47,976 nucleotides of DNA from Methanoregula sp. (GTDB lineage Archaea; Halobacteriota; Methanomicrobia; Methanomicrobiales; Methanospirillaceae), in NCBI GenBank assembly GCA_030651815.1, contig JAUSBW010000113.1, positions 1 through 47,976 on the forward strand, in the 5' to 3' direction. Made by a program: the position numbers and the translations under genes. Numbering within the stretch: the first letter of the stretch is position 1; each line of letters opens with the position of its first letter. The notes below the pieces were generated by a model, which worked only from the letters and a program-made list of their open reading frames with translations, did no database searches and was not told where the DNA came from. This document shows, in pieces, positions 1-47,976 of this stretch.

Positions 1-83
1 GCTACCAGAAGTCGTTTTTGTCTTTCATTCAGATGTGGAGATAATTTAGCAAAAATTGTTTTGAAGGCATTATCCGTTTCCAT
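1..83 (-). CDS. ISAzo13-type transposase, N-terminal part (runs off left edge)
   Basis: Reading the minus strand from an ATG at 83-81 gives 27 codons that stay open to the window edge. The peptide ends in the motif SPHLNERQKRLLVA, which resembles the start of ISAzo13-family (Rhodopirellula-type DDE) transposases, where a conserved L-[DN]-E-R-Q-R-R-L segment opens the protein. Family knowledge suggests a protein of about 400 residues, so over 90% lies outside the window. The end of the element should lie a little to the right, around 84-140, close to or inside the 3' end of the next gene. I cannot identify the terminal inverted repeat without the other end. Confidence 0.62.
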   Translation of the reverse strand, partial: METDNAFKTIFAKLSPHLNERQKRLLV

Positions 84-97
84 AATAGAAGTTGGGG

Positions 98-1210
98 TTA
101 TTGCATAAATAAAGATCGACTAATTATTTTACGCTTCCTTACCATTGTCCTCAATACTGTTGATTCAACACATTGCTGATGCAGGTTGACAATTTTAACC
201 GCGCGGGTCTGCCTGCTTTCCGGTGCTGAAATGATATCGCTCTGTTGAACAGGAGCATCTTTAGGTATCATCCCGGCGATTTTGTCACCGAGGCTGACAA
301 CCTTGTAATAACCATAATTCTCTCGGTTAAGGAGCCGGTTTGTGTTCTGTTTGATATCTTTGTGCGCTTTGAGCCATTCGTAAAACTCGGGTTTACGTTT
401 CGGACCCATATGAACGCCACCGAGACTGTCTAATCCGTGACCAAAGCCAAGGAGATCACGTGCAGAAAGAACTTCCTGATTATTGATCGATTTGCCAAAA
501 CTGACATTAACGTAGTGGAGGAAATTTTTCTCTTCATATCCACGTTTCTTTATCTCGACTTTCAGGGCGTTCAGCGCTGTCGCATGTGTTGAGATCAGGG
601 TTCCATCAAAATCGATATAGAATGCGTTAATCCCGTGATCGAGATAAAAATTGATGATCTTTCTCGTAAAGAGCGGAACAGTAGCAGGGACGTACCCTAT
701 GATAGGTTTTTTGTTCCGCACCATAATGGCAGTGTAACATGCTTCAAGGTAAGCGAGGAATGCGTCCAGATTTTCGCTTGTGAGCGTTCTTGTGATCTTC
801 GGGATTGAGGGGATGGGGGTGATATCGGAAAAAGCATAAGCCGTGTTGGCGAGGATCTCAATTTCATCCTGTGTCGGGTATCGGGGAGCAAAGTCCTGAT
901 TCTTGAACTGGAGGAGACAGAGCGTCGGCTTAAAGTCTGACTGAACCTGACTCTTGTTCGCCGCTTTGTTTTTCGCTGCTGATGCGGCGGGTTGTTCATT
1001 GATATTCTTCAAGGTGGTTTCGTTCAGCATGAAATACAGTTCATTAAGGCTCGCGAGTGCTGACGGGATCTTTGTATCCTTGAAAAATGTGTTTGTATTA
1101 AGGGCACGTGTCGGGGTCGTGATTCTCTTGTTGCTAATAGAAAATCCGAGTGTCCGCAAGTCAGTATCGTCTGATACAGAATAATCATCTATCCGGATTT
1201 CTGTACTCAT
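98..1210 (-). CDS. Hypothetical protein, 370 aa, last gene of a toxin-antitoxin-containing operon
   Basis: I do not recognise this protein family. It has no signal peptide and no evident membrane segment. The middle (about residues 95-290) has alternating hydrophobic strands and helices, including IIGYVPATVP and AFYIDFDGTLIS, which would suit an alpha/beta barrel; this is a guess. The C-terminus is rich in Arg and Lys. The ATG overlaps the TGA of the upstream PIN gene (ATGA at 1210-1207), so the two are translationally coupled. The gene ends only about 15 bases from the start of the ISAzo13-like transposase, so its natural 3' end may have been replaced by the insertion. Confidence 0.6.
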   Translation of the reverse strand: MSTEIRIDDYSVSDDTDLRTLGFSISNKRITTPTRALNTNTFFKDTKIPSALASLNELYFMLNETTLKNINEQPAASAAKNKAANKSQVQSDFKPTLCLLQFKNQDFAPRYPTQDEIEILANTAYAFSDITPIPSIPKITRTLTSENLDAFLAYLEACYTAIMVRNKKPIIGYVPATVPLFTRKIINFYLDHGINAFYIDFDGTLISTHATALNALKVEIKKRGYEEKNFLHYVNVSFGKSINNQEVLSARDLLGFGHGLDSLGGVHMGPKRKPEFYEWLKAHKDIKQNTNRLLNRENYGYYKVVSLGDKIAGMIPKDAPVQQSDIISAPESRQTRAVKIVNLHQQCVESTVLRTMVRKRKIISRSLFMQ

Positions 1211-1701
1211 TTGATAAGCTCCGCAAGGATATCCTCGGTAATCCTGAAAGAAGATTCTCTGAACATATTATATAAATCGTCGCATTCACCCGGTGAGATC
1301 TCCCAGTGATCCTTCTGCCATAGGAGCAGGCCAACGGTTCCATGGATGCGGATCTGTAGCTTGTCCTTCAGCGTTCTTGCCCGTTCATCAATGATACAGA
1401 TGTACCGGGCATGTTCCCGTTCCTTTTGCAGGCCGAGGCAAAGAATGCTTATCTCCCCATCGTGGAGCCAGGGGTACCGTTTTGATAATTTCTTAAAGCA
1501 GGAATCATCGTTGACCGGTAGTATGGAGAATTTTCCGTACGCGGTGAATTCCCGGAACGAATCCGGGTTTTTTAAAATCTCGTTAAATACCTCTTGTGAA
1601 GTTGCCAGCAGGTATCCTCGTTTCATGCAGGTATCCAGCGCTTTAGGAAACCTGATCTCGCGAAGAAGACAGACGATGGACGAAGTATCGAAGATCTTCA
1701 T
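1207..1701 (-). CDS. PIN-domain (DUF3368-like) toxin
   Basis: This is a probable ribonuclease toxin. The chosen start, ATG at 1701, lies one base after the TGA of the upstream gene and has a GAGG-like ribosome binding site; an earlier in-frame start at 1734 would overlap the neighbour by 32 bases. The 164-residue protein opens with KIFDTSSIV (PIN motif, first Asp). It has HDGEISIL in the middle, then IIDERARTL and GTVGLLL, and a FRITEDIL tail. This order matches DUF3368 PIN proteins, which normally pair with UPF0175 antitoxins. The upstream partner has a UPF0175-like C-terminus, which supports the assignment. Confidence 0.78.
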   Translation of the reverse strand: MKIFDTSSIVCLLREIRFPKALDTCMKRGYLLATSQEVFNEILKNPDSFREFTAYGKFSILPVNDDSCFKKLSKRYPWLHDGEISILCLGLQKEREHARYICIIDERARTLKDKLQIRIHGTVGLLLWQKDHWEISPGECDDLYNMFRESSFRITEDILAELIK

Positions 1702-1702
1702 C

Positions 1703-2272
1703 TCATCCTCGTGCGCTATCAAGGAATTTCTCAACCGGGAGGCCCGCCAAAAATGCGGCTTTCTCCAGGCTGACTTTTCCTTTCTTATAGAGAGAGATTG
1801 CAGTGAGAATCCGCTTTTTTATAACACGGTCATAAACTGCAGATTCCTCAGTGAATTCGGGGTGTGAAACATAAATAAAAAGGAGAAGTTCATCCTCCGA
1901 CAGGTCGTTGAGGAACTTTTTGAAGTCCACTATTGCTTCAATTTCTTCTTGGGAGAACACGGATTTTGCCTTCCTGATTGCGGCAATACCGGTTGGGGTA
2001 ATGTGGTATTCGTGACCCTTTTCCTCGACAAGCTCCAACGATCGCAGGTTTCCCATCTCATACTCCGCAGCCTCGCTGTAGGGGCCGAAGGTGTGCGGGA
2101 TGAATTCTGCCTGCTCCCGGATCTTTTCGATATAATCTGCGATAAGGAACATTTCCTTCTGAAATGCCACCCGTCCCTTCAGGGGACTGTCGTTGCCAGC
2201 ATGCAGCAACTGTAATATCGCGAGGTCCAGGTCGGTAAGATCCTCGACAATATCCTCAATTGAAAACTCCAT
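1703..2272 (-). CDS. Two-domain antitoxin: DUF4065/YwgA-like N-terminus plus UPF0175-like C-terminus
   Basis: The last 40 residues (about 150-189) read KKGKVSLEKAAFLAGLPVEKFLD. This is the helix-turn-helix-like UPF0175 signature of antitoxins paired with DUF3368 PIN toxins. Ordinary UPF0175 proteins are about 80-90 residues. This one is 189 because about 110 extra N-terminal residues form a winged-helix-like segment (KEMFLIADYIE, HTFGPYSEAAEYEM, YHITPTGIAAI) that resembles DUF4065/YwgA-type regulators. It heads the operon and is followed by the PIN gene after one base. It is likely both the transcriptional autoregulator and the toxin neutraliser; that role is inferred. Confidence 0.7.
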   Translation of the reverse strand: MEFSIEDIVEDLTDLDLAILQLLHAGNDSPLKGRVAFQKEMFLIADYIEKIREQAEFIPHTFGPYSEAAEYEMGNLRSLELVEEKGHEYHITPTGIAAIRKAKSVFSQEEIEAIVDFKKFLNDLSEDELLLFIYVSHPEFTEESAVYDRVIKKRILTAISLYKKGKVSLEKAAFLAGLPVEKFLDSARG

Positions 2273-2401
2273 CGCAGATTCCGTTTCCTATTATTATGTA
2301 CGAGCGCTGATCATCAATGCTTCTGCGAATGTTTTCTGATTGGGAGTATTAACGAGTGGGCGGGCGGAGGATGAAAGTGCAGGAACGAATATTGGAGGGA
2401 G

Positions 2402-2752
2402 TTATACCATATCCTCAACCCGCACCTCCCCGCTCATCAGTTTCGGCAGCAGCGCATCTCTGATCTGGCCGAGCGTGCGAGACTCAATCGCATTAGCAAC
2501 AATTTTTTGACTGATCGGTTCGGCAATGTACCATTCACTCTTGGGATCGCTCAGATCGGTCTCAAGTGATACGTGTCGCTCCTCAAAGGCATCGGATATG
2601 TATTTCAGGAAAATGAGCCCGAGAACCACGTGTTTGTATTCTGCTGCATCCATGTGGCCACGGAGCTTGTCGGCAGCAGCCCAGAGCGTTGCCTCAAACC
2701 CGAGGTTTGCCCCGTTGCTGCTCTTCTGTTTCTTCGTGCTCTGCCGGGCCAT
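2402..2752 (-). pseudogene. HsdM-HsdS deletion fusion (remnant of a type I restriction-modification locus)
   Basis: The ORF is open for 116 codons but joins two different genes. Residues 1 to about 78 are a good HsdM N-terminus: [22 protein letters not shown], then [18 protein letters not shown], then SEWYI. Residues from about 83 onward match the conserved end of an HsdS specificity subunit ([20 protein letters not shown]). HsdM is normally about 500 residues and HsdS about 400, with HsdS downstream. A single in-frame deletion that removed most of hsdM and the front of hsdS would give exactly this product. No methyltransferase catalytic motifs remain, so it cannot modify DNA. I found no hsdR in the window. 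Confidence 0.82.
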
Positions 2753-2859
2753 GGATGTGATTCCTTCGATACAGTTCTATTCTCATTGATGTGCGTTAAG
2801 GATTGTGACTTGATGTGTGGTTGGCATGGAAAAAAAAGAAATCAATGTCTGCCTGAAAA

Positions 2860-2909
2860 TTTTCAATCAAGAATCAGTTGAAAATCTTTCAATCGCGTTT
2901 TGATTGAAA
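2860..2909. repeat. Two adjacent inverted repeats built on TTTCAATC/GATTGAAA
   Basis: TTTTCAA (2860-2866) pairs with TTGAAAA (2878-2884). TTTCAATC (2887-2894) pairs perfectly with GATTGAAA (2902-2909). Both lie in the AT-rich gap between the UPF0179 stop and the hsdM/S remnant. They could be paired operator sites for the restriction locus or RNA hairpins. The core resembles the end of many archaeal CRISPR repeats, but there is no array. Confidence 0.5.
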
Positions 2910-2932
2910 TGAGTCTATTTGAAAATAGTGGA

Positions 2933-2953
2933 TTTTTCCCGGTACCGGAAAAA
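2933..2953 (-). terminator. Candidate terminator hairpin after egsA-UPF0179
   Basis: TTTTTCC(C)GGTACCGGAAAAA is a near-perfect palindrome just beyond the UPF0179 stop codon at 2965. It is flanked by A/T tracts, so on the minus strand it would leave a hairpin followed by U-rich sequence. Its role is inferred from position. Confidence 0.45.
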
Positions 2954-2964
2954 GAGGATTCAAC

Positions 2965-3411
2965 TCACGCCGGCCTAATCTCAACCAGCTTCAACGAACG
3001 GCCTTTGTCGCAGATATCGGGGGCATTCCCCAGCACATCAATGACGATATACTTCTCGCCTTCTGTTACACCATCCGGACGACAGAGCGGGTAACTCCGG
3101 CAGTCACTCTTGTTGCAGGAGAGTTCGGGTTTTATCCTGGAGTTGATGATCGCCATATCCGCGTTGATCAGGGCAGTGATCGGCGCCTCCATCACTTCGA
3201 CTGCGGTTGCACCGTTTAAGTGAACCGCACAATCATGGTGGGTGGTCCGGACCGTGACGATGCGGTACTTCCTTCCCTTCTGGAGGTTGTGACACGCCTT
3301 TTTCACCTTGCAGGTATCGCATTCAGCAACTTCACCCTCATAGATGAACTCCAGATTCGGCTTTGCGAGCACAGTTCCCACCAGCGTAACCTTCGTTTTT
3401 GTCTCTGACAT
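2965..3411 (-). CDS. UPF0179 family protein
   Basis: This is a conserved euryarchaeal protein of unknown function, about 148 residues and full length for UPF0179. It is rich in cysteine: ECDTCKVKKAC near residue 32, then C near 63, and SCNKSDCRSYPLC near residues 100-112. This suggests metal or Fe-S binding, which is inferred. The ATG at 3411 is preferred because the ribosome binding site GGAGTGA lies at a normal distance. A GTG six bases upstream (3417) is the alternative and would add two residues. The gene begins immediately after the egsA stop, with which it is surely co-transcribed. Confidence 0.88.
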   Translation of the reverse strand: MSETKTKVTLVGTVLAKPNLEFIYEGEVAECDTCKVKKACHNLQKGRKYRIVTVRTTHHDCAVHLNGATAVEVMEAPITALINADMAIINSRIKPELSCNKSDCRSYPLCRPDGVTEGEKYIVIDVLGNAPDICDKGRSLKLVEIRPA

Positions 3412-3417
3412 CGCCAC

Positions 3418-4497
3418 TCACTCCTTATAGAGCATCTGCACGAGTTTTTCTGCGGATTCCCGTGTGAGACCCATATCGAGTATTGTAAAGCGCTCGGGAC
3501 GGATAGTCTTTGCCATCAGCAGGGCTTCGACGGCAATCGCGTCCTCGATACCGAGATCTGCCGGAGTAGTCGGGGCCCCAATCATCTTTAGCGATGACCT
3601 GATACTGCGCCAGTCGCCGCCATGCAGGTACATGGAGATGATAGTGCCAATCCCGCAGCTCTCGCCATGCAGTGCCTTGCCCGGGGCGAGTATGTCAAGT
3701 GCATGGGAGAACTTATGTTCTCCGCCGCTTGCCGGGCGCGATGACCCGGCAATACTCATCGCAACCCCGCTTGATACGAGCGCTTTGATCACAAACCATG
3801 CGGACTGCTCCTGGTGCGGTTTGATCAGGTGAGCGTTCTTTACAAGAATCTCGGCAGTCATCTTCGATAAGGTGATGGCATATTCGCTCACCGGTTCGCC
3901 TTTCACCCGGTGGGCGAGCTCCCAGTCGAGAATCGCTGTATAATTCGAGATCACATCTGCACAACCAGCGGCGAGAAGCCGGTGCGGGGCTGATGCGATA
4001 ATGCCGGTGTCGGCAATGATGGCCATAGGGGGCTGTGCTTCCAGCGAGGCATGCCCCTCCACGGTGGGCACGGATGCGCGTCCGGAGGCTATACCATCAT
4101 GAGATGCGGCAGTCGGGATGCTGATGAACGGGCGGTCGAGATTATATGACACGATCTTTGCGGTATCGATCACCCTCCCGCCACCGACACCGATCAGGAA
4201 ATCCACATCCGCAGCAGCGGCTTCTGCATCCTTTATAATGGAGAGATTGATCTGTTCAGCAAGGAAGGGGATGACCTCGTAGTCCTGTGAAAGAATCTTC
4301 ATAACCCGGCCACCGGCCAGATCCATCGTGCCTTTACCCGAGATGAGAAGGACTGACGCACCCAGTTTGAGATCCTCGCAGACAGCGGGAAGCTGCCCGA
4401 GCACATCATGACCGATCACTACGTCTCTGGGGAGCTGCATCCACTTGGACTTGTCAAAGACTTTCTGTTTAAGTAATTTTATTGCATCCGCGCTCAT
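3418..4497 (-). CDS. egsA: sn-glycerol-1-phosphate dehydrogenase
   Basis: The enzyme reduces dihydroxyacetone phosphate to sn-glycerol 1-phosphate, the backbone of archaeal ether lipids; it is cytosolic and Zn-dependent. At 359 residues it is full length. The NAD(P)-binding GVGGGRVIDTAK is at residues 103-114, followed by SIPTAASHDGIASGRAS at about 127-142. The metal-ligand region includes GGEHKFSHALD and HGESCGIG near residues 260-285, as in the iron/glycerol dehydrogenase superfamily. It heads a two-gene operon with UPF0179 and is divergent from the DUF63 gene, the two starts being only 12 bases apart. Such close spacing implies short-leader or leaderless transcripts with overlapping promoters. 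Confidence 0.96.
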   Translation of the reverse strand: MSADAIKLLKQKVFDKSKWMQLPRDVVIGHDVLGQLPAVCEDLKLGASVLLISGKGTMDLAGGRVMKILSQDYEVIPFLAEQINLSIIKDAEAAAADVDFLIGVGGGRVIDTAKIVSYNLDRPFISIPTAASHDGIASGRASVPTVEGHASLEAQPPMAIIADTGIIASAPHRLLAAGCADVISNYTAILDWELAHRVKGEPVSEYAITLSKMTAEILVKNAHLIKPHQEQSAWFVIKALVSSGVAMSIAGSSRPASGGEHKFSHALDILAPGKALHGESCGIGTIISMYLHGGDWRSIRSSLKMIGAPTTPADLGIEDAIAVEALLMAKTIRPERFTILDMGLTRESAEKLVQMLYKE

Positions 4498-4509
4498 TCT
4501 AGATCATGG

Positions 4510-5358
4510 ATGATTAGTGATTTCATATACAAATATTACATCGATCCAGTCCGGTACGAACAACCCTATAACGCTGTCGAGACCATCACCTACGCCCTCA
4601 TCCTCATCGCCGCCCTCTATCTCATCTACTATTTGTTTAAAAGATCCAATATCGCCATCGACGGCCCGTTTGTCCTTGCCACCCTCCCCTACGTGATACT
4701 CGGCGGTGTGCTCCGGGTTGTCCAGGACACCCATATGATCACCTCCGATCTCCAGTTCCTCCTCGTCACACCACCCATATACGTCCTGCTCTTTTTTTAC
4801 GCAGTCGTAATCCTCTTCCTCTCCAGATATTTATCAGAACTGGGATTTTACGACAACTACTTAAAACTGTATGCCGGCGCCGGCCTTTTCACGTCATTCT
4901 GCGTAGTGCTGCTCCTGCTCTCGTGGGGGATGACCCATACCCGCATTGATCTCTTCGTGATCGCCATCATTCCGCTCATGGCAGTTGTCGCAACTGCACT
5001 GGTCTTTGCCTGCATGCGCTATGTACTGAAATGGGAGTATGTGACCGATCCGCTCTACATCACGCTCCTCTTCGGCCAGTTACTGGATGCCAGTGCCACC
5101 AGCTACGGAATCGACCTTCATCCCTCAATCAGATACATCGAACAGCATGTTGTCGGATCCTTCTTAATTGACCGGACTGGCACGGCGTTTGTGATGTTTC
5201 CGTTAAAATTGGTCGTGCTCTTCCCCGCAATCTACATCATGGAGCAGTACCGCAAAGAGGCAAATCCCGCATTCTGGCACCTCGTCCTGCTCGCCATGAT
5301 CACGGTCGGTCTTGCGCCGGGCATCCGGGATATGACGCGGATGGTTTTGTATGTCTAA
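4510..5358 (+). CDS. DUF63 family integral membrane protein
   Basis: This is a 282-residue protein with seven or more predicted membrane helices. The opening (DFIYKYYIDP followed by YNAVETITYALILI) is the archaeal DUF63 signature, as is LRVVQDTHMI near residue 75. The ATG at 4510 lies almost back to back with the divergent egsA start. The end overlaps the next gene by eight bases (5351-5358), so it is coupled to the SpoIIM-like gene. Function is unknown; the location is the cytoplasmic membrane. Confidence 0.88.
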   Translation: MISDFIYKYYIDPVRYEQPYNAVETITYALILIAALYLIYYLFKRSNIAIDGPFVLATLPYVILGGVLRVVQDTHMITSDLQFLLVTPPIYVLLFFYAVVILFLSRYLSELGFYDNYLKLYAGAGLFTSFCVVLLLLSWGMTHTRIDLFVIAIIPLMAVVATALVFACMRYVLKWEYVTDPLYITLLFGQLLDASATSYGIDLHPSIRYIEQHVVGSFLIDRTGTAFVMFPLKLVVLFPAIYIMEQYRKEANPAFWHLVLLAMITVGLAPGIRDMTRMVLYV

Positions 5359-5917
5359 CTCCCCGCTCACCAATGCAATCGTCATCACATCCCTTCTCCT
5401 TTTTGCAACGCTCACGGTCGGCTGGGTTGGCTCTGTGCAGAACCCTGCGGTTGGCGAAAGCCTGATGAAACTCTTTGAAAATGAAGTAGCCGGCCAGATG
5501 ATGGGAGACAACCCTTTTGATATGTGTATCAAGCTCTTCTTTAACAATATTGAGGCCTGCATCCTGCTCTTTTTAGGCGGGGCATCCTTTGGCATCCTCA
5601 CGATATTCATCATGAGCTTAAACGGGATTGTGATAGGCGCAATCATGGAGATCATACACAAGGATCATTCATGGACATTCATTGCCGCAGCACTCCTCCC
5701 GCACGGCATCTTTGAGATCCCGGCCTTCATCATCGCCGGAGCTCTCGGTATCCTGCTCGCCCAGTCGCTCATATCAGAATGGTACGGCGGAGCAGATACC
5801 GCTGGTGAAGCCCGGAACCTGGCCCGCATCTTCCTGCTGTATGTCCTGCCGCTCGTTGTGATCGCAGCGTGTGTCGAGGCTTTTATTACGCCGGTAATCA
5901 TACAATTAGTAGCGTAA
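5351..5917 (+). CDS. Stage II sporulation protein M-like (SpoIIM/DUF95) membrane protein
   Basis: The 188-residue protein has about five hydrophobic helices. The segment [18 protein letters not shown], then [18 protein letters not shown] (about residues 85-140), is the conserved core of SpoIIM/DUF95 proteins; the PHG-x-x-E-x-P motif is diagnostic. Archaea do not sporulate, so the name is only by family. The gene overlaps DUF63 upstream and precedes proS by 16 bases, making a three-gene transcription unit. Its molecular function is unknown. Confidence 0.88.
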
Positions 5918-5933
5918 ATTCAGGATCAGCATC

Positions 5934-7370
5934 ATGGACGACGACACCGGCGCCCTGCCGCAAAAAGGGGACTTTTCTGCATGGTATAATGATATTCTGT
6001 GGCGGGCCGAAATCATGGATGTCCGCTACCCCGTCAAGGGACTGTACGTCTGGTACCCGTACGGGTTTGCGATACGCAAGCACGTGTATGGGCAGCTGCG
6101 CAACCTGCTTGACCGGGATCACGAAGAGACCCTCTTTCCACTGCTCATTCCCGAACAGGAGTTCATGAAAGAGGCCGAGCACATCAAAGGTTTTGAAAAC
6201 GAGGTCTACTGGGTAACGCACGGGGGCACAACACCGCTTGAGGTCAAGCTTGCACTCCGCCCTACGAGTGAGACTGCCATCTACCCGATGTATGCGCTCT
6301 GGCTCCGCTCGCATGCCGATCTCCCGATGAAATACTACCAGATCGTCAACACGTTCCGGTACGAGACCAAACAGACCCGCCCGCTGATCCGTCTCCGCGA
6401 GATCACCTCATTCATGGAGTCGCACACCGTGCATGCGACATGGGACGAGGCAGAAGCGCAGGTGGAATACGAGCTCGCTCTCACCTGCGAGTTCTACGAT
6501 GATCTCTGCATTCCCATCATCATCTCGAAACGCCCTGACTGGGACAAGTTCCCCGGCGCGGACTACACGATGGCAGTCGATGCAATCATGCCCAATGGCA
6601 AGACACTCCAGATCGGCACAGTCCATCACTTGGGGGAGCACTTCTCAAAGACATTCTCGATCACCTTTGAGGACAAGAACGGCGAGCAGAAATTTGCCAG
6701 CCAGACCTGTTACGGGATCTCGGAACGCTGCATAGCGGCGCTCATCAGCATGCACGGCGATGACAAGGGCCTCATCCTCCCCCCCATTGCAGCACCTGTG
6801 CAGGCAGTCATCGTCCCCATCACAATCGGAAAGCGCCATGAGGACGTGCTCGCAGCGGCAGAGAAACTGAAAAATGTGCTGATCGCTGCCGGGTTCCGGG
6901 TGAAGATCGATACCCGGGACATGCGCCCCGGCGCGAAGTATTACTGGTGGGAGCTTCGTGGCGTCCCGCTCCGGCTTGAGCTCGGACCGAGAGATCTTGA
7001 TGCCGGTAAGGTCATGGCAGTAAAACGAACCGGGGAGAAGACCCAGATCGAGCTCGCGACCGTGACGGATGAAATCCCCCGGGTGCTCGGCGAGATCACC
7101 GCAACAATTCGTGCAAAGGCCGAGGAGCACACGAAAGCACACCTGTGTACCGTCGCCTCCATGGATGCACTGGGCGCAGCGCTCAATGAAGGGAAAGTGG
7201 CTGTCGTCTCATGGTGCCAGCAGAAGGGATGCGGCGATGTAATCGAAGAGAAGACCAATGCAAGTATTCTCGGAACCAATGCACGGTCCCAATATGTCTC
7301 TGCAACAGAAGGCGTATGCATTGTCTGCGGTAAGCCGGGCAAGGCAACGCTGGTAGGCAGAACCTATTAA
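5934..7370 (+). CDS. proS: Prolyl-tRNA synthetase, archaeal/eukaryal type
   Basis: This class II synthetase charges tRNA-Pro in the cytoplasm. The 478-residue length fits the archaeal form without the bacterial editing insertion. Motif 1 and 2 regions are clear: [15 protein letters not shown], followed by [20 protein letters not shown] (about residues 110-160). The anticodon-binding domain is at about 285-390. The C-terminal zinc-binding extension has cysteines in [13 protein letters not shown] and VCIVCGK (about 425-470), typical of this group. The ATG at 5934 gives a normal N-terminus (FSAWYNDIL...). Confidence 0.97.
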
Positions 7371-7385
7371 GACGACAAAAGATAC

Positions 7386-7437
7386 GGAGTGACGTTTTTT
7401 TAAATGTGTTACTCCGCCATACAACTATCTTTTTTTA
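7386..7437 (+). terminator. Probable proS terminator: stem-loop followed by T tract
   Basis: GGAGTGAC (7386-7393) pairs with GTTACTCC (7408-7415), eight pairs including one G-T wobble. An eight-base T run follows at 7430-7437. It lies just after the proS stop codon. Confidence 0.45.
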
Positions 7438-7945
7438 CGCAAGGGCTCCACAATTTTCACGGTCAGGAGATATTGTCCCGCCCTGTGTAATGTCTGCCGC
7501 ACGTTATGACCTCCTGTAGTCATTGATATGAAATCCAGAAACAAAGGACAATTACCTGTACCTGCCTCACCCTGTACAGGATTAGTGCACCATGGCAGTT
7601 TCTGAACCCATCAGCAAGGTAAATCCCAAACGCATCACAAACGGGGATTTTTGCATTCACAATGACCCTGCTCGCAAGGGACATCGTGACGCCGGACCAG
7701 TATGCAAAAGCTGCATTAATCACCTTTAAAAAAATTATCCTTCACCGGAAAAAAGGGTCTGATAATGTATCATGGGTATCTTTCGGGTATTTCTCCTTTG
7801 CCACCAGGATTAACTCCTGTTTTTTCTCGTAACCCTGAGGGTAATCCTTCAACATTGGAATGCGCCGACCTGTGAAGAGGCTATAAATGCTGGCCATTTT
7901 TTTAGAATTCGGATCTCATCAACCGGCTGTCTTTTTTTACCCGTT
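7438..7945. other. Gene-poor spacer of about 500 bases
   Basis: No recognisable gene. The best small ORF is 45 codons on the plus strand (ATG 7592 to TAA 7729), with Cys and His residues near its end (FCIHND and VCKSCINHL). A minus-strand ORF (7723-7520) overlaps it. Neither has a convincing ribosome binding site or a known family, so I do not call them as genes. The segment may be a decayed gene. Confidence 0.4.
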
Positions 7946-7950
7946 GCAGA

Positions 7951-7978
7951 ATATATACTAACAGCATATCATACGAGG
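7951..7978 (+). promoter_or_regulatory. TATA box and ribosome binding site for the PepSY-like membrane protein
   Basis: ATATATACTA at 7951-7960 is a good archaeal TATA box. GAGG at 7975-7978 lies eight bases before the GTG start at 7987. Confidence 0.5.
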
Positions 7979-7986
7979 CAGCAGCA

Positions 7987-9300
7987 GTGAGCACCCGTCC
8001 AGATGACCCGGACGCTACCTATCTTCCCGAGCGATACAGGCAGCAGGTAAAAGCAAAGAAGCAACGCCGTATTTACAAAAAACTTGGGGCAGCCGGTATT
8101 GTGATCATGGTTTTTATTGTTGCATATCTCCTGCTCATCAGTATGCTCCCGGTTCCCCTGCCTTTCAATCCCCTGAAAAGCCCGGTAACCCCCACTCTGC
8201 CCATGGAGGAACAACCAACGGCTCCTGTGGTGAATGTAACGATCGCAGTCACACCGGGTTTTGTATTGGGAATGGGTATTTCCACTCTGCACTCACCGGA
8301 TATGCTCTCGTTAGACAAAGCTGTATCAATCTTTAGGGAGGAGTATCCTGCGGAAACCTGCACGCTGATCAGCGCAAATCTCACGGACCGGTATTCCGGC
8401 CAGATGTTATACGAGTTCATTATACAGCCTGGGGTTAGTTCATCAACTGAAACCCGGTTCGTGGTTTTTATCGATGCGGTGACTGGCGATCCCTACACTC
8501 AGGGACAAGAGAACACTCGTATCACCCAGAGACAGGCACAGGATCTGGCAAGGAAAGCATTTCCCGGGATTCGGCCAGACCGTGTCCGGGTCCGGTACAG
8601 TGCCAGTCCTGAGTCTGGCAGGACGTGGAATTTTGCGCTCATAAAAGGTACTACACCGATCCTGACCGGTACTATGGATGCCGAAACGGGACTGATCTCA
8701 TCATTTACTCAGACAATCCAGAAGGTGGGAAGGCCGGCGGGACCAGTAACCGGGATGCCAGCCGCACAGAAAATTGCAGATCGTTATATCTCCGGTCAGA
8801 ACGGCCCGGTTGCAGTCAACATGAGCGAAGGCCGGTATTTCCCTCTGGGTTCCCCCTCATATCCAGTGGCCGGCCGCTACGTTTTCATCTACAACCGGAT
8901 TGTGAACGATATTCCCTGTGAGGATGACGGTTTTATCACAGGTGTCGATTCAGTGACCGGTGAGATTACGGCTTATGAACGGCACTGGAGTGCTCCCGAC
9001 AATGCCTTTTCTGTGACCTCTGAACCACTTGTGCTGAAACGCAAAGCCACCTTTGCAGTGCTCCAGCAGGCAAAGGAGACATACCCTGAATCGGTAAGCG
9101 GACTCCGTATCGTATCAGCGGAAATCAGGTGGATGGACCAGCACCCCTCCGGAGTTATTCCCCGGCCCGGTAGTATCCCCCTTGCATGGAAAGTTACGTT
9201 CGATGATGATATCATCCGTACGAACAGTTCTGCAAAACCTGCCATTGCATGGTTGGATGTGCAGACCGGTAGTATCCTGGATTTTAAGTACCAGCACTAA
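7987..9300 (+). CDS. Membrane-anchored protein with PepSY-like repeats
   Basis: The GTG start is supported by GAGG eight bases upstream. The first 35 or so residues are charged and cytoplasmic. A single membrane helix follows at about residues 36-55 (AAGIVIMVFIVAYLLLI), then a Pro-rich linker and a long extracellular part. The outside region contains repeated modules of the form 'SLDKAVSIFREEYP ... FVVFIDAVTGDP' and 'QRQAQDLARKAFPG ... GTMDAETGLI', and again near the end 'WLDVQTGSI'. This helix plus 'D..TG' strand layout resembles PepSY/YpmB domains, which are often protease inhibitors or sensors of the cell surface. The match is structural and tentative. It is a single-gene unit. Confidence 0.6.
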   Translation: MSTRPDDPDATYLPERYRQQVKAKKQRRIYKKLGAAGIVIMVFIVAYLLLISMLPVPLPFNPLKSPVTPTLPMEEQPTAPVVNVTIAVTPGFVLGMGISTLHSPDMLSLDKAVSIFREEYPAETCTLISANLTDRYSGQMLYEFIIQPGVSSSTETRFVVFIDAVTGDPYTQGQENTRITQRQAQDLARKAFPGIRPDRVRVRYSASPESGRTWNFALIKGTTPILTGTMDAETGLISSFTQTIQKVGRPAGPVTGMPAAQKIADRYISGQNGPVAVNMSEGRYFPLGSPSYPVAGRYVFIYNRIVNDIPCEDDGFITGVDSVTGEITAYERHWSAPDNAFSVTSEPLVLKRKATFAVLQQAKETYPESVSGLRIVSAEIRWMDQHPSGVIPRPGSIPLAWKVTFDDDIIRTNSSAKPAIAWLDVQTGSILDFKYQH

Positions 9301-9398
9301 TCCAATAATCTTTTTCCCGGAAAGAAAAAGCACCGAATGCAATCTCCATATCACGGAGCAGAAAGTGATTAAAAAGGATTGGAAAAAAAAAGATTTTT

Positions 9399-9854
9399 TC
9401 AGCACTTGTCGCAGAGGTACTCGACCGCGATTGATGCTCTGCGCATATCGCCTTTGATCAGTTTCTTCCCACCACGGAAGAAGAGTCTTTTACAGCCTGC
9501 ACAATATTTGGGCCGTATCTGATTCAACCGGCTCATGGGAATCTCAAGAGTAAAACCGGTCCTGTTCCACTCTTCCGGGGGTTTTTCCGCGTTCTGCTCG
9601 TAGACTGCGACAAACTCCATGATCTGGTGGGGTGGCACCCCTAAGTCAACGAATTTTTTGAAGACAAAGTAGTTGAAGATCAGCCACGAGAGGTCAGAGC
9701 GGTCGAGGATGCCTTCGTACTCCCCAAACGCCTCATCGAATTCCTCTAAGGAGCAGCCGCAGAGCGGGCATTTGCCACCCACGAGCTCATCGAGAAAAAC
9801 CTCTTCCTGGCAACCCGGACAGGTCGTGTGCGGGGATTGCATGCGTGATGTCAT
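9399..9854 (-). CDS. Zinc-ribbon protein of unknown function
   Basis: The 151-residue protein has an N-terminal zinc ribbon (CPGCQ near residue 13 and CPLCG near 30) and a second pair at the C-terminus (YCAGCKR near 113 and a final CDKC). The middle is helical, with WLIFNYFVFKKFVDLGV. Two CxxC pairs at each end suggest two metal sites. There is no recognisable catalytic motif; a role in nucleic-acid or protein binding is inference. An internal ATG five codons in is an alternative start. Confidence 0.65.
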   Translation of the reverse strand: MTSRMQSPHTTCPGCQEEVFLDELVGGKCPLCGCSLEEFDEAFGEYEGILDRSDLSWLIFNYFVFKKFVDLGVPPHQIMEFVAVYEQNAEKPPEEWNRTGFTLEIPMSRLNQIRPKYCAGCKRLFFRGGKKLIKGDMRRASIAVEYLCDKC

Positions 9855-9946
9855 TCGTATTCTCCCAAGGTCAAAATTATTGATATTCTTATGTAATGGG
9901 GACTAAAAAATTTGCAACAGGTTAGTATTGTTACTAGTGTTTCGCG

Positions 9947-9985
9947 GGGGTGCACATATAGGTATCACCAGTGCATGTGCACCCC
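9947..9985. promoter_or_regulatory. Perfect 11-bp inverted repeat (GGGGTGCACAT...ATGTGCACCCC)
   Basis: The arms are 9947-9957 and 9975-9985, with a 17-base loop. It lies 31 bases past the stop codon of the minus-strand gene ending at 10016 and about 90 bases upstream of the zinc-ribbon gene start at 9854. It could be a terminator, a processed RNA hairpin or an operator. No T tract follows it on the minus strand, so a simple terminator is not the best explanation. Confidence 0.7.
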
Positions 9986-10015
9986 GATAAGAGTGTTGTG
10001 GTCATGGGGAAAAAA

Positions 10016-10324
10016 TCAATCAGCGGACAGGTCTTCGCGCTCCATGATCAGCGTGCCATAGACTACTTTTTCGAGTACCTGCGCAACAGATTTGATATGC
10101 ATCGCCTTCTCCAGATCCTCATTCCGGTGAATATCTGAATAAAGCTGGAGCCTGATTAAGGAGAACCGGAACCTGTCGAGGGTTTCATCGTCCATGTTCA
10201 TTGCTTCCCGGTAGATCGGTTCGATCAGGTCAGGGAAGACCTGCGGGTTCTCAAGGCATGCGATGATACCCGTGTAGATCGGAAGGGGCTTTTCCTTTCC
10301 TGTGAGAACCCGCAGGTAGTCCAT
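10016..10324 (-). CDS. Small hypothetical protein downstream of the Fe-S carrier ATPase
   Basis: The 102-residue soluble protein is rich in acidic and helical segments. No known domain is recognised. Its start lies three bases after the stop of the Mrp/Nbp35 gene, so the two are almost certainly one operon, and a role connected to Fe-S cluster delivery or its targets can be guessed from position only. Confidence 0.65.
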   Translation of the reverse strand: MDYLRVLTGKEKPLPIYTGIIACLENPQVFPDLIEPIYREAMNMDDETLDRFRFSLIRLQLYSDIHRNEDLEKAMHIKSVAQVLEKVVYGTLIMEREDLSAD

Positions 10325-10327
10325 TGC

Positions 10328-11227
10328 TTATCCCTCTACGACTTTGATGAGTGATTCCATTACATTATCAACAGCCTTCCATGTCGGGCTGTTACTGTTG
10401 CCACGCCGTATGATGAACGGGCGGCCCTCGTCGCCGGCCTTGCGCATCCCGATATCAATTGGTATTGCCCCAAGGAACGGCACCTTGAGTTCTTCGGCAA
10501 TCTTTTTACCGCCGTCCTTGCCGAAGAGATCGATCTCAACACCGCAGTGGGGGCAGAGCATGCCGCTCATGTTCTCGATGACCCCGATGACAGGGAGGCC
10601 GAGTTTTTCTATGAATTTTGCCGATTTTCTTGCATCCATGGTGGCAACATCCTGCGGGGTTGTCACAATGACTGCTCCACGAACGTTCGGGGCAAGCTGG
10701 GCGATCGTGAGCGCCTCATCCCCAGTGCCCGGTGGAAGGTCGACTACAAGGTAGTCAAGCGTGCCCCAGTTCACTTCTGCAAGGAACTGCTGGATCGCAG
10801 CCATCTTCATCGGTCCGCGCCAGATGATCGGCGTGCTCGTGTCGGGCAGCAGGAACGCCATTGAGAGAACAGATAACATACCGGTGATATGAACCGGCTC
10901 AATCCGATTACCCGTGATCGCGAGTTTATGGTCCTCAATGCCCAGCATCTTTGGGACATTGGGACCGTGCATATCGAGATCGAGAAGACCGACTTTTTTG
11001 CCATGGTTCGAGAGGGCGTATGCAAGATTCACCGAAACCGTTGATTTTCCTACGCCGCCTTTGCCGCTCAGCACCAGGATGACGTGTCTGACATCAATTG
11101 CTGCTTTTGGCGGGAGGCCGGCCTGTACTTTCTTATCCGATGAGCAGGTGGATGCAGTCGCGCAGCTGGAGCACTCGCTCTTGCACTCCTCGTCCGCTTT
11201 TTTTGATTGGGTATTATTCTTTGCCAT
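10328..11227 (-). CDS. mrp: Mrp/Nbp35-type iron-sulfur cluster carrier ATPase
   Basis: This is a cytosolic P-loop NTPase that assembles and transfers Fe-S clusters. The deviant Walker A GKGGVGKS is at residues 55-62, DLDMHGP near 83-89 and VVDLPPGTGDE near 161-171. The inter-subunit cluster ligands are CPHC at 225-228. The N-terminal tail has four cysteines at 15, 19, 22 and 28 (ending C-x2-C-x5-C), like the Nbp35 N-terminal cluster site, which many archaeal Mrp proteins lack. The 299-residue length is normal. It is divergent from the dGTPase-like gene and heads a two-gene operon. Confidence 0.93.
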   Translation of the reverse strand: MAKNNTQSKKADEECKSECSSCATASTCSSDKKVQAGLPPKAAIDVRHVILVLSGKGGVGKSTVSVNLAYALSNHGKKVGLLDLDMHGPNVPKMLGIEDHKLAITGNRIEPVHITGMLSVLSMAFLLPDTSTPIIWRGPMKMAAIQQFLAEVNWGTLDYLVVDLPPGTGDEALTIAQLAPNVRGAVIVTTPQDVATMDARKSAKFIEKLGLPVIGVIENMSGMLCPHCGVEIDLFGKDGGKKIAEELKVPFLGAIPIDIGMRKAGDEGRPFIIRRGNSNSPTWKAVDNVMESLIKVVEG

Positions 11228-11354
11228 GGTATCCCTGTGATGAATTCTGATCGTGTACTTCTACCAGTTGTCATCATTAGACAATAAAGATGTGGAAATC
11301 ATCCCTGCTACGTGCGTCAGGATTAATACATCCCGGCACAGATAGACGTGCAAC

Positions 11355-12542
11355 ATGAAAAAACGGGATATTCCGCGGTTTTTTGACAAGGGGCTCGATT
11401 CCGCCATTCATACCATGACTGATAAGCGGGAATCACTCCTGTCTCCCCTTGCCGCAACCAGTGCAGATGCAATGCGCCGTCATAACCGGATCGCAGAAGA
11501 TATCCGTACCCCCTACTCCAGGGATGCGGATCGGATCATCCATACAAGGGCATACACGCGCTACATCGACAAGACTCAGGTCTTTTACCTTGTCGAAAAC
11601 GACCACATCACCCACCGGGTGATTCATGTCCAGCTCGTCTCTAAGATTGCGCGGACGATCGGGCGCTGCCTGCGGCTGAACGAGGATCTCATTGAAGCGA
11701 TCGCTCTCGGGCATGACATCGGTCATATCCCGTACGGCCACTTTGGCGAGACCTGCCTCTCTGCACTCTGCGAGCAGTACTGCATAGGCAGATTTTTTCA
11801 CAATGTCCAGAGCGTGCAGTTCCTTGATCGGATCGAGGATCAGGACCTGACCATGCAGGTGCTCGATGGCATCCTCTGCCATAATGGCGAGGCAGATGAT
11901 CTCCGTATCACACCCGTACCCTGCGGGAGCTGGGCAGCATTTGACAGGAAAGTGCAGGACAATGCCGATGGCAGACAGAGCGGGGCATCCATGACACTTG
12001 AAGGCTGCGTGGTCAAGTTTGCCGACACGATTGCCTATATCGGGCGGGATATTCAGGATGCAAAGGAGATTGGGCTTATCGATGATTCTGTTCCATTACC
12101 GGAAGAATGTACAGAAGTGTTGGGGAGTTCCAATCGCGAGATCATCAATACGTTGATCTATGACCTGCTAAAAAACAGCGACAGTGAAAATGAAGGATAT
12201 ATCGCATACAGCCGCGATGTTGAGAAGGCGCTGATCGGGCTCCGTCAGTTCAGCAGGACAAACATCTACAATAACGAAAAACTCACGAAAGAACGGTTAA
12301 AGATTGAACGAATGTATGCCACCCTGTTTGAGACATATTTACAGGATCTCAAATCAGGGCGCAGGGACACAAGAATTGTTACAGACTATATTGAAACAGG
12401 CTGGATCAGTCCACTGTATCTGGAGACCGCAACGGAGGCCGAACTCGTGCGGGACTTTATTGCGGGTATGACTGACAGGTATTTTGCCAAACGGTTTGAA
12501 GAGTGCGTAATTCCGAAAAGGATAGAAGCAAAATTCTCCTGA
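11355..12542 (+). CDS. dGTPase-like HD-domain triphosphohydrolase
   Basis: This is a probable deoxynucleotide triphosphohydrolase (dNTP to deoxynucleoside plus triphosphate). The HD-domain metal ligands are present: H87 in ITHRVIHVQL, the HD pair at 120-121 in ALGHDIGHIPYGHFGE, and a later Asp in FADTIAYIGRD (about residue 225). The N-terminal TPYSRDADRIIHTRAYTRY (about residues 52-70) matches the 'RDRDRI.HS..FRRL' motif of Dgt proteins. At 395 residues it is the size of short Dgt-like proteins. It is monocistronic and divergent from mrp. Substrate specificity among dNTPs cannot be read from sequence. Confidence 0.9.
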   Translation: MKKRDIPRFFDKGLDSAIHTMTDKRESLLSPLAATSADAMRRHNRIAEDIRTPYSRDADRIIHTRAYTRYIDKTQVFYLVENDHITHRVIHVQLVSKIARTIGRCLRLNEDLIEAIALGHDIGHIPYGHFGETCLSALCEQYCIGRFFHNVQSVQFLDRIEDQDLTMQVLDGILCHNGEADDLRITPVPCGSWAAFDRKVQDNADGRQSGASMTLEGCVVKFADTIAYIGRDIQDAKEIGLIDDSVPLPEECTEVLGSSNREIINTLIYDLLKNSDSENEGYIAYSRDVEKALIGLRQFSRTNIYNNEKLTKERLKIERMYATLFETYLQDLKSGRRDTRIVTDYIETGWISPLYLETATEAELVRDFIAGMTDRYFAKRFEECVIPKRIEAKFS

Positions 12543-12557
12543 TACAAAAGTTAAGGG

Positions 12558-12749
12558 TCAGTCGTACTTGCCCTTTGGTTCTGCCCACCCGGTGAACCCG
12601 CAATAAATACACCCGGCACCCTCGCACTGCAGACACTGCCGTTTTGGTGCCGTGACCAGTACTGTGCCGGTTTTATTGCAGACCATGCACCCGAATCCCT
12701 CACAGTGCGCACACAGTGCAGGTTCATAGATCTTTTTCCCGTCACTCAT
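12558..12749 (-). CDS. Small zinc-finger protein (DnaJ-type CxxCxG repeats)
   Basis: The 63-residue protein consists mostly of four Cys pairs: CAHCEGFG, CMVCNKTG, CLQCEGAG and CIYCGFTG. These are CxxCxG-type repeats like the central zinc domain of DnaJ, here free-standing. It probably binds two zinc ions. The ATG at 12749 is adopted; it ends convergent to the dGTPase gene, 16 bases away. Function unknown; such free-standing proteins are common in Methanomicrobiales. Confidence 0.7.
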   Translation of the reverse strand: MSDGKKIYEPALCAHCEGFGCMVCNKTGTVLVTAPKRQCLQCEGAGCIYCGFTGWAEPKGKYD

Positions 12750-12801
12750 ACGATCACATCATAACATGCATACTATAACCAAAAAAAATCCATTCATGGA
12801 T

Positions 12802-14901
12802 TTACTCATCATCCTCGTCGAGATACCGTGAGAGCGCATCAAGCAGTTCAACCGCTGACTGGTACCGATCATCTGGATATTTTTCAAGACATTTCAGGAT
12901 AATCTTTTCGACAGCCCCGGCATCTGCGGTGTACTCATAGGGAGGAAGTGGTTTTTCCCGCAGGATCGCATTGCCCACCTCAACGATACTTTCGCCGCCA
13001 AACGGAATCGAACCCGTGATCAGTTCATAAAAGACCACACCGAGCTGGTAGACATCGGTGCGTTCATCGGTCCGGCCAAACTCCGAAGGAGAGACCTGTT
13101 CCGGAGCGGCATACGAGAGCGAGAAGCCGGCAATGCTGGACTTTTTAATATCCGCTGCAAGCACCTTGCTCATTCCCCAGTCCGTGATTTTCGGTACAAG
13201 ATCAGCAGTCATCAGGATGTTGTGCGGCTTGATGTCGCGGTGGATGAACCCATGCTCATGGGCGTATCTCAGGCCATCCGTAATCCCGCGGATTATGTGC
13301 ACCGCCTTCCAGACGGGCAGTGGTTTTTCCAGTTCCTCTAACGAGACGGGCACAAACTCCATCTCCACATACGGCACGGGCAGAATATTGACAGCAAAAA
13401 CCTCAACAATATTCTCGTGCCTTAGCGTTTCCCACGCTTTGATCTCGTTTAAGAATGACCTGCCCGTCATCTCGTCAAAACTGATCGGAATCTTGACTGC
13501 CACTTTTAAGCCATCAGTCTTTCGGACAGCAGAGAAAACCCACGCGATGCCCCCCCGCCCGATAAACGCGATATCAGTATACTTGTTCTCAAGTTCCCTT
13601 GGGAAGTAGTATTTCTGGTCAGAAGTGGCCGGATAATATCCATCCGGTATGCTCTCATGGGGAAGTGCGGTATATTTAACAGGAGTTGTCACCGGGGAGC
13701 GGGAGTTACGGAAGATCACGGTCGCTTTTGTCGGGGGCAGAGCGGCAGGTTCATTAAGGAAATCTACCGGCACGTGTGCCTTTTGTTTCCGGTACAGCAG
13801 AATGATCGCACCCGCAAGAACGGCAAGGAACAAAAGCCCCATTGTCAGTGTGATGGTTCCCAATGGAAGTCTGTCACGGAAATTATCCGCTGATGTCGGA
13901 GAAGGGGTAATGGAAGATGTAAACGGCACGGATGTTGTCGTGTTAAGGGGTGTATGAGTCAACGAAACCGTGGGTACAGGGACTAAGGGTGTCTGGGTCA
14001 AAGATATATCTTTGACCGGAACCGGCAGGATTCCCGCGTAATACTCTTTTGGATCCATGAGGGGGAACGCATCAATGATATTCTGGTCCGATTCCAGAAT
14101 CGCTTTCGGGTTTCCTCCAATAACGATCACGTAGGGGGAGTCACCAATCCCGTCACCATTCATATCCCTGCCATGGTAATCGCTCCAGTAGTTCCCCATG
14201 AGGCTTTGCTCTTTTTTCCCCAGATAGGTATATGTCAGGGGGGTTGTTGTGCTCCAGATGGAGGTAGCACTCTTTGAGAGCACATTCTGGGTGTTGAAAA
14301 AGTTGTTCTTAAATATCCGGTTGGAAAGCGAGGATTCGTCAAGGCTGATGCCACGGGTATTTGCGCTGATTATATTGTCTTCAATCAGGTTGCCAATCGA
14401 ACCCTCAAGTACAATCCCGGTTCGCTGGTTGTTGGTGATATTATTCTCCGAGAGGGTGTTTTTCCGGGCAGATGCCAGTGTTATTCCCTGCGCATTGTTA
14501 TGTATGGCATTTCTCCTGATCGTATTCAGATCTGAAGAGACGAAAATACCATTTAACAGGTCACTGTTCCTGATGACAAAACCTTCCACAGTGCATCCAT
14601 CGACCCGGATCTCCACAGCATTGCCCGTTTTACCCGGATCAATGACTGGCGTACCATTGCCACTGTCTATGCCGAAGAGCAAAATCTTCTTGTCAATGCG
14701 GACGCTTTCTGCATAAGTACCGCTTTCAACAGTGACGGTATCCCCGGAAGATGCCCAGTCGATTGCCTTCTGTATGCTGGTAAACCCGGCACCTGATGGT
14801 GCTACGGTGTGTTCGGCAGCTGCTGCAGTCGCGATACAAGCAGTACAGAAGATGAGAAAAAAGACGACGATTAACCGGGTTGCAGAAAAGATGTGGGTCA
14901 T
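12802..14901 (-). CDS. Receptor-like Ser/Thr protein kinase with extracellular NosD beta-helix domain
   Basis: The 699 residues fall in clear order. A signal peptide comes first (residues 1-29, hydrophobic VVFFLIFCTACIATA). Next is a right-handed beta-helix of NosD/pectate-lyase type (about 30-290, repeats such as NTIRRNAIHNN, NTLSENNITNN and NLIEDNIISAN), then a Thr/Pro-rich stalk (about 295-343). One membrane helix follows (about 345-372), then a cytoplasmic Hanks-type kinase domain (about 435-695). The kinase keeps the VAVK lysine (about 467), HRDIKPHN catalytic loop (about 550) and APEQ segment. The usual DFG is DWG (ITDWGMSK, about 575), a tolerated variant. The predicted role is to sense something outside the cell and phosphorylate cytoplasmic targets; the neighbouring HTH-FHA protein is a plausible partner. 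Confidence 0.9.
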   Translation of the reverse strand: MTHIFSATRLIVVFFLIFCTACIATAAAAEHTVAPSGAGFTSIQKAIDWASSGDTVTVESGTYAESVRIDKKILLFGIDSGNGTPVIDPGKTGNAVEIRVDGCTVEGFVIRNSDLLNGIFVSSDLNTIRRNAIHNNAQGITLASARKNTLSENNITNNQRTGIVLEGSIGNLIEDNIISANTRGISLDESSLSNRIFKNNFFNTQNVLSKSATSIWSTTTPLTYTYLGKKEQSLMGNYWSDYHGRDMNGDGIGDSPYVIVIGGNPKAILESDQNIIDAFPLMDPKEYYAGILPVPVKDISLTQTPLVPVPTVSLTHTPLNTTTSVPFTSSITPSPTSADNFRDRLPLGTITLTMGLLFLAVLAGAIILLYRKQKAHVPVDFLNEPAALPPTKATVIFRNSRSPVTTPVKYTALPHESIPDGYYPATSDQKYYFPRELENKYTDIAFIGRGGIAWVFSAVRKTDGLKVAVKIPISFDEMTGRSFLNEIKAWETLRHENIVEVFAVNILPVPYVEMEFVPVSLEELEKPLPVWKAVHIIRGITDGLRYAHEHGFIHRDIKPHNILMTADLVPKITDWGMSKVLAADIKKSSIAGFSLSYAAPEQVSPSEFGRTDERTDVYQLGVVFYELITGSIPFGGESIVEVGNAILREKPLPPYEYTADAGAVEKIILKCLEKYPDDRYQSAVELLDALSRYLDEDDE

Positions 14902-14988
14902 GGGCTTATTGAACGGATTTCCTGCATACTATCGGATAAGTTCATCATTCTTTTTTCAATGGTCATAAAAAAACCGTAATTATCCGGA

Positions 14989-15774
14989 TCATGCAACGGG
15001 GGGGATGATCAGGACAAGTTTTACTCCGGATATTCCTTTTGCAAGCTCAACAAGATCCCCGTCACGAACCGGGACACGTGCACGGCTCTCAATTTTTTTA
15101 TTGTTCAGCTGGGTTCCCCCGGTACTCCCGCAGTCCTCGATATACCAGATGCCATTAACGTGACGGAATCGTCCATGGGGCTTTGACACCCGGGTAACAG
15201 CGGTATAACCATCTGCAAGGACGATATCCTTTCCGGGAACGAAAGAGGTCAGGTTATCGGAATCGATCCTGCCGATAGCAACGGTATCAGTTTTTAATAT
15301 GAATGCTTTGCCATCATCAGGGCCCCCAAGCACAATGGCAGCAGGGCAGTTACCGAGCACCTCTTTGGAGAGGGTACCTTTCACCTCTTCAAGCCGGCGG
15401 GAGATCACCCCCCCAACGATCTGCACCCGTGCGTTGGAGAACAAACCCAGATTCCTGATGATCGCTTCGAGTCCGCCGGGAACCACAGAATACTGCCAGA
15501 CGGGATGGATGCCTTTTGAGGTTGGGGCGCCGAGACCAGCCTCCTTTTTGATCACGCCAATGCCCAGCAGCTTGTCCAGATGCTTTTTGGTGTTCTCGTA
15601 GCTGGTCTCGATCTCGTTTGAGATCGCACGGACATCACGGGGTTTTTTCTCTAAAAATTTTAAAATTCTGAGTCGTGCGCTGCTCGACAGAACATCCAGG
15701 TACTCTGAGAGTTCCTCTAAAGAATCTGACTCTTCATGAATAATTATTGTCGGGGATTTATCCGCAGGATTCAT
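14989..15774 (-). CDS. HTH transcriptional regulator with C-terminal FHA domain
   Basis: The protein has 261 residues. Residues about 22-90 form an ArsR-like winged helix (LDVLSSSARLRILKFLEKKPRDVRAI...). After a linker comes an FHA domain at about 165-258, with the conserved order GRIDSDN, TRVSKPHGRF (S..H core) and YIEDCGSTGGTQLN. FHA domains bind phosphothreonine peptides, so DNA binding or dimerisation may respond to a protein kinase. The receptor-like kinase lies directly downstream on the same strand (gap 87 bases), suggesting one signalling unit. Partnership is inferred. Confidence 0.9.
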   Translation of the reverse strand: MNPADKSPTIIIHEESDSLEELSEYLDVLSSSARLRILKFLEKKPRDVRAISNEIETSYENTKKHLDKLLGIGVIKKEAGLGAPTSKGIHPVWQYSVVPGGLEAIIRNLGLFSNARVQIVGGVISRRLEEVKGTLSKEVLGNCPAAIVLGGPDDGKAFILKTDTVAIGRIDSDNLTSFVPGKDIVLADGYTAVTRVSKPHGRFRHVNGIWYIEDCGSTGGTQLNNKKIESRARVPVRDGDLVELAKGISGVKLVLIIPPVA

Positions 15775-15930
15775 ACCGCTCCACTGGAAGGATCTCTAAT
15801 TTTTTCTCATAACCATCAGGTAACCGGAAGATAAGGGCATGACGGTTTAAATTCTCTCTCCCGCACCTATCCTTACGGTTCATAGCAGGAACCTGGAGGT
15901 TCGATGCCCGAACCATCACAATTTGGGGAA

Positions 15931-15938
15931 TATATAAG
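15931..15938 (+). promoter_or_regulatory. TATA box for the small secreted protein gene
   Basis: ATATATAA preceded by GGGGA lies about 90 bases upstream of the start at 16025, implying an untranslated leader of about 60 bases. AAGGAGA just before the ATG is the ribosome binding site. Confidence 0.5.
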
Positions 15939-16024
15939 CTCAACCCCAGACACTATAACCAGGTGATACACGATACTCATTCGGCGTGTCACCGATCCAT
16001 GCAGAACAAACAAAGGAGAACCAA

Positions 16025-16252
16025 ATGGATACTGGCAAAATTTTTCTTGGGATCGCGCTCATCGCATTTTCGGTTGCAATGGCGATTAATCCCGCCAGTG
16101 CAGCCGGGTGTGATAGTTCCTGTTCGGTTGGAAGCGGGAATTTCCACACTGCCGACTGCGGGAGCGCTGCCGGTTCATCGCAGGATTCGGATTCTACCGC
16201 ACATTCCGATAACCCTGCTTTCTACGAGACCTGCCCAGGGAATCTGCCATGA
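16025..16252 (+). CDS. Small secreted Cys/Ser-rich protein
   Basis: ATG 16025 is chosen because AAAGGAGAA sits just upstream. The 75-residue product has a clear signal peptide (residues 1-27, IFLGIALIAFSVAMA ending at ASA-A). A mature part of about 48 residues follows, with four cysteines (two close together in CDSSC) and many Ser, Gly and Asp. It is probably exported and disulfide-bonded. No family recognised. The upstream TATA box and ribosome binding site make it a credible gene. Confidence 0.65.
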   Translation: MDTGKIFLGIALIAFSVAMAINPASAAGCDSSCSVGSGNFHTADCGSAAGSSQDSDSTAHSDNPAFYETCPGNLP

Positions 16253-16567
16253 AGTATCCGCAGAGGATCTCTTCCGCATGCCACACATCCGTACGAACGA
16301 TGAATGCCACATGCACATCCGCACATCCCCATACCTCTATCGAGAGACGAAACAAGGATGGTCTGCGCTCCAATTAAAAAAGACCAGAAAGGGGCAGATT
16401 CAGGCCATCTCTCATTTAAGAGATCCCAAAAAGGAGTCCTCACCTTTTTAGGAATCATACATGGATAGCCATTCAATACTATTTTTTAAAAATCCGTGAG
16501 GCCAGGGGTCATACGGGGTAATTTAAAATCGCCAAAAAAAGGTTTTTCATGACAGATGAGTATCCGC
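16253..16567. other. Intergenic stretch of about 315 bases between convergent genes
   Basis: No gene seen. A short hairpin ATCTCT (16407-16412) / AGAGAT (16419-16424) and several T and A tracts (for example 16480-16488) could end transcription from either side. Confidence 0.4.
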
Positions 16568-17515
16568 TCACTTCTTTTTCATCGCCATAAAGCAACAGAG
16601 TGCCCCGCAGATACCGAGCGCAACCACAGGGAGAATTCCTGATGAGGGGGACTGGGGTGTGGTGGTGGGGTAGGGTGTCGGGACGGTCACCTTAGGCGTG
16701 GGTTTCTTCGTTGGCGTGACAGGGACTGGTGCTGTGGTAACCGGGATGGTTTCACGGGGTGTCTCGTAGAGGGCAGACCCCACAGAAGGGACCGTGAGAC
16801 GGACATTATCGAGATACCCCTGCGCATAGATATTCATCATTCCATAATCACCCTTTGACCCGAGGTAGAGCCGGTTCAGACCCTTCATGTTCTCCCCGCA
16901 CTGGATAAAATAGTCCCAGATATCTTTTCCGGACTGTAATTCTCTAACTTTCATTGACAGGATCTTGGTATTGTCATCATAGTTGACCGTCACATGGTAG
17001 GTTTTGTTGACCTCATATGTTGCTGTTGGGCCTTTGTAGGCATCCGGCCCCATTTCCACTGCCGCGCTCTTGCTGTTCACTACCACATGCTTGTTTCCGG
17101 GTGTCACCAGATTAAGCCACATAATCTGGCCGTATTTTGCATTGGTAAATACCGAGATGACATTGGGGCCCTTGTTGAAATCCATCTCAGCACCGGATAA
17201 CCCCATGCGGAAGCTCGCACCCTCATCGATTCTTGTCAGCATGAGATCATAGTCCAGAGTGAAGGATCCAGAGTCGAACACGACCGGAATATAAACGTAG
17301 TTGCCTGTGCTGGGTTCGATGGAGAAGTGGTACCTCCCCATGCCCGGATCCCAGTAATTGGTGGACGGGTTATTTGTTATCCAGCGGGGATCGGAAGCAA
17401 ATGAGGTCTGGTAGATCGTAGTCTGGTCTTCGCTGCTCTGTGCCTGGATCGGCTGTACTACAAGGAAACAGCAGGCGGCAACAATGAGGGTTAACAGGAT
17501 TGTTCTTGTATTCAT
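16568..17515 (-). CDS. Secreted, C-terminally anchored surface protein (lectin-like beta-sandwich)
   Basis: ATG 17515 is preferred, with GGAG seven bases upstream; a GTG immediately before it is the alternative. The 315-residue product has a signal peptide (residues 1-26, ending IQA-Q). A beta-rich domain of about 210 residues follows, with the layout of a LamG/concanavalin-like fold (FDSGSFTLDYDLMLTRIDEG near 80, then YHVTVNYDDN near 175 and YLDNVRLTV near 225). The end is a Thr/Pro-rich stalk and a membrane helix with KKK. The domain assignment is from pattern only. Likely displayed on the cell surface. Confidence 0.7.
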   Translation of the reverse strand: MNTRTILLTLIVAACCFLVVQPIQAQSSEDQTTIYQTSFASDPRWITNNPSTNYWDPGMGRYHFSIEPSTGNYVYIPVVFDSGSFTLDYDLMLTRIDEGASFRMGLSGAEMDFNKGPNVISVFTNAKYGQIMWLNLVTPGNKHVVVNSKSAAVEMGPDAYKGPTATYEVNKTYHVTVNYDDNTKILSMKVRELQSGKDIWDYFIQCGENMKGLNRLYLGSKGDYGMMNIYAQGYLDNVRLTVPSVGSALYETPRETIPVTTAPVPVTPTKKPTPKVTVPTPYPTTTPQSPSSGILPVVALGICGALCCFMAMKKK

Positions 17516-17686
17516 CACATTTCTCCGTGGTTGTATGTCCCATAATACAGGTAAGCACCCGCAACCTCCGTAGGATCGCAGGGGATTTTTCCTGCATACC
17601 AGCTCTCAGGCTTATGGGAAAATTCCTATGTACGTATGCAGCCCACCATTTCTTAAAAATAACTGATTCGGCAGTCCCTGACGGGA

Positions 17687-17695
17687 TATATTTAT
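17687..17695 (+). promoter_or_regulatory. TATA box for tRNA-Gly and the following gene cluster
   Basis: TATATTTAT about 45 bases upstream of the tRNA 5' end fits an archaeal TATA box giving a start near 17715 and a short 5' leader. Confidence 0.5.
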
Positions 17696-17734
17696 TTCCC
17701 GATTCGCGCAATATTAGAGAGCATACCAAAGTGC

Positions 17735-17805
17735 GCGATAATAGTCTAGCGGTAGGACAGGAGCTTCCCAAGCTTCCAGCCCGGGTTCGATTCCCGGTTA
17801 TCGCA
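17735..17805 (+). tRNA. tRNA-Gly (anticodon CCC)
   Basis: Acceptor strands GCGATAA and TTATCGC pair perfectly, with discriminator A at 17805. The anticodon stem GGAGC/GCTTC encloses loop TTCCCAA, giving anticodon CCC. The T arm is CCGGG-TTCGATT-CCCGG. No intron, and CCA is not encoded. A protein gene starts nine bases after the tRNA end. Confidence 0.95.
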
Positions 17806-17814
17806 TAGCTCATT

Positions 17815-18498
17815 ATGGAAACAGAACCCGAACGACTGGCCATGAGGATCATTGCAGAGAACCGCAGGGGTGTCTTACGCGACATTTCAACAGTGGTTGC
17901 TGCCCATGATGCAAACATCGTGATGATCAGCCAGGAAGTGTTCGAATCCGGACCCTGTACGGGTATGGCAGAACTCTATTTTGAATATGATTCTGCCGAT
18001 GCAGACGACCATGACCGGCTCCTTGAAGATCTCAATGCCATCACATCTGTTAAGGAGGTGAAAGCCTACAAGCCGTTCGGCCATATATTCGGCTCGCGTG
18101 TAATCATTATTGGTGGCGGGGCACAGGTGGCGCAGGTGGCAATGGGTGCAGTAAACGAGGCTGACCGGCATAACATCCGGGGCGAACGGATATCTGTAGA
18201 CACGATCCCGCTTGTGGGGGAACGGACTCTTGCGCTTGCAGTGGATGCCGTTACCCGCCTGCCCCGTGCCTCCATCCTTGTGCTTGCCGGTTCGATCATG
18301 GGCGGCGACATCTCAAAAGCGGTGGACAGGGTCAGGGAGGCGGGGATCCCGGTCATTGCATTAAAGATGGCCGGCACTGTGCCGGAACACGCGGATCTTG
18401 TGGTTACGGACCCGATCCAGGCGGGCGTTTTTGCTGTTATGCATATCAGCAGCAAAGCGGTTTTTGATATCAACCGCATCCGTGGGCGGGAGTTCTAA
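17815..18498 (+). CDS. ACT-domain protein (DUF5612 family)
   Basis: The N-terminal ACT domain (about residues 9-80: MRIIAENRRGVLRDISTVVAAHDANI) is a small-molecule (often amino acid) sensing fold. The rest (about 85-227) is the DUF5612 region, with GSRVIIIGGGAQVAQVAMGAVNEADRHNIRGERISVDTIP split over two strands and helices and a GSIMGGDISKAV loop. It is conserved in methanogens but its role is unknown. It is the first of three genes (Sua5, nucleotidyltransferase) closely packed after tRNA-Gly. ATG 17815 is only nine bases after the tRNA; ATG 17842 is an alternative start that would fit the ACT domain equally well. Confidence 0.85.
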   Translation: METEPERLAMRIIAENRRGVLRDISTVVAAHDANIVMISQEVFESGPCTGMAELYFEYDSADADDHDRLLEDLNAITSVKEVKAYKPFGHIFGSRVIIIGGGAQVAQVAMGAVNEADRHNIRGERISVDTIPLVGERTLALAVDAVTRLPRASILVLAGSIMGGDISKAVDRVREAGIPVIALKMAGTVPEHADLVVTDPIQAGVFAVMHISSKAVFDINRIRGREF

Positions 18499-18499
18499 A

Positions 18500-19072
18500 A
18501 TGGATGTCATAGAAAAAGCGGTTTCTATCCTGATGCGTGACGGTATTGTTGTGTATCCGACAGAAACCGTGTACGGGCTCGGTGCCGATGCATTCTCTGA
18601 TGAAGCAATTATTAAAGTCTACGAAGCAAAACACCGGCCGCCCGGCATGCCGGTATCGATTGCGGTTGCGGATTTTGATATGCTCGCTGCTGTGGCTCAT
18701 GTCGAGCCGTGGATGGAAACATTCATCCAGTTATTTCTGCCGGGCCCGGTTACGATTGTGCTTGCTGCGCGAAACAGCGTTCCCGAAATCCTGACAAGCG
18801 GAACGGGAATGATTGGCATCCGTCTCCCGGCACACCCGCTCGCCCAGCAGCTGATAGAGCGGTTCGATTCCCCCATCACAGCAACAAGCGCAAACCTCCA
18901 TGGAGCAAAAGAACCACAGATTCCTGATGAGTGCACAGTGCACTATGATTTCCTGCTCGATGGCGGAAGACTGCCCGGCACACCCAGCACTGTTGTAGAT
19001 CTCCCTGCACGCAAGATCCTTCGCGCAGGTGCCGGGGTTGACAAGATCGCCCGATTTCTCGTAAACCTGTGA
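18500..19072 (+). CDS. L-threonylcarbamoyladenylate synthase (Sua5/YrdC/YciO family)
   Basis: This enzyme makes threonylcarbamoyl-AMP from Thr, bicarbonate and ATP for the t6A37 modification of ANN-decoding tRNAs. Start ATG 18500 follows the previous stop after one base and gives a 190-residue YrdC domain. The conserved motifs are present: GIVVYPTETVYGLGADA (residues 15-31), KHRPPGMPVSIAV (about 43-55), GPVTIVL, IGIRLPAHP and SPITATSANLHG (about 133-144). Longer in-frame starts upstream would run into the preceding gene. The C-terminal Sua5 domain is absent, as in YrdC-type proteins. Confidence 0.94.
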   Translation: MDVIEKAVSILMRDGIVVYPTETVYGLGADAFSDEAIIKVYEAKHRPPGMPVSIAVADFDMLAAVAHVEPWMETFIQLFLPGPVTIVLAARNSVPEILTSGTGMIGIRLPAHPLAQQLIERFDSPITATSANLHGAKEPQIPDECTVHYDFLLDGGRLPGTPSTVVDLPARKILRAGAGVDKIARFLVNL

Positions 19073-19082
19073 GACTGCCTGC

Positions 19083-20006
19083 ATGATGCCCATCCGGTTA
19101 CGCGATTTTATTGAAGACAAAGAGGGCTGGATCTATGCCGTTTCTACGTATGACAACACGGATAAGATAGGCTGCGTACTCCGGTATGTCCCTGATGCTG
19201 ACGGCGAGCGTCTGCACGCTTCAGGCACACGGTATAAAAAATACGATTTTGAAGACGCCTATGCGTTCATCGCCAGGCACAAACCGCAGTATGCAGATCT
19301 CCTCCAGCGCATTCCCTGCAGCGATGCAAAGCGGGTGATGAAACCGGATCTTGAACTGCCGCATATCGCCAGCCAGCACCCACGGGTGCAAAAACTTGTC
19401 GCACTCTTCGGGCTCCCTGTCGGTACAATTGGATGCACAGGCTCACTCCTCTGCGGGCTTGAGAATGGGGCATCCGATATCGACATGGTGGTTTATGGAA
19501 GGCACTGGTTTACTGCGCAGGCACTCGTAAGGCAGGGAATCCTTGACGGGGTAATCGAAGGACTCTCTTCAGAGATGTGGAAGAAGGTCTACGAGAAACG
19601 AAAGCCAGAAATTTCTTATGACCAGTTTGTACTCCACGAACAGCGCAAGTGGAACCGTGGCCAGATTGAAGGGACGTACTTTGATATCCTCTACACCCGG
19701 TCATACGATGAACTGAAAAGTGCTCATCCCGGCAAAGGTACAGTGATCGGAAAGCAGACGATTGAAGCAAAAGTGACCGATGCGTCACTCTCGTTTGACA
19801 ACCCGGCCATCTATGAAACTGAGCATGAATCGGTGAGCCGGGTGCTCTCGTTTACGCATACCTACAGCGGGCAGGCACTCGCGGGAGAGACCATCGAAGC
19901 GTGCGGTGTCTGCGAGCAGCACGGCAACGAGCGCTGGCTGGTTGTCGGGACGACACGTGAGGCAAAGGGCGAATATATCATCTCAAAGACACTGCTTGAG
20001 GCGTGA
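19083..20006 (+). CDS. Nucleotidyltransferase-fold (DNA polymerase beta superfamily) protein
   Basis: The 307-residue protein has the superfamily motif at about residues 116-137: IGCTGSLLCGLENGASDIDMVVYG, that is GS...G...SDIDxxV, with the two metal-binding Asp residues. A third carboxylate may be in TYFDILY near residue 197. N-terminal domain about 1-100 and C-terminal beta-rich part about 215-305 are not recognised. A conserved euryarchaeal protein; the substrate (tRNA, antibiotic, protein) is unknown. Third gene of the tRNA-linked cluster. The start has two consecutive ATG codons. Confidence 0.8.
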   Translation: MMPIRLRDFIEDKEGWIYAVSTYDNTDKIGCVLRYVPDADGERLHASGTRYKKYDFEDAYAFIARHKPQYADLLQRIPCSDAKRVMKPDLELPHIASQHPRVQKLVALFGLPVGTIGCTGSLLCGLENGASDIDMVVYGRHWFTAQALVRQGILDGVIEGLSSEMWKKVYEKRKPEISYDQFVLHEQRKWNRGQIEGTYFDILYTRSYDELKSAHPGKGTVIGKQTIEAKVTDASLSFDNPAIYETEHESVSRVLSFTHTYSGQALAGETIEACGVCEQHGNERWLVVGTTREAKGEYIISKTLLEA

Positions 20007-20076
20007 TTTCCGGCAACAAGCGTATTCATAACCCCTCATCGTTTTTTCGGATCTTTATAAAGTGCAGATCCTTAAT

Positions 20077-20571
20077 TTACTTCATGCTCAGTATCTGCCG
20101 GACCGTAAGCAGCCATTGCAGTTCGCCACCCACCGGATCAAGCCGGGCATTCCGGATCTTTGCAAGCCCGCCCTTTCCCAATGCGATTGCTGCATCGCCT
20201 CCACCGGAGATCATGTACCCGGTGAACATACCTAAGAGGGGTTCATGTCCGACAATGAGCAATGACTCATCATCAGAACGGCTGGATATGCGCGATTCCA
20301 GCCCTTCAATACTGGATCCCGGTGTCAGCTCATCCCACTGGACGATGAGCCCGCGCTTACCGAGTGCCTTGGCTACGATCTGGGTGGTTTCCACGGCCCG
20401 TGCGTAGGGGCTTGTTGCTATGCAACCGAATACGACATCGCGCGATGCGAGGAACTCTGCAACCCCGAGAATTTCAGTGCGTCCCTCCCCGGTAAGCGCC
20501 CGCCCTTCATCGCCACGGACAGAAGGGGCGCGTTTTTCAGCCCTGCCATGCCTCAGAATATAGATATCCAC
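20077..20571 (-). CDS. sixA: Phosphohistidine phosphatase SixA-like (histidine phosphatase family)
   Basis: The open frame begins at 20655, but homology starts at VDIYILRHGRAEKR, so GTG 20571 is chosen (164 residues, the usual SixA size); no strong ribosome binding site is visible. RHG at about residues 7-9 is the catalytic phosphohistidine motif. LTGEGRTEI follows, then ATSPYARAVETTQIV (about 54-68), and the second catalytic His is in LLIVGHEPLLG (about 105). Family members remove phosphate from histidine or other small substrates. It lies just after the Cas4-like gene on the same strand. Confidence 0.88.
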   Translation of the reverse strand: MDIYILRHGRAEKRAPSVRGDEGRALTGEGRTEILGVAEFLASRDVVFGCIATSPYARAVETTQIVAKALGKRGLIVQWDELTPGSSIEGLESRISSRSDDESLLIVGHEPLLGMFTGYMISGGGDAAIALGKGGLAKIRNARLDPVGGELQWLLTVRQILSMK

Positions 20572-20612
20572 GCAAGTGAGATGGAAGCCTGAGGGCAAAA
20601 AGGTTCTCTTTA

Positions 20613-21356
20613 CTAGAGCAACTCCGACAGCCGCTTCCCGACACTGCTCTCGCACCGCTCCTTATACTTGCACCGGTTGCACGGAGCGTTTAACGGGTGC
20701 TGTGGCATATCGCCGTTCCGGATGGATTTGATCTTGTGCAGGGTGGCAATCACCAGCCGCCGGTCACGGGGCTGGACCTCATGAATGCGGGAGACACCGT
20801 CCGGAATATATTCCACACATCCCCCCTTCACTTCTGATCCGGTCATCTCCTCTAAACAGAACGCTATACATGCGATCCGGAGCCGGTCAGCTACATAGGT
20901 GCCAAACGGCATCGCTCCTGCAGCGCGAACGATAGAGAATGTGCCATCAGCAGCGATTCGGTCGATCATGCCGACAATTCCCAGCTTATCTGAGACCACC
21001 TTCACATCGGTCTGAACTGCAGCATTCCACTCGCTTTTATTGCAGGCAGTGATGCAGAGTGCCAAAAAATCCTTCAGCAACGGATCGAGAACCGGGGATA
21101 CAGCGATGATCTCCTGCCAGATCACCTCAGCATCAAGGGGTGTTCCAAGATGATACGAGAGCTGCTTGCAGACTGCGTACCGGTCTGATTCGAAGACCGG
21201 TTCTTTGCGTTCATAATAAAACCGGACCGGGCACGTGTGCACCCGCACCAGATCTGAGACCGTGACATATTGCCTCTGCTCTGTCAGGATGGTTCCTCTT
21301 ATGTAAACGTGGGGAACCGGGCGGGTTAACCTTTTTGAAATTTTTTTGCCGTTCAC
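20613..21356 (-). CDS. Cas4/RecB-like PD-(D/E)XK protein, active site apparently degraded
   Basis: The layout follows Cas4: a first cysteine in VSDLVRVHTCPVRFYYER (about residue 42) and a C-terminal triad APCNRCKYKERCE (about 225-237), which together would bind a 4Fe-4S cluster. The Asp of the nuclease motif seems present (GIVGMIDRIAADG, near 135). The following strand, where Cas4 has E-x-K, reads FSIVRAAGAMPFG. The glutamate and lysine are missing, so nuclease activity is doubtful. There are no cas genes or repeats in the window, so it is a stand-alone protein. GTG 21356 is the only plausible start. Known Cas4-like proteins without CRISPR exist in archaea. Confidence 0.8.
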   Translation of the reverse strand: MNGKKISKRLTRPVPHVYIRGTILTEQRQYVTVSDLVRVHTCPVRFYYERKEPVFESDRYAVCKQLSYHLGTPLDAEVIWQEIIAVSPVLDPLLKDFLALCITACNKSEWNAAVQTDVKVVSDKLGIVGMIDRIAADGTFSIVRAAGAMPFGTYVADRLRIACIAFCLEEMTGSEVKGGCVEYIPDGVSRIHEVQPRDRRLVIATLHKIKSIRNGDMPQHPLNAPCNRCKYKERCESSVGKRLSELL

Positions 21357-21441
21357 TAAAACAGATCCATTTTTCTGGTGTCCCGGCTGGAATTAAATTT
21401 CAAACCAACGTTTGATAGCAGCTGAGGGCGTAACTATCAGC

Positions 21442-21738
21442 ATGACAGGACAGGAAATTTCAGTCAATATCCCGCAGACGCTCGATCCCGTGTACAGCAA
21501 CATGATCCAGATCGCGTATAAGGAAGACGAGTTCACGTTCCTCTTCCTCCACCAGCTACCGCAGGTGAACCAGGCGCGGGCAAAGGCGGTAGTCTCGATC
21601 ACTCCCACCCATGCCAAGAACCTGCTCGCTGTGCTCACAAAGACCATGGCGGATTACGAGGGGAAGTTCGGCACAGTGAATGCACCCAAAGAACCGCAGA
21701 GAGACGGCACGGTCACCACCCTTAGCGGGTATTCCTGA
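21442..21738 (+). CDS. DUF3467 protein
   Basis: ATG 21442 gives the typical 98-residue form. It matches DUF3467 along its length: LDPVYSNMIQIAYKEDEFTFLFLHQLP, then KAVVSITPTHAKNLLAVLTKTMADYEGKFG, each split by a short turn. Small soluble conserved protein of unknown function found in archaea and bacteria. It stands alone between the Cas4-like gene and tRNA-Thr. Confidence 0.88.
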   Translation: MTGQEISVNIPQTLDPVYSNMIQIAYKEDEFTFLFLHQLPQVNQARAKAVVSITPTHAKNLLAVLTKTMADYEGKFGTVNAPKEPQRDGTVTTLSGYS

Positions 21739-21795
21739 ATCATCCCATCGAACACATATTTTATTAGCGTAACGGTTGACATTATGAGATATTGC

Positions 21796-21867
21796 GCCGC
21801 CGTGGCTTAGCGGCATAGCGGCTGATTCGTAATCAGCAGGTCGAGGGTTCAATTCCCTCCGGCGGCT
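21796..21867 (+). tRNA. tRNA-Thr (anticodon CGT)
   Basis: GCCGCCG pairs with CGGCGGC, discriminator T at 21867. The anticodon stem GCTGA/TCAGC encloses TTCGTAA, giving CGT. The T arm is GAGGG-TTCAATT-CCCTC. No intron and no encoded CCA. A TATA-like ATATTTTATT lies near 21752-21763. Confidence 0.95.
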
Positions 21868-22164
21868 TATGCATACAGGAGGTTACTATTTCCTCCAATG
21901 AATTTACTAGTTTTTAATGCGGGGGTATGTTACTTGCGTGTTATTTTATTCTTTTAAAAATCCTGACGCACACTTCCCCTTAAAAAAACAGAATCGTTTT
22001 TAAAAACTCTAAAAAAACCCGCATGAGTGCCCAAATACATTTCGGATCAAACGGATCTGTGGATATGTATCGAAATTAAACGGCAAGAATTATAGACTTG
22101 GATGTGAAATATTGACCGGGTTACTAAAACTTACTTAAAACCGTGTGAATCTGATTGAGGGGAC
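21868..22164. other. AT-rich leader region upstream of aglB
   Basis: About 300 bases with T and A tracts (for example 21945-21960 and 21980-22016). No gene or strong palindrome seen. It marks the change from the core genome into the glycosylation and accessory region and probably holds the aglB promoter. Confidence 0.4.
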
Positions 22165-24834
22165 ATGGATTTTTTTAAGAGATTTACGAAACATCAGTAC
22201 TTAATCAGTGCAGTATTGTTGTTTTTCATGGTACTCGCCCTTGTCTTAAGAGCCATTCCTGCACTCTTCATCCATGACGCTGGTTTTCTGTATATCCTTG
22301 ATACGGACAGTTACTACACATTACGACAGATCGAAGTGATGGTGCATAATTTTCCCCAGTATAACTGGTTTGATCCCATGACCGCATTTCCTGAGGGAAA
22401 AACCCTGGACTGGGGTCCGCTTTTTCCGTTCATTGCAGCAACCCTCTGTATCATTACAGGCGCAACTACAAGGGATGCGATCTTTTTTATGTCCGGATGG
22501 GTAGTGCCGCTCATGGCAATGATGATGGTTCCTGTAATGTACTTTCTGGGTAGACGATTGTGGAACGGGAGTGCCGGGCTCGCAGCTGCCGGCATGATCG
22601 CAATAATTTCCATTTATTATTTTTCCATATCATCGTATGGCTGGACAGATCACCATGTGGCTGAAGTATTATTCAGCACGGTCTTTATCCTCATCTATTG
22701 TTCAATACTCGATTATATACAAAAAAATCCCGTGGACATTAAAAAAGGTGCCACGTTTATTTTCCCGATTCTTTTTTCGATTGGAGCCGGTATTTTCCTC
22801 TTCCTTGCGCTGCTGTCATCGACAACAGTCATACTTGTATTACTGGTCATTGCGATATACACAGCAATCCAGTACATTCTGGATTATTACCAGGGAAATA
22901 ACTCAAACCATATTCTCATCGCCAATGTAATCTTATTGTCAGTTACATCGGCTCTGCTTTTACTCTTTGGAATCAAACAACCAGGTACCTCATTGACGCA
23001 ATACACAATCGGGGTCGTGTATGTGCATTATGCACTTATCGGTGAAACGGTCGTACTTGCAATACTTAGCAAGGGTTGTTCCGGCAAAAAATGGTTATAC
23101 ACATGCTGTCTTGTAGTTCTTGCCATAGGGGGGTTTTTTCTCATTCAGACAAATCCCCAGCTCAATGCTGTGAGTAGTCAAGCGCTTGGACTGGTATTTG
23201 GTTCTTCAACGTATGCGATTGGTATTGTGGAGACATTACCCTGGACCCTGCCAAATGCCTGGGAAAATTTCAATTTTTCCCTGATTCTGGCACTTGGCGG
23301 ATTGCTGTCCGTGGGTTACGCACTGATAAAAAAGCGGGAGAGTAACGCGGTTTTTCTTGTGGTATGGTCGGTAGTTATGCTGCTGATGACCATCCAGTAC
23401 CAGCGGTTCCAGTATTTTTTTACCGTCAATATTGCCTTGCTTGCCGCCATCTGTATTGCAGAGGCACTCACCATGAGAGAGGAAAAACTGCGCCAATGCC
23501 TTGCATCGGTTACATCCCGGCTTTTCCCGTCCCGGGGGATATCAACGAATATACCCAAGGATAAGTCCTTTGGATCCATACCAAAAAAGAATAAAAAAAG
23601 GGAGCAAAAACGTCCCGTGCACAACCCGGCAAATACGGTTGAGTCCTTAAAGGATATTCTTCTCATTATCGTAATTATTATCACAGCTGCATTTGTTGTA
23701 TCTTCCCTTTCGCAGGACATCGGCTATGTGCTGGCAACACCGGGACATACATTATCTCCCGACTGGATTGATTCGCTGAAATGGCTGGGAGCAAACAGCC
23801 CGGATACCGGGATTGATTACTATCAATCCTATGATGCCAAAGGGTTTTCTTACCCTTCACAAGCCTATGGTATCCTTGCGGTCTGGGATGCCGGGCACTG
23901 GATCACGGTCTTTTCGCACCGCATCCCAATCACAAACCCGTTCCAGAACAACCTTGACGGCGCCAATGGGGGTGCAGCCTATTTCCTGAGCACAAATGAG
24001 TCAAAAGCCAACCCGATCCTCGAAAAGCTGGGGGGGAAATATATTGTTACGAATTCGGATATGGCCGTAGATACCTTTACCAATCTTGTTCCATGGCAGA
24101 GCGGCACTGTGGATATTTCCCAGTACATAAAATGGTTCATGATGCCGGACACCGGTGATTCCTCCTACCTTCTCAAGGTTCACCGGTATGTAAATGGGTA
24201 TTTCCAGACCATGGTTGTCCGGCTCCATGTTTATGATGGCTCGATGACCGATCCAGGATCTGTGCAATATACAAAGTACGTGATACGCCAGGTACCTGCT
24301 GCCGGAGAGACCGCTGGCGATGTGAACGGGTATGCGCGGGTCATCACACAGGAGCGCCCAATAAAAGGTTCACACATCACCAGTGACACCCCAATCATAC
24401 GTGAAGGTTCAAATCTGCTGCCCCAGGGGTATGCAGATCTGTTTTCTGATAAGCCGTATGAACCCATCGAAATTGTCCCGGCATTGCAGCATTACCGGCT
24501 CATCCACGAATCCATGAATAATGCAACCGTTGCAGTGTTTCCGGAATCTGCCCCTGCCACACTTCCGGATATCAAATACGTAAAAATATTTGAGTACGTT
24601 AACGGGGCCTACATCACCGGTGATGGGATTATTGAGGTGCCGGTCGTGACAAATACCGGGCGGGCATTTGTTTACCGGCAGGAAAGCGTAAACGGGGAGT
24701 TTGTTGTTCCCTATTCAACAACTGGAAATCATTATGAGGTTAAAACAACCGGTCCGTACCATATTGCCGGAACATCCCGGTACATTACAGTAACTGAAGA
24801 TGATGTGATGACGGGAAATCTTGTCAAAGGGTAA
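22165..24834 (+). CDS. aglB: Oligosaccharyltransferase, STT3/AglB type
   Basis: This enzyme transfers the lipid-linked glycan to Asn of secreted proteins, acting on the outer face of the membrane. The 889 residues have about 12 membrane helices (1-510) and a large extracellular C-terminal domain. The first external loop carries D46-x-D48 in LDTDSYYTLRQIE, the metal-binding acidic motif. The WWDYG motif of the soluble domain appears as VWDAGHW (near residue 572), a variant with the first Trp and the Tyr replaced. A Lys-rich loop occurs at about 470-490. It stands at the left end of the glycosylation locus with no obvious operon partner. Confidence 0.94.
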   Translation: MDFFKRFTKHQYLISAVLLFFMVLALVLRAIPALFIHDAGFLYILDTDSYYTLRQIEVMVHNFPQYNWFDPMTAFPEGKTLDWGPLFPFIAATLCIITGATTRDAIFFMSGWVVPLMAMMMVPVMYFLGRRLWNGSAGLAAAGMIAIISIYYFSISSYGWTDHHVAEVLFSTVFILIYCSILDYIQKNPVDIKKGATFIFPILFSIGAGIFLFLALLSSTTVILVLLVIAIYTAIQYILDYYQGNNSNHILIANVILLSVTSALLLLFGIKQPGTSLTQYTIGVVYVHYALIGETVVLAILSKGCSGKKWLYTCCLVVLAIGGFFLIQTNPQLNAVSSQALGLVFGSSTYAIGIVETLPWTLPNAWENFNFSLILALGGLLSVGYALIKKRESNAVFLVVWSVVMLLMTIQYQRFQYFFTVNIALLAAICIAEALTMREEKLRQCLASVTSRLFPSRGISTNIPKDKSFGSIPKKNKKREQKRPVHNPANTVESLKDILLIIVIIITAAFVVSSLSQDIGYVLATPGHTLSPDWIDSLKWLGANSPDTGIDYYQSYDAKGFSYPSQAYGILAVWDAGHWITVFSHRIPITNPFQNNLDGANGGAAYFLSTNESKANPILEKLGGKYIVTNSDMAVDTFTNLVPWQSGTVDISQYIKWFMMPDTGDSSYLLKVHRYVNGYFQTMVVRLHVYDGSMTDPGSVQYTKYVIRQVPAAGETAGDVNGYARVITQERPIKGSHITSDTPIIREGSNLLPQGYADLFSDKPYEPIEIVPALQHYRLIHESMNNATVAVFPESAPATLPDIKYVKIFEYVNGAYITGDGIIEVPVVTNTGRAFVYRQESVNGEFVVPYSTTGNHYEVKTTGPYHIAGTSRYITVTEDDVMTGNLVKG

Positions 24835-24943
24835 CCTGTTGAGGATTAGAATTTGTACGAAAAAAACATCTGATGTTGACTAATTGTTCCCATGAGATGT
24901 GATTAAACATGATGCGGGGCCCCACATCTGCATCAGTTATTAT

Positions 24944-24971
24944 ATACCACCGCAGTAGTATATGGTGGTAT
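24944..24971 (+). promoter_or_regulatory. Inverted repeat overlapping the start codon of the putative antitoxin
   Basis: ATACCACC (24944-24951) and GGTGGTAT (24964-24971) are perfect arms. The right arm includes the ATG at 24970 and the left overlaps a TATA-like sequence. The layout fits autoregulation of a toxin-antitoxin operon. Confidence 0.6.
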
Positions 24972-25386
24972 GCCGGGTGTGTCATCGATCAAGATATCTG
25001 AAACAGTAAAAGAAGTACTGAGTAGCATTAAGGTGCATCCGAGGGAGACCTATAGTGACGTGATAGAACGCCTGGTAATCCATACCCGTGATGGAGTCCT
25101 TCCGGGCCACATTCCACTTCAGTATGTGAAGATTAAAGGAACTATTCGGGAACTCTGTAATCCAATCGATCTCTCTTTTGAAGTTGTTGATGGAGAGTAC
25201 ATCATTTATAATAACGAATACCACCTGCTCGTACTCGCACCGGACCTGCATAATGGACTAAAAGAGATTAATGTACAATTTGAAGAGAACTGGAATGATT
25301 ACATCGATCAAAATGAGGGTGAACTGACACCCGGAGCTCTCCATTTCCGGAATACATTGCTCTCACTTTTCACTGAGGCGATCTGA
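24970..25386 (+). CDS. Putative antitoxin with DUF7557-like N-terminus
   Basis: The first 45 residues (SSIKISETVKEVLSSIKVHPRETYSDVIERL, in two stretches) follow the pattern of short archaeal VapB-like/DUF7557 antitoxins, with a strand and helix-turn-helix suitable for DNA binding. The remaining 90 residues form an unfamiliar domain with beta strands (FEVVDGEYIIYNNEYHLLVLAP), longer than usual for this class. The stop codon overlaps the next start (TGATG), and a palindrome covers its own start. Function as an antitoxin is inferred from these three observations. Confidence 0.6.
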   Translation: MPGVSSIKISETVKEVLSSIKVHPRETYSDVIERLVIHTRDGVLPGHIPLQYVKIKGTIRELCNPIDLSFEVVDGEYIIYNNEYHLLVLAPDLHNGLKEINVQFEENWNDYIDQNEGELTPGALHFRNTLLSLFTEAI

Positions 25387-25664
25387 TGGGTTCACGGATG
25401 AATCATAACATCCTCAAAGCACTCAGGAAGAAGGGATTTTCTCAAAAGATGTCCGGTCACATCAAACTGACGTTTAGATATAGCGGCAGGGATACATCGA
25501 TCCGCACCTGGGTTAGTCATGGGAAGAAAGAGATCAGCGATCGGCAGCTTGGCATTATGGCAGAACAAATCAGTCTCTCCCGTAAGCAGTTCGATGATCT
25601 GATAGACTGTTCACTTGGCGAGAGTGAACTGATCGCGCTGTACGAGGAGAAGGAAATCCTCTGA
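25386..25664 (+). CDS. Putative toxin partner, possibly HicA-like
   Basis: The 92-residue basic protein overlaps the preceding stop by one base. It begins LKALRKKGFSQ and continues with GHIKLTFRYSGRDTSIRTWVSHGKKE. The order helix, strand with GHIK, strand with charged residues, then SHGKKEI is like HicA/dsRBD-fold mRNA interferases, where a histidine in G-S-H-H is catalytic. Similarity is weak, and the family could be new. The position after a putative antitoxin supports a toxin role. Confidence 0.5.
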   Translation: MGSRMNHNILKALRKKGFSQKMSGHIKLTFRYSGRDTSIRTWVSHGKKEISDRQLGIMAEQISLSRKQFDDLIDCSLGESELIALYEEKEIL

Positions 25665-25684
25665 GTAATTCCGTCAGAGTGTGT

Positions 25685-25719
25685 GATTTTAGCCGATGTT
25701 CTGATACGACCAAAAATTT
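25685..25719 (-). repeat. Dispersed ~35-bp repeat, copy 1
   Basis: GATTTTAGCCGATGTTCTGA-TACGACCAAAAATTT lies between the convergent ends of the toxin-like gene and the GT4 gene. Other copies are at 34580-34614, 34615-34648 and 47138-47173. The last bases overlap the GT4 stop codon. Confidence 0.75.
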
Positions 25720-26854
25720 ACCAATCCCGTTTCTCAATCACATCCCGGTAATAGTCCTCCACATCGGCCGCAATGCAATCCCAGTCAAATGATGCAGCTG
25801 TCGCTATGCATGCCTCCTTCATTTCAGCGTGATGCTCTAACGCAGTACGAATTTTATCGGCAAGATCTTTTGCTGACAAGGTGCAGATGAATCCGGTCTT
25901 CTCTGTGATGAGATCCCGTATCGCATTTGCCGGGTGATCAACGGTTATGACAGGTATCCCGCAGGCCAGTGCTTCAAGCGCCGCGATGCCAAATCCTTCC
26001 CGCGTCGATGGCAGTACACACATTTTTGCGGACTTCATCCGGGCGATGATCTCATCATGATTGTTACGGAATCCGATCATGCGCACATGGGATTCAAGCG
26101 AGAGTTCATGGATGAGCCGCGCAATTGTTTCATGTTCCGGGCCATCGCCGATGATCAGCAACTGATAATTTTTGTTTTCGCGCGAAAGGATGCCCATTGC
26201 ACGGACAAGCAGGTCCACATTTTTTTCTTTAATCAGGCGGCCGACAAAGATGATATCTGAAGTTTCATTGTGCGGCAGAATCGTATTCATTCGTTTCAGG
26301 TCAACGCCGTTCGGGTTGATCCGGACATTTGTCTGGCCGTTTAAGGTCATGAGATTTTTTGCCGTGGTTGCTGAAACGGCAATCATTGCCGGCGTGAGCC
26401 GGGATACCCACCATTCAATGCATTTCCCAAAGAAGCCTGCAATGCCAAGATACGTGTACCAGTAATCCCCCCAGACTTCATGCCAGGTAATCACAAGGGG
26501 AGTTTTTTTAAATCCAATACTGCATTTTGCCGCTATGCAGGAAAAATAGGGAAACTGCTGGCAGTCGATAATATTAAAGTTCTCTTCACGCAGCCGGAAA
26601 AAAAGGGCGATGCTAAATGAGATCGCTTCACGGACCGTTCTTCTTCCTTGGGAGTAGAGATTTTGTGCCGGACAGACGCCATGAAGGGTGACACCGTCAC
26701 TTTTTACGATATCGTTGCCATCCCAGAATTTCATCCCGTACAGGTGGACATCGTGTCCGTGACGGGAAAGCCGGATCGCCAGTTCCCATACGCGTTTTTC
26801 CACACCGCCTTTGACGTAAGGGTAAATAACATCGTAGATGATGGCGATCTTCAT
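25718..26854 (-). CDS. Glycosyltransferase family 4
   Basis: This is a GT-B fold sugar transferase, 378 residues, likely at the inner face of the membrane. The N-terminal PYVKGGVEKRVWELA (residues 12-26) is the usual GG-x-E loop. The C-terminal domain shows DIIFVGRLIKEKNVDLLVRA (about 200-219) and the donor site CVLPSTREGFGIAALEALACG (about 285-305, E-x7-E motif). The donor and acceptor sugars cannot be read from sequence. Its place between aglB and a GT2 suggests assembly of the N-glycan or a surface polymer. Confidence 0.92.
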   Translation of the reverse strand: MKIAIIYDVIYPYVKGGVEKRVWELAIRLSRHGHDVHLYGMKFWDGNDIVKSDGVTLHGVCPAQNLYSQGRRTVREAISFSIALFFRLREENFNIIDCQQFPYFSCIAAKCSIGFKKTPLVITWHEVWGDYWYTYLGIAGFFGKCIEWWVSRLTPAMIAVSATTAKNLMTLNGQTNVRINPNGVDLKRMNTILPHNETSDIIFVGRLIKEKNVDLLVRAMGILSRENKNYQLLIIGDGPEHETIARLIHELSLESHVRMIGFRNNHDEIIARMKSAKMCVLPSTREGFGIAALEALACGIPVITVDHPANAIRDLITEKTGFICTLSAKDLADKIRTALEHHAEMKEACIATAASFDWDCIAADVEDYYRDVIEKRDW

Positions 26855-26982
26855 TGTGGTAACCTAAGGTTGAATGTAATTCTTTTGTATACCAGCGAGT
26901 GTTTTTCGCTCATGGATTATCTCTGTGTGAGTGAGAGATATCATTACGTAAAATGCTCACAGATCCCACTCACACAGTATCC

Positions 26983-28149
26983 TCAAATACCCTTGTCATG
27001 ATTGTTGTTCTCGTTTAGGAGCATCATACTCTGGAAGACAGCAAAGAGAACGATCTGGAGACCGCTGATAATCAATACAAGTGAAATGATTGCTGTGGAG
27101 ATCTCGGAAAGAACCCCGAAATCCACAGCTATCCATTGGATAAGGATATTGAGTCCAATGAGTACTCCGACAAACAGGAGAAAAGATCCCAGCACAAGAA
27201 ACTTTTCAAGATTGCTGTAGCTCATAATACGTTTTATAATGCCCACATTATCCTCATATCCATGGATAACTGAATAGGTCTTCATTAAAAAACCCGTAAG
27301 CACAAACTGGAGACCGCCCATGATCAGGATTGCCCCGAGAATGAAGGTATGAAGATGGGATGATTCAACATTGCCCTGGAGAGAGAAAAATACCATGAGC
27401 AGAACCCCCACCAGGGAAAATGCCAGTCCCGGAATTGCCACAAAGGGCAATGGCTTCATGAGCAGGACAAACCGTATGTGTCTCCAGCCATCAGCAAAGC
27501 TGTGCAGTTTTGAGGGGCTCACCCGTGGGTAATAATCGATTGGCACTTCCACAATGTTCATCTGCTCTTTTGAGGCCATGACAAGCATCTCTGAGGCAAA
27601 TTCCATGCCACCGGTTTTGATTGGCAACCGGTCAAGTGCTTCACGGGTGATTGCACGAAAACCACTATGGGTATCCGTGAACCGGGTATGAAAGATGGTA
27701 TTTACCATCCATGTCAGGACGGGATTGCCGAGATACCGGTGGAGAGGGGTCATCGCACCTTTATGGATGGTTCCTTTGAACCGCGATCCGATCACAAAAT
27801 CTGCACCGGTTTTTAACGGAGCGAGGAGTTTTGGGATCTCTGAAAAATCATAGGTGTTGTCGGAGTCACCGAGGACTATGTAGCGTCCTTGTGCGTGTTC
27901 AAATCCGTAGAGGTATGCATTACCATAACCGTTTTTTCCTGGTTTTATCACCCGCGCACCAAGGGATTGTGCAATCGTTGCTGTTTTGTCGGAAGACGAA
28001 TCCACTACAATGATCTCGCCGTTGATTGCGTGGTCATGGAACACTTTCTGAATTTTTGTTATACACTCGCCGATAGTATGCTCTTCGTCAAGAGCGGGCA
28101 GTACAACTGAAACATCAAGGGGGTAGGTAGTGCCGGATAGTGTTTCCAT
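26983..28149 (-). CDS. Membrane-bound glycosyltransferase family 2 (dolichol-phosphate sugar synthase-like)
   Basis: The catalytic GT-A domain is residues 10-240: SVVLPALDEEHTIGECI, then IIVVDSSSDKT (about 43-53), YIVLGDSDNTYDFSEIPKL (DxD-like, about 90-108), FVIGSRFKG and THSGFRAITREAL. The last 150 residues contain four membrane helices. This resembles DPM1/AglD-type enzymes that charge dolichol or polyprenyl phosphate with a sugar. It precedes the GT4 gene by about 130 bases on the same strand; they may be co-transcribed. Confidence 0.92.
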   Translation of the reverse strand: METLSGTTYPLDVSVVLPALDEEHTIGECITKIQKVFHDHAINGEIIVVDSSSDKTATIAQSLGARVIKPGKNGYGNAYLYGFEHAQGRYIVLGDSDNTYDFSEIPKLLAPLKTGADFVIGSRFKGTIHKGAMTPLHRYLGNPVLTWMVNTIFHTRFTDTHSGFRAITREALDRLPIKTGGMEFASEMLVMASKEQMNIVEVPIDYYPRVSPSKLHSFADGWRHIRFVLLMKPLPFVAIPGLAFSLVGVLLMVFFSLQGNVESSHLHTFILGAILIMGGLQFVLTGFLMKTYSVIHGYEDNVGIIKRIMSYSNLEKFLVLGSFLLFVGVLIGLNILIQWIAVDFGVLSEISTAIISLVLIISGLQIVLFAVFQSMMLLNENNNHDKGI

Positions 28150-28304
28150 GATTTGTCCTTAAGGGATTTTTTTAAATAATGTTAAAATGAATCGGTGCCA
28201 CATTCAATAAACTCATCGATAAAAGATTTACACCCATAGAAGTTGTCCAACGATCCATGATAAATGTTGGAAAGCCAAACGGGAAAAACAGGCAGAACAG
28301 GGAA

Positions 28305-28487
28305 ATGTTCATTTTTGTTGAGATTAAAGTAGACTACTTATATCTCAACTTAAACTGGTCGACCGGCTTGCAGAACTCAGGTTTCTGGAAGACCAGTATT
28401 CATCAGAACAATCCGGATTTCTTGTTATCTACGGGACGCCGCGTAGGCAAGACCACACTCTTAATCTCATTTATTGAGGGTAAATAA
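28305..28487 (+). pseudogene. Broken archaeal ATPase (PF01637-type), N-terminal fragment
   Basis: ATG 28305 opens MFIFV. The coding then appears in the next frame from about 28361 (DRLAELRFLEDQYSSEQSGF, then LVIYG) and returns to the first frame for GRRVGKTTLLISFIEGK before a stop at 28487. Together these make the normal start of an archaeal ATPase, including Walker A. A segment of about 40 bases (28320-28360), bounded by GAGAT and ATCTC, interrupts it. Only about 45 codons of a gene of about 450 remain. The intact paralogue at 31729-33156 has the same motif order. Confidence 0.8.
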
Positions 28488-28618
28488 TTATTTTCCCGTT
28501 TTTTTTTCGCCACTGTTCGCATTTTAACTGTCATTTTGTGGACTTTAAATTGGCGGTAGACAATTCACCGGGCTTTACTTGTTTGCAAAAATCCAGTCTG
28601 GGGAAAACAAAGCCGCAA

Positions 28619-29074
28619 TTACGTACATTCTTTACCGGAACAATATTCCGTCGGAGTAATAACCTGCAGAGCAGTCCTGGTAAGGTAATGTGCGGTATTC
28701 CAGGTAACAAGGGTATCACAGTCATGTGATTCGGCTACCCAGAGTATTTTTGCATCGCCATACCGGATTCCCCGCTCCATCACAGCCATGATCCGGACGC
28801 AATATTCAACCCAGAAAAGTTCCGGTGTCTTAAGGTCAAGGGAAGGGTAGAGAATACGCATGTCGCCTGCACCAACATACGTTTCAAGGATCATTTTTGC
28901 TGCAGCGCTCTTTCCTGCAGCTGATACAATCCCTGCGAGTTCCATGAGATTATACACCGTAGTTCCCCGATCATGGCAGCTGGAGATTTTCATGAACGAT
29001 TCTGTTTCTTCGTATCTCTTGTCATGCGTGAAGAGGTGATAGATGGCAAGTACATCGGTATCGATAGCAATCAC
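28619..29074 (-). CDS. PIN-domain toxin (VapC-like)
   Basis: This is a probable endoribonuclease toxin, 151 residues. It starts MIAIDTDVLAIYHLF (first Asp), has NLMELAGIV (Glu near 43) and ends with YGDAKILWVAES and TLVTWNTAHY (later Asp and Asn), the acidic quartet layout of PIN domains. The start overlaps the stop of the upstream RHH gene (ATGA at 29074-29071), the normal order antitoxin then toxin. Confidence 0.88.
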   Translation of the reverse strand: MIAIDTDVLAIYHLFTHDKRYEETESFMKISSCHDRGTTVYNLMELAGIVSAAGKSAAAKMILETYVGAGDMRILYPSLDLKTPELFWVEYCVRIMAVMERGIRYGDAKILWVAESHDCDTLVTWNTAHYLTRTALQVITPTEYCSGKECT

Positions 29075-29385
29075 CTTCGCACCTCTGTTATGATATCATC
29101 GATGCTATCAGTGCCAAATGCCTCTGTTATCCCGTTCATAATGTCCTGCAATTCGAGTATCTTCCGGAGATCTTCGATCGATCCCTGTACAGATTTACCC
29201 ATGTAACTCTTGAGGAGCGCTTTTTTGAACGGATCCTCTACTTCATATGCAAGGACAAGCCGCCGGACGCTATCAATAATCGCTTCTGATCTGCTGGAAT
29301 AGATCCCTTCAGCAGAAAGCCGGTCAAGCACCTGGACGAGCCGTTGTGGCATGCGTACCTGGACGAGTTTGCTTGTTGTTGTCAT
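29071..29385 (-). CDS. Ribbon-helix-helix antitoxin
   Basis: ATG 29385 (MTTTSKLVQVRMPQRL) is preferred to ATG 29397 because the RHH strand begins there; the longer form adds four residues. Residues 5-45 contain the strand LVQVRMP and the helices LVQVLDRLSAEGIYSSRSEAIIDSVR, a ribbon-helix-helix DNA-binding fold as in CopG/ParD. The acidic C-terminus probably wraps the PIN toxin encoded next. A small palindrome TACAA-ttg-TTGTA (29397-29409) near the start is a candidate operator. Confidence 0.85.
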   Translation of the reverse strand: MTTTSKLVQVRMPQRLVQVLDRLSAEGIYSSRSEAIIDSVRRLVLAYEVEDPFKKALLKSYMGKSVQGSIEDLRKILELQDIMNGITEAFGTDSIDDIITEVRR

Positions 29386-29622
29386 GCGATCAAACATACA
29401 ATTGTTGTAATGGTATTAAATGATGCTGACGTCATTTATTCGGTCACTTGTGAAACGGGCCTGGGTGAAATCACTGAATATCAATTACATAAAATTAATT
29501 ATATTCAATTCTTTATAAATATATAAAGGCATCGTCTATGAGGATGCGAAAAAATGCCACGAGTTATTTAAAAAGTATGAACTAAAAGTAGTCTGGCCTT
29601 AACCTGACAGGTGTGCCAGATA

Positions 29623-29775
29623 ATGGAGAGTATTTCCGCATTTTCCAACAATGTCTGCGGAACCATTCTGCTGGGAGTACGCGATCGGGGAGAAATCATG
29701 GAAGTCGATGTTGGGAGAAAAACTCTCGAAAATCTCGCGGTTTATGCCAAACGAATTCCCCCACTCAGATCCTGA
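29623..29775 (+). pseudogene. Possible AlbA_2/Schlafen-type DNA-binding domain fragment
   Basis: The frame from ATG 29623 reads MESISAFSNNVCGTILLGVR, then DRGEIMEVDVGRKTLENLA, before a stop at 29775. This resembles the AlbA_2 core, where A-F-A-N-x-x-G-G-T-[IL]-L-I-G-V is followed by D-x-G-x-I-x-G-V. The gene lacks the upstream strand and downstream AAA_4 part. Further open reading in other frames to about 30040 is not recognisable. Confidence is limited because only about 50 residues are available. Confidence 0.45.
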
Positions 29776-30026
29776 TCCTGACCTGCCTGTGTTTTGGTAA
29801 AAGATCAGGACCGTGTCCGTCATGGCAGGTTTGTTTTTTAATCGGGACACTCATCAGAAACGGGTTCTGGAGAATGGATACTATCATCTGGTTGTCCTGT
29901 GGCACAAGAACCCCATTTGCAGCGGCGTGATCAGCGCCTGTTACAGTGAAACATGGTTTTTAGATCTCACACATGTAAGGCAAAAGGTCGTCTTCTGGAT
30001 CATCATATTCCCGGATAAAAATGAGA

Positions 30027-30413
30027 TCAGTGGCTTTTGATAAACAGAACGTTTGGGAGATCTTTGAAGTGCAAATCGCCGGTTACAATCTTGTGATTGC
30101 CGATATGGGCGGTGGCTAAAATAATGGCATCAGCCGTTCCCCCCTTGAATCCTTTATATTTAAATTTCCCTGCAAGAATTGCTATCTCTGAGGACACAGG
30201 CACAGGCAGGCTTCTGTAGAGAATATCTTCAACACATTCGTCAGCTTCATCCTCCCCGACTTTAGGAATAAGAGATCGCAATATTTCTGTCAGGGTGATC
30301 GAAGAAACGTAGAGATTTTCATCGCCATCGATATATGCTGTAATTTCAGGGTTGTTCGTCTCATAATATTCAACCCAGGTCCAGGTATCAATGACGAGTC
30401 CGATACGGATCAT
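30027..30413 (-). CDS. vapC: PIN-domain toxin (VapC)
   Basis: The 128-residue PIN protein has first Asp in LVIDTWTWVEYYE, Glu in LTEIL near 42, and GGTADAIILATAHIGNHKIVTGD (about 89-112) with the late Asp pair, a textbook VapC ending. Translation start is within the end of the antitoxin gene (overlap 30388-30413). It is expected to cleave RNA when the antitoxin is degraded. Confidence 0.9.
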   Translation of the reverse strand: MIRIGLVIDTWTWVEYYETNNPEITAYIDGDENLYVSSITLTEILRSLIPKVGEDEADECVEDILYRSLPVPVSSEIAILAGKFKYKGFKGGTADAIILATAHIGNHKIVTGDLHFKDLPNVLFIKSH

Positions 30414-30645
30414 CCTCCTCCCTTACAAAGGGACCGATTCCCGGGTGCGTCCCTGCTGCGGAGGAACGTGATTTCCGGTGTTTCTTAAACAAAAACAGAA
30501 TTGCTTCCTCGTAGGTTTCCACATGGGCTTCCTGTTTTATCAGATCCAGTTTATCTTTGGTTATGGGAGACACCTGAATGGTTGTCCTTGAAGGCTTTCC
30601 CCGAAGGGATTGGGGATTTGTTGGGGCGGTAACCGCTTCTGCCAT
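30388..30645 (-). CDS. VapB-like antitoxin
   Basis: The 85-residue protein has a Pro/Thr-rich start, then RTTIQVSPITKDKLDLIKQEAHVETYEEAILFLF in two halves. This is the pattern of archaeal VapB-type antitoxins in which 'SPITKDKLDLIK' precedes a helix ending in E-E-A. The acidic or charged tail likely binds VapC. A perfect 8-bp palindrome covers the start codon. Confidence 0.8.
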   Translation of the reverse strand: MAEAVTAPTNPQSLRGKPSRTTIQVSPITKDKLDLIKQEAHVETYEEAILFLFKKHRKSRSSAAGTHPGIGPFVREEDDPYRTRH

Positions 30646-30661
30646 AGTTATACACTATGGC
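30641..30661 (-). promoter_or_regulatory. Perfect palindromic operator overlapping the vapB start
   Basis: GCCATAGT (30641-30648) and ACTATGGC (30654-30661) are perfect arms around TATAC. The antitoxin ATG (30645-30643) is inside the left arm, as expected for an autoregulated, nearly leaderless toxin-antitoxin operon. Confidence 0.7.
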
Positions 30662-30902
30662 AGTGCAAATGATTAAGCTTTGTTTTTAAGGCTATGTGAA
30701 TGGCCTGGCATGAGATTTCAGGTATGTAATCTGAATTTTTTCTCAAATCGCCGACATTACAGGGGCAAGAGTCTGATCTTGCTGATCGCTCACCAATACG
30801 ATCCGTTAAAGAGCCTTATCACTACATCCATGGAAGCAGAGATAATCCCCTGGATTTACATCTCCAATTATTTAAATAAATTAAAAACATACGTAAACAT
30901 AC

Positions 30903-31157
30903 ATGGGCACCATTACGATTAGCATCAATGATGATACCGAGAAGCGTTTCAGAGAGGCGGCAAAAAAGAAGCTGGGCGAGCGGAAAGGATACCTGGGCAA
31001 GGCAACAACCGAAGCCCTGGAGTGCTGGGTCCGGAAGCAGACACAGGAGGAGGTCGCACGAGACGCACTTGTGCTTCTGGAAACGGGACATCACCTCGGC
31101 AAGCACCTCTATATGGAACGAAAGGACCTCTATGACCGCGCGACCGGCTCTTATTGA
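30903..31157 (+). CDS. Antitoxin-like ribbon-helix-helix protein
   Basis: The 84-residue protein starts GTITISINDDTEKRFREAAKKK, an RHH-like strand and helix, then KATTEALECWVRKQ. The rest is charged and likely wraps the toxin. The end overlaps the downstream PIN gene by 26 bases. The upstream sequence holds a TATA-like ATTTAAATAA near 30870 and two ACATAC direct repeats just before the ATG. Confidence 0.8.
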   Translation: MGTITISINDDTEKRFREAAKKKLGERKGYLGKATTEALECWVRKQTQEEVARDALVLLETGHHLGKHLYMERKDLYDRATGSY

Positions 31158-31584
31158 TACGAATGTCCTCTGCTATGCCCTCGATGCAGGAGAACCGGAG
31201 AAGCGGGCGGTGGCAGCAGAACTTCTCTCCCAATGCTGGCGCTCCGAGAGCGCTCTTTCCGTTTCTGTGCAAAACCTTGCAGAGTTCTCAGTTGTTATGA
31301 CGGAGAAAGCAAAACACCCGCTGCCGGATGCCGTTGTTACGCGGTTTATCCGGGATATCGTCTCGTACGACGGCTGGACTGTAATCGGCTATGACCCGGG
31401 GACAATCATGGATGCTATTGGTATCGGGCGCAAGTACTCCCTCCACTTCTGGGACGCCCTGCTTGCTGCGACCATGAAACAGCACAATATTGGCACGATC
31501 TATACTGAGGATTCGCATTTTAAAAAGGTCCCGTGGATAACAGTTATCAACCCGTTTACCAACGCGTCAAATACCAACGAATAA
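31132..31584 (+). CDS. PIN-domain toxin
   Basis: ATG 31132 gives a 150-residue PIN domain beginning ARPALIDTNVLCYALD (first Asp). It has NLAEFSVVM (Glu near 47) and ends with YSLHFWDALLAATMKQHNIGTIYTEDSHF, giving the second and third Asp. The open frame extends far upstream, but that part overlaps the antitoxin and is not homologous. It forms a module with the preceding gene. Confidence 0.9.
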   Translation: MTARPALIDTNVLCYALDAGEPEKRAVAAELLSQCWRSESALSVSVQNLAEFSVVMTEKAKHPLPDAVVTRFIRDIVSYDGWTVIGYDPGTIMDAIGIGRKYSLHFWDALLAATMKQHNIGTIYTEDSHFKKVPWITVINPFTNASNTNE

Positions 31585-31621
31585 AAATCTGTCAAAATGG
31601 GCAAGTTTCAGCAAAATAATG

Positions 31622-31735
31622 CACGGCACGCCCAGCATGTACGCCTCCTTCTGCATGCCGCTCAAGCAGGTCAGGATCTTTTTTTAAGTGTCCCATCAGT
31701 TGGATCAATGTCAAGGTACCTGAGCGATTCAGTGA
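31622..31735 (-). pseudogene. wecB-like (UDP-GlcNAc 2-epimerase) fragment, minus strand
   Basis: On the minus strand, ESLRYLDI from the first part of the segment matches the WecB pattern E-P-L-x-Y-L-D-M. In another frame, SGMQKEAYMLGVPC corresponds to the conserved S-G-G-x-Q-K-E-A-[YF]-x-L-G-V-P-C that follows in WecB. The frames differ and the intervening region is shortened, so this is a decayed fragment. Part of it resembles 33521-33580. Confidence 0.65.
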
Positions 31736-33156
31736 TTTGGACATTCTATGGCATCCAATCCCTTTCTGCACTTTAAAAAGAGCATCATCAGGTCATTTAA
31801 GTCTAACGCGAGGCACTTGTCACTCACTGGAGGACGCCGGGAGAATGACCGGGCGACCACACACAAAAATTCTTCTCGCCGGTCATTATGCCAGGATACT
31901 CCTGCCGCTTTTGACGCCAGATCCGCAAACACCCGTTCTCCATTCACATCATCCTGCCATTTGCACTCACAAAACAGGATCTTCTGTTCATCCTCCCGCA
32001 GCGCAACGATATCAATCTCCTCCCCCTTGTGCCACCAGCTCCCGATTCGGGTAAACACGAAGGGAAGGCATGAATGCTGGTTATACAACTCAAAAAGGTC
32101 CATTACCATTGCCTCAAAATGTTTTCCCACATATCCGGAAAACTGCGGTTTGACATACTGCTCCATGAGGATATCAGTATTCCCGCGTTCCAGTGTGTCA
32201 CGGTAGGGATTGACGAACCGGAACCAGAAATCAAAGAGGTTGTCCGAGAGATAATAGAGACCTTTCCGGCTCTTTGTGTTTTCCGTAACCGGGATCTTTC
32301 TGTGTACAAGGTGGAGATCGATTAAAACGGAAAGGTACTTATTCACCACGCTTTTAGATAACCCGGTATCGTTACAGATGAGACCTATACGATGGTTTCC
32401 CTGTGCTAGAGAGAAGAGGATGGAGAAATAATAGCGAGGCTCAAAGAGCTCTGACCGGAGCACAAACTCGACATCCCGGAACAGGAATGAATCCTCCCTC
32501 ATTACATGACGAGAAATATTGGTCATGATATCCTTTGAGGGATCGGCAGCCATGATGTAGGCAGGCGTACCGCCAAATACTGCATAGAACTCTACGGATT
32601 TTTTTAAGTCCCGCAGATAAGTAAGAACATGAATAAACCGCAGGGGTTGAAGAAGGATCTGCCCGGTCCTCCTTCCGAACAGGGGGCTCTTATATGCCAT
32701 GGTGATCGACTCCATCATGGAGATGCTCGAACCTGACAGGATTAAAAAGACTCCGGTATCTTTGAGCTGGCTATCCCAGTAGCCTTGCAACAGAGATGGG
32801 AGAGATGAGTCTCCCGCTACCAGATAAGGAAATTCATCAAATGCGATCACCACCCTCTCTTCGGTATGTGCAAGCAGGTACAGAAAGACACTGTCCCAGT
32901 CTGAAAAACCGTTCTTCTGGAGAAAAGGGTCTTTGAAAAAGGCGCCGAGGTCCGCAGCCATTTTCCTTAACTGGAGACTCTTTGATTCCTCCCGTGCAAG
33001 GACACGAATCCCGTGGTGTGAACTGAGGAACTGGTCGATGAGCTCACTCTTTCCAACCCTCCTTCGTCCATACAGCACAATAAATTCTGCTTTCCCGCTC
33101 TCATACCGTTCCTGCAGGTGGGCAAGCTCACGGGTGCGGTTTATGAATATACTCAT
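31729..33156 (-). CDS. Archaeal AAA+ family ATPase with DUF234 nuclease-like C-terminus
   Basis: The 475 residues include the N-terminal start SIFINRTRELAHLQERY, Walker A GRRRVGKS (30-37) and Walker B VVIAFDEFPYL (102-112). A winged-helix region occurs near 255-330 (GLSKSVVNKYLSVL). The C-terminal DUF234 domain (about 330-470) starts YLSDNLFDFWFRFVNPY and carries GEEIDIVALRED and FCECKW, which looks like a PD-(D/E)XK nuclease core. Such proteins are abundant in archaea, often near mobile DNA; the function is unknown. A palindrome sits directly at its start. Confidence 0.9.
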   Translation of the reverse strand: MSIFINRTRELAHLQERYESGKAEFIVLYGRRRVGKSELIDQFLSSHHGIRVLAREESKSLQLRKMAADLGAFFKDPFLQKNGFSDWDSVFLYLLAHTEERVVIAFDEFPYLVAGDSSLPSLLQGYWDSQLKDTGVFLILSGSSISMMESITMAYKSPLFGRRTGQILLQPLRFIHVLTYLRDLKKSVEFYAVFGGTPAYIMAADPSKDIMTNISRHVMREDSFLFRDVEFVLRSELFEPRYYFSILFSLAQGNHRIGLICNDTGLSKSVVNKYLSVLIDLHLVHRKIPVTENTKSRKGLYYLSDNLFDFWFRFVNPYRDTLERGNTDILMEQYVKPQFSGYVGKHFEAMVMDLFELYNQHSCLPFVFTRIGSWWHKGEEIDIVALREDEQKILFCECKWQDDVNGERVFADLASKAAGVSWHNDRREEFLCVVARSFSRRPPVSDKCLALDLNDLMMLFLKCRKGLDAIECPNH

Positions 33157-33191
33157 AAGTATAATACTTTAAAGTGTACTAAATAATACTT
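33157..33191 (-). promoter_or_regulatory. Palindromic promoter region of the DUF234 ATPase
   Basis: AAGTAT-A-ATACTT (33157-33169) is a perfect palindrome touching the ATG at 33156. On the minus strand AAGTATTAT occurs twice in this region, about 24 bases apart, and AGTGTACT (33173-33180) lies between. TATA box and operator functions probably overlap. Confidence 0.5.
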
Positions 33192-33913
33192 CCTGTTACA
33201 TGACACACGTCGACAACACCTGATGGCCGGAGAGCGACAAAATACACGGCAAAATGTTATCTGTTTTTTTGTAGTCCGCTACCTTCATTCAGCAGCGTTC
33301 GGATCTTCTCTGCTGCTGCCCTTTGTCGGGTAGAGATCACGTTGCGGTTTTTTTTAAGAATGGGTGCCCTCGAGTGCTGACAGGATCTTTTCTTCATCTG
33401 ATCCGGTAAGTTCATTCCAGCCATCATTGACACGTCTCTATCCACACAGTATTTTCCCGTAGGGTAATGCAGGGTACACCAGGCAGATGTGCTTCATTCT
33501 GTACATCGCCGGAATCGGAGAGGATCTTTTTGTGGGGCCCACCAGTTGGATCATGTCAAGGTACCCGAGCGGTTCCATGCATCGCCAGGATTGCCAGCCG
33601 GGAACCGGGTGGTTCCTAATGACGCGGGGACCCTCGTCTTCTGTGCCGATCGGTGAGGGGCAGCGGATGAGGGGGTTTTGTGCTCCCGCGTTTTCGTGTG
33701 CTATTGACCCGGGGCTGTGTCAGGTTTGTCCGGAGCTGGTGGCTGCGGGCGATTACACTCACAAACACATATTCCGTGTGGGATCTTTTCAGCCAGAAGG
33801 CGGTGAACCTTATCGGCTGCCGGTTTTATTCCTGGCTGTTTTCTGAAAACGGGCATGATCAAAATGATGGTTTTTTTAAGGGGCGGTGATATTGATCGAT
33901 CTGATCAGTCGGA
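33192..33913. other. Gene-poor region with wecB-like debris
   Basis: No intact gene. The minus strand reading of about 33525-33600 gives [13 protein letters not shown], a WecB motif, and this segment is similar to 31673-31730. The rest, including the open plus-strand frames between 33487 and 33889 and a minus-strand 62-codon frame (33445-33257), has no recognised family. Base composition rises in G+C compared with the flanks. Confidence 0.5.
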
Positions 33914-34038
33914 TGCCTCCCAATAGCATCCATTAGCGTACATTTTAAACCCGGTATCTACCCCGGTTTGCCTTAAATCACCCCAAAATAGCGGTTCCCC
34001 AAATCGGTGTGACGGAATTCCCCCTTTTCTGCAACCTA
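33914..34038. repeat. Long direct repeat, copy A (~130 bp)
   Basis: This copy shares with 34224-34352 the blocks TAGCATCCATTAGCGTACAT, TTTTAAAC, AAATCACC, CAAAATAGCG and AATCGGTGTGACGGAATTCC. Similarity weakens past 34040 but the block ACGACGGAGA recurs in both. No reading frame or known structure explains it. Confidence 0.75.
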
Positions 34039-34223
34039 AAGCCGCTCCGGCCAGCCAAAGACCTTCGTGGGGTGTAATGCCTCACGACGGAGACCTCTGC
34101 CACCAGGGAAACCCCGGGTCTCATCTCCCCCCATGGGTTCCAAAGGTCATATCCGGATCACGGGATCCGGAAAAAACCCTGTTTTTTCCATCCCAACAAC
34201 CCATCGGTCATCTTCACGCTGAT

Positions 34224-34352
34224 CTGCCTCTCAATAGCATCCATTAGCGTACATTTTAAACCGCAGATCTGTCCTTGTTTACCTCAAATCACCTCAAAAT
34301 AGCGACTCTTAAAATCGGTGTGACGGAATTCCCCCTTTTTTGCAACCTGACC
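34224..34352. repeat. Long direct repeat, copy B (~130 bp)
   Basis: Second copy of the repeat at 33914-34038; both stand in the same orientation about 310 bases apart. Several blocks of 9-20 bases are identical and the spacers differ, indicating an old duplication or two copies of one mobile or structural element. Confidence 0.75.
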
Positions 34353-34579
34353 AGAACCAACCAGCGCATGATGTCCGGGAGATCCCCCTACCCTACGACG
34401 GAGAAAACCCCTGGCAGCAGAGTGCCCGGACTCCATGAGGAACATGCTCCCATAAGGTCTCATTCGTGGAAGGGCGCACTGCCAGCCCTTCCACGAAGAG
34501 ACACGAACAAGAGGTAAAATCAAAAAAAACTGGTAAATTATCCCTTTCCGGGATCGTCCCGGGATTTTGACAAAACCTG
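34353..34579. other. Spacer between the direct repeat and the dispersed repeats
   Basis: Short open frames on both strands only. GGAAGGGCGCACTG and CAGCCCTTCC (near 34468-34491) form a partial inverted repeat. Nothing is recognised as a gene. Confidence 0.3.
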
Positions 34580-34648
34580 GATCTTAGATGATCTTGTGAC
34601 ACGACCAAAAATTTGATCTTAGCCGATGTTCTGACATGACCAATTTTT
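34580..34648 (+). repeat. Dispersed ~35-bp repeat, copies 2 and 3 in tandem
   Basis: Unit 34580-34614 (GATCTTAGATGATCTTGTGA-CACGACCAAAAATTT) is followed directly by 34615-34648 (GATCTTAGCCGATGTTCTGA-CATGACCAATTTTT). The second unit joins directly onto a wecB fragment at 34650. The other copies are at 25685 and 47138. Confidence 0.78.
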
Positions 34649-34649
34649 C

Positions 34650-34889
34650 GGCGGTGTCCAGGAAGAATCCTGTATTCCGGGTGTGCCGTGCGTTACTCTC
34701 CGGAATACCACGGAGCGACCGGAGACTGTCGATGCCGGGGCGAATGTGCTGGTGGGAACCGGTCCTGAGCAGATCCGGGATGGTGTTAAGGAGCAGTTAA
34801 ACCAGCGAGGACATTGGGAAAATCCTTATGGGGATGGCAGGGCAAGTGTTAGTATTGTAAACCGTATTTCCGGGACGAATGAAAACTGA
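34650..34889 (+). pseudogene. wecB (UDP-GlcNAc 2-epimerase) C-terminal remnant, copy A
   Basis: The frame starting at 34650 gives GGVQEESCIPGVPCVTLRNT, TERPETVDAGANVLVGTGPE and a PYGDGRAS tail before the stop at 34889. This is the C-terminal 80 residues of WecB, where the G-G-x-Q-E-E and T-E-R-P-E motifs bind UDP-sugar. The front 280 or so residues are missing. The first 137 bases are identical to the copy at 36342. Confidence 0.85.
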
Positions 34890-34898
34890 GTGATGATC

Positions 34899-34976
34899 AT
34901 GGAAACACAAAATATACTGGTAACCGGTGGCGGAGGTTTCATAGGTACAAACCTGGTGAATGAACTAAAAATATGA
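34899..34976 (+). pseudogene. NAD-dependent sugar epimerase, N-terminal stub
   Basis: ATG 34899 starts METQNILVTGGGGFIGTNLV and stops after 25 codons. The GGGGFIG sequence is the Rossmann NAD-binding loop of short-chain epimerases (GalE/RmlB class), which are over 300 residues. Only the first strand-loop-helix remains. It follows the wecB remnant, as in polysaccharide gene clusters. Confidence 0.75.
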
Positions 34977-35050
34977 TCCGTCTCTGCCATATAATTCGAT
35001 CGGTGATATGCAGAAAAAGTAAATAGTAACCATGTTCAAACACACTTACC

Positions 35051-35257
35051 ATGACTGATCAGGAATGCGCCACTAAGAGGATTTCGGTATGCCCGAGCAC
35101 TTGGGAAGCCGTTCACCATCTCAAAAAGCCCGGACAAACTTTTGACGATGTGATAAACGAACTCGTCCGAACCGATTCCGAAACCCGGTTAATTGAGGAA
35201 ATGGCTCGTCTGCGGAAGAGAGACAGGTATGTCCCACTCTCGGAGATTAATGTGTGA
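35051..35257 (+). CDS. Antitoxin of a RelE-type module
   Basis: The 68-residue protein contains TKRISVCPSTWEAVHHLKKPGQTFDDVINELV in two parts. This is the archaeal VapB/DUF7557-like pattern in which 'T-F-D-D-V-I-N-E-L' is a DNA-binding helix. The Arg-rich and acidic C-terminal helix likely contacts the toxin. Its last codon and stop overlap the toxin's GTG start. Confidence 0.8.
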   Translation: MTDQECATKRISVCPSTWEAVHHLKKPGQTFDDVINELVRTDSETRLIEEMARLRKRDRYVPLSEINV

Positions 35258-35538
35258 ATTTTACAGTCAGTATCGATATCGATGCGATCGCGTACGTAAA
35301 TTCGCTCGATGATAAAAGTAAACAGATTATTAAGACACATCTCAGGACCTTAGAACATGATCCCTTTCCGGGAAAAGGAGGAGATAAAGAACTATTGAAT
35401 CTCCGCCAGGATGTGAAGATATATCGGCTCCATATAGGGCGCTCATTCACTGCATATTATGAGATTGAAGGAAAAACGGTTTTTGTAAACGAGATTTTAA
35501 CCATTGAGCAGGCTCATAAAAAGTATAAACGACTATAG
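35254..35538 (+). CDS. RelE/ParE-family toxin
   Basis: The GTG at 35254 overlaps the antitoxin stop. The 94-residue product has the order helix, DPFPGKGGDKELLNLRQDVKIYRLHIGRSFTAYYEIEGKTVFVNEIL (in consecutive strands), and a final helix, as in the RelE fold of mRNA interferases and gyrase poisons. The RLHIGRSFTAYYEI core strand and the late V-x-E-I-L match the family. Which target it has cannot be decided. Confidence 0.88.
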   Translation: MNFTVSIDIDAIAYVNSLDDKSKQIIKTHLRTLEHDPFPGKGGDKELLNLRQDVKIYRLHIGRSFTAYYEIEGKTVFVNEILTIEQAHKKYKRL

Positions 35539-35689
35539 AGGATTTCGAATAACCGGCAACAATGAAGAGATGATTAAAACATTCCCCGATAGGAATAGTG
35601 ACTGTTGTACAGTTAAAAATACGTTAACCCAATAATGAATTTACAATGCGTGGCATTTTTTGTTCTGGCGAATTTTTGGTCATGTTCAA

Positions 35690-36150
35690 AGATTCTGATG
35701 ATGTGCGATCTGAATACCGGATGAAAGAAGTGAAACATTTTAGAGATTACAACGGGGATCTGCGCCTTGTATTCTATTGAGCTCCCGAAATTTTTAAAAA
35801 CCCTGGAGGAACTTGAAACACCTGAGGATAAATGGCTGTATTTTGTCAAGGATGCAGGAAGCCTCGAGTTCAAACCGGTGACACTGACAAGTATCCCTGA
35901 AATAGAACACGCGCTTGATATTGCAAACGAGTCCGGGCTTACCTGTCATGAACTTGAGATACAGCACAAACGCCGGGATTTTATTATTTTGTAGCGGGGG
36001 TCCATTTAAAAAAGCGAAAACCGATGGTCTTGCTGAGGGGCATGCCGAGATCATAAAGTGCATGAAAGCGAGTGGAATATCTACCGATGAAATCGCACGA
36101 GTCACCGGACTGCCAAGGGATGAGATTGAAAAAAATCGTGTGAGAATAAT
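35690..36150 (+). pseudogene. Rpn/PD-(D/E)XK family nuclease, frameshifted remnant
   Basis: Three pieces in different frames together give an Rpn-type (PDDEXK_2) protein: first, KEVKHFRDYNGDLRLVFY up to about 35778. Second, SIELPKFLKTLEELETPEDK and KWLYFVKDAGSLE at 35767-35994, which is very characteristic. Third, KAKTDGLAEGHAEIIKCMKA, STDEIARVTGLPRDEIEK up to about 36140, the Rpn C-terminal repeat and helix-turn-helix. At least two frameshifts and the missing N-terminal nuclease core make it non-functional. Rpn proteins are often linked to recombination. Confidence 0.8.
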
Positions 36151-36299
36151 CGTGATGAGGCCCATTTTAAAAACCGATCGTATCCGGGTACGAAGGTATA
36201 GGATTCACCTTCCGGACCCCTGCTCAGACCGGGACACATTTTTCCTTCAATACGTTATGCGGGATATCCGTCATTGAACCCACCGGTTTTTTAGAATTT

Positions 36300-36536
36300 T
36301 TGCAACTTGAGGCACATGCCCGCCTCATCCTGACGGCCTCTGGCGGTGTCCAGGAAGAATCCTGTATTCCGGGTGTGCCGTGCGTTACTCTCCGGAATAC
36401 CACGGAGCGACCGGAGACTGTCGATGCCGGGGCGAATGTGCTGGTGGGAACCGGTCCTGAGCAGATCCGGGATGGTGTGAAAGAGCAGTTAAATCAGGAA
36501 AAACATTGGGAAAATCCTTATGGGGATGACAACTAG
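36300..36536 (+). pseudogene. wecB remnant, copy B
   Basis: The open frame reads LQLEAHARLILTASGGVQEE, the GVPCVTLRNTTERPE block and HWENPYGDDN before a stop. This is again only the C-terminal 78 residues of WecB. 36342-36478 is identical over 137 bases to copy A (34650-34786), with later divergence. The upstream join TTTTTGCAACTTGAGGCACA at 36296 is also found at copy C (47170). Confidence 0.85.
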
Positions 36537-36569
36537 GAATACCAGCACATTTTAAGAAGCGATTGGCTA

Positions 36570-36830
36570 TCACTTATAGGAACTGTACCAGTGCTCGTAC
36601 TCTTTATGACTGGTGAAGCAGTGTAATATATACGTTCGATCTTCATTGATATCGTAGATTATTCTTGCTTGTTTTGTTACTTTCTCTACATGACAGGGAA
36701 TGCCATGTTTCATATGTTTGCTGGGAGGTCTGGAATGTATCTTCTCAAGATGCATAAGAAATATTGCTTTCATATCCTGAGGTAGATTTGCCAGCTCTTT
36801 TTTGGCAGAATCTGAAAAAACAAGTTCCAT
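36570..36830 (-). CDS. RelE-type toxin
   Basis: The 86-residue protein opens MELVFSDSAKKELANLPQDM, has SKHMKHGIPCHVEKVTKQAR, then IIYDINEDRTYILHCFTSHKEYEHW. This is the RelE/HigB fold order with strand RIIYDINED and a final basic/aromatic helix, fitting an mRNA interferase. It lies 13 bases downstream of its RHH-like antitoxin gene. Confidence 0.85.
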   Translation of the reverse strand: MELVFSDSAKKELANLPQDMKAIFLMHLEKIHSRPPSKHMKHGIPCHVEKVTKQARIIYDINEDRTYILHCFTSHKEYEHWYSSYK

Positions 36831-36843
36831 AATTCCTGAAAGG

Positions 36844-37080
36844 TCAGCATTTGAGGATTTTCTTTATCTCATCAAAGGAGTAGGATGGATTTTTTTTGGT
36901 TTCAATCTCACTCATTTCTGTCGTAACGGCTCTATGTACAAGCATGAGTTCTTCATCCTCAAGCATTCGCTCATAGGCAAGGATAGCTTGTCGTATCACT
37001 TCGGTCTGGTTTCCGGCATACCCTTTCTCGATGATCCTTTTTATCACTGCCTCATAAGGCGATCCAATATTGATGTTCAT
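36844..37080 (-). CDS. ParD-like RHH antitoxin
   Basis: ATG 37080 (MNINIGSPYEAVIKRIIEKG) is preferred over 37089. Residues 1-40 form strand plus helices typical of archaeal ParD/RHH regulators (YAGNQTEVIRQAILAYE). The acidic C-terminus (TTEMSEIETKKNPSYSFDE) would neutralise the RelE toxin. A perfect palindrome lies in its promoter. Confidence 0.82.
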   Translation of the reverse strand: MNINIGSPYEAVIKRIIEKGYAGNQTEVIRQAILAYERMLEDEELMLVHRAVTTEMSEIETKKNPSYSFDEIKKILKC

Positions 37081-37104
37081 AATCCACAACGCTATGTATA
37101 TTGA

Positions 37105-37120
37105 ATGATCATTTGATCAT
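37105..37120 (-). promoter_or_regulatory. Operator palindrome ATGATCA-tt-TGATCAT
   Basis: A perfect 7-bp inverted repeat is located just downstream of a minus-strand TATA-like ATTTATATG (37119-37127), between the TATA box and the antitoxin start. This is the expected site for self-repression. Confidence 0.6.
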
Positions 37121-37343
37121 ATAAATAATGCTCATGCGGTATAATTGTGGGCCAGTGTTCGTTCAATTTGAATCCCGCCTTTGCCCCGAGCATCGTGTTT
37201 TTTTAAAGCCAATGTCTTCATTGCCGAATTCCGTTGCGATAATTTCCTTCACATAACCGTTTGATTCAATTATCCCGGATACAAATATTACCAGAACGAT
37301 TTATTCTCTTTAAGGAACCTTCTCCAGATCTTCCGATCATCCC
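37121..37343. other. Gene-free debris upstream of the ABC ATPase remnant
   Basis: No recognisable gene; a few short open frames and a run of seven or more T residues at 37200-37206. It may be the decayed start of the polysaccharide transport locus. Confidence 0.3.
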
Positions 37344-37644
37344 GCCATCCGCGTCCGCAATCTCAACAAGAAATACACCATTGGCGGACCGCAGGAGAAG
37401 TACCTCACCCTCCGCGATGCAATTGTCAATTCGGTGAAGGCGCCGTTCAAGCGATTCCATCGTGCTCCACCTGCCGAAGAATTCCGGGCGCTGAAGGGAT
37501 GTGTCGTTTGATGGGGAACAGGGAGAGGTTGTGGGAATTATCGGGCGGAATGGGGCGGGGAAGTCGACGCTGCTGAAAATTTTATCCCGGATTACTCGGT
37601 CAACGGAAGTTAATGTTAATCCGTATGACAGGGTTTATAAATAA
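37344..37644 (+). pseudogene. Polysaccharide ABC-exporter ATPase (Wzt/TagH-like), frameshifted fragment
   Basis: The frame from 37344 reads AIRVRNLNKKYTIGGPQEKY, then LTLRDAIVNSVKAPFKRF and EEFRALK. One extra G at about 37496-37498 shifts the frame; the next frame continues with [33 protein letters not shown] and a stop at 37644. This is the N-terminus of a Wzt/TagH type ATPase with Walker A G-R-N-G-A-G-K-S. Everything after the first 95 or so residues (Q-loop, signature, Walker B) is missing. Confidence 0.85.
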
Positions 37645-37698
37645 AAACAGGATACACACTATTCATTATAAAAATAATACAGAGATGGATGTATTTTT

Positions 37699-37959
37699 AT
37701 GGCAGATGTATGCTTGAAAATTCCGGAACATATTGTAAATGTCATCCGGTTCCCTCCGGGGGAGATGGAGTGTGAACTCTTAAAGGAACTGGCATTGGGA
37801 TTATACCAGCGAGATGTGCTGTCTTCCGGAAATGCATGCATACTTGCAGGTATGGATCGCTGGCAATTCAATAATGCATTAAAACTTCGAAAAATACCAA
37901 GACATTACACAGAAAGTAACTTAAAAGAGGATATAGAATATGCTCGTGGTCGTCAGTGA
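37699..37959 (+). CDS. UPF0175 antitoxin
   Basis: The 86-residue protein starts with ADVCLKIPEHIVNVIRFPPG and continues ECELLKELALGLYQRDVLSSGNACILAGMDRW in two helical parts. These match UPF0175 proteins, whose second half is a helix-turn-helix. It overlaps the following DUF3368-type toxin gene by 20 bases. TATA-like TATAAAAATA lies near 37670. Confidence 0.85.
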   Translation: MADVCLKIPEHIVNVIRFPPGEMECELLKELALGLYQRDVLSSGNACILAGMDRWQFNNALKLRKIPRHYTESNLKEDIEYARGRQ

Positions 37960-38152
37960 CTCGTCACCACTGATGAATCTCGCAGGAATCGACAGGCTAT
38001 ATCTGGTGCATGAACAGTTTGGGGAGGTGATAATTCCTCCATCAGTATGGGACGAAATTGTCCTGAATAGTGACACATTACCGGGCGTTTCTGAGGTGCG
38101 AAAAGCCTATGATGCCGGATGGATTTCAATTGCGAGACCTGATAATACCTGA
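37940..38152 (+). pseudogene. DUF3368 PIN toxin, truncated
   Basis: The 70-residue reading frame begins MLVVVSDSSPLMNLAGIDRL (first PIN Asp) and includes IIPPSVWDEIV and DAGWISIA, as at the start of DUF3368 proteins. A full-length member is about 150-160 residues and should continue with the H-G-E and D-D-x-x-A-R segments. Here it stops at 38152. The catalytic site is incomplete, so it is likely inactive or a remnant. Confidence 0.75.
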
Positions 38153-38212
38153 AATCCTATGATGTTTATCTGAATCCGGGTTTTTCCGGTTGTATACACG
38201 GGGGATGGATAC

Positions 38213-38449
38213 ATGACAAAAACATTGGAAGTTGTCTATGATGGATCTGTATTCCGACCATCAGGTCCGGTTAATCTTGAGGCTGGAAAAAAGTATACAA
38301 TTTCGGTGAGTTCTCCCGATAAAGACAATGATGTTGAGCAGGATCCTGCATTTGACATTGCATCACTTGCCGTGACAACAGATATCCCGGATCTTTCAAC
38401 GGAGCACGATCATTATCTGTACGGACTGCCGAAACGAAGGAGTCCATGA
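38213..38449 (+). CDS. AF2212-like (DUF104) antitoxin, apparently orphan
   Basis: The 78-residue protein opens TKTLEVVYDGSVFRPSGPVN and LEAGKKYTISV, which is the DUF104/AF2212 antitoxin signature (E-V-x-Y-x-x-G-x-F-x-P). Family members are followed by a PIN-domain toxin gene; none is present here within 1 kb. The next gene is a glycosyltransferase. It may be orphaned or may act on a PIN toxin elsewhere. Confidence 0.8.
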   Translation: MTKTLEVVYDGSVFRPSGPVNLEAGKKYTISVSSPDKDNDVEQDPAFDIASLAVTTDIPDLSTEHDHYLYGLPKRRSP

Positions 38450-38498
38450 AAAATCAAAACAGATAGATAAATAAATTGAAAATTTTAATAGTAGATGG

Positions 38499-39440
38499 AT
38501 TATTACGACTCTTTCAGAAGATTCTCCTGCATTCCATCAAGAAGGATCCGGAAAAAATATTATTGCGGTCATTCCTGCTTATAACGAAGAGATTGCAATC
38601 GGGAGCGTGGTGATCCGGACCAGACAATTTGTCAATACCGTCATTGTAATTGATGATGGGTCTCTGGACATGACCAGTATTATTGCAGAACATGCTGACG
38701 CAGAAGTCATCCGTCTTTCGAAAAATCATGGTAAGGCATATGCAGTGCTGCGAGGTTTTGACCGGGCGCGCCAGTTGAATGCAGATATTGTTATTATGCT
38801 TGATGGGGATGGTCAGCATCACCCGGAAGAGATTCCCAGTATAATCGCCCCGATTCTCAAAGATGATGCAGACCTTGTCATAGGATCCCGTTTCCTGAAA
38901 AATGAAAACAGTATACCTTTTTACCGCAAGGTCGGTCAGAAAACACTTGATACATTTACAAAATTTGCATCCTCCTATAAATCCACGGACTCACAATCGG
39001 GGTTCCGGGCATTGAATGCAAAAGCCCTGAACTGTTTTACAATAGAACCATCAGGATACGACATCGAATCGGTTATGATCTCCTATTTATCAGATAAAGG
39101 TTTCAGAATCGTTGAAGTTCCAATTGACGTCAATTATGAAGTCCCTCATAAGCATAAAAAGAATTTTTTCAGTCATGGCATGGCGGTGCTCAGCAACCTG
39201 GTGGGAATTATTGGATACAGGAGACCGTTGATATCGTTTGGGATGCCGGGACTTATTTTGATGCTATTCGGTTTTTATATGGGGATCTGGGCAATAACCG
39301 ATTATACAGCGAATAAAGTGTTTCCCTATTCTCTGACCGCGGTTGCGGGTGTATTTCTCGTTATTGGATTAATGTTCCTAAATACTGCACTTATCCTCAA
39401 CTCGCTGGTGCAGTTAATGCAACATTCACCCAAAAAGTAA
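38499..39440 (+). CDS. Glycosyltransferase family 2 with C-terminal membrane helices
   Basis: The reading frame is open from 38475. The conserved start of the GT-A domain IIAVIPAYNEEIAIGSVV lies at 38559-38612, upstream of the first GTG (38607). Further motifs are VIVIDDGSLDMT, IVIMLDGDGQHHPEEIP (DxD), LVIGSRFLKN and DSQSGFRALNA. The last 80 residues have two membrane helices. No ATG, GTG or TTG lies in frame before the conserved part, so the start given (ATT 38499) is only a lower bound. An ATG at 38495 in another frame suggests a frameshift. Function is probably dolichyl-phosphate or surface sugar transfer. Confidence 0.72.
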   Translation: MITTLSEDSPAFHQEGSGKNIIAVIPAYNEEIAIGSVVIRTRQFVNTVIVIDDGSLDMTSIIAEHADAEVIRLSKNHGKAYAVLRGFDRARQLNADIVIMLDGDGQHHPEEIPSIIAPILKDDADLVIGSRFLKNENSIPFYRKVGQKTLDTFTKFASSYKSTDSQSGFRALNAKALNCFTIEPSGYDIESVMISYLSDKGFRIVEVPIDVNYEVPHKHKKNFFSHGMAVLSNLVGIIGYRRPLISFGMPGLILMLFGFYMGIWAITDYTANKVFPYSLTAVAGVFLVIGLMFLNTALILNSLVQLMQHSPKK

Positions 39441-39443
39441 GGT

Positions 39444-41378
39444 GTGATAACAAGGTTTAATCGTCCGGATAAAGAGAATTATTATAGATTCTTTGACATG
39501 ATTCCAATAAAGCGTATTTTTTTATTTGGCATTCTTGCACTGCTATCCTTGCTCTTTTTAGTAATTTTACGTCTCAACTATTACAGCATTGTCTTTTCGG
39601 TCGTTTTTGGAATTCTGGGAATGATCGTTTTTATTGCGCTCGATTGGTTATCAGATTCTGATCTGAAGGGAGATAACGAAATTGAACCAGATAAAAACCC
39701 TCTCCAGAATTTTTGTTCCTGTTCACCCGGTAAGCTCCTTACCATTTTATTTTTGATTTTTTTCTCGTTGAGCCTCCTGTCTCTGTTTTTAGGAGAGTAT
39801 ACAAAAACAGTGGCATATTATCTGTGTATTTCATTCTGTGCCGGTATCTTAATAGTTGAAATTTTAAGTTACCGCACGCAGATTCAGGGATATGTGATAT
39901 TACTAAAAGCGGTACTGTTATCCATAAATGTTGTTTTTGCGAATCATTTGATTTTCATCCATGGTATATCATTGCCGGACTTCGGTCTTCATTTCCCTGT
40001 ATTTGTCATGTCAATTCTCGATACGGGGCATGTCTCTTCTAATACCATTGGGATTTACAATATTTTTTCCGTCCACCATATTTTTGCGTCAGAGGGAGCA
40101 CTATTGACCGGATATAATCCTCAATCAATCTATCTCTTGTTCGGTAGTTTTTTAATCGCAATCGGAGTTTTGTTTGTCTTTATCATCGGAAAGCGGTTTG
40201 TGAATTTCCAGTTTGGGCTCGTTGCCGCCCTCTTGTTCACGTGTCTTGATTATTACCTGATGTATGGTGAACACCCGGAACACCAGGCATATAATTATGG
40301 ATTTGCACTCATTTGCTTCACGATAATTCTCTTCACCTACCGATCTAATAAACCTGCTTTTTACGTACTTTTTGTATTGAGTGCTGTTGCGATGACCCTC
40401 ACGCACCATTTCTCTACTGCGATTGTTTTTGTTACCGTATTTTCACTATTGATTATCGATATATATCACATCCTGCAAAAAAGAGTTTTTTCTCTTCCAA
40501 GTAAATTCATAGTTTTAACATTATCTCTGTTATTGTTTGTGGCTATCTGTTTAGTATCCGGTAACAATCCTGTTCAGTATGCAAGCTCGGTTTTTAATCC
40601 ATATTTCAAGGATATGTATTCTTTAGTCGCGAATCTCTTTGTTACTCCTATCCCGGTCACGCCTATCCCGGTCACGCCTATACCGGTCACGCCTATACCG
40701 GTCACGCCTCCCCCCTATGTTCCCCCAATGGGATACGACAAACTTCCCCTTATCACATTATTTGAAAATACACTTGGCTCATCCCTGCTGGTACTTGCAG
40801 CTGTAATGGGTTTCTGTTCATGTATCAAAAAAAGATTCTGGTTTGGGGACGTGACCATCCTTAATGGAATCCTCCTATCCATCTTATTGGGAATGGGAAT
40901 TCTCTTCTCCTACGTGTTTTTCCTCCCGGATCGCCTGTACCCGTTCCTCCAGATTTTTAGTCTGGTTTTTTTGGGAGCCGCTGGTATACTCTGGTTGTAC
41001 AATGCAGTTCCTTTAAAAAAACGTTTAGTCATTATCGGATGCATTAGCATCCTTATCGTGATGATGTCCTTTTTCTCTCTCGCCAGTATCATCAACGGAT
41101 TTGAGACAAGTCCTTTTGTGGGAGATACTGTTGCATATTCGAAATCATATACAACAAGTCAGGACGTATCATTTGGTGAGTGGTGGACTACCTTCGCACG
41201 GGTCAATTCATACACGGTTTTCGATCGTACGCTCATTAAAACCGGCATCCTGAATAGCGGGGGTAAATTCGGGCAGCATAGCTTTACAAAAATCGATTCC
41301 GGGCAATTGATTTCAAAGAATTCATATTCATCATACTATGATAACGGGCTTATCATCATGATGAATAATAACCCGTAA
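39444..41378 (+). CDS. Large polytopic membrane protein, probable surface-glycan or GT-C type
   Basis: The 644-residue protein has about 13 membrane helices. The GTG at 39444, three bases after the GT2 stop, is used; ATG 39498 is an alternative. A Pro-rich loop of about 25 residues (VTPIPVTPIPVTPIPVTPIP, residues about 400-425) is encoded by tandem 15-bp repeats. A soluble tail (SFGEWWTTFARVN...) follows the last helix. The general layout suits a GT-C glycosyltransferase or polymerase (compare DUF2206-type proteins), but no motif is decisive. Co-transcribed with the preceding GT2. Confidence 0.75.
   Translation: MITRFNRPDKENYYRFFDMIPIKRIFLFGILALLSLLFLVILRLNYYSIVFSVVFGILGMIVFIALDWLSDSDLKGDNEIEPDKNPLQNFCSCSPGKLLTILFLIFFSLSLLSLFLGEYTKTVAYYLCISFCAGILIVEILSYRTQIQGYVILLKAVLLSINVVFANHLIFIHGISLPDFGLHFPVFVMSILDTGHVSSNTIGIYNIFSVHHIFASEGALLTGYNPQSIYLLFGSFLIAIGVLFVFIIGKRFVNFQFGLVAALLFTCLDYYLMYGEHPEHQAYNYGFALICFTIILFTYRSNKPAFYVLFVLSAVAMTLTHHFSTAIVFVTVFSLLIIDIYHILQKRVFSLPSKFIVLTLSLLLFVAICLVSGNNPVQYASSVFNPYFKDMYSLVANLFVTPIPVTPIPVTPIPVTPIPVTPPPYVPPMGYDKLPLITLFENTLGSSLLVLAAVMGFCSCIKKRFWFGDVTILNGILLSILLGMGILFSYVFFLPDRLYPFLQIFSLVFLGAAGILWLYNAVPLKKRLVIIGCISILIVMMSFFSLASIINGFETSPFVGDTVAYSKSYTTSQDVSFGEWWTTFARVNSYTVFDRTLIKTGILNSGGKFGQHSFTKIDSGQLISKNSYSSYYDNGLIIMMNNNP
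40644..40703 (+). repeat. Four tandem 15-bp repeats encoding TPIPV
   Basis: ACTCCTATCCCGGTC, ACGCCTATCCCGGTC, then ACGCCTATACCGGTC twice. The repeats are in frame and code for TPIPV units in a presumed external loop of the membrane protein. Confidence 0.9.
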
Positions 41379-41399
41379 AAAAACGATCTTTTCCTCAGA

Positions 41400-42329
41400 T
41401 TATTGCAGTATATTTTTCACCGCACATCGTCCCCCCACTGCAAAGTGAAAGAGCATGGTAAGACCCCGATCTATTATGGCGATAGAGAGCGCGGCGGACA
41501 AGGGGACTCCATACCCGGCAATAACCGCCATCAACCCCCCCTCTACCAACCCAAGACCCGCTATTGTTACCGGGATAAGTGATAGCGCGCTGATCAGGGG
41601 AAGTATCAGGAATAAATCGGGCAGGGGAAGTGTATATCCCAGACCCATGGTGATCAGAATAATGCGAAGGGCATGGGTAACCCAGGCCAATAAGGTAAGG
41701 ATAATCCCTTCAGCAATAACTTTTTTCCCGTTCTTGAATTCCAAAAAGGCATTCTGGAGATGCGATGCGAATTCCGGTATATTGAAAAAAGGGATCTTCT
41801 GCATCAATAAAAAGATCCACGAATTCCGGAGAAATAAAACGGTGACACCGGCAAAAATGATCACGAGAACAATGAGGGCAAATATGGGCAGAATGGATGC
41901 AAAGCGCGATGAATAGACGACAAGGGCAGCAATACCCAAACCGGTCAGGACGATAATGTCAATGTACCGGTCGATAAAAACCGAGATTGTGCCCTTGTGG
42001 ATGCCAATCCTCTCTTTTACCAGAATTGCCCGGGTGAAATCGCCAATACGCCCGGGTGTAAAGTCTGAATACAGGACACCTCCGGCAAATGCCTGGTAGG
42101 CTTCACCAAGGGGAATATATCCGCCCATATGGGCAACAATAATCCGCCAGCGGGTAGTGAGAAGGAGGAATGCAAGCGCATAGACAAGGACTGCGCAGAA
42201 CAGAAAAAAGGGATTTGCAGATCGCAGTGACTGGATTACTGCAGAAGGCGATACGAAAAAAAACAATAAAATTACCAGGATTATGCCGATTGCCAGACGA
42301 ACGATAAATTTTGTTGAGGGGCGAAACAT
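41400..42329 (-). CDS. UPF0104/AglD-C-terminal-like (lysylphosphatidylglycerol synthase TM region) membrane protein
   Basis: The 309-residue protein with about eight membrane helices matches the UPF0104/LPG_synthase_TM family. Signature parts are LLTTRWRIIVAHMG, YQAFAGGVLYSDFTPGRIGDFTRAIL (about 70-95) and SLIPVTIAGLGLVEGGL near 255. In archaea it is associated with glycan lipid transfer, flipping or AglD-type proteins. The stop codon lies near that of the preceding convergent gene. It may belong to the same operon as the gene at 42439, 109 bases upstream. Confidence 0.9.
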   Translation of the reverse strand: MFRPSTKFIVRLAIGIILVILLFFFVSPSAVIQSLRSANPFFLFCAVLVYALAFLLLTTRWRIIVAHMGGYIPLGEAYQAFAGGVLYSDFTPGRIGDFTRAILVKERIGIHKGTISVFIDRYIDIIVLTGLGIAALVVYSSRFASILPIFALIVLVIIFAGVTVLFLRNSWIFLLMQKIPFFNIPEFASHLQNAFLEFKNGKKVIAEGIILTLLAWVTHALRIILITMGLGYTLPLPDLFLILPLISALSLIPVTIAGLGLVEGGLMAVIAGYGVPLSAALSIAIIDRGLTMLFHFAVGGRCAVKNILQ

Positions 42330-42438
42330 TCCAGTACCTGACTAAGGATTTCTAACTTTTAATATGACCGGAGAGAAAAATGGTAAAAATACATTCACAT
42401 CAAACAGGTCCCTTCCCTTTCGATTTGAAACACATAAT

Positions 42439-44286
42439 TTAATGAGTTGAAAATGAATAAATTACCGCATTTCCGTTATCATAGAGAACATTACAATCCC
42501 GGTTAATTCTTGTGAGAGCCTCTCTATCGAGAGGTTTTTTTTCTTTCAGCCATTGTGCACCAAATTCCATATAATCCGTAAATCTTGAGAGGATAAGCAG
42601 ATAGTGTTGTTCCGCGCTGGTATCTGAACTTTGAGGATATCCCCCCTCTTTCACGAAGGTATATTCAGACTGGATAGTGAGGGCATCCGTACGGATAATC
42701 CCGATTACAGCATACCTTACGTATGAATCGGTTTCAATGATCCCGCTCGCATAGGAATTGTCCAGCCAGGAAATTGCGGAAATTTCTGAAGCATTGTGCT
42801 GAATCACCCAGCTCCTTGTATCAAATAACGGGTGTCCCGGTTCAAATGAGTTTCCCAGCAATACCACCGGGGGAAAAGAGGTTGCCACACTTATGATGAC
42901 AAATACTGCAAGCACGAGTGGCAATATTTTTGAGAGCCGTAAATGTCCCGCAATAAAGCTCACCCCAAATGCTGCGATAATGGCGAGAGGGATATACAAA
43001 AATTCCATGAACCGGAGGGGATCAACAAACGGTACGAGGTTACTCATGGATAACACGAGGATCAGCGCGAGTGCTGCAATCCATGCAAGGACATGGAGCC
43101 GGTCAATCTCGAGGAAATAATACAGTCCGATGAGCGAGAGTAAAATCATGCATAGGCCATTGAAAAACATGGGCAACGGATAACTGAGGACAAAACTGGA
43201 TTTTCCCAGGATAAAATGAAGCACAACCCCACTGCTCACTACCGTGCCGGTAATAAAAACGGCATAGATAATATTTTTCCGAATAAGAATTTTGGTTACA
43301 ATGGATCGCAGCACCAGGATCTTATCCGGTATTTTCAGGGGGAGCAGGTAGAGAACGATAAGACTCAGGATAAATAAAGGAATCCCGTACTCTGAATGAA
43401 AAACGGTATTTACCAGACTACTGAATTGTGAATATCCATATGTCGAACTCCTCCACCCCCATGCTACTATAAAGATGACGGCAGTTGATGCAATGAGAAG
43501 TGAGAACAGAGCGGTCGTACGAATCCGGTTCATATCGCACATCAGGTAGAGGAAGGTCAGGGACACGGCGATCCAGACCAAAAGAAACATTATTGACGAT
43601 AGATCATGGGTGAGAACCAGCCCGCCAGTCAGCAGGAGAGAAACAAAGAGATACCCTTTTTTATGGGATTGTATTGCGGTAAAGGAGACGTAGAGGGCCA
43701 GAACGAACAATGCAATTCCAAGTGTTTCGCGCACACCCTGCGTGGTCCAGTGCAGGTAGGGAGTTCCGCAGAGGAGAAGGAGTCCTGCAAAAAAAGCGGT
43801 TTCTGTGGATGATGAAATATCTTTTGTAAACCGGTAGACGGCGTACAATCCAATAACCGAAAGCAAAGGGATGATACATTTTTGTAAATCAAGAGGGTTG
43901 ATCCCGGAAAAAAGAGATAATGTCGCAACGATAACGTGCATTACCGGAAGTTGAGCTGGATAGACTGAAGGGTCTAGTGACTGAAATGCAAGGATCCGTT
44001 GAATCATTCCATATTCATACCATGGATCCCCCCATGGGAGATAATCAAATCGTAATGAAAGGATGAGGGCGGTAAATATCCCGATCAGCAGGATACTGAA
44101 GAGTCTGTACCGGGAATACCCGGCCAGGAACACTGCCATACCGAGGAGCAGTATCGCGGGTACCAAAGCGAACGGGTAGAATCGTGAGGTAAAGAGAAAT
44201 ACCCCTGCGCCAAGCACCGATACCAGCTGAAATGCGATCAGCGTGAGGGAGGGGTCCTTTTCCGGAATGATGGCGCAGGTATTCAT
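42439..44286 (-). CDS. Large polytopic membrane protein, probable GT-C/polymerase type
   Basis: The 615-residue protein has about 13 helices. The first external loop carries RFDYLPWGDPWYEYGMIQRIL (about residues 78-98), with acidic residues similar to the D-x-D-type loops of GT-C enzymes. The sequence HWTTQGVRETLGIALFV follows near 180. A soluble extracellular tail of about 150 residues ends the protein, with DTRSWVIQHN and ISAISWLDNSYASGIIETDS. No specific family confirmed; it resembles the 39444 protein in design. Part of the right half of the glycosylation locus. Confidence 0.72.
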   Translation of the reverse strand: MNTCAIIPEKDPSLTLIAFQLVSVLGAGVFLFTSRFYPFALVPAILLLGMAVFLAGYSRYRLFSILLIGIFTALILSLRFDYLPWGDPWYEYGMIQRILAFQSLDPSVYPAQLPVMHVIVATLSLFSGINPLDLQKCIIPLLSVIGLYAVYRFTKDISSSTETAFFAGLLLLCGTPYLHWTTQGVRETLGIALFVLALYVSFTAIQSHKKGYLFVSLLLTGGLVLTHDLSSIMFLLVWIAVSLTFLYLMCDMNRIRTTALFSLLIASTAVIFIVAWGWRSSTYGYSQFSSLVNTVFHSEYGIPLFILSLIVLYLLPLKIPDKILVLRSIVTKILIRKNIIYAVFITGTVVSSGVVLHFILGKSSFVLSYPLPMFFNGLCMILLSLIGLYYFLEIDRLHVLAWIAALALILVLSMSNLVPFVDPLRFMEFLYIPLAIIAAFGVSFIAGHLRLSKILPLVLAVFVIISVATSFPPVVLLGNSFEPGHPLFDTRSWVIQHNASEISAISWLDNSYASGIIETDSYVRYAVIGIIRTDALTIQSEYTFVKEGGYPQSSDTSAEQHYLLILSRFTDYMEFGAQWLKEKKPLDREALTRINRDCNVLYDNGNAVIYSFSTH

Positions 44287-44656
44287 GGGGATTCACGGTG
44301 AAATGGGCAGCACGTTCTGACGATTTTCTTACATGTCAGTACGTGTAATCTCTTGATCGATCGCAAAAAGATTTGCAGTACGAAACACGATTCTGAATTG
44401 ACTGGGATCTTTGAGAGGGACGAATCACATGTTCTCCTCTTTAATATGAAAATGGCTCCGCCAATTTCATGTGCCTGTATGCTTGTGGCCATCGGAATCA
44501 TAGGGTTTTTCTGGCTTGTTGTGTATCCGGTGTCCTGAGTCATCTCTGCATCCTGAAATTGATCGGAATCGTGAGTACACTTCAATGAACCACACAAGAT
44601 CGTTTGGGGGGTGCAGACCCGGTCTGAAAATGTAATTATCAGTTGGTTCATCGGGA
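44287..44656. other. Spacer between convergently arranged membrane protein genes, with structured element
   Basis: One plus-strand ORF of 61 codons (44353-44538) ends with a hydrophobic helix (SCACMLVAIGIIGFFWLVVY), which might be a small membrane protein, but there is no clear ribosome binding site. A nested inverted repeat at 44586-44650 is recorded separately. Nothing else recognised. Confidence 0.35.
44586..44650 (-). ncRNA. Structured element: long-range stem enclosing a perfect hairpin
   Basis: TGAACCA (44586-44592) pairs with TGGTTCA (44644-44650) around a segment that contains the perfect hairpin CAGACC-C-GGTCTG (44614-44626). It begins seven bases after the DUF1616 stop codon on the minus strand. 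It could be a terminator or a 3' UTR structure. It does not have a T arm, so it is not a tRNA. Confidence 0.4.
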
Positions 44657-46096
44657 TTACCGGATTGCAGTGGTGTTTTTCGATACTAACGGAGAAGTCG
44701 CGTTAAACCCAAGGTGGAGGTTACGGTAGCTTGCGTTCACCCGATTGAGTCCGGTGATATCCTGCCCTACCACTGTTTCGTTGAAGAGCAGGAAATCCAT
44801 CCGGTAATTCCCGTCATCCGGTACAGAAAAGTTCAATGGCAGAATCGACGTCCCATTGTGATTGAGAACCACCGTGTAAGTTTTCAGAGGAATAATCCCT
44901 GATTGGAATCGTTCTACAGCACGCTGGTATCGATCTACATCCCACCTGTTCACCGATTGTGGTACAAGATACATCTCGACCGTATAATTGATCATCCGGA
45001 ACTCATGGTTTCCAACACCAACGTACACTGAATGCGGGGTTTTGGAGTTTATCGTTTCGGGGTATGCAGTTGCGGTCCGGTTTTCTCCCAGAATGAAAAA
45101 TTCCGTGGTTGGAAAGGTCGCGTTAAACCCGAGGTGAAGGTTGCGGTAGCTTGCATTCACCCGGTTGAGTCCGGTAATATCGTGACCGGGGGGCGTCTCA
45201 TCGAAGAGCAGAAAATCTACACGGTTGTAATTCGCGTCCTGAGCGATAAGGTCAAACGGAATGACGGATGTCTCATTATGACTGAGCGTAACAGAATACG
45301 TCTTTACAAGGATCGTTGCGGGCTGCGATGTTGCAACAATTGTTTCATTCGCCGGTTTTGGTACAAGATATATTTCTACCGAGTAGTTAACCGTCCGGAA
45401 CTCATGGTTACCAATGCCGACATACATTGGATACGAAATATCCGGAATGATGACGCGGGGATAAGAATCCGCAGTCCGGTTTTCTCCCAGTATAAAAAAT
45501 TCCGAGAATTTTTCACCGGGTTTTGGCAGGGTAATGACAAGAACTGCTGAAAGAACTACCAGCCCGATTGCAAAAATACTTGCAAAGAACAGGATTCGAT
45601 CTCTCTTGGATCCATTCCTCATGGCCCATTCATTCTGCACAGTCTGCCGGATTTCCGGTACGGGAATGGTATACCGCGCATCCGGAGAGGTTCGGGTACG
45701 GCGGATTCCCGCAATGATAACGAGCACAACGATTACCGCAGTGAGGGAAATGATGAGGGGGTCCAATCGTATTCCCCATGAAGTGAAATTCAGGCAAAGA
45801 CCGATTAACGGAGTGACAACGATACTGGTACCAATGGAAAGCACAATCCGCTCAATGGCATCTATATCCGTGGAATCCGGAAATAATGCTGCCAACAGCA
45901 CATATCCCGGAATGAACAGGATCAGCGGAAGTGCCAGGATTATCCGGATAAATGACTGGTTGATCACGGGCGTATAGATACTTACGATACAAAGGGCAGT
46001 CCAGAGCAGAACAATTTTCATATCCCATGGCAATCCGGATTTGCCGTGAAGGGGAGGCATAGTGCCTTTTTCCTGCTCCGGGTTTGGGGAATTCAT
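44657..46096 (-). CDS. DUF1616 membrane protein with duplicated ectodomain
   Basis: The 479-residue protein has an N-terminal cytoplasmic stretch, four membrane helices at about 25-130, and another at about 173-193 (ILFFASIFAIGLVVLSAVLVI). This is followed by two copies of an external module. Each starts EFFILGENRTA (about 202 and 332) and ends GLNRVNASYRNLHLGFNAT (about 310 and 453). DUF1616 normally has one such module; it is found beside archaeal surface glycan loci. Many N-x-S/T sequons in the repeats suggest it is N-glycosylated itself. Start ATG 46096. Confidence 0.88.
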   Translation of the reverse strand: MNSPNPEQEKGTMPPLHGKSGLPWDMKIVLLWTALCIVSIYTPVINQSFIRIILALPLILFIPGYVLLAALFPDSTDIDAIERIVLSIGTSIVVTPLIGLCLNFTSWGIRLDPLIISLTAVIVVLVIIAGIRRTRTSPDARYTIPVPEIRQTVQNEWAMRNGSKRDRILFFASIFAIGLVVLSAVLVITLPKPGEKFSEFFILGENRTADSYPRVIIPDISYPMYVGIGNHEFRTVNYSVEIYLVPKPANETIVATSQPATILVKTYSVTLSHNETSVIPFDLIAQDANYNRVDFLLFDETPPGHDITGLNRVNASYRNLHLGFNATFPTTEFFILGENRTATAYPETINSKTPHSVYVGVGNHEFRMINYTVEMYLVPQSVNRWDVDRYQRAVERFQSGIIPLKTYTVVLNHNGTSILPLNFSVPDDGNYRMDFLLFNETVVGQDITGLNRVNASYRNLHLGFNATSPLVSKNTTAIR

Positions 46097-46308
46097 TAAT
46101 ATTATAGTATGCCGGTGAAAGATAATTATTGTGATATCTGGAATTTATTGATATGTCATGTGATAGCGGGAATATCCTCAATAGAGATCGCAATAGTTGC
46201 GGTCAACATCTTGAGGAAGTTCCGATCACCAAATGCCTTGTGGACGGGCTATTAACAATTCACTGGTAATTTACAAAAAACAGGTCGGGATATTCCAGTA
46301 CACTCGTA

Positions 46309-46343
46309 GGAATCCCCATGCATAAGCGTGGGGTAGTTCACGG
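46309..46343 (+). mobile_element. IS200/IS605-like end hairpin, solo
   Basis: GAATCCCCATGC-ATAA-GCGTGGGGTAGTTCACGG has an eight-pair stem (46314-46321 with 46326-46333) with one G-T pair. The flanks GAAT...GTAGTTCA closely resemble the right-end hairpin seen next to tnpB in IS200/IS605-family elements. No tnpA or tnpB is present nearby, so it is a remnant or a MITE-like piece. Identification rests on remembered examples, not alignment. Confidence 0.45.
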
Positions 46344-46352
46344 AGATAACCA

Positions 46353-46399
46353 ATACAATAGTATGCAATTAAATAAATGGTATGTATCTACTATTGTAT
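46353..46399 (+). promoter_or_regulatory. Perfect 11-bp inverted repeat flanking the TATA box of the TumA/TumE operon
   Basis: ATACAATAGTA (46353-46363) and TACTATTGTAT (46389-46399) are perfect arms. The 25-base spacer contains TATA-like AATTAAATAAAT. A dimeric repressor bound here would cover the promoter. Confidence 0.65.
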
Positions 46400-46414
46400 G
46401 AGCTGGTGATACCG

Positions 46415-46702
46415 ATGGCAGCAGATATAAAGAACACCGAACTTTCAAAGGATTTTGTTAAGGGCGTGGTAAGCAGGACGATTAAATCAAGAATAGAAGA
46501 GATAAACCAGAAACTAACTGATATTTATAATAGCATGAAATATTTTGAAAAAAAATATGGTATGAAAACGGAAGAATTCTATAAAAAATTTTTAGCAGGG
46601 TCACTGGGGGACGATATGGATTTTTTCGAGTGGAAAGCATCCCGTGATGTGTATAAGGAGTTACAGGAAGAGAGAAAAGCGCTCTTTGAGGCAATTGGAT
46701 GA
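46415..46702 (+). CDS. Antitoxin partner of a TumE-type toxin
   Basis: ATG 46415 gives a 95-residue helical, highly charged protein (KGVVSRTIKSRIEEINQKLT, then YNSMKYFEKKYGMKTEEFYK and KELQEERKALFEAIG). This profile fits small helical antitoxins placed before TumE toxins. A longer frame from 46382 exists, but its extra residues include the operator. The stop overlaps the toxin start by four bases (ATGA). Confidence 0.75.
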   Translation: MAADIKNTELSKDFVKGVVSRTIKSRIEEINQKLTDIYNSMKYFEKKYGMKTEEFYKKFLAGSLGDDMDFFEWKASRDVYKELQEERKALFEAIG

Positions 46703-47055
46703 TCGGTGATTATTTTGATTTTTTAAAGAGAATCGCTAAAAAGAGCCCGGAAGTTGTGAATTTCCGGCTTATCCGGGAATTTATCGGTGTGAATAGTGGC
46801 TTTATCAGGTTTGTATTAGAGCTGAGAGATGGCTGTGAACTTCACGTTTTTGAATACATTGATTCCAGTCTGCATAAAATAGATTATTCATATCACTGGC
46901 TGAATAAAGAAAAAAAGCTGATTACACGATGGGACAATGCACCCCATCATAGCGAAATAGAAACTTTTCCGCATCATGTTCATAATGGAGAAGGTATCAA
47001 GCCATCAGCAGAGCCTTCGTTTGCTGAGATACTAAAAAAGACTGGTGAAAATTAG
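46699..47055 (+). CDS. TumE-family toxin (toxin_45/DUF6516-like)
   Basis: The 118-residue protein has VNFRLIREFIGVNSGFIRFVLELRDGCELHVFEYID, then YSYHWLNKEKKLITRWDNAP and HHSEIETFPHHVHNG. The YSYHW, RWDNAPHH and FPHHVH motifs are diagnostic for TumE-like toxins, a probable mRNA-targeting or RNA-modifying group paired with TumA-type antitoxins. The mechanism cannot be deduced here. Confidence 0.85.
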   Translation: MIGDYFDFLKRIAKKSPEVVNFRLIREFIGVNSGFIRFVLELRDGCELHVFEYIDSSLHKIDYSYHWLNKEKKLITRWDNAPHHSEIETFPHHVHNGEGIKPSAEPSFAEILKKTGEN

Positions 47056-47099
47056 ATGAACCAGGATATAGCCAAGATGATCTCGTATGTCCTTAAATA

Positions 47100-47132
47100 A
47101 TGCGTCGCAAATGGGCCGCAAATGCGTCGCAA
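47100..47132. repeat. Three imperfect 11-bp tandem repeats
   Basis: ATGCGTCGCAA, ATGGGCCGCAA and ATGCGTCGCAA follow each other at 47100-47132, just before the dispersed repeat. Copies 1 and 3 are identical. Confidence 0.8.
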
Positions 47133-47137
47133 AAATT

Positions 47138-47173
47138 GATCTTAGCCGATGTTCTGACATGACCAAAAATTTT
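47138..47173 (+). repeat. Dispersed ~35-bp repeat, copy 4
   Basis: GATCTTAGCCGATGTTCTGA-CATGACCAAAAATTTT is nearly identical to copy 3 (34615-34648) over the first 28 bases, and is followed directly by a wecB remnant. Confidence 0.78.
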
Positions 47174-47456
47174 TGCAACTTGAGGCACATGCCCGCCTCA
47201 TCTTGACGGACTCTGGCGGTGTCCAGGGGGTATCCTGTATTCCGGGTGTGCCTTTTGCGTAACCCTGCGGGAAAACACCGAGCAACCGGAGACTGTCGAT
47301 ACCGGGGCGAATGTGCTGGCGGGTACGGATGCACAACGTATCGTTGATGCAGCGAGCCGGATGCTTTTTGTTAAAAAAGAGTGGCAGAACCCTTATGGTG
47401 ACGGGAAGGCGGGGGAGAGGATTGTTTCGATTTGCAGGGATGCTGCCTCTATCTGA
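47174..47456 (+). pseudogene. wecB remnant, copy C, frameshifted
   Basis: The first part, SGGVQGVSCIPGVPFA, ends in a stop at about 47265. The next frame continues with VTLRENTEQPETVDTGANVL, AGTDAQRIVDAASRM and KKEWQNPYGDGKAGERIVSI to a stop at 47456. This is the C-terminal part of WecB with a small shift near GVPFA. It is less similar to copies A and B, so it came from a different allele, but shares the junction TTTTTGCAACTTGAGGCACA. Confidence 0.82.
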
Positions 47457-47503
47457 GAAAAGCCAGATATTGCGGGTACAGATGCAGGACGAAATAGTAT
47501 AAA

Positions 47504-47719
47504 CTATTGCTCGTGCATGAAAGCATGAACAAAAAATACGCGTTGGCTTTTCGTGTGACCGGGACTTTTTACGCCCGGCAAAATTCCTCTGACGTCATAA
47601 CTTTCATACCGGTTTTCAGAGCAATTTTTACCCCTGAAATCTCGCGTATTTTGAGAAAACAAGCGATTTTTGCGAGGTTTATCCTTGCGGTGAACAAATC
47701 CCGTCATCTTGCGTATGTC
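47504..47719 (-). CDS. Doubtful small basic ORF
   Basis: Reading from ATG 47719 gives about 71 codons of a basic protein (MTDIRKMTGFVHRKDKPRKN...), and GAGGTGAAAACA before the ATG could be a ribosome binding site. No known family. The plus strand carries an overlapping ORF of similar size, so neither is secure. Confidence 0.25.
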   Translation of the reverse strand, partial: DIRKMTGFVHRKDKPRKNRLFSQNTRDFRGKNCSENRYESYDVRGILPGVKSPGHTKSQRVFFVHAFMHEQ

Positions 47720-47772
47720 TGTCATTGTTTTCACCTCGCTTGATATCGCTATTGGGTGGAACTTGTCTTCAG

Positions 47773-47829
47773 GTGGATCAAAATTGGATTGGCGTTTTTT
47801 TCGTTTAGTGGATCAAAATTGGATTGGCG
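47773..47829. repeat. Two 22-bp direct repeats, IS21-type end candidate
   Basis: GTGGATCAAAATTGGATTGG plus CG occurs at 47773-47794 and 47808-47829, spaced by 35 bases. IS21-family elements have several such repeats inside each end that bind the transposase. No istA or istB is visible, so the element would lie outside or be a remnant. Confidence 0.55.
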
Positions 47830-47842
47830 AAAACAGACCCGT

Positions 47843-47976
47843 TCACATCCCCCAGATGGTAATCGGAAACCGCACGGGATGATCTTCTGATCCCTCAAAA
47901 ACCCGTTTCTCCAAAAATATCTTCTCGTCCCATGGTTTTCCCACCGCCCGATCGAAGATGATGAGATGAGCCTCTT
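47843..47976 (-). CDS. AAA-ATPase/PD-(D/E)XK superfamily protein, C-terminal part (runs off right edge)
   Basis: The minus strand reads EAHLIIFDRAVGKPWDEKIF, then PVRFPITIWGM before TGA at 47845-47843. The pattern H-L-[IV]-I-F-D-R, W-x-E-K-I-F and a final [IV]-T-[IV]-W-G is the conserved end of AAA-ATPase_like/PDDEXK_9 proteins common in archaea. Only the last 43 residues are inside the window. IS21-like repeats lie just beyond its stop. Confidence 0.65.
   Translation of the reverse strand, partial: EAHLIIFDRAVGKPWDEKIFLEKRVFEGSEDHPVRFPITIWGM

Follow-up and report, generated by a model that had tools for sequence, protein, structure and literature searches.

A transmembrane Ser/Thr kinase and an adjoining HTH-FHA regulator as a conserved gene pair and candidate phosphothreonine signaling unit in Methanomicrobiales

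The window, by which we mean the whole 47,976-nucleotide stretch analyzed here, carries a kinase gene and an adjoining HTH-FHA regulator gene between positions 12802 and 15774. An earlier note had observed this pair, describing a β-helix/Ser-Thr kinase gene next to a same-strand HTH-FHA gene; the pair is real, with both open reading frames in place on the minus strand. The conserved unit is the kinase and HTH-FHA pair itself, and its two products almost certainly act in the same pathway. To our knowledge, links between archaeal Ser/Thr kinases and transcription come mainly from the motility and DNA damage circuits of Sulfolobus, and we found no paper on this HTH-FHA/kinase pair in open-license full text. 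The pair is a compact, order-wide methanogen unit with a candidate phosphosite (Thr9), a candidate dock (T394), a putative 38-bp operator and a predicted divergent target. With all four named, two proteins and a single DNA fragment would suffice for a direct experimental test of the full signal path, from the cell exterior to DNA.

The kinase gene (12802 to 14901, minus strand; 699 aa) was defined from its open reading frame, Pfam matches, transmembrane prediction and an AlphaFold model, with start codons and transmembrane segments picked by script. A signal peptide or transmembrane segment predicted at residues 10 to 28 and a second transmembrane segment at 350 to 368 place the β-helix outside the cell. 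This right-handed β-helix ectodomain (aa ~30 to 240; 14182 to 14814, minus strand) was recognized from NosD/Beta_helix matches (Pfam NosD at 102 to 244, E = 9.7e-26, above the Pfam cutoff) and modeled at a pLDDT near 90, followed by a disordered Pro/Thr-rich stalk, a transmembrane helix (347 to 374), a disordered linker (374 to 428) and a kinase fold. "NosD" here is a label for the fold alone: the NCBIfam NosD subfamily model reached 122.1 against a cutoff of 300, and a NosD copper function was rejected for the ectodomain on that basis. The kinase domain (aa 433 to 698; 12808 to 13605, minus strand; Pfam Pkinase at 441 to 681, E = 2.9e-38, above the Pfam cutoff) has the catalytic Lys (K470), HRD Asp (D556) and DFG-type Asp (D574) of a Hanks-type Ser/Thr kinase. 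All three are present in 108 of 109 aligned paired kinases, so that the nonfunctional catalytic residues named earlier as a possible objection were not encountered. The DFG-type motif reads DWG, with Trp in 109/109 paired kinases; it also occurs in unpartnered kinases and was discarded as a hallmark of partnered ones. The nearest solved kinase structures are those of mycobacterial PknB, and membership among Stk1/PknB PASTA kinases was not indicated by the NCBIfam equivalog (199.6 versus 450) or by Pfam, which gave no PASTA domain match.

The regulator gene (14989 to 15774, minus strand; 261 aa; open reading frame, Pfam and alignment) ends 87 bp before the kinase start on the same strand. In a genome search, its FHA domain was the sole one in its own genome, where only one other kinase, soluble and of another class, passed the cutoff. 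An ArsR-like winged HTH (aa 17 to 81; 15532 to 15726, minus strand; Pfam, AlphaFold and alignment) matched Pfam HTH_5 at 32 to 77 (E = 7.9e-06; 26.1 bits versus a cutoff of 22); the stricter NCBIfam metalloregulator model was not reached (25.5 versus 55). Its recognition-helix region, TSYENTKKHL, is near-invariant. Conservation was read from 118 of 121 full-length proteins (L076, L154 and L155 were left out), and types A and B were divided by identity to the window protein, type A being at least 48% identical.

Linkage of the two genes is close to obligate. Across 84 genomes of the family, 124 HTH-FHA places were retained, with 11 further places dropped as short FHA-only matches, a TAG/TAA-interrupted fragment (G002) or the second half of a split gene (G047). 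The kinase adjoins at 110; the other 14 comprise 12 at a contig edge, one relic and one in which a PP2C phosphatase comes next. Scored from the DNA of 121 HTH-FHA neighborhoods, a kinase frame lies within 3 kb in 109 (107 downstream on the same strand, 2 convergent), and 11 of the 12 unlinked neighborhoods meet a contig end within 2 kb; the twelfth contig-edge case, the relic and a further linked copy lie beyond these 121 and were read separately. A separate scan of named genomes found 71 of 80 loci linked, 8 at contig edges and 1 continuing into PP2C; 51 of these 80 named loci plus the window form locus set A2. The neighborhood comparison proposed in the earlier note thus found the pair separated in just one informative intact case. 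Among the matches listed for 59 high-quality genomes of the family, both genes are present in 51 and both missing from 6; a strong kinase stands alone in 2, and no genome has an intact regulator without a kinase (Fisher p = 6e-7, kinship ignored). Sequence identity between regulators rises with that between their kinases (r = 0.93), and in a homology search full-length matches were confined to Methanomicrobiales. The pair is kept while its flanks change, flanking genes being common to the window's own clade only; dGTPase, ParA, p63 and 16568, conserved in that clade only, were rejected as members of the system. A PP2C phosphatase sits inside the operon at three loci, and no PP2C_2 phosphatase was found in the window's own genome. 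With linkage and kinase residues intact, the comparative data strongly support the idea of a one-step route from kinase to FHA regulator.

Two further observations, both new, suggest how such a route might run. Thr9 (codon 15748 to 15750, minus strand), a phosphosite predicted from conservation and the AlphaFold model, is retained in 117 of 118 regulators within an otherwise variable disordered tail, where no other column between positions 2 and 20 exceeds 63%; residues 1 to 15 have a pLDDT below 50, and the tail is placed without confidence. Thr9 stands in a T-[IVL] context, and a similar motif, T[IVL][IVL], is enriched in the juxtamembrane linkers of the kinases: 44 of 109 carry it against 10.3 ± 2.9 in shuffles that ignore kinship among kinases, and 14 of 39 representatives against 2.8 ± 1.5, with control patterns flat or far weaker. 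The other 65/109 kinases lack the motif in its strict form. In the window, the linker (aa 375 to 432; 13606 to 13779, minus strand; AlphaFold and motif enrichment) offers T394, within TVI, as the candidate docking residue. We infer that the kinase very probably phosphorylates the regulator, and Thr9 is likely to be the main site.

The pair is a new variant of the EmbR/GarA kind. The genes for PknH and EmbR are adjacent in Mycobacterium tuberculosis. As far as the available part of one source describes them (PMC4601284), PknH and EmbR combine, like the window pair, a transmembrane Hanks-type kinase with a transcription factor bearing a C-terminal FHA domain, FHA residues are required for phosphorylation, and the output is DNA binding. 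In that account (PMC4601284), however, the HTH of EmbR is of the OmpR type and is accompanied by a BTA domain, whereas the window regulator has an ArsR-like HTH and no Pfam match to either EmbR/SARP domain; it differs further in its N-terminal Thr9 tail and in near-obligate, order-wide linkage in archaea. In the fold search EmbR ranked 36th at 12% identity, a weak, FHA-level match. Closer to the tail arrangement are PknG (or PknB) and GarA/OdhI, in which a short disordered N-terminal tail with a Thr precedes the FHA, a trait present in the regulator by sequence; in the part of the PknG account available (PMC8546545), the FHA docks on autophosphorylated sites within a disordered part of the kinase, after which the tail Thr is phosphorylated. 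GarA and OdhI, which act on 2-oxoglutarate metabolism, lack a DNA-binding domain, whereas the window regulator carries an HTH; their ETTS motif is absent from its tail, and neither the NCBIfam OdhI model (28 versus 200) nor the FhaB model (40 versus 125) was reached. The FHA of Bdellovibrio DgcB, whose structures (6hc0, 6hc1) contain the protein's own N-terminal peptide in phosphorylated form, is also similar, but its output is a diguanylate cyclase (GGDEF) and not transcription. Within archaea, Sulfolobus ArnA-ArnB with the kinases ArnC/ArnD places an FHA in a phosphorylation-controlled transcriptional circuit, where ArnA has a zinc finger, works with a vWA partner and required a partner for DNA binding, according to the available portions of PMC6509490 and PMC10470591. 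In contrast, the window FHA is fused to an HTH, which takes the N-terminal place of the ArnA zinc finger, and is paired with a receptor kinase.

Whether these parallels extend to phosphothreonine reading depends on the FHA domain (aa 145 to 256; 15007 to 15342, minus strand; Pfam, fold and alignment). It matched Pfam FHA at 167 to 244 (E = 1.1e-10; 42.2 bits versus a cutoff of 20.7), and a fold search gave E values near 1e-7 for GarA, OdhI and other structures; the GarA-PknB complex ranked closest, followed by OdhI and by the FHA of DgcB together with the phosphorylated peptide from its N terminus. The motif set of pThr-binding FHA domains includes GR, SxxH and NG, in the part of the source available (PMC1262709). 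GR and SxxH are retained here, with G168, R169 and H200, as well as S217, G220 and N224, each in 118/118 regulators and Ser or Thr at 197 in 114/118, and NG has become GG in the window protein, Asn at position 219 occurring in 0/118 (Gly in 106, Ser in 11, Ala in 1). With the canonical Asn missing throughout, pThr reading might be altered or lost. The FHA could then be a phospho-independent dimerization or protein-protein module, for which the title of a GarA paper suggests a precedent, and Thr9 could be kept for another purpose such as capping the first helix. The invariance or near-invariance of these other FHA positions speaks against this, as does the location of Thr9 about 8 residues ahead of the first long helix (H17-29) at a pLDDT below 50, and we consider such a module unlikely. 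Binding of pThr9, of linker pThr or of both by the FHA is somewhat favored.

A third new observation concerns the DNA between the divergent promoters of the HTH-FHA gene and the 16025 gene, where two GGTT-N9-AACC palindromes (15877 to 15893 and 15898 to 15914) lie 21 bp apart in a conserved block, as a putative operator also recovered by site scans. On either side are a putative TATA box presumed to serve the HTH-FHA gene (AGAATTTAAACC on the minus strand, 15844 to 15855) and a putative BRE/TATA presumed to serve the divergent gene (GGGAATATATAAGCT, 15926 to 15940, plus strand). Another palindrome is present in the same intergenic region. A total of 39 perfect sites, against 0.0 in shuffles, are spread over 26 of 36 core loci, and by our own reading of the site list 26/36 have two exactly 21 bp apart. 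Sites are weaker outside the core clade, with perfect ones in 4/83 non-core loci and sites of at most one mismatch in 19/52 named non-core loci (5.0 in shuffles). The perfect tandem occurs once in its own genome, where one more tandem-like place has 2 mismatches and 19/21 have 3 (control, 6). Single sites were rejected as a genome-wide regulon: the 21 matches to GGTTVN7BAACC, against 3 for the reversed-pattern control, do not exceed the ~28 expected by a rough equal-base hand estimate, and we therefore claim only the tandem. A few tandem-like places with 0 to 2 mismatches upstream of secreted or surface open reading frames in other species were also set aside, having no homologous neighbor in common among the matches listed.

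It is possible, though rather doubtful, that the tandem belongs to some other regulator of the divergent pair, HTH regulators being numerous and a second palindrome lying nearby. Against this, similar sites lie upstream of HTH-FHA genes whose other neighbors differ, including distant type B copies, and the HTH recognition region hardly varies. On this conservation, the HTH-FHA regulator probably binds the GGTT-N9-AACC operator. The gene on the other side (open reading frame 15986 to 16252, likely start 16025; 16025 to 16252, plus strand) encodes a small secreted protein with a conserved M(D/N)TGKI..G signal/transmembrane segment and a hypervariable mature part; a homologue was detected at 26 of 36 core loci and at none of the other 10. 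The earlier note had named 16025 and 16568 as potential targets. The first gains from sharing its divergent region with the regulator, the tandem palindrome lying between both TATA boxes, and it likely belongs to the regulon; the second is without operator evidence and is conserved in the window's own clade only. Because the operator is upstream of both TATA boxes, activation is favored, and we infer, with slight preference, an activator and not a repressor.

Taken as a whole, the following relay is fairly likely. The two genes would form a single signaling unit, in which the membrane kinase, once its ectodomain receives a signal, becomes active and autophosphorylates threonines of its cytoplasmic juxtamembrane linker (probably T394 in the window protein). 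The regulator FHA would dock on the phosphorylated linker, the kinase would phosphorylate Thr9 of the docked regulator, and the FHA would capture pThr9, either on its own chain or on that of a dimer partner, altering the activity of the adjoining winged HTH. The HTH would bind the tandem between the regulator and 16025 promoters, and the output would be autoregulation of the regulator-kinase operon with control of the 16025 protein. The regulator might instead control its operon only, with the kinase aimed at other proteins and linkage reflecting co-expression, as the autoregulatory putative operator and the missing FHA Asn would permit; this is improbable given the near-invariant Thr9 with its similar, enriched linker motif, the persistence of the FHA partner while kinase sensors change, and the co-absence of both genes in high-quality genomes among the matches listed. 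Equally improbable is a tethering of the FHA regulator off DNA by the autophosphorylated kinase, with repression or derepression through sequestration and release by any Thr9 phosphorylation, which draws on the same docking evidence (FHA plus linker T[IVL][IVL]) as the relay but alone gives no reason for Thr9 to be conserved more than the linker motif.

The pair has the appearance of a complete, threonine-based version of the two-component systems of bacteria and archaea. It shares with them a membrane sensor, a variable input domain and an adjoining gene for a dedicated DNA-binding partner; those systems use His-Asp chemistry, whereas this pair has a Ser/Thr kinase and a pThr-reader fold. More tentatively, we speculate that Methanomicrobiales hold an order-specific class of such systems, in which interchangeable sensors feed a single kinase domain and a single HTH-FHA output protein, and kinase linker and regulator tail mimic each other by offering a like T-[IVL]-[IVL] motif to one FHA. 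In the window clade, the output would be a dedicated divergent promoter of a hypervariable secreted protein, which might be a ligand or surface variant marker sensed in feedback. The sensor parts of partner kinases do differ (NosD, PEGA and multi-TM). Of 38 representative partner kinases, only 10 gave a NosD match (set A3, 38 of 39 used; L071, truncated at a contig end, was left out), and the surface carbohydrate or polymer signal first suggested for this locus therefore cannot hold for all pairs. The partner kinases thus provide a natural series in which the same output is joined to different sensors.

The kinase gene (12802-14901, minus strand; 699 aa) and the HTH-FHA gene (14989-15774, minus strand; 261 aa) are open reading frames at the positions claimed in the earlier note, and the domains ascribed to their products, NosD and Ser/Thr kinase (Pkinase) in one and ArsR-type HTH and FHA in the other, all match Pfam above cut-offs. 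We conclude that the pair comprises a receptor kinase and a dedicated FHA transcription regulator, predicted to govern its own operon and the divergent secreted-protein gene at 16025. AlphaFold models (built on 26 sequences for the kinase protein and 52 for the regulator) give the former an ectodomain with a β-helix at residues ~30 to 240 and a disordered stalk (297-346), followed by a transmembrane helix (347-374), a disordered linker (374-428), and a kinase fold whose nearest solved relative is PknB. The regulator model places a helical middle part between a winged HTH and an FHA domain at pLDDT ~90, with residues 1 to 15 at pLDDT <50. The genome has no other FHA domain, and its one further kinase above the cut-off (contig C77) is soluble and carries an HGD motif.

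HTH-FHA homologues occur in 85 of 108 Methanospirillaceae genomes and in 52 of 59 high-quality genomes. One of the 85 (G078) was counted through an FHA-only match alone and excluded afterwards, and the linkage set retained 124 HTH-FHA places from 84 genomes. Among the neighborhoods examined (the window and 120 of these places), a kinase ORF lies no more than 3 kb from the regulator in 109: on the same strand directly downstream in 107, and convergent in two (loci L091 and L099). Eleven of the 12 neighborhoods without a kinase reach a contig end within <2 kb; in one of these (G007), the contig ends within the ORF that follows the regulator, and a kinase end was found on another contig. In the twelfth (genome G006), a PP2C-type phosphatase gene comes next after the regulator, and beyond it lies another HTH-FHA gene, whose own kinase follows after 3 bp. 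Of the two remaining places, one (G012) holds a fragment at a contig edge, and the other (G011) holds a relic that contains a stop and lacks a kinase. Over all 124 places, 110 are linked, 12 are cut by a contig end, one is a relic, and one (G006) is a real exception; the refuting outcome named in the earlier note, the two genes lying apart in most relatives' genomes, was not seen. A separate scan of named genomes, overlapping the first set in many genomes and adding Methanoculleus and Methanofollis, found 71 of 80 linked and eight cut by contig ends, with G006 again the exception. By hand tally, a strong kinase accompanies an intact regulator in 51 of the 59 high-quality genomes, six carry neither (the G011 relic being scored as absent), two (G010 and G063) have only a kinase, of an unpartnered class, and none has an intact regulator alone (Fisher p = 6e-7, ignoring kinship). 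Regulator and kinase identities are correlated (r = 0.93), and the nearest kinase shares the regulator type for 105 of 107 kinases.

The conserved unit is the pair, not the surrounding region. The neighboring dGTPase, p63, ParA, secreted-protein, and 16568 genes recur only where the regulator is ≥64% identical to that of the window; in these 36 core loci, p63 recurs in 34, dGTPase in 33, and the secreted protein in 26, and beyond them none of these genes was found except for two ParA-like matches. Across the phylum (392 genomes), the matches listed show the full-length regulator within the Methanomicrobiales alone; family f3 of that order yields weak matches only, and outside the order just the HTH or other short stretches align. 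A gene for a small CxxC-rich protein (12558-12749, minus strand) follows directly after the kinase gene in the same orientation; it is present in 34 of 36 core loci and is possibly cotranscribed with the kinase. One pair whose regulator is 76% identical to that of the window (L167) comes from a record labeled Thermoplasmata, a genome that is probably mislabeled or misbinned.

The direct route from kinase to FHA regulator proposed in the earlier note is favored by linkage, by the predicted phosphosite Thr9, and by catalytic conservation; against it stands the FHA domain's missing NG-motif Asn. Thr9 is conserved in 117 of 118 aligned regulators, with no other column at positions 2 to 20 exceeding 63%, and structure alone is unlikely to explain this because residues 1 to 15 are predicted to be disordered. 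The full K470, D556, and D574 set is retained in all but one of 109 loci, contrary to the failure of key kinase residues that would have refuted the earlier note; the exception, L127, is also the sole regulator without Thr9, a double loss seen in this single case. T[IVL][IVL] occurs in the disordered linker of 44 of 109 kinases, compared to 10.3 ± 2.9 in composition-matched shuffles (0/400 reach 44), and in 14 of 39 representatives (2.8 ± 1.5 shuffled; 0/400). Control patterns (with Ser, Ala, Asn, Asp, or Pro as first residue, or in reversed order) occur about as expected in representatives, with the Ser-start pattern slightly raised in the full set (15 versus 8.9 expected). Fold searches with the window FHA returned GarA bound to PknB first, then OdhI, and DgcB with its own phosphorylated N-terminal peptide also ranked high. 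The FHA residues GR (118/118), S/T at 197 (114/118), and H200 (118/118) are retained, but the NG Asn is absent from all 118 domains, with Gly instead in 106. As this replacement is family-wide, either the pocket has adapted or phosphothreonine reading is weakened, and it remains the main doubt about the predicted reading.

In PknG-GarA/OdhI, as set out in part of PMC8546545, autophosphosites in a disordered kinase segment recruit the FHA protein, whose tail Thr is then phosphorylated. The docking and tail logic of the window pair probably resembles that of PknG-GarA, and its output that of PknH-EmbR. However, the regulator has neither an EmbR-type BTA/OmpR-type HTH nor the ETTS motif, and the pair therefore belongs to neither system. 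No description of this HTH-FHA/kinase pair was found in the open-license papers searched, including PMC1262709, PMC7226565, PMC2877116, PMC4601284, PMC8546545, PMC6509490, and PMC10470591.

In the aligned regions upstream of the regulator, GGTT and AACC stand out as conserved blocks. A perfect GGTT-N9-AACC site is present at 26 of the 36 core loci (39 such sites in total; shuffles predict 0.0), and at 34 of 36 if up to one mismatch is allowed; other spacings are at or near chance. Two such sites at a spacing of exactly 21 bp, or two turns of the helix, are found at 26 of 36. Other clades, with other neighbors and including type B copies (<48% identity to the window regulator), carry single GGTTC-N7-GAACC-like sites 71 to 82 bp upstream of the regulator, and sites with up to one mismatch occur at 19 of 52 named noncore loci versus 5.0 in shuffles. 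The perfect tandem occurs once in the window's genome (15877-15914), between and upstream of the candidate divergent TATA-like elements of both the regulator gene (15844-15855, minus strand) and the secreted-protein gene (15926-15940, plus strand). In archaea, a site upstream of TATA usually signifies activation. A one-mismatch tandem also lies at 4025 on contig C1 of genome G061 (L243), ~100 bp upstream of an ORF for a secreted-looking protein of 263 aa; this genome yielded no HTH-FHA match, and its kinase sits at a contig edge. The secreted protein (16025-16252) and its homologues combine a strongly conserved signal/transmembrane segment with a mature part that is hypervariable, as is typical of a pattern known from variable surface or signaling peptides. 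At the expected transcript start of its gene is a conserved palindrome, GGTGATACACG..CGTGTCACC (15962-15993), either an RNA hairpin or a second operator, with stem pairs retained in 32 to 35 of 35 core loci and a few paired changes.

All 38 representative kinases match Pkinase, 10 of them with NosD and six with PEGA, and many other partner kinases have at least four predicted transmembrane segments and a small ectodomain. Kinase and reader thus form a constant core around which sensor domains are exchanged. PP2C-type phosphatase genes lie within the HTH-FHA/kinase operon in three genera (L103/L277 in G006, L089 in G095, and L078 in G033), immediately after the kinase in the latter two, and likely encode the cognate phosphatase; no PF13672-family PP2C was found in the window's genome. 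Unpartnered DWG-class kinases occur in genomes G053 (L274, contig C78), G063 (L270), G054 (L271), and G015 (L273), and no FHA protein was found in the last three. Two of those in G053 have PQQ/BamB-like propeller regions, and one has a zinc-ribbon N terminus, as does that of G063; G053 also carries a separate HTH-FHA pair elsewhere. Several genomes of genus g13 (e.g., G073, contig C1, 1718828 and 1723010) encode a separate short FHA protein (open frame of ~189 aa) ~4 kb from a large kinase (open frame of at least 872 aa), which is a different FHA-kinase system.
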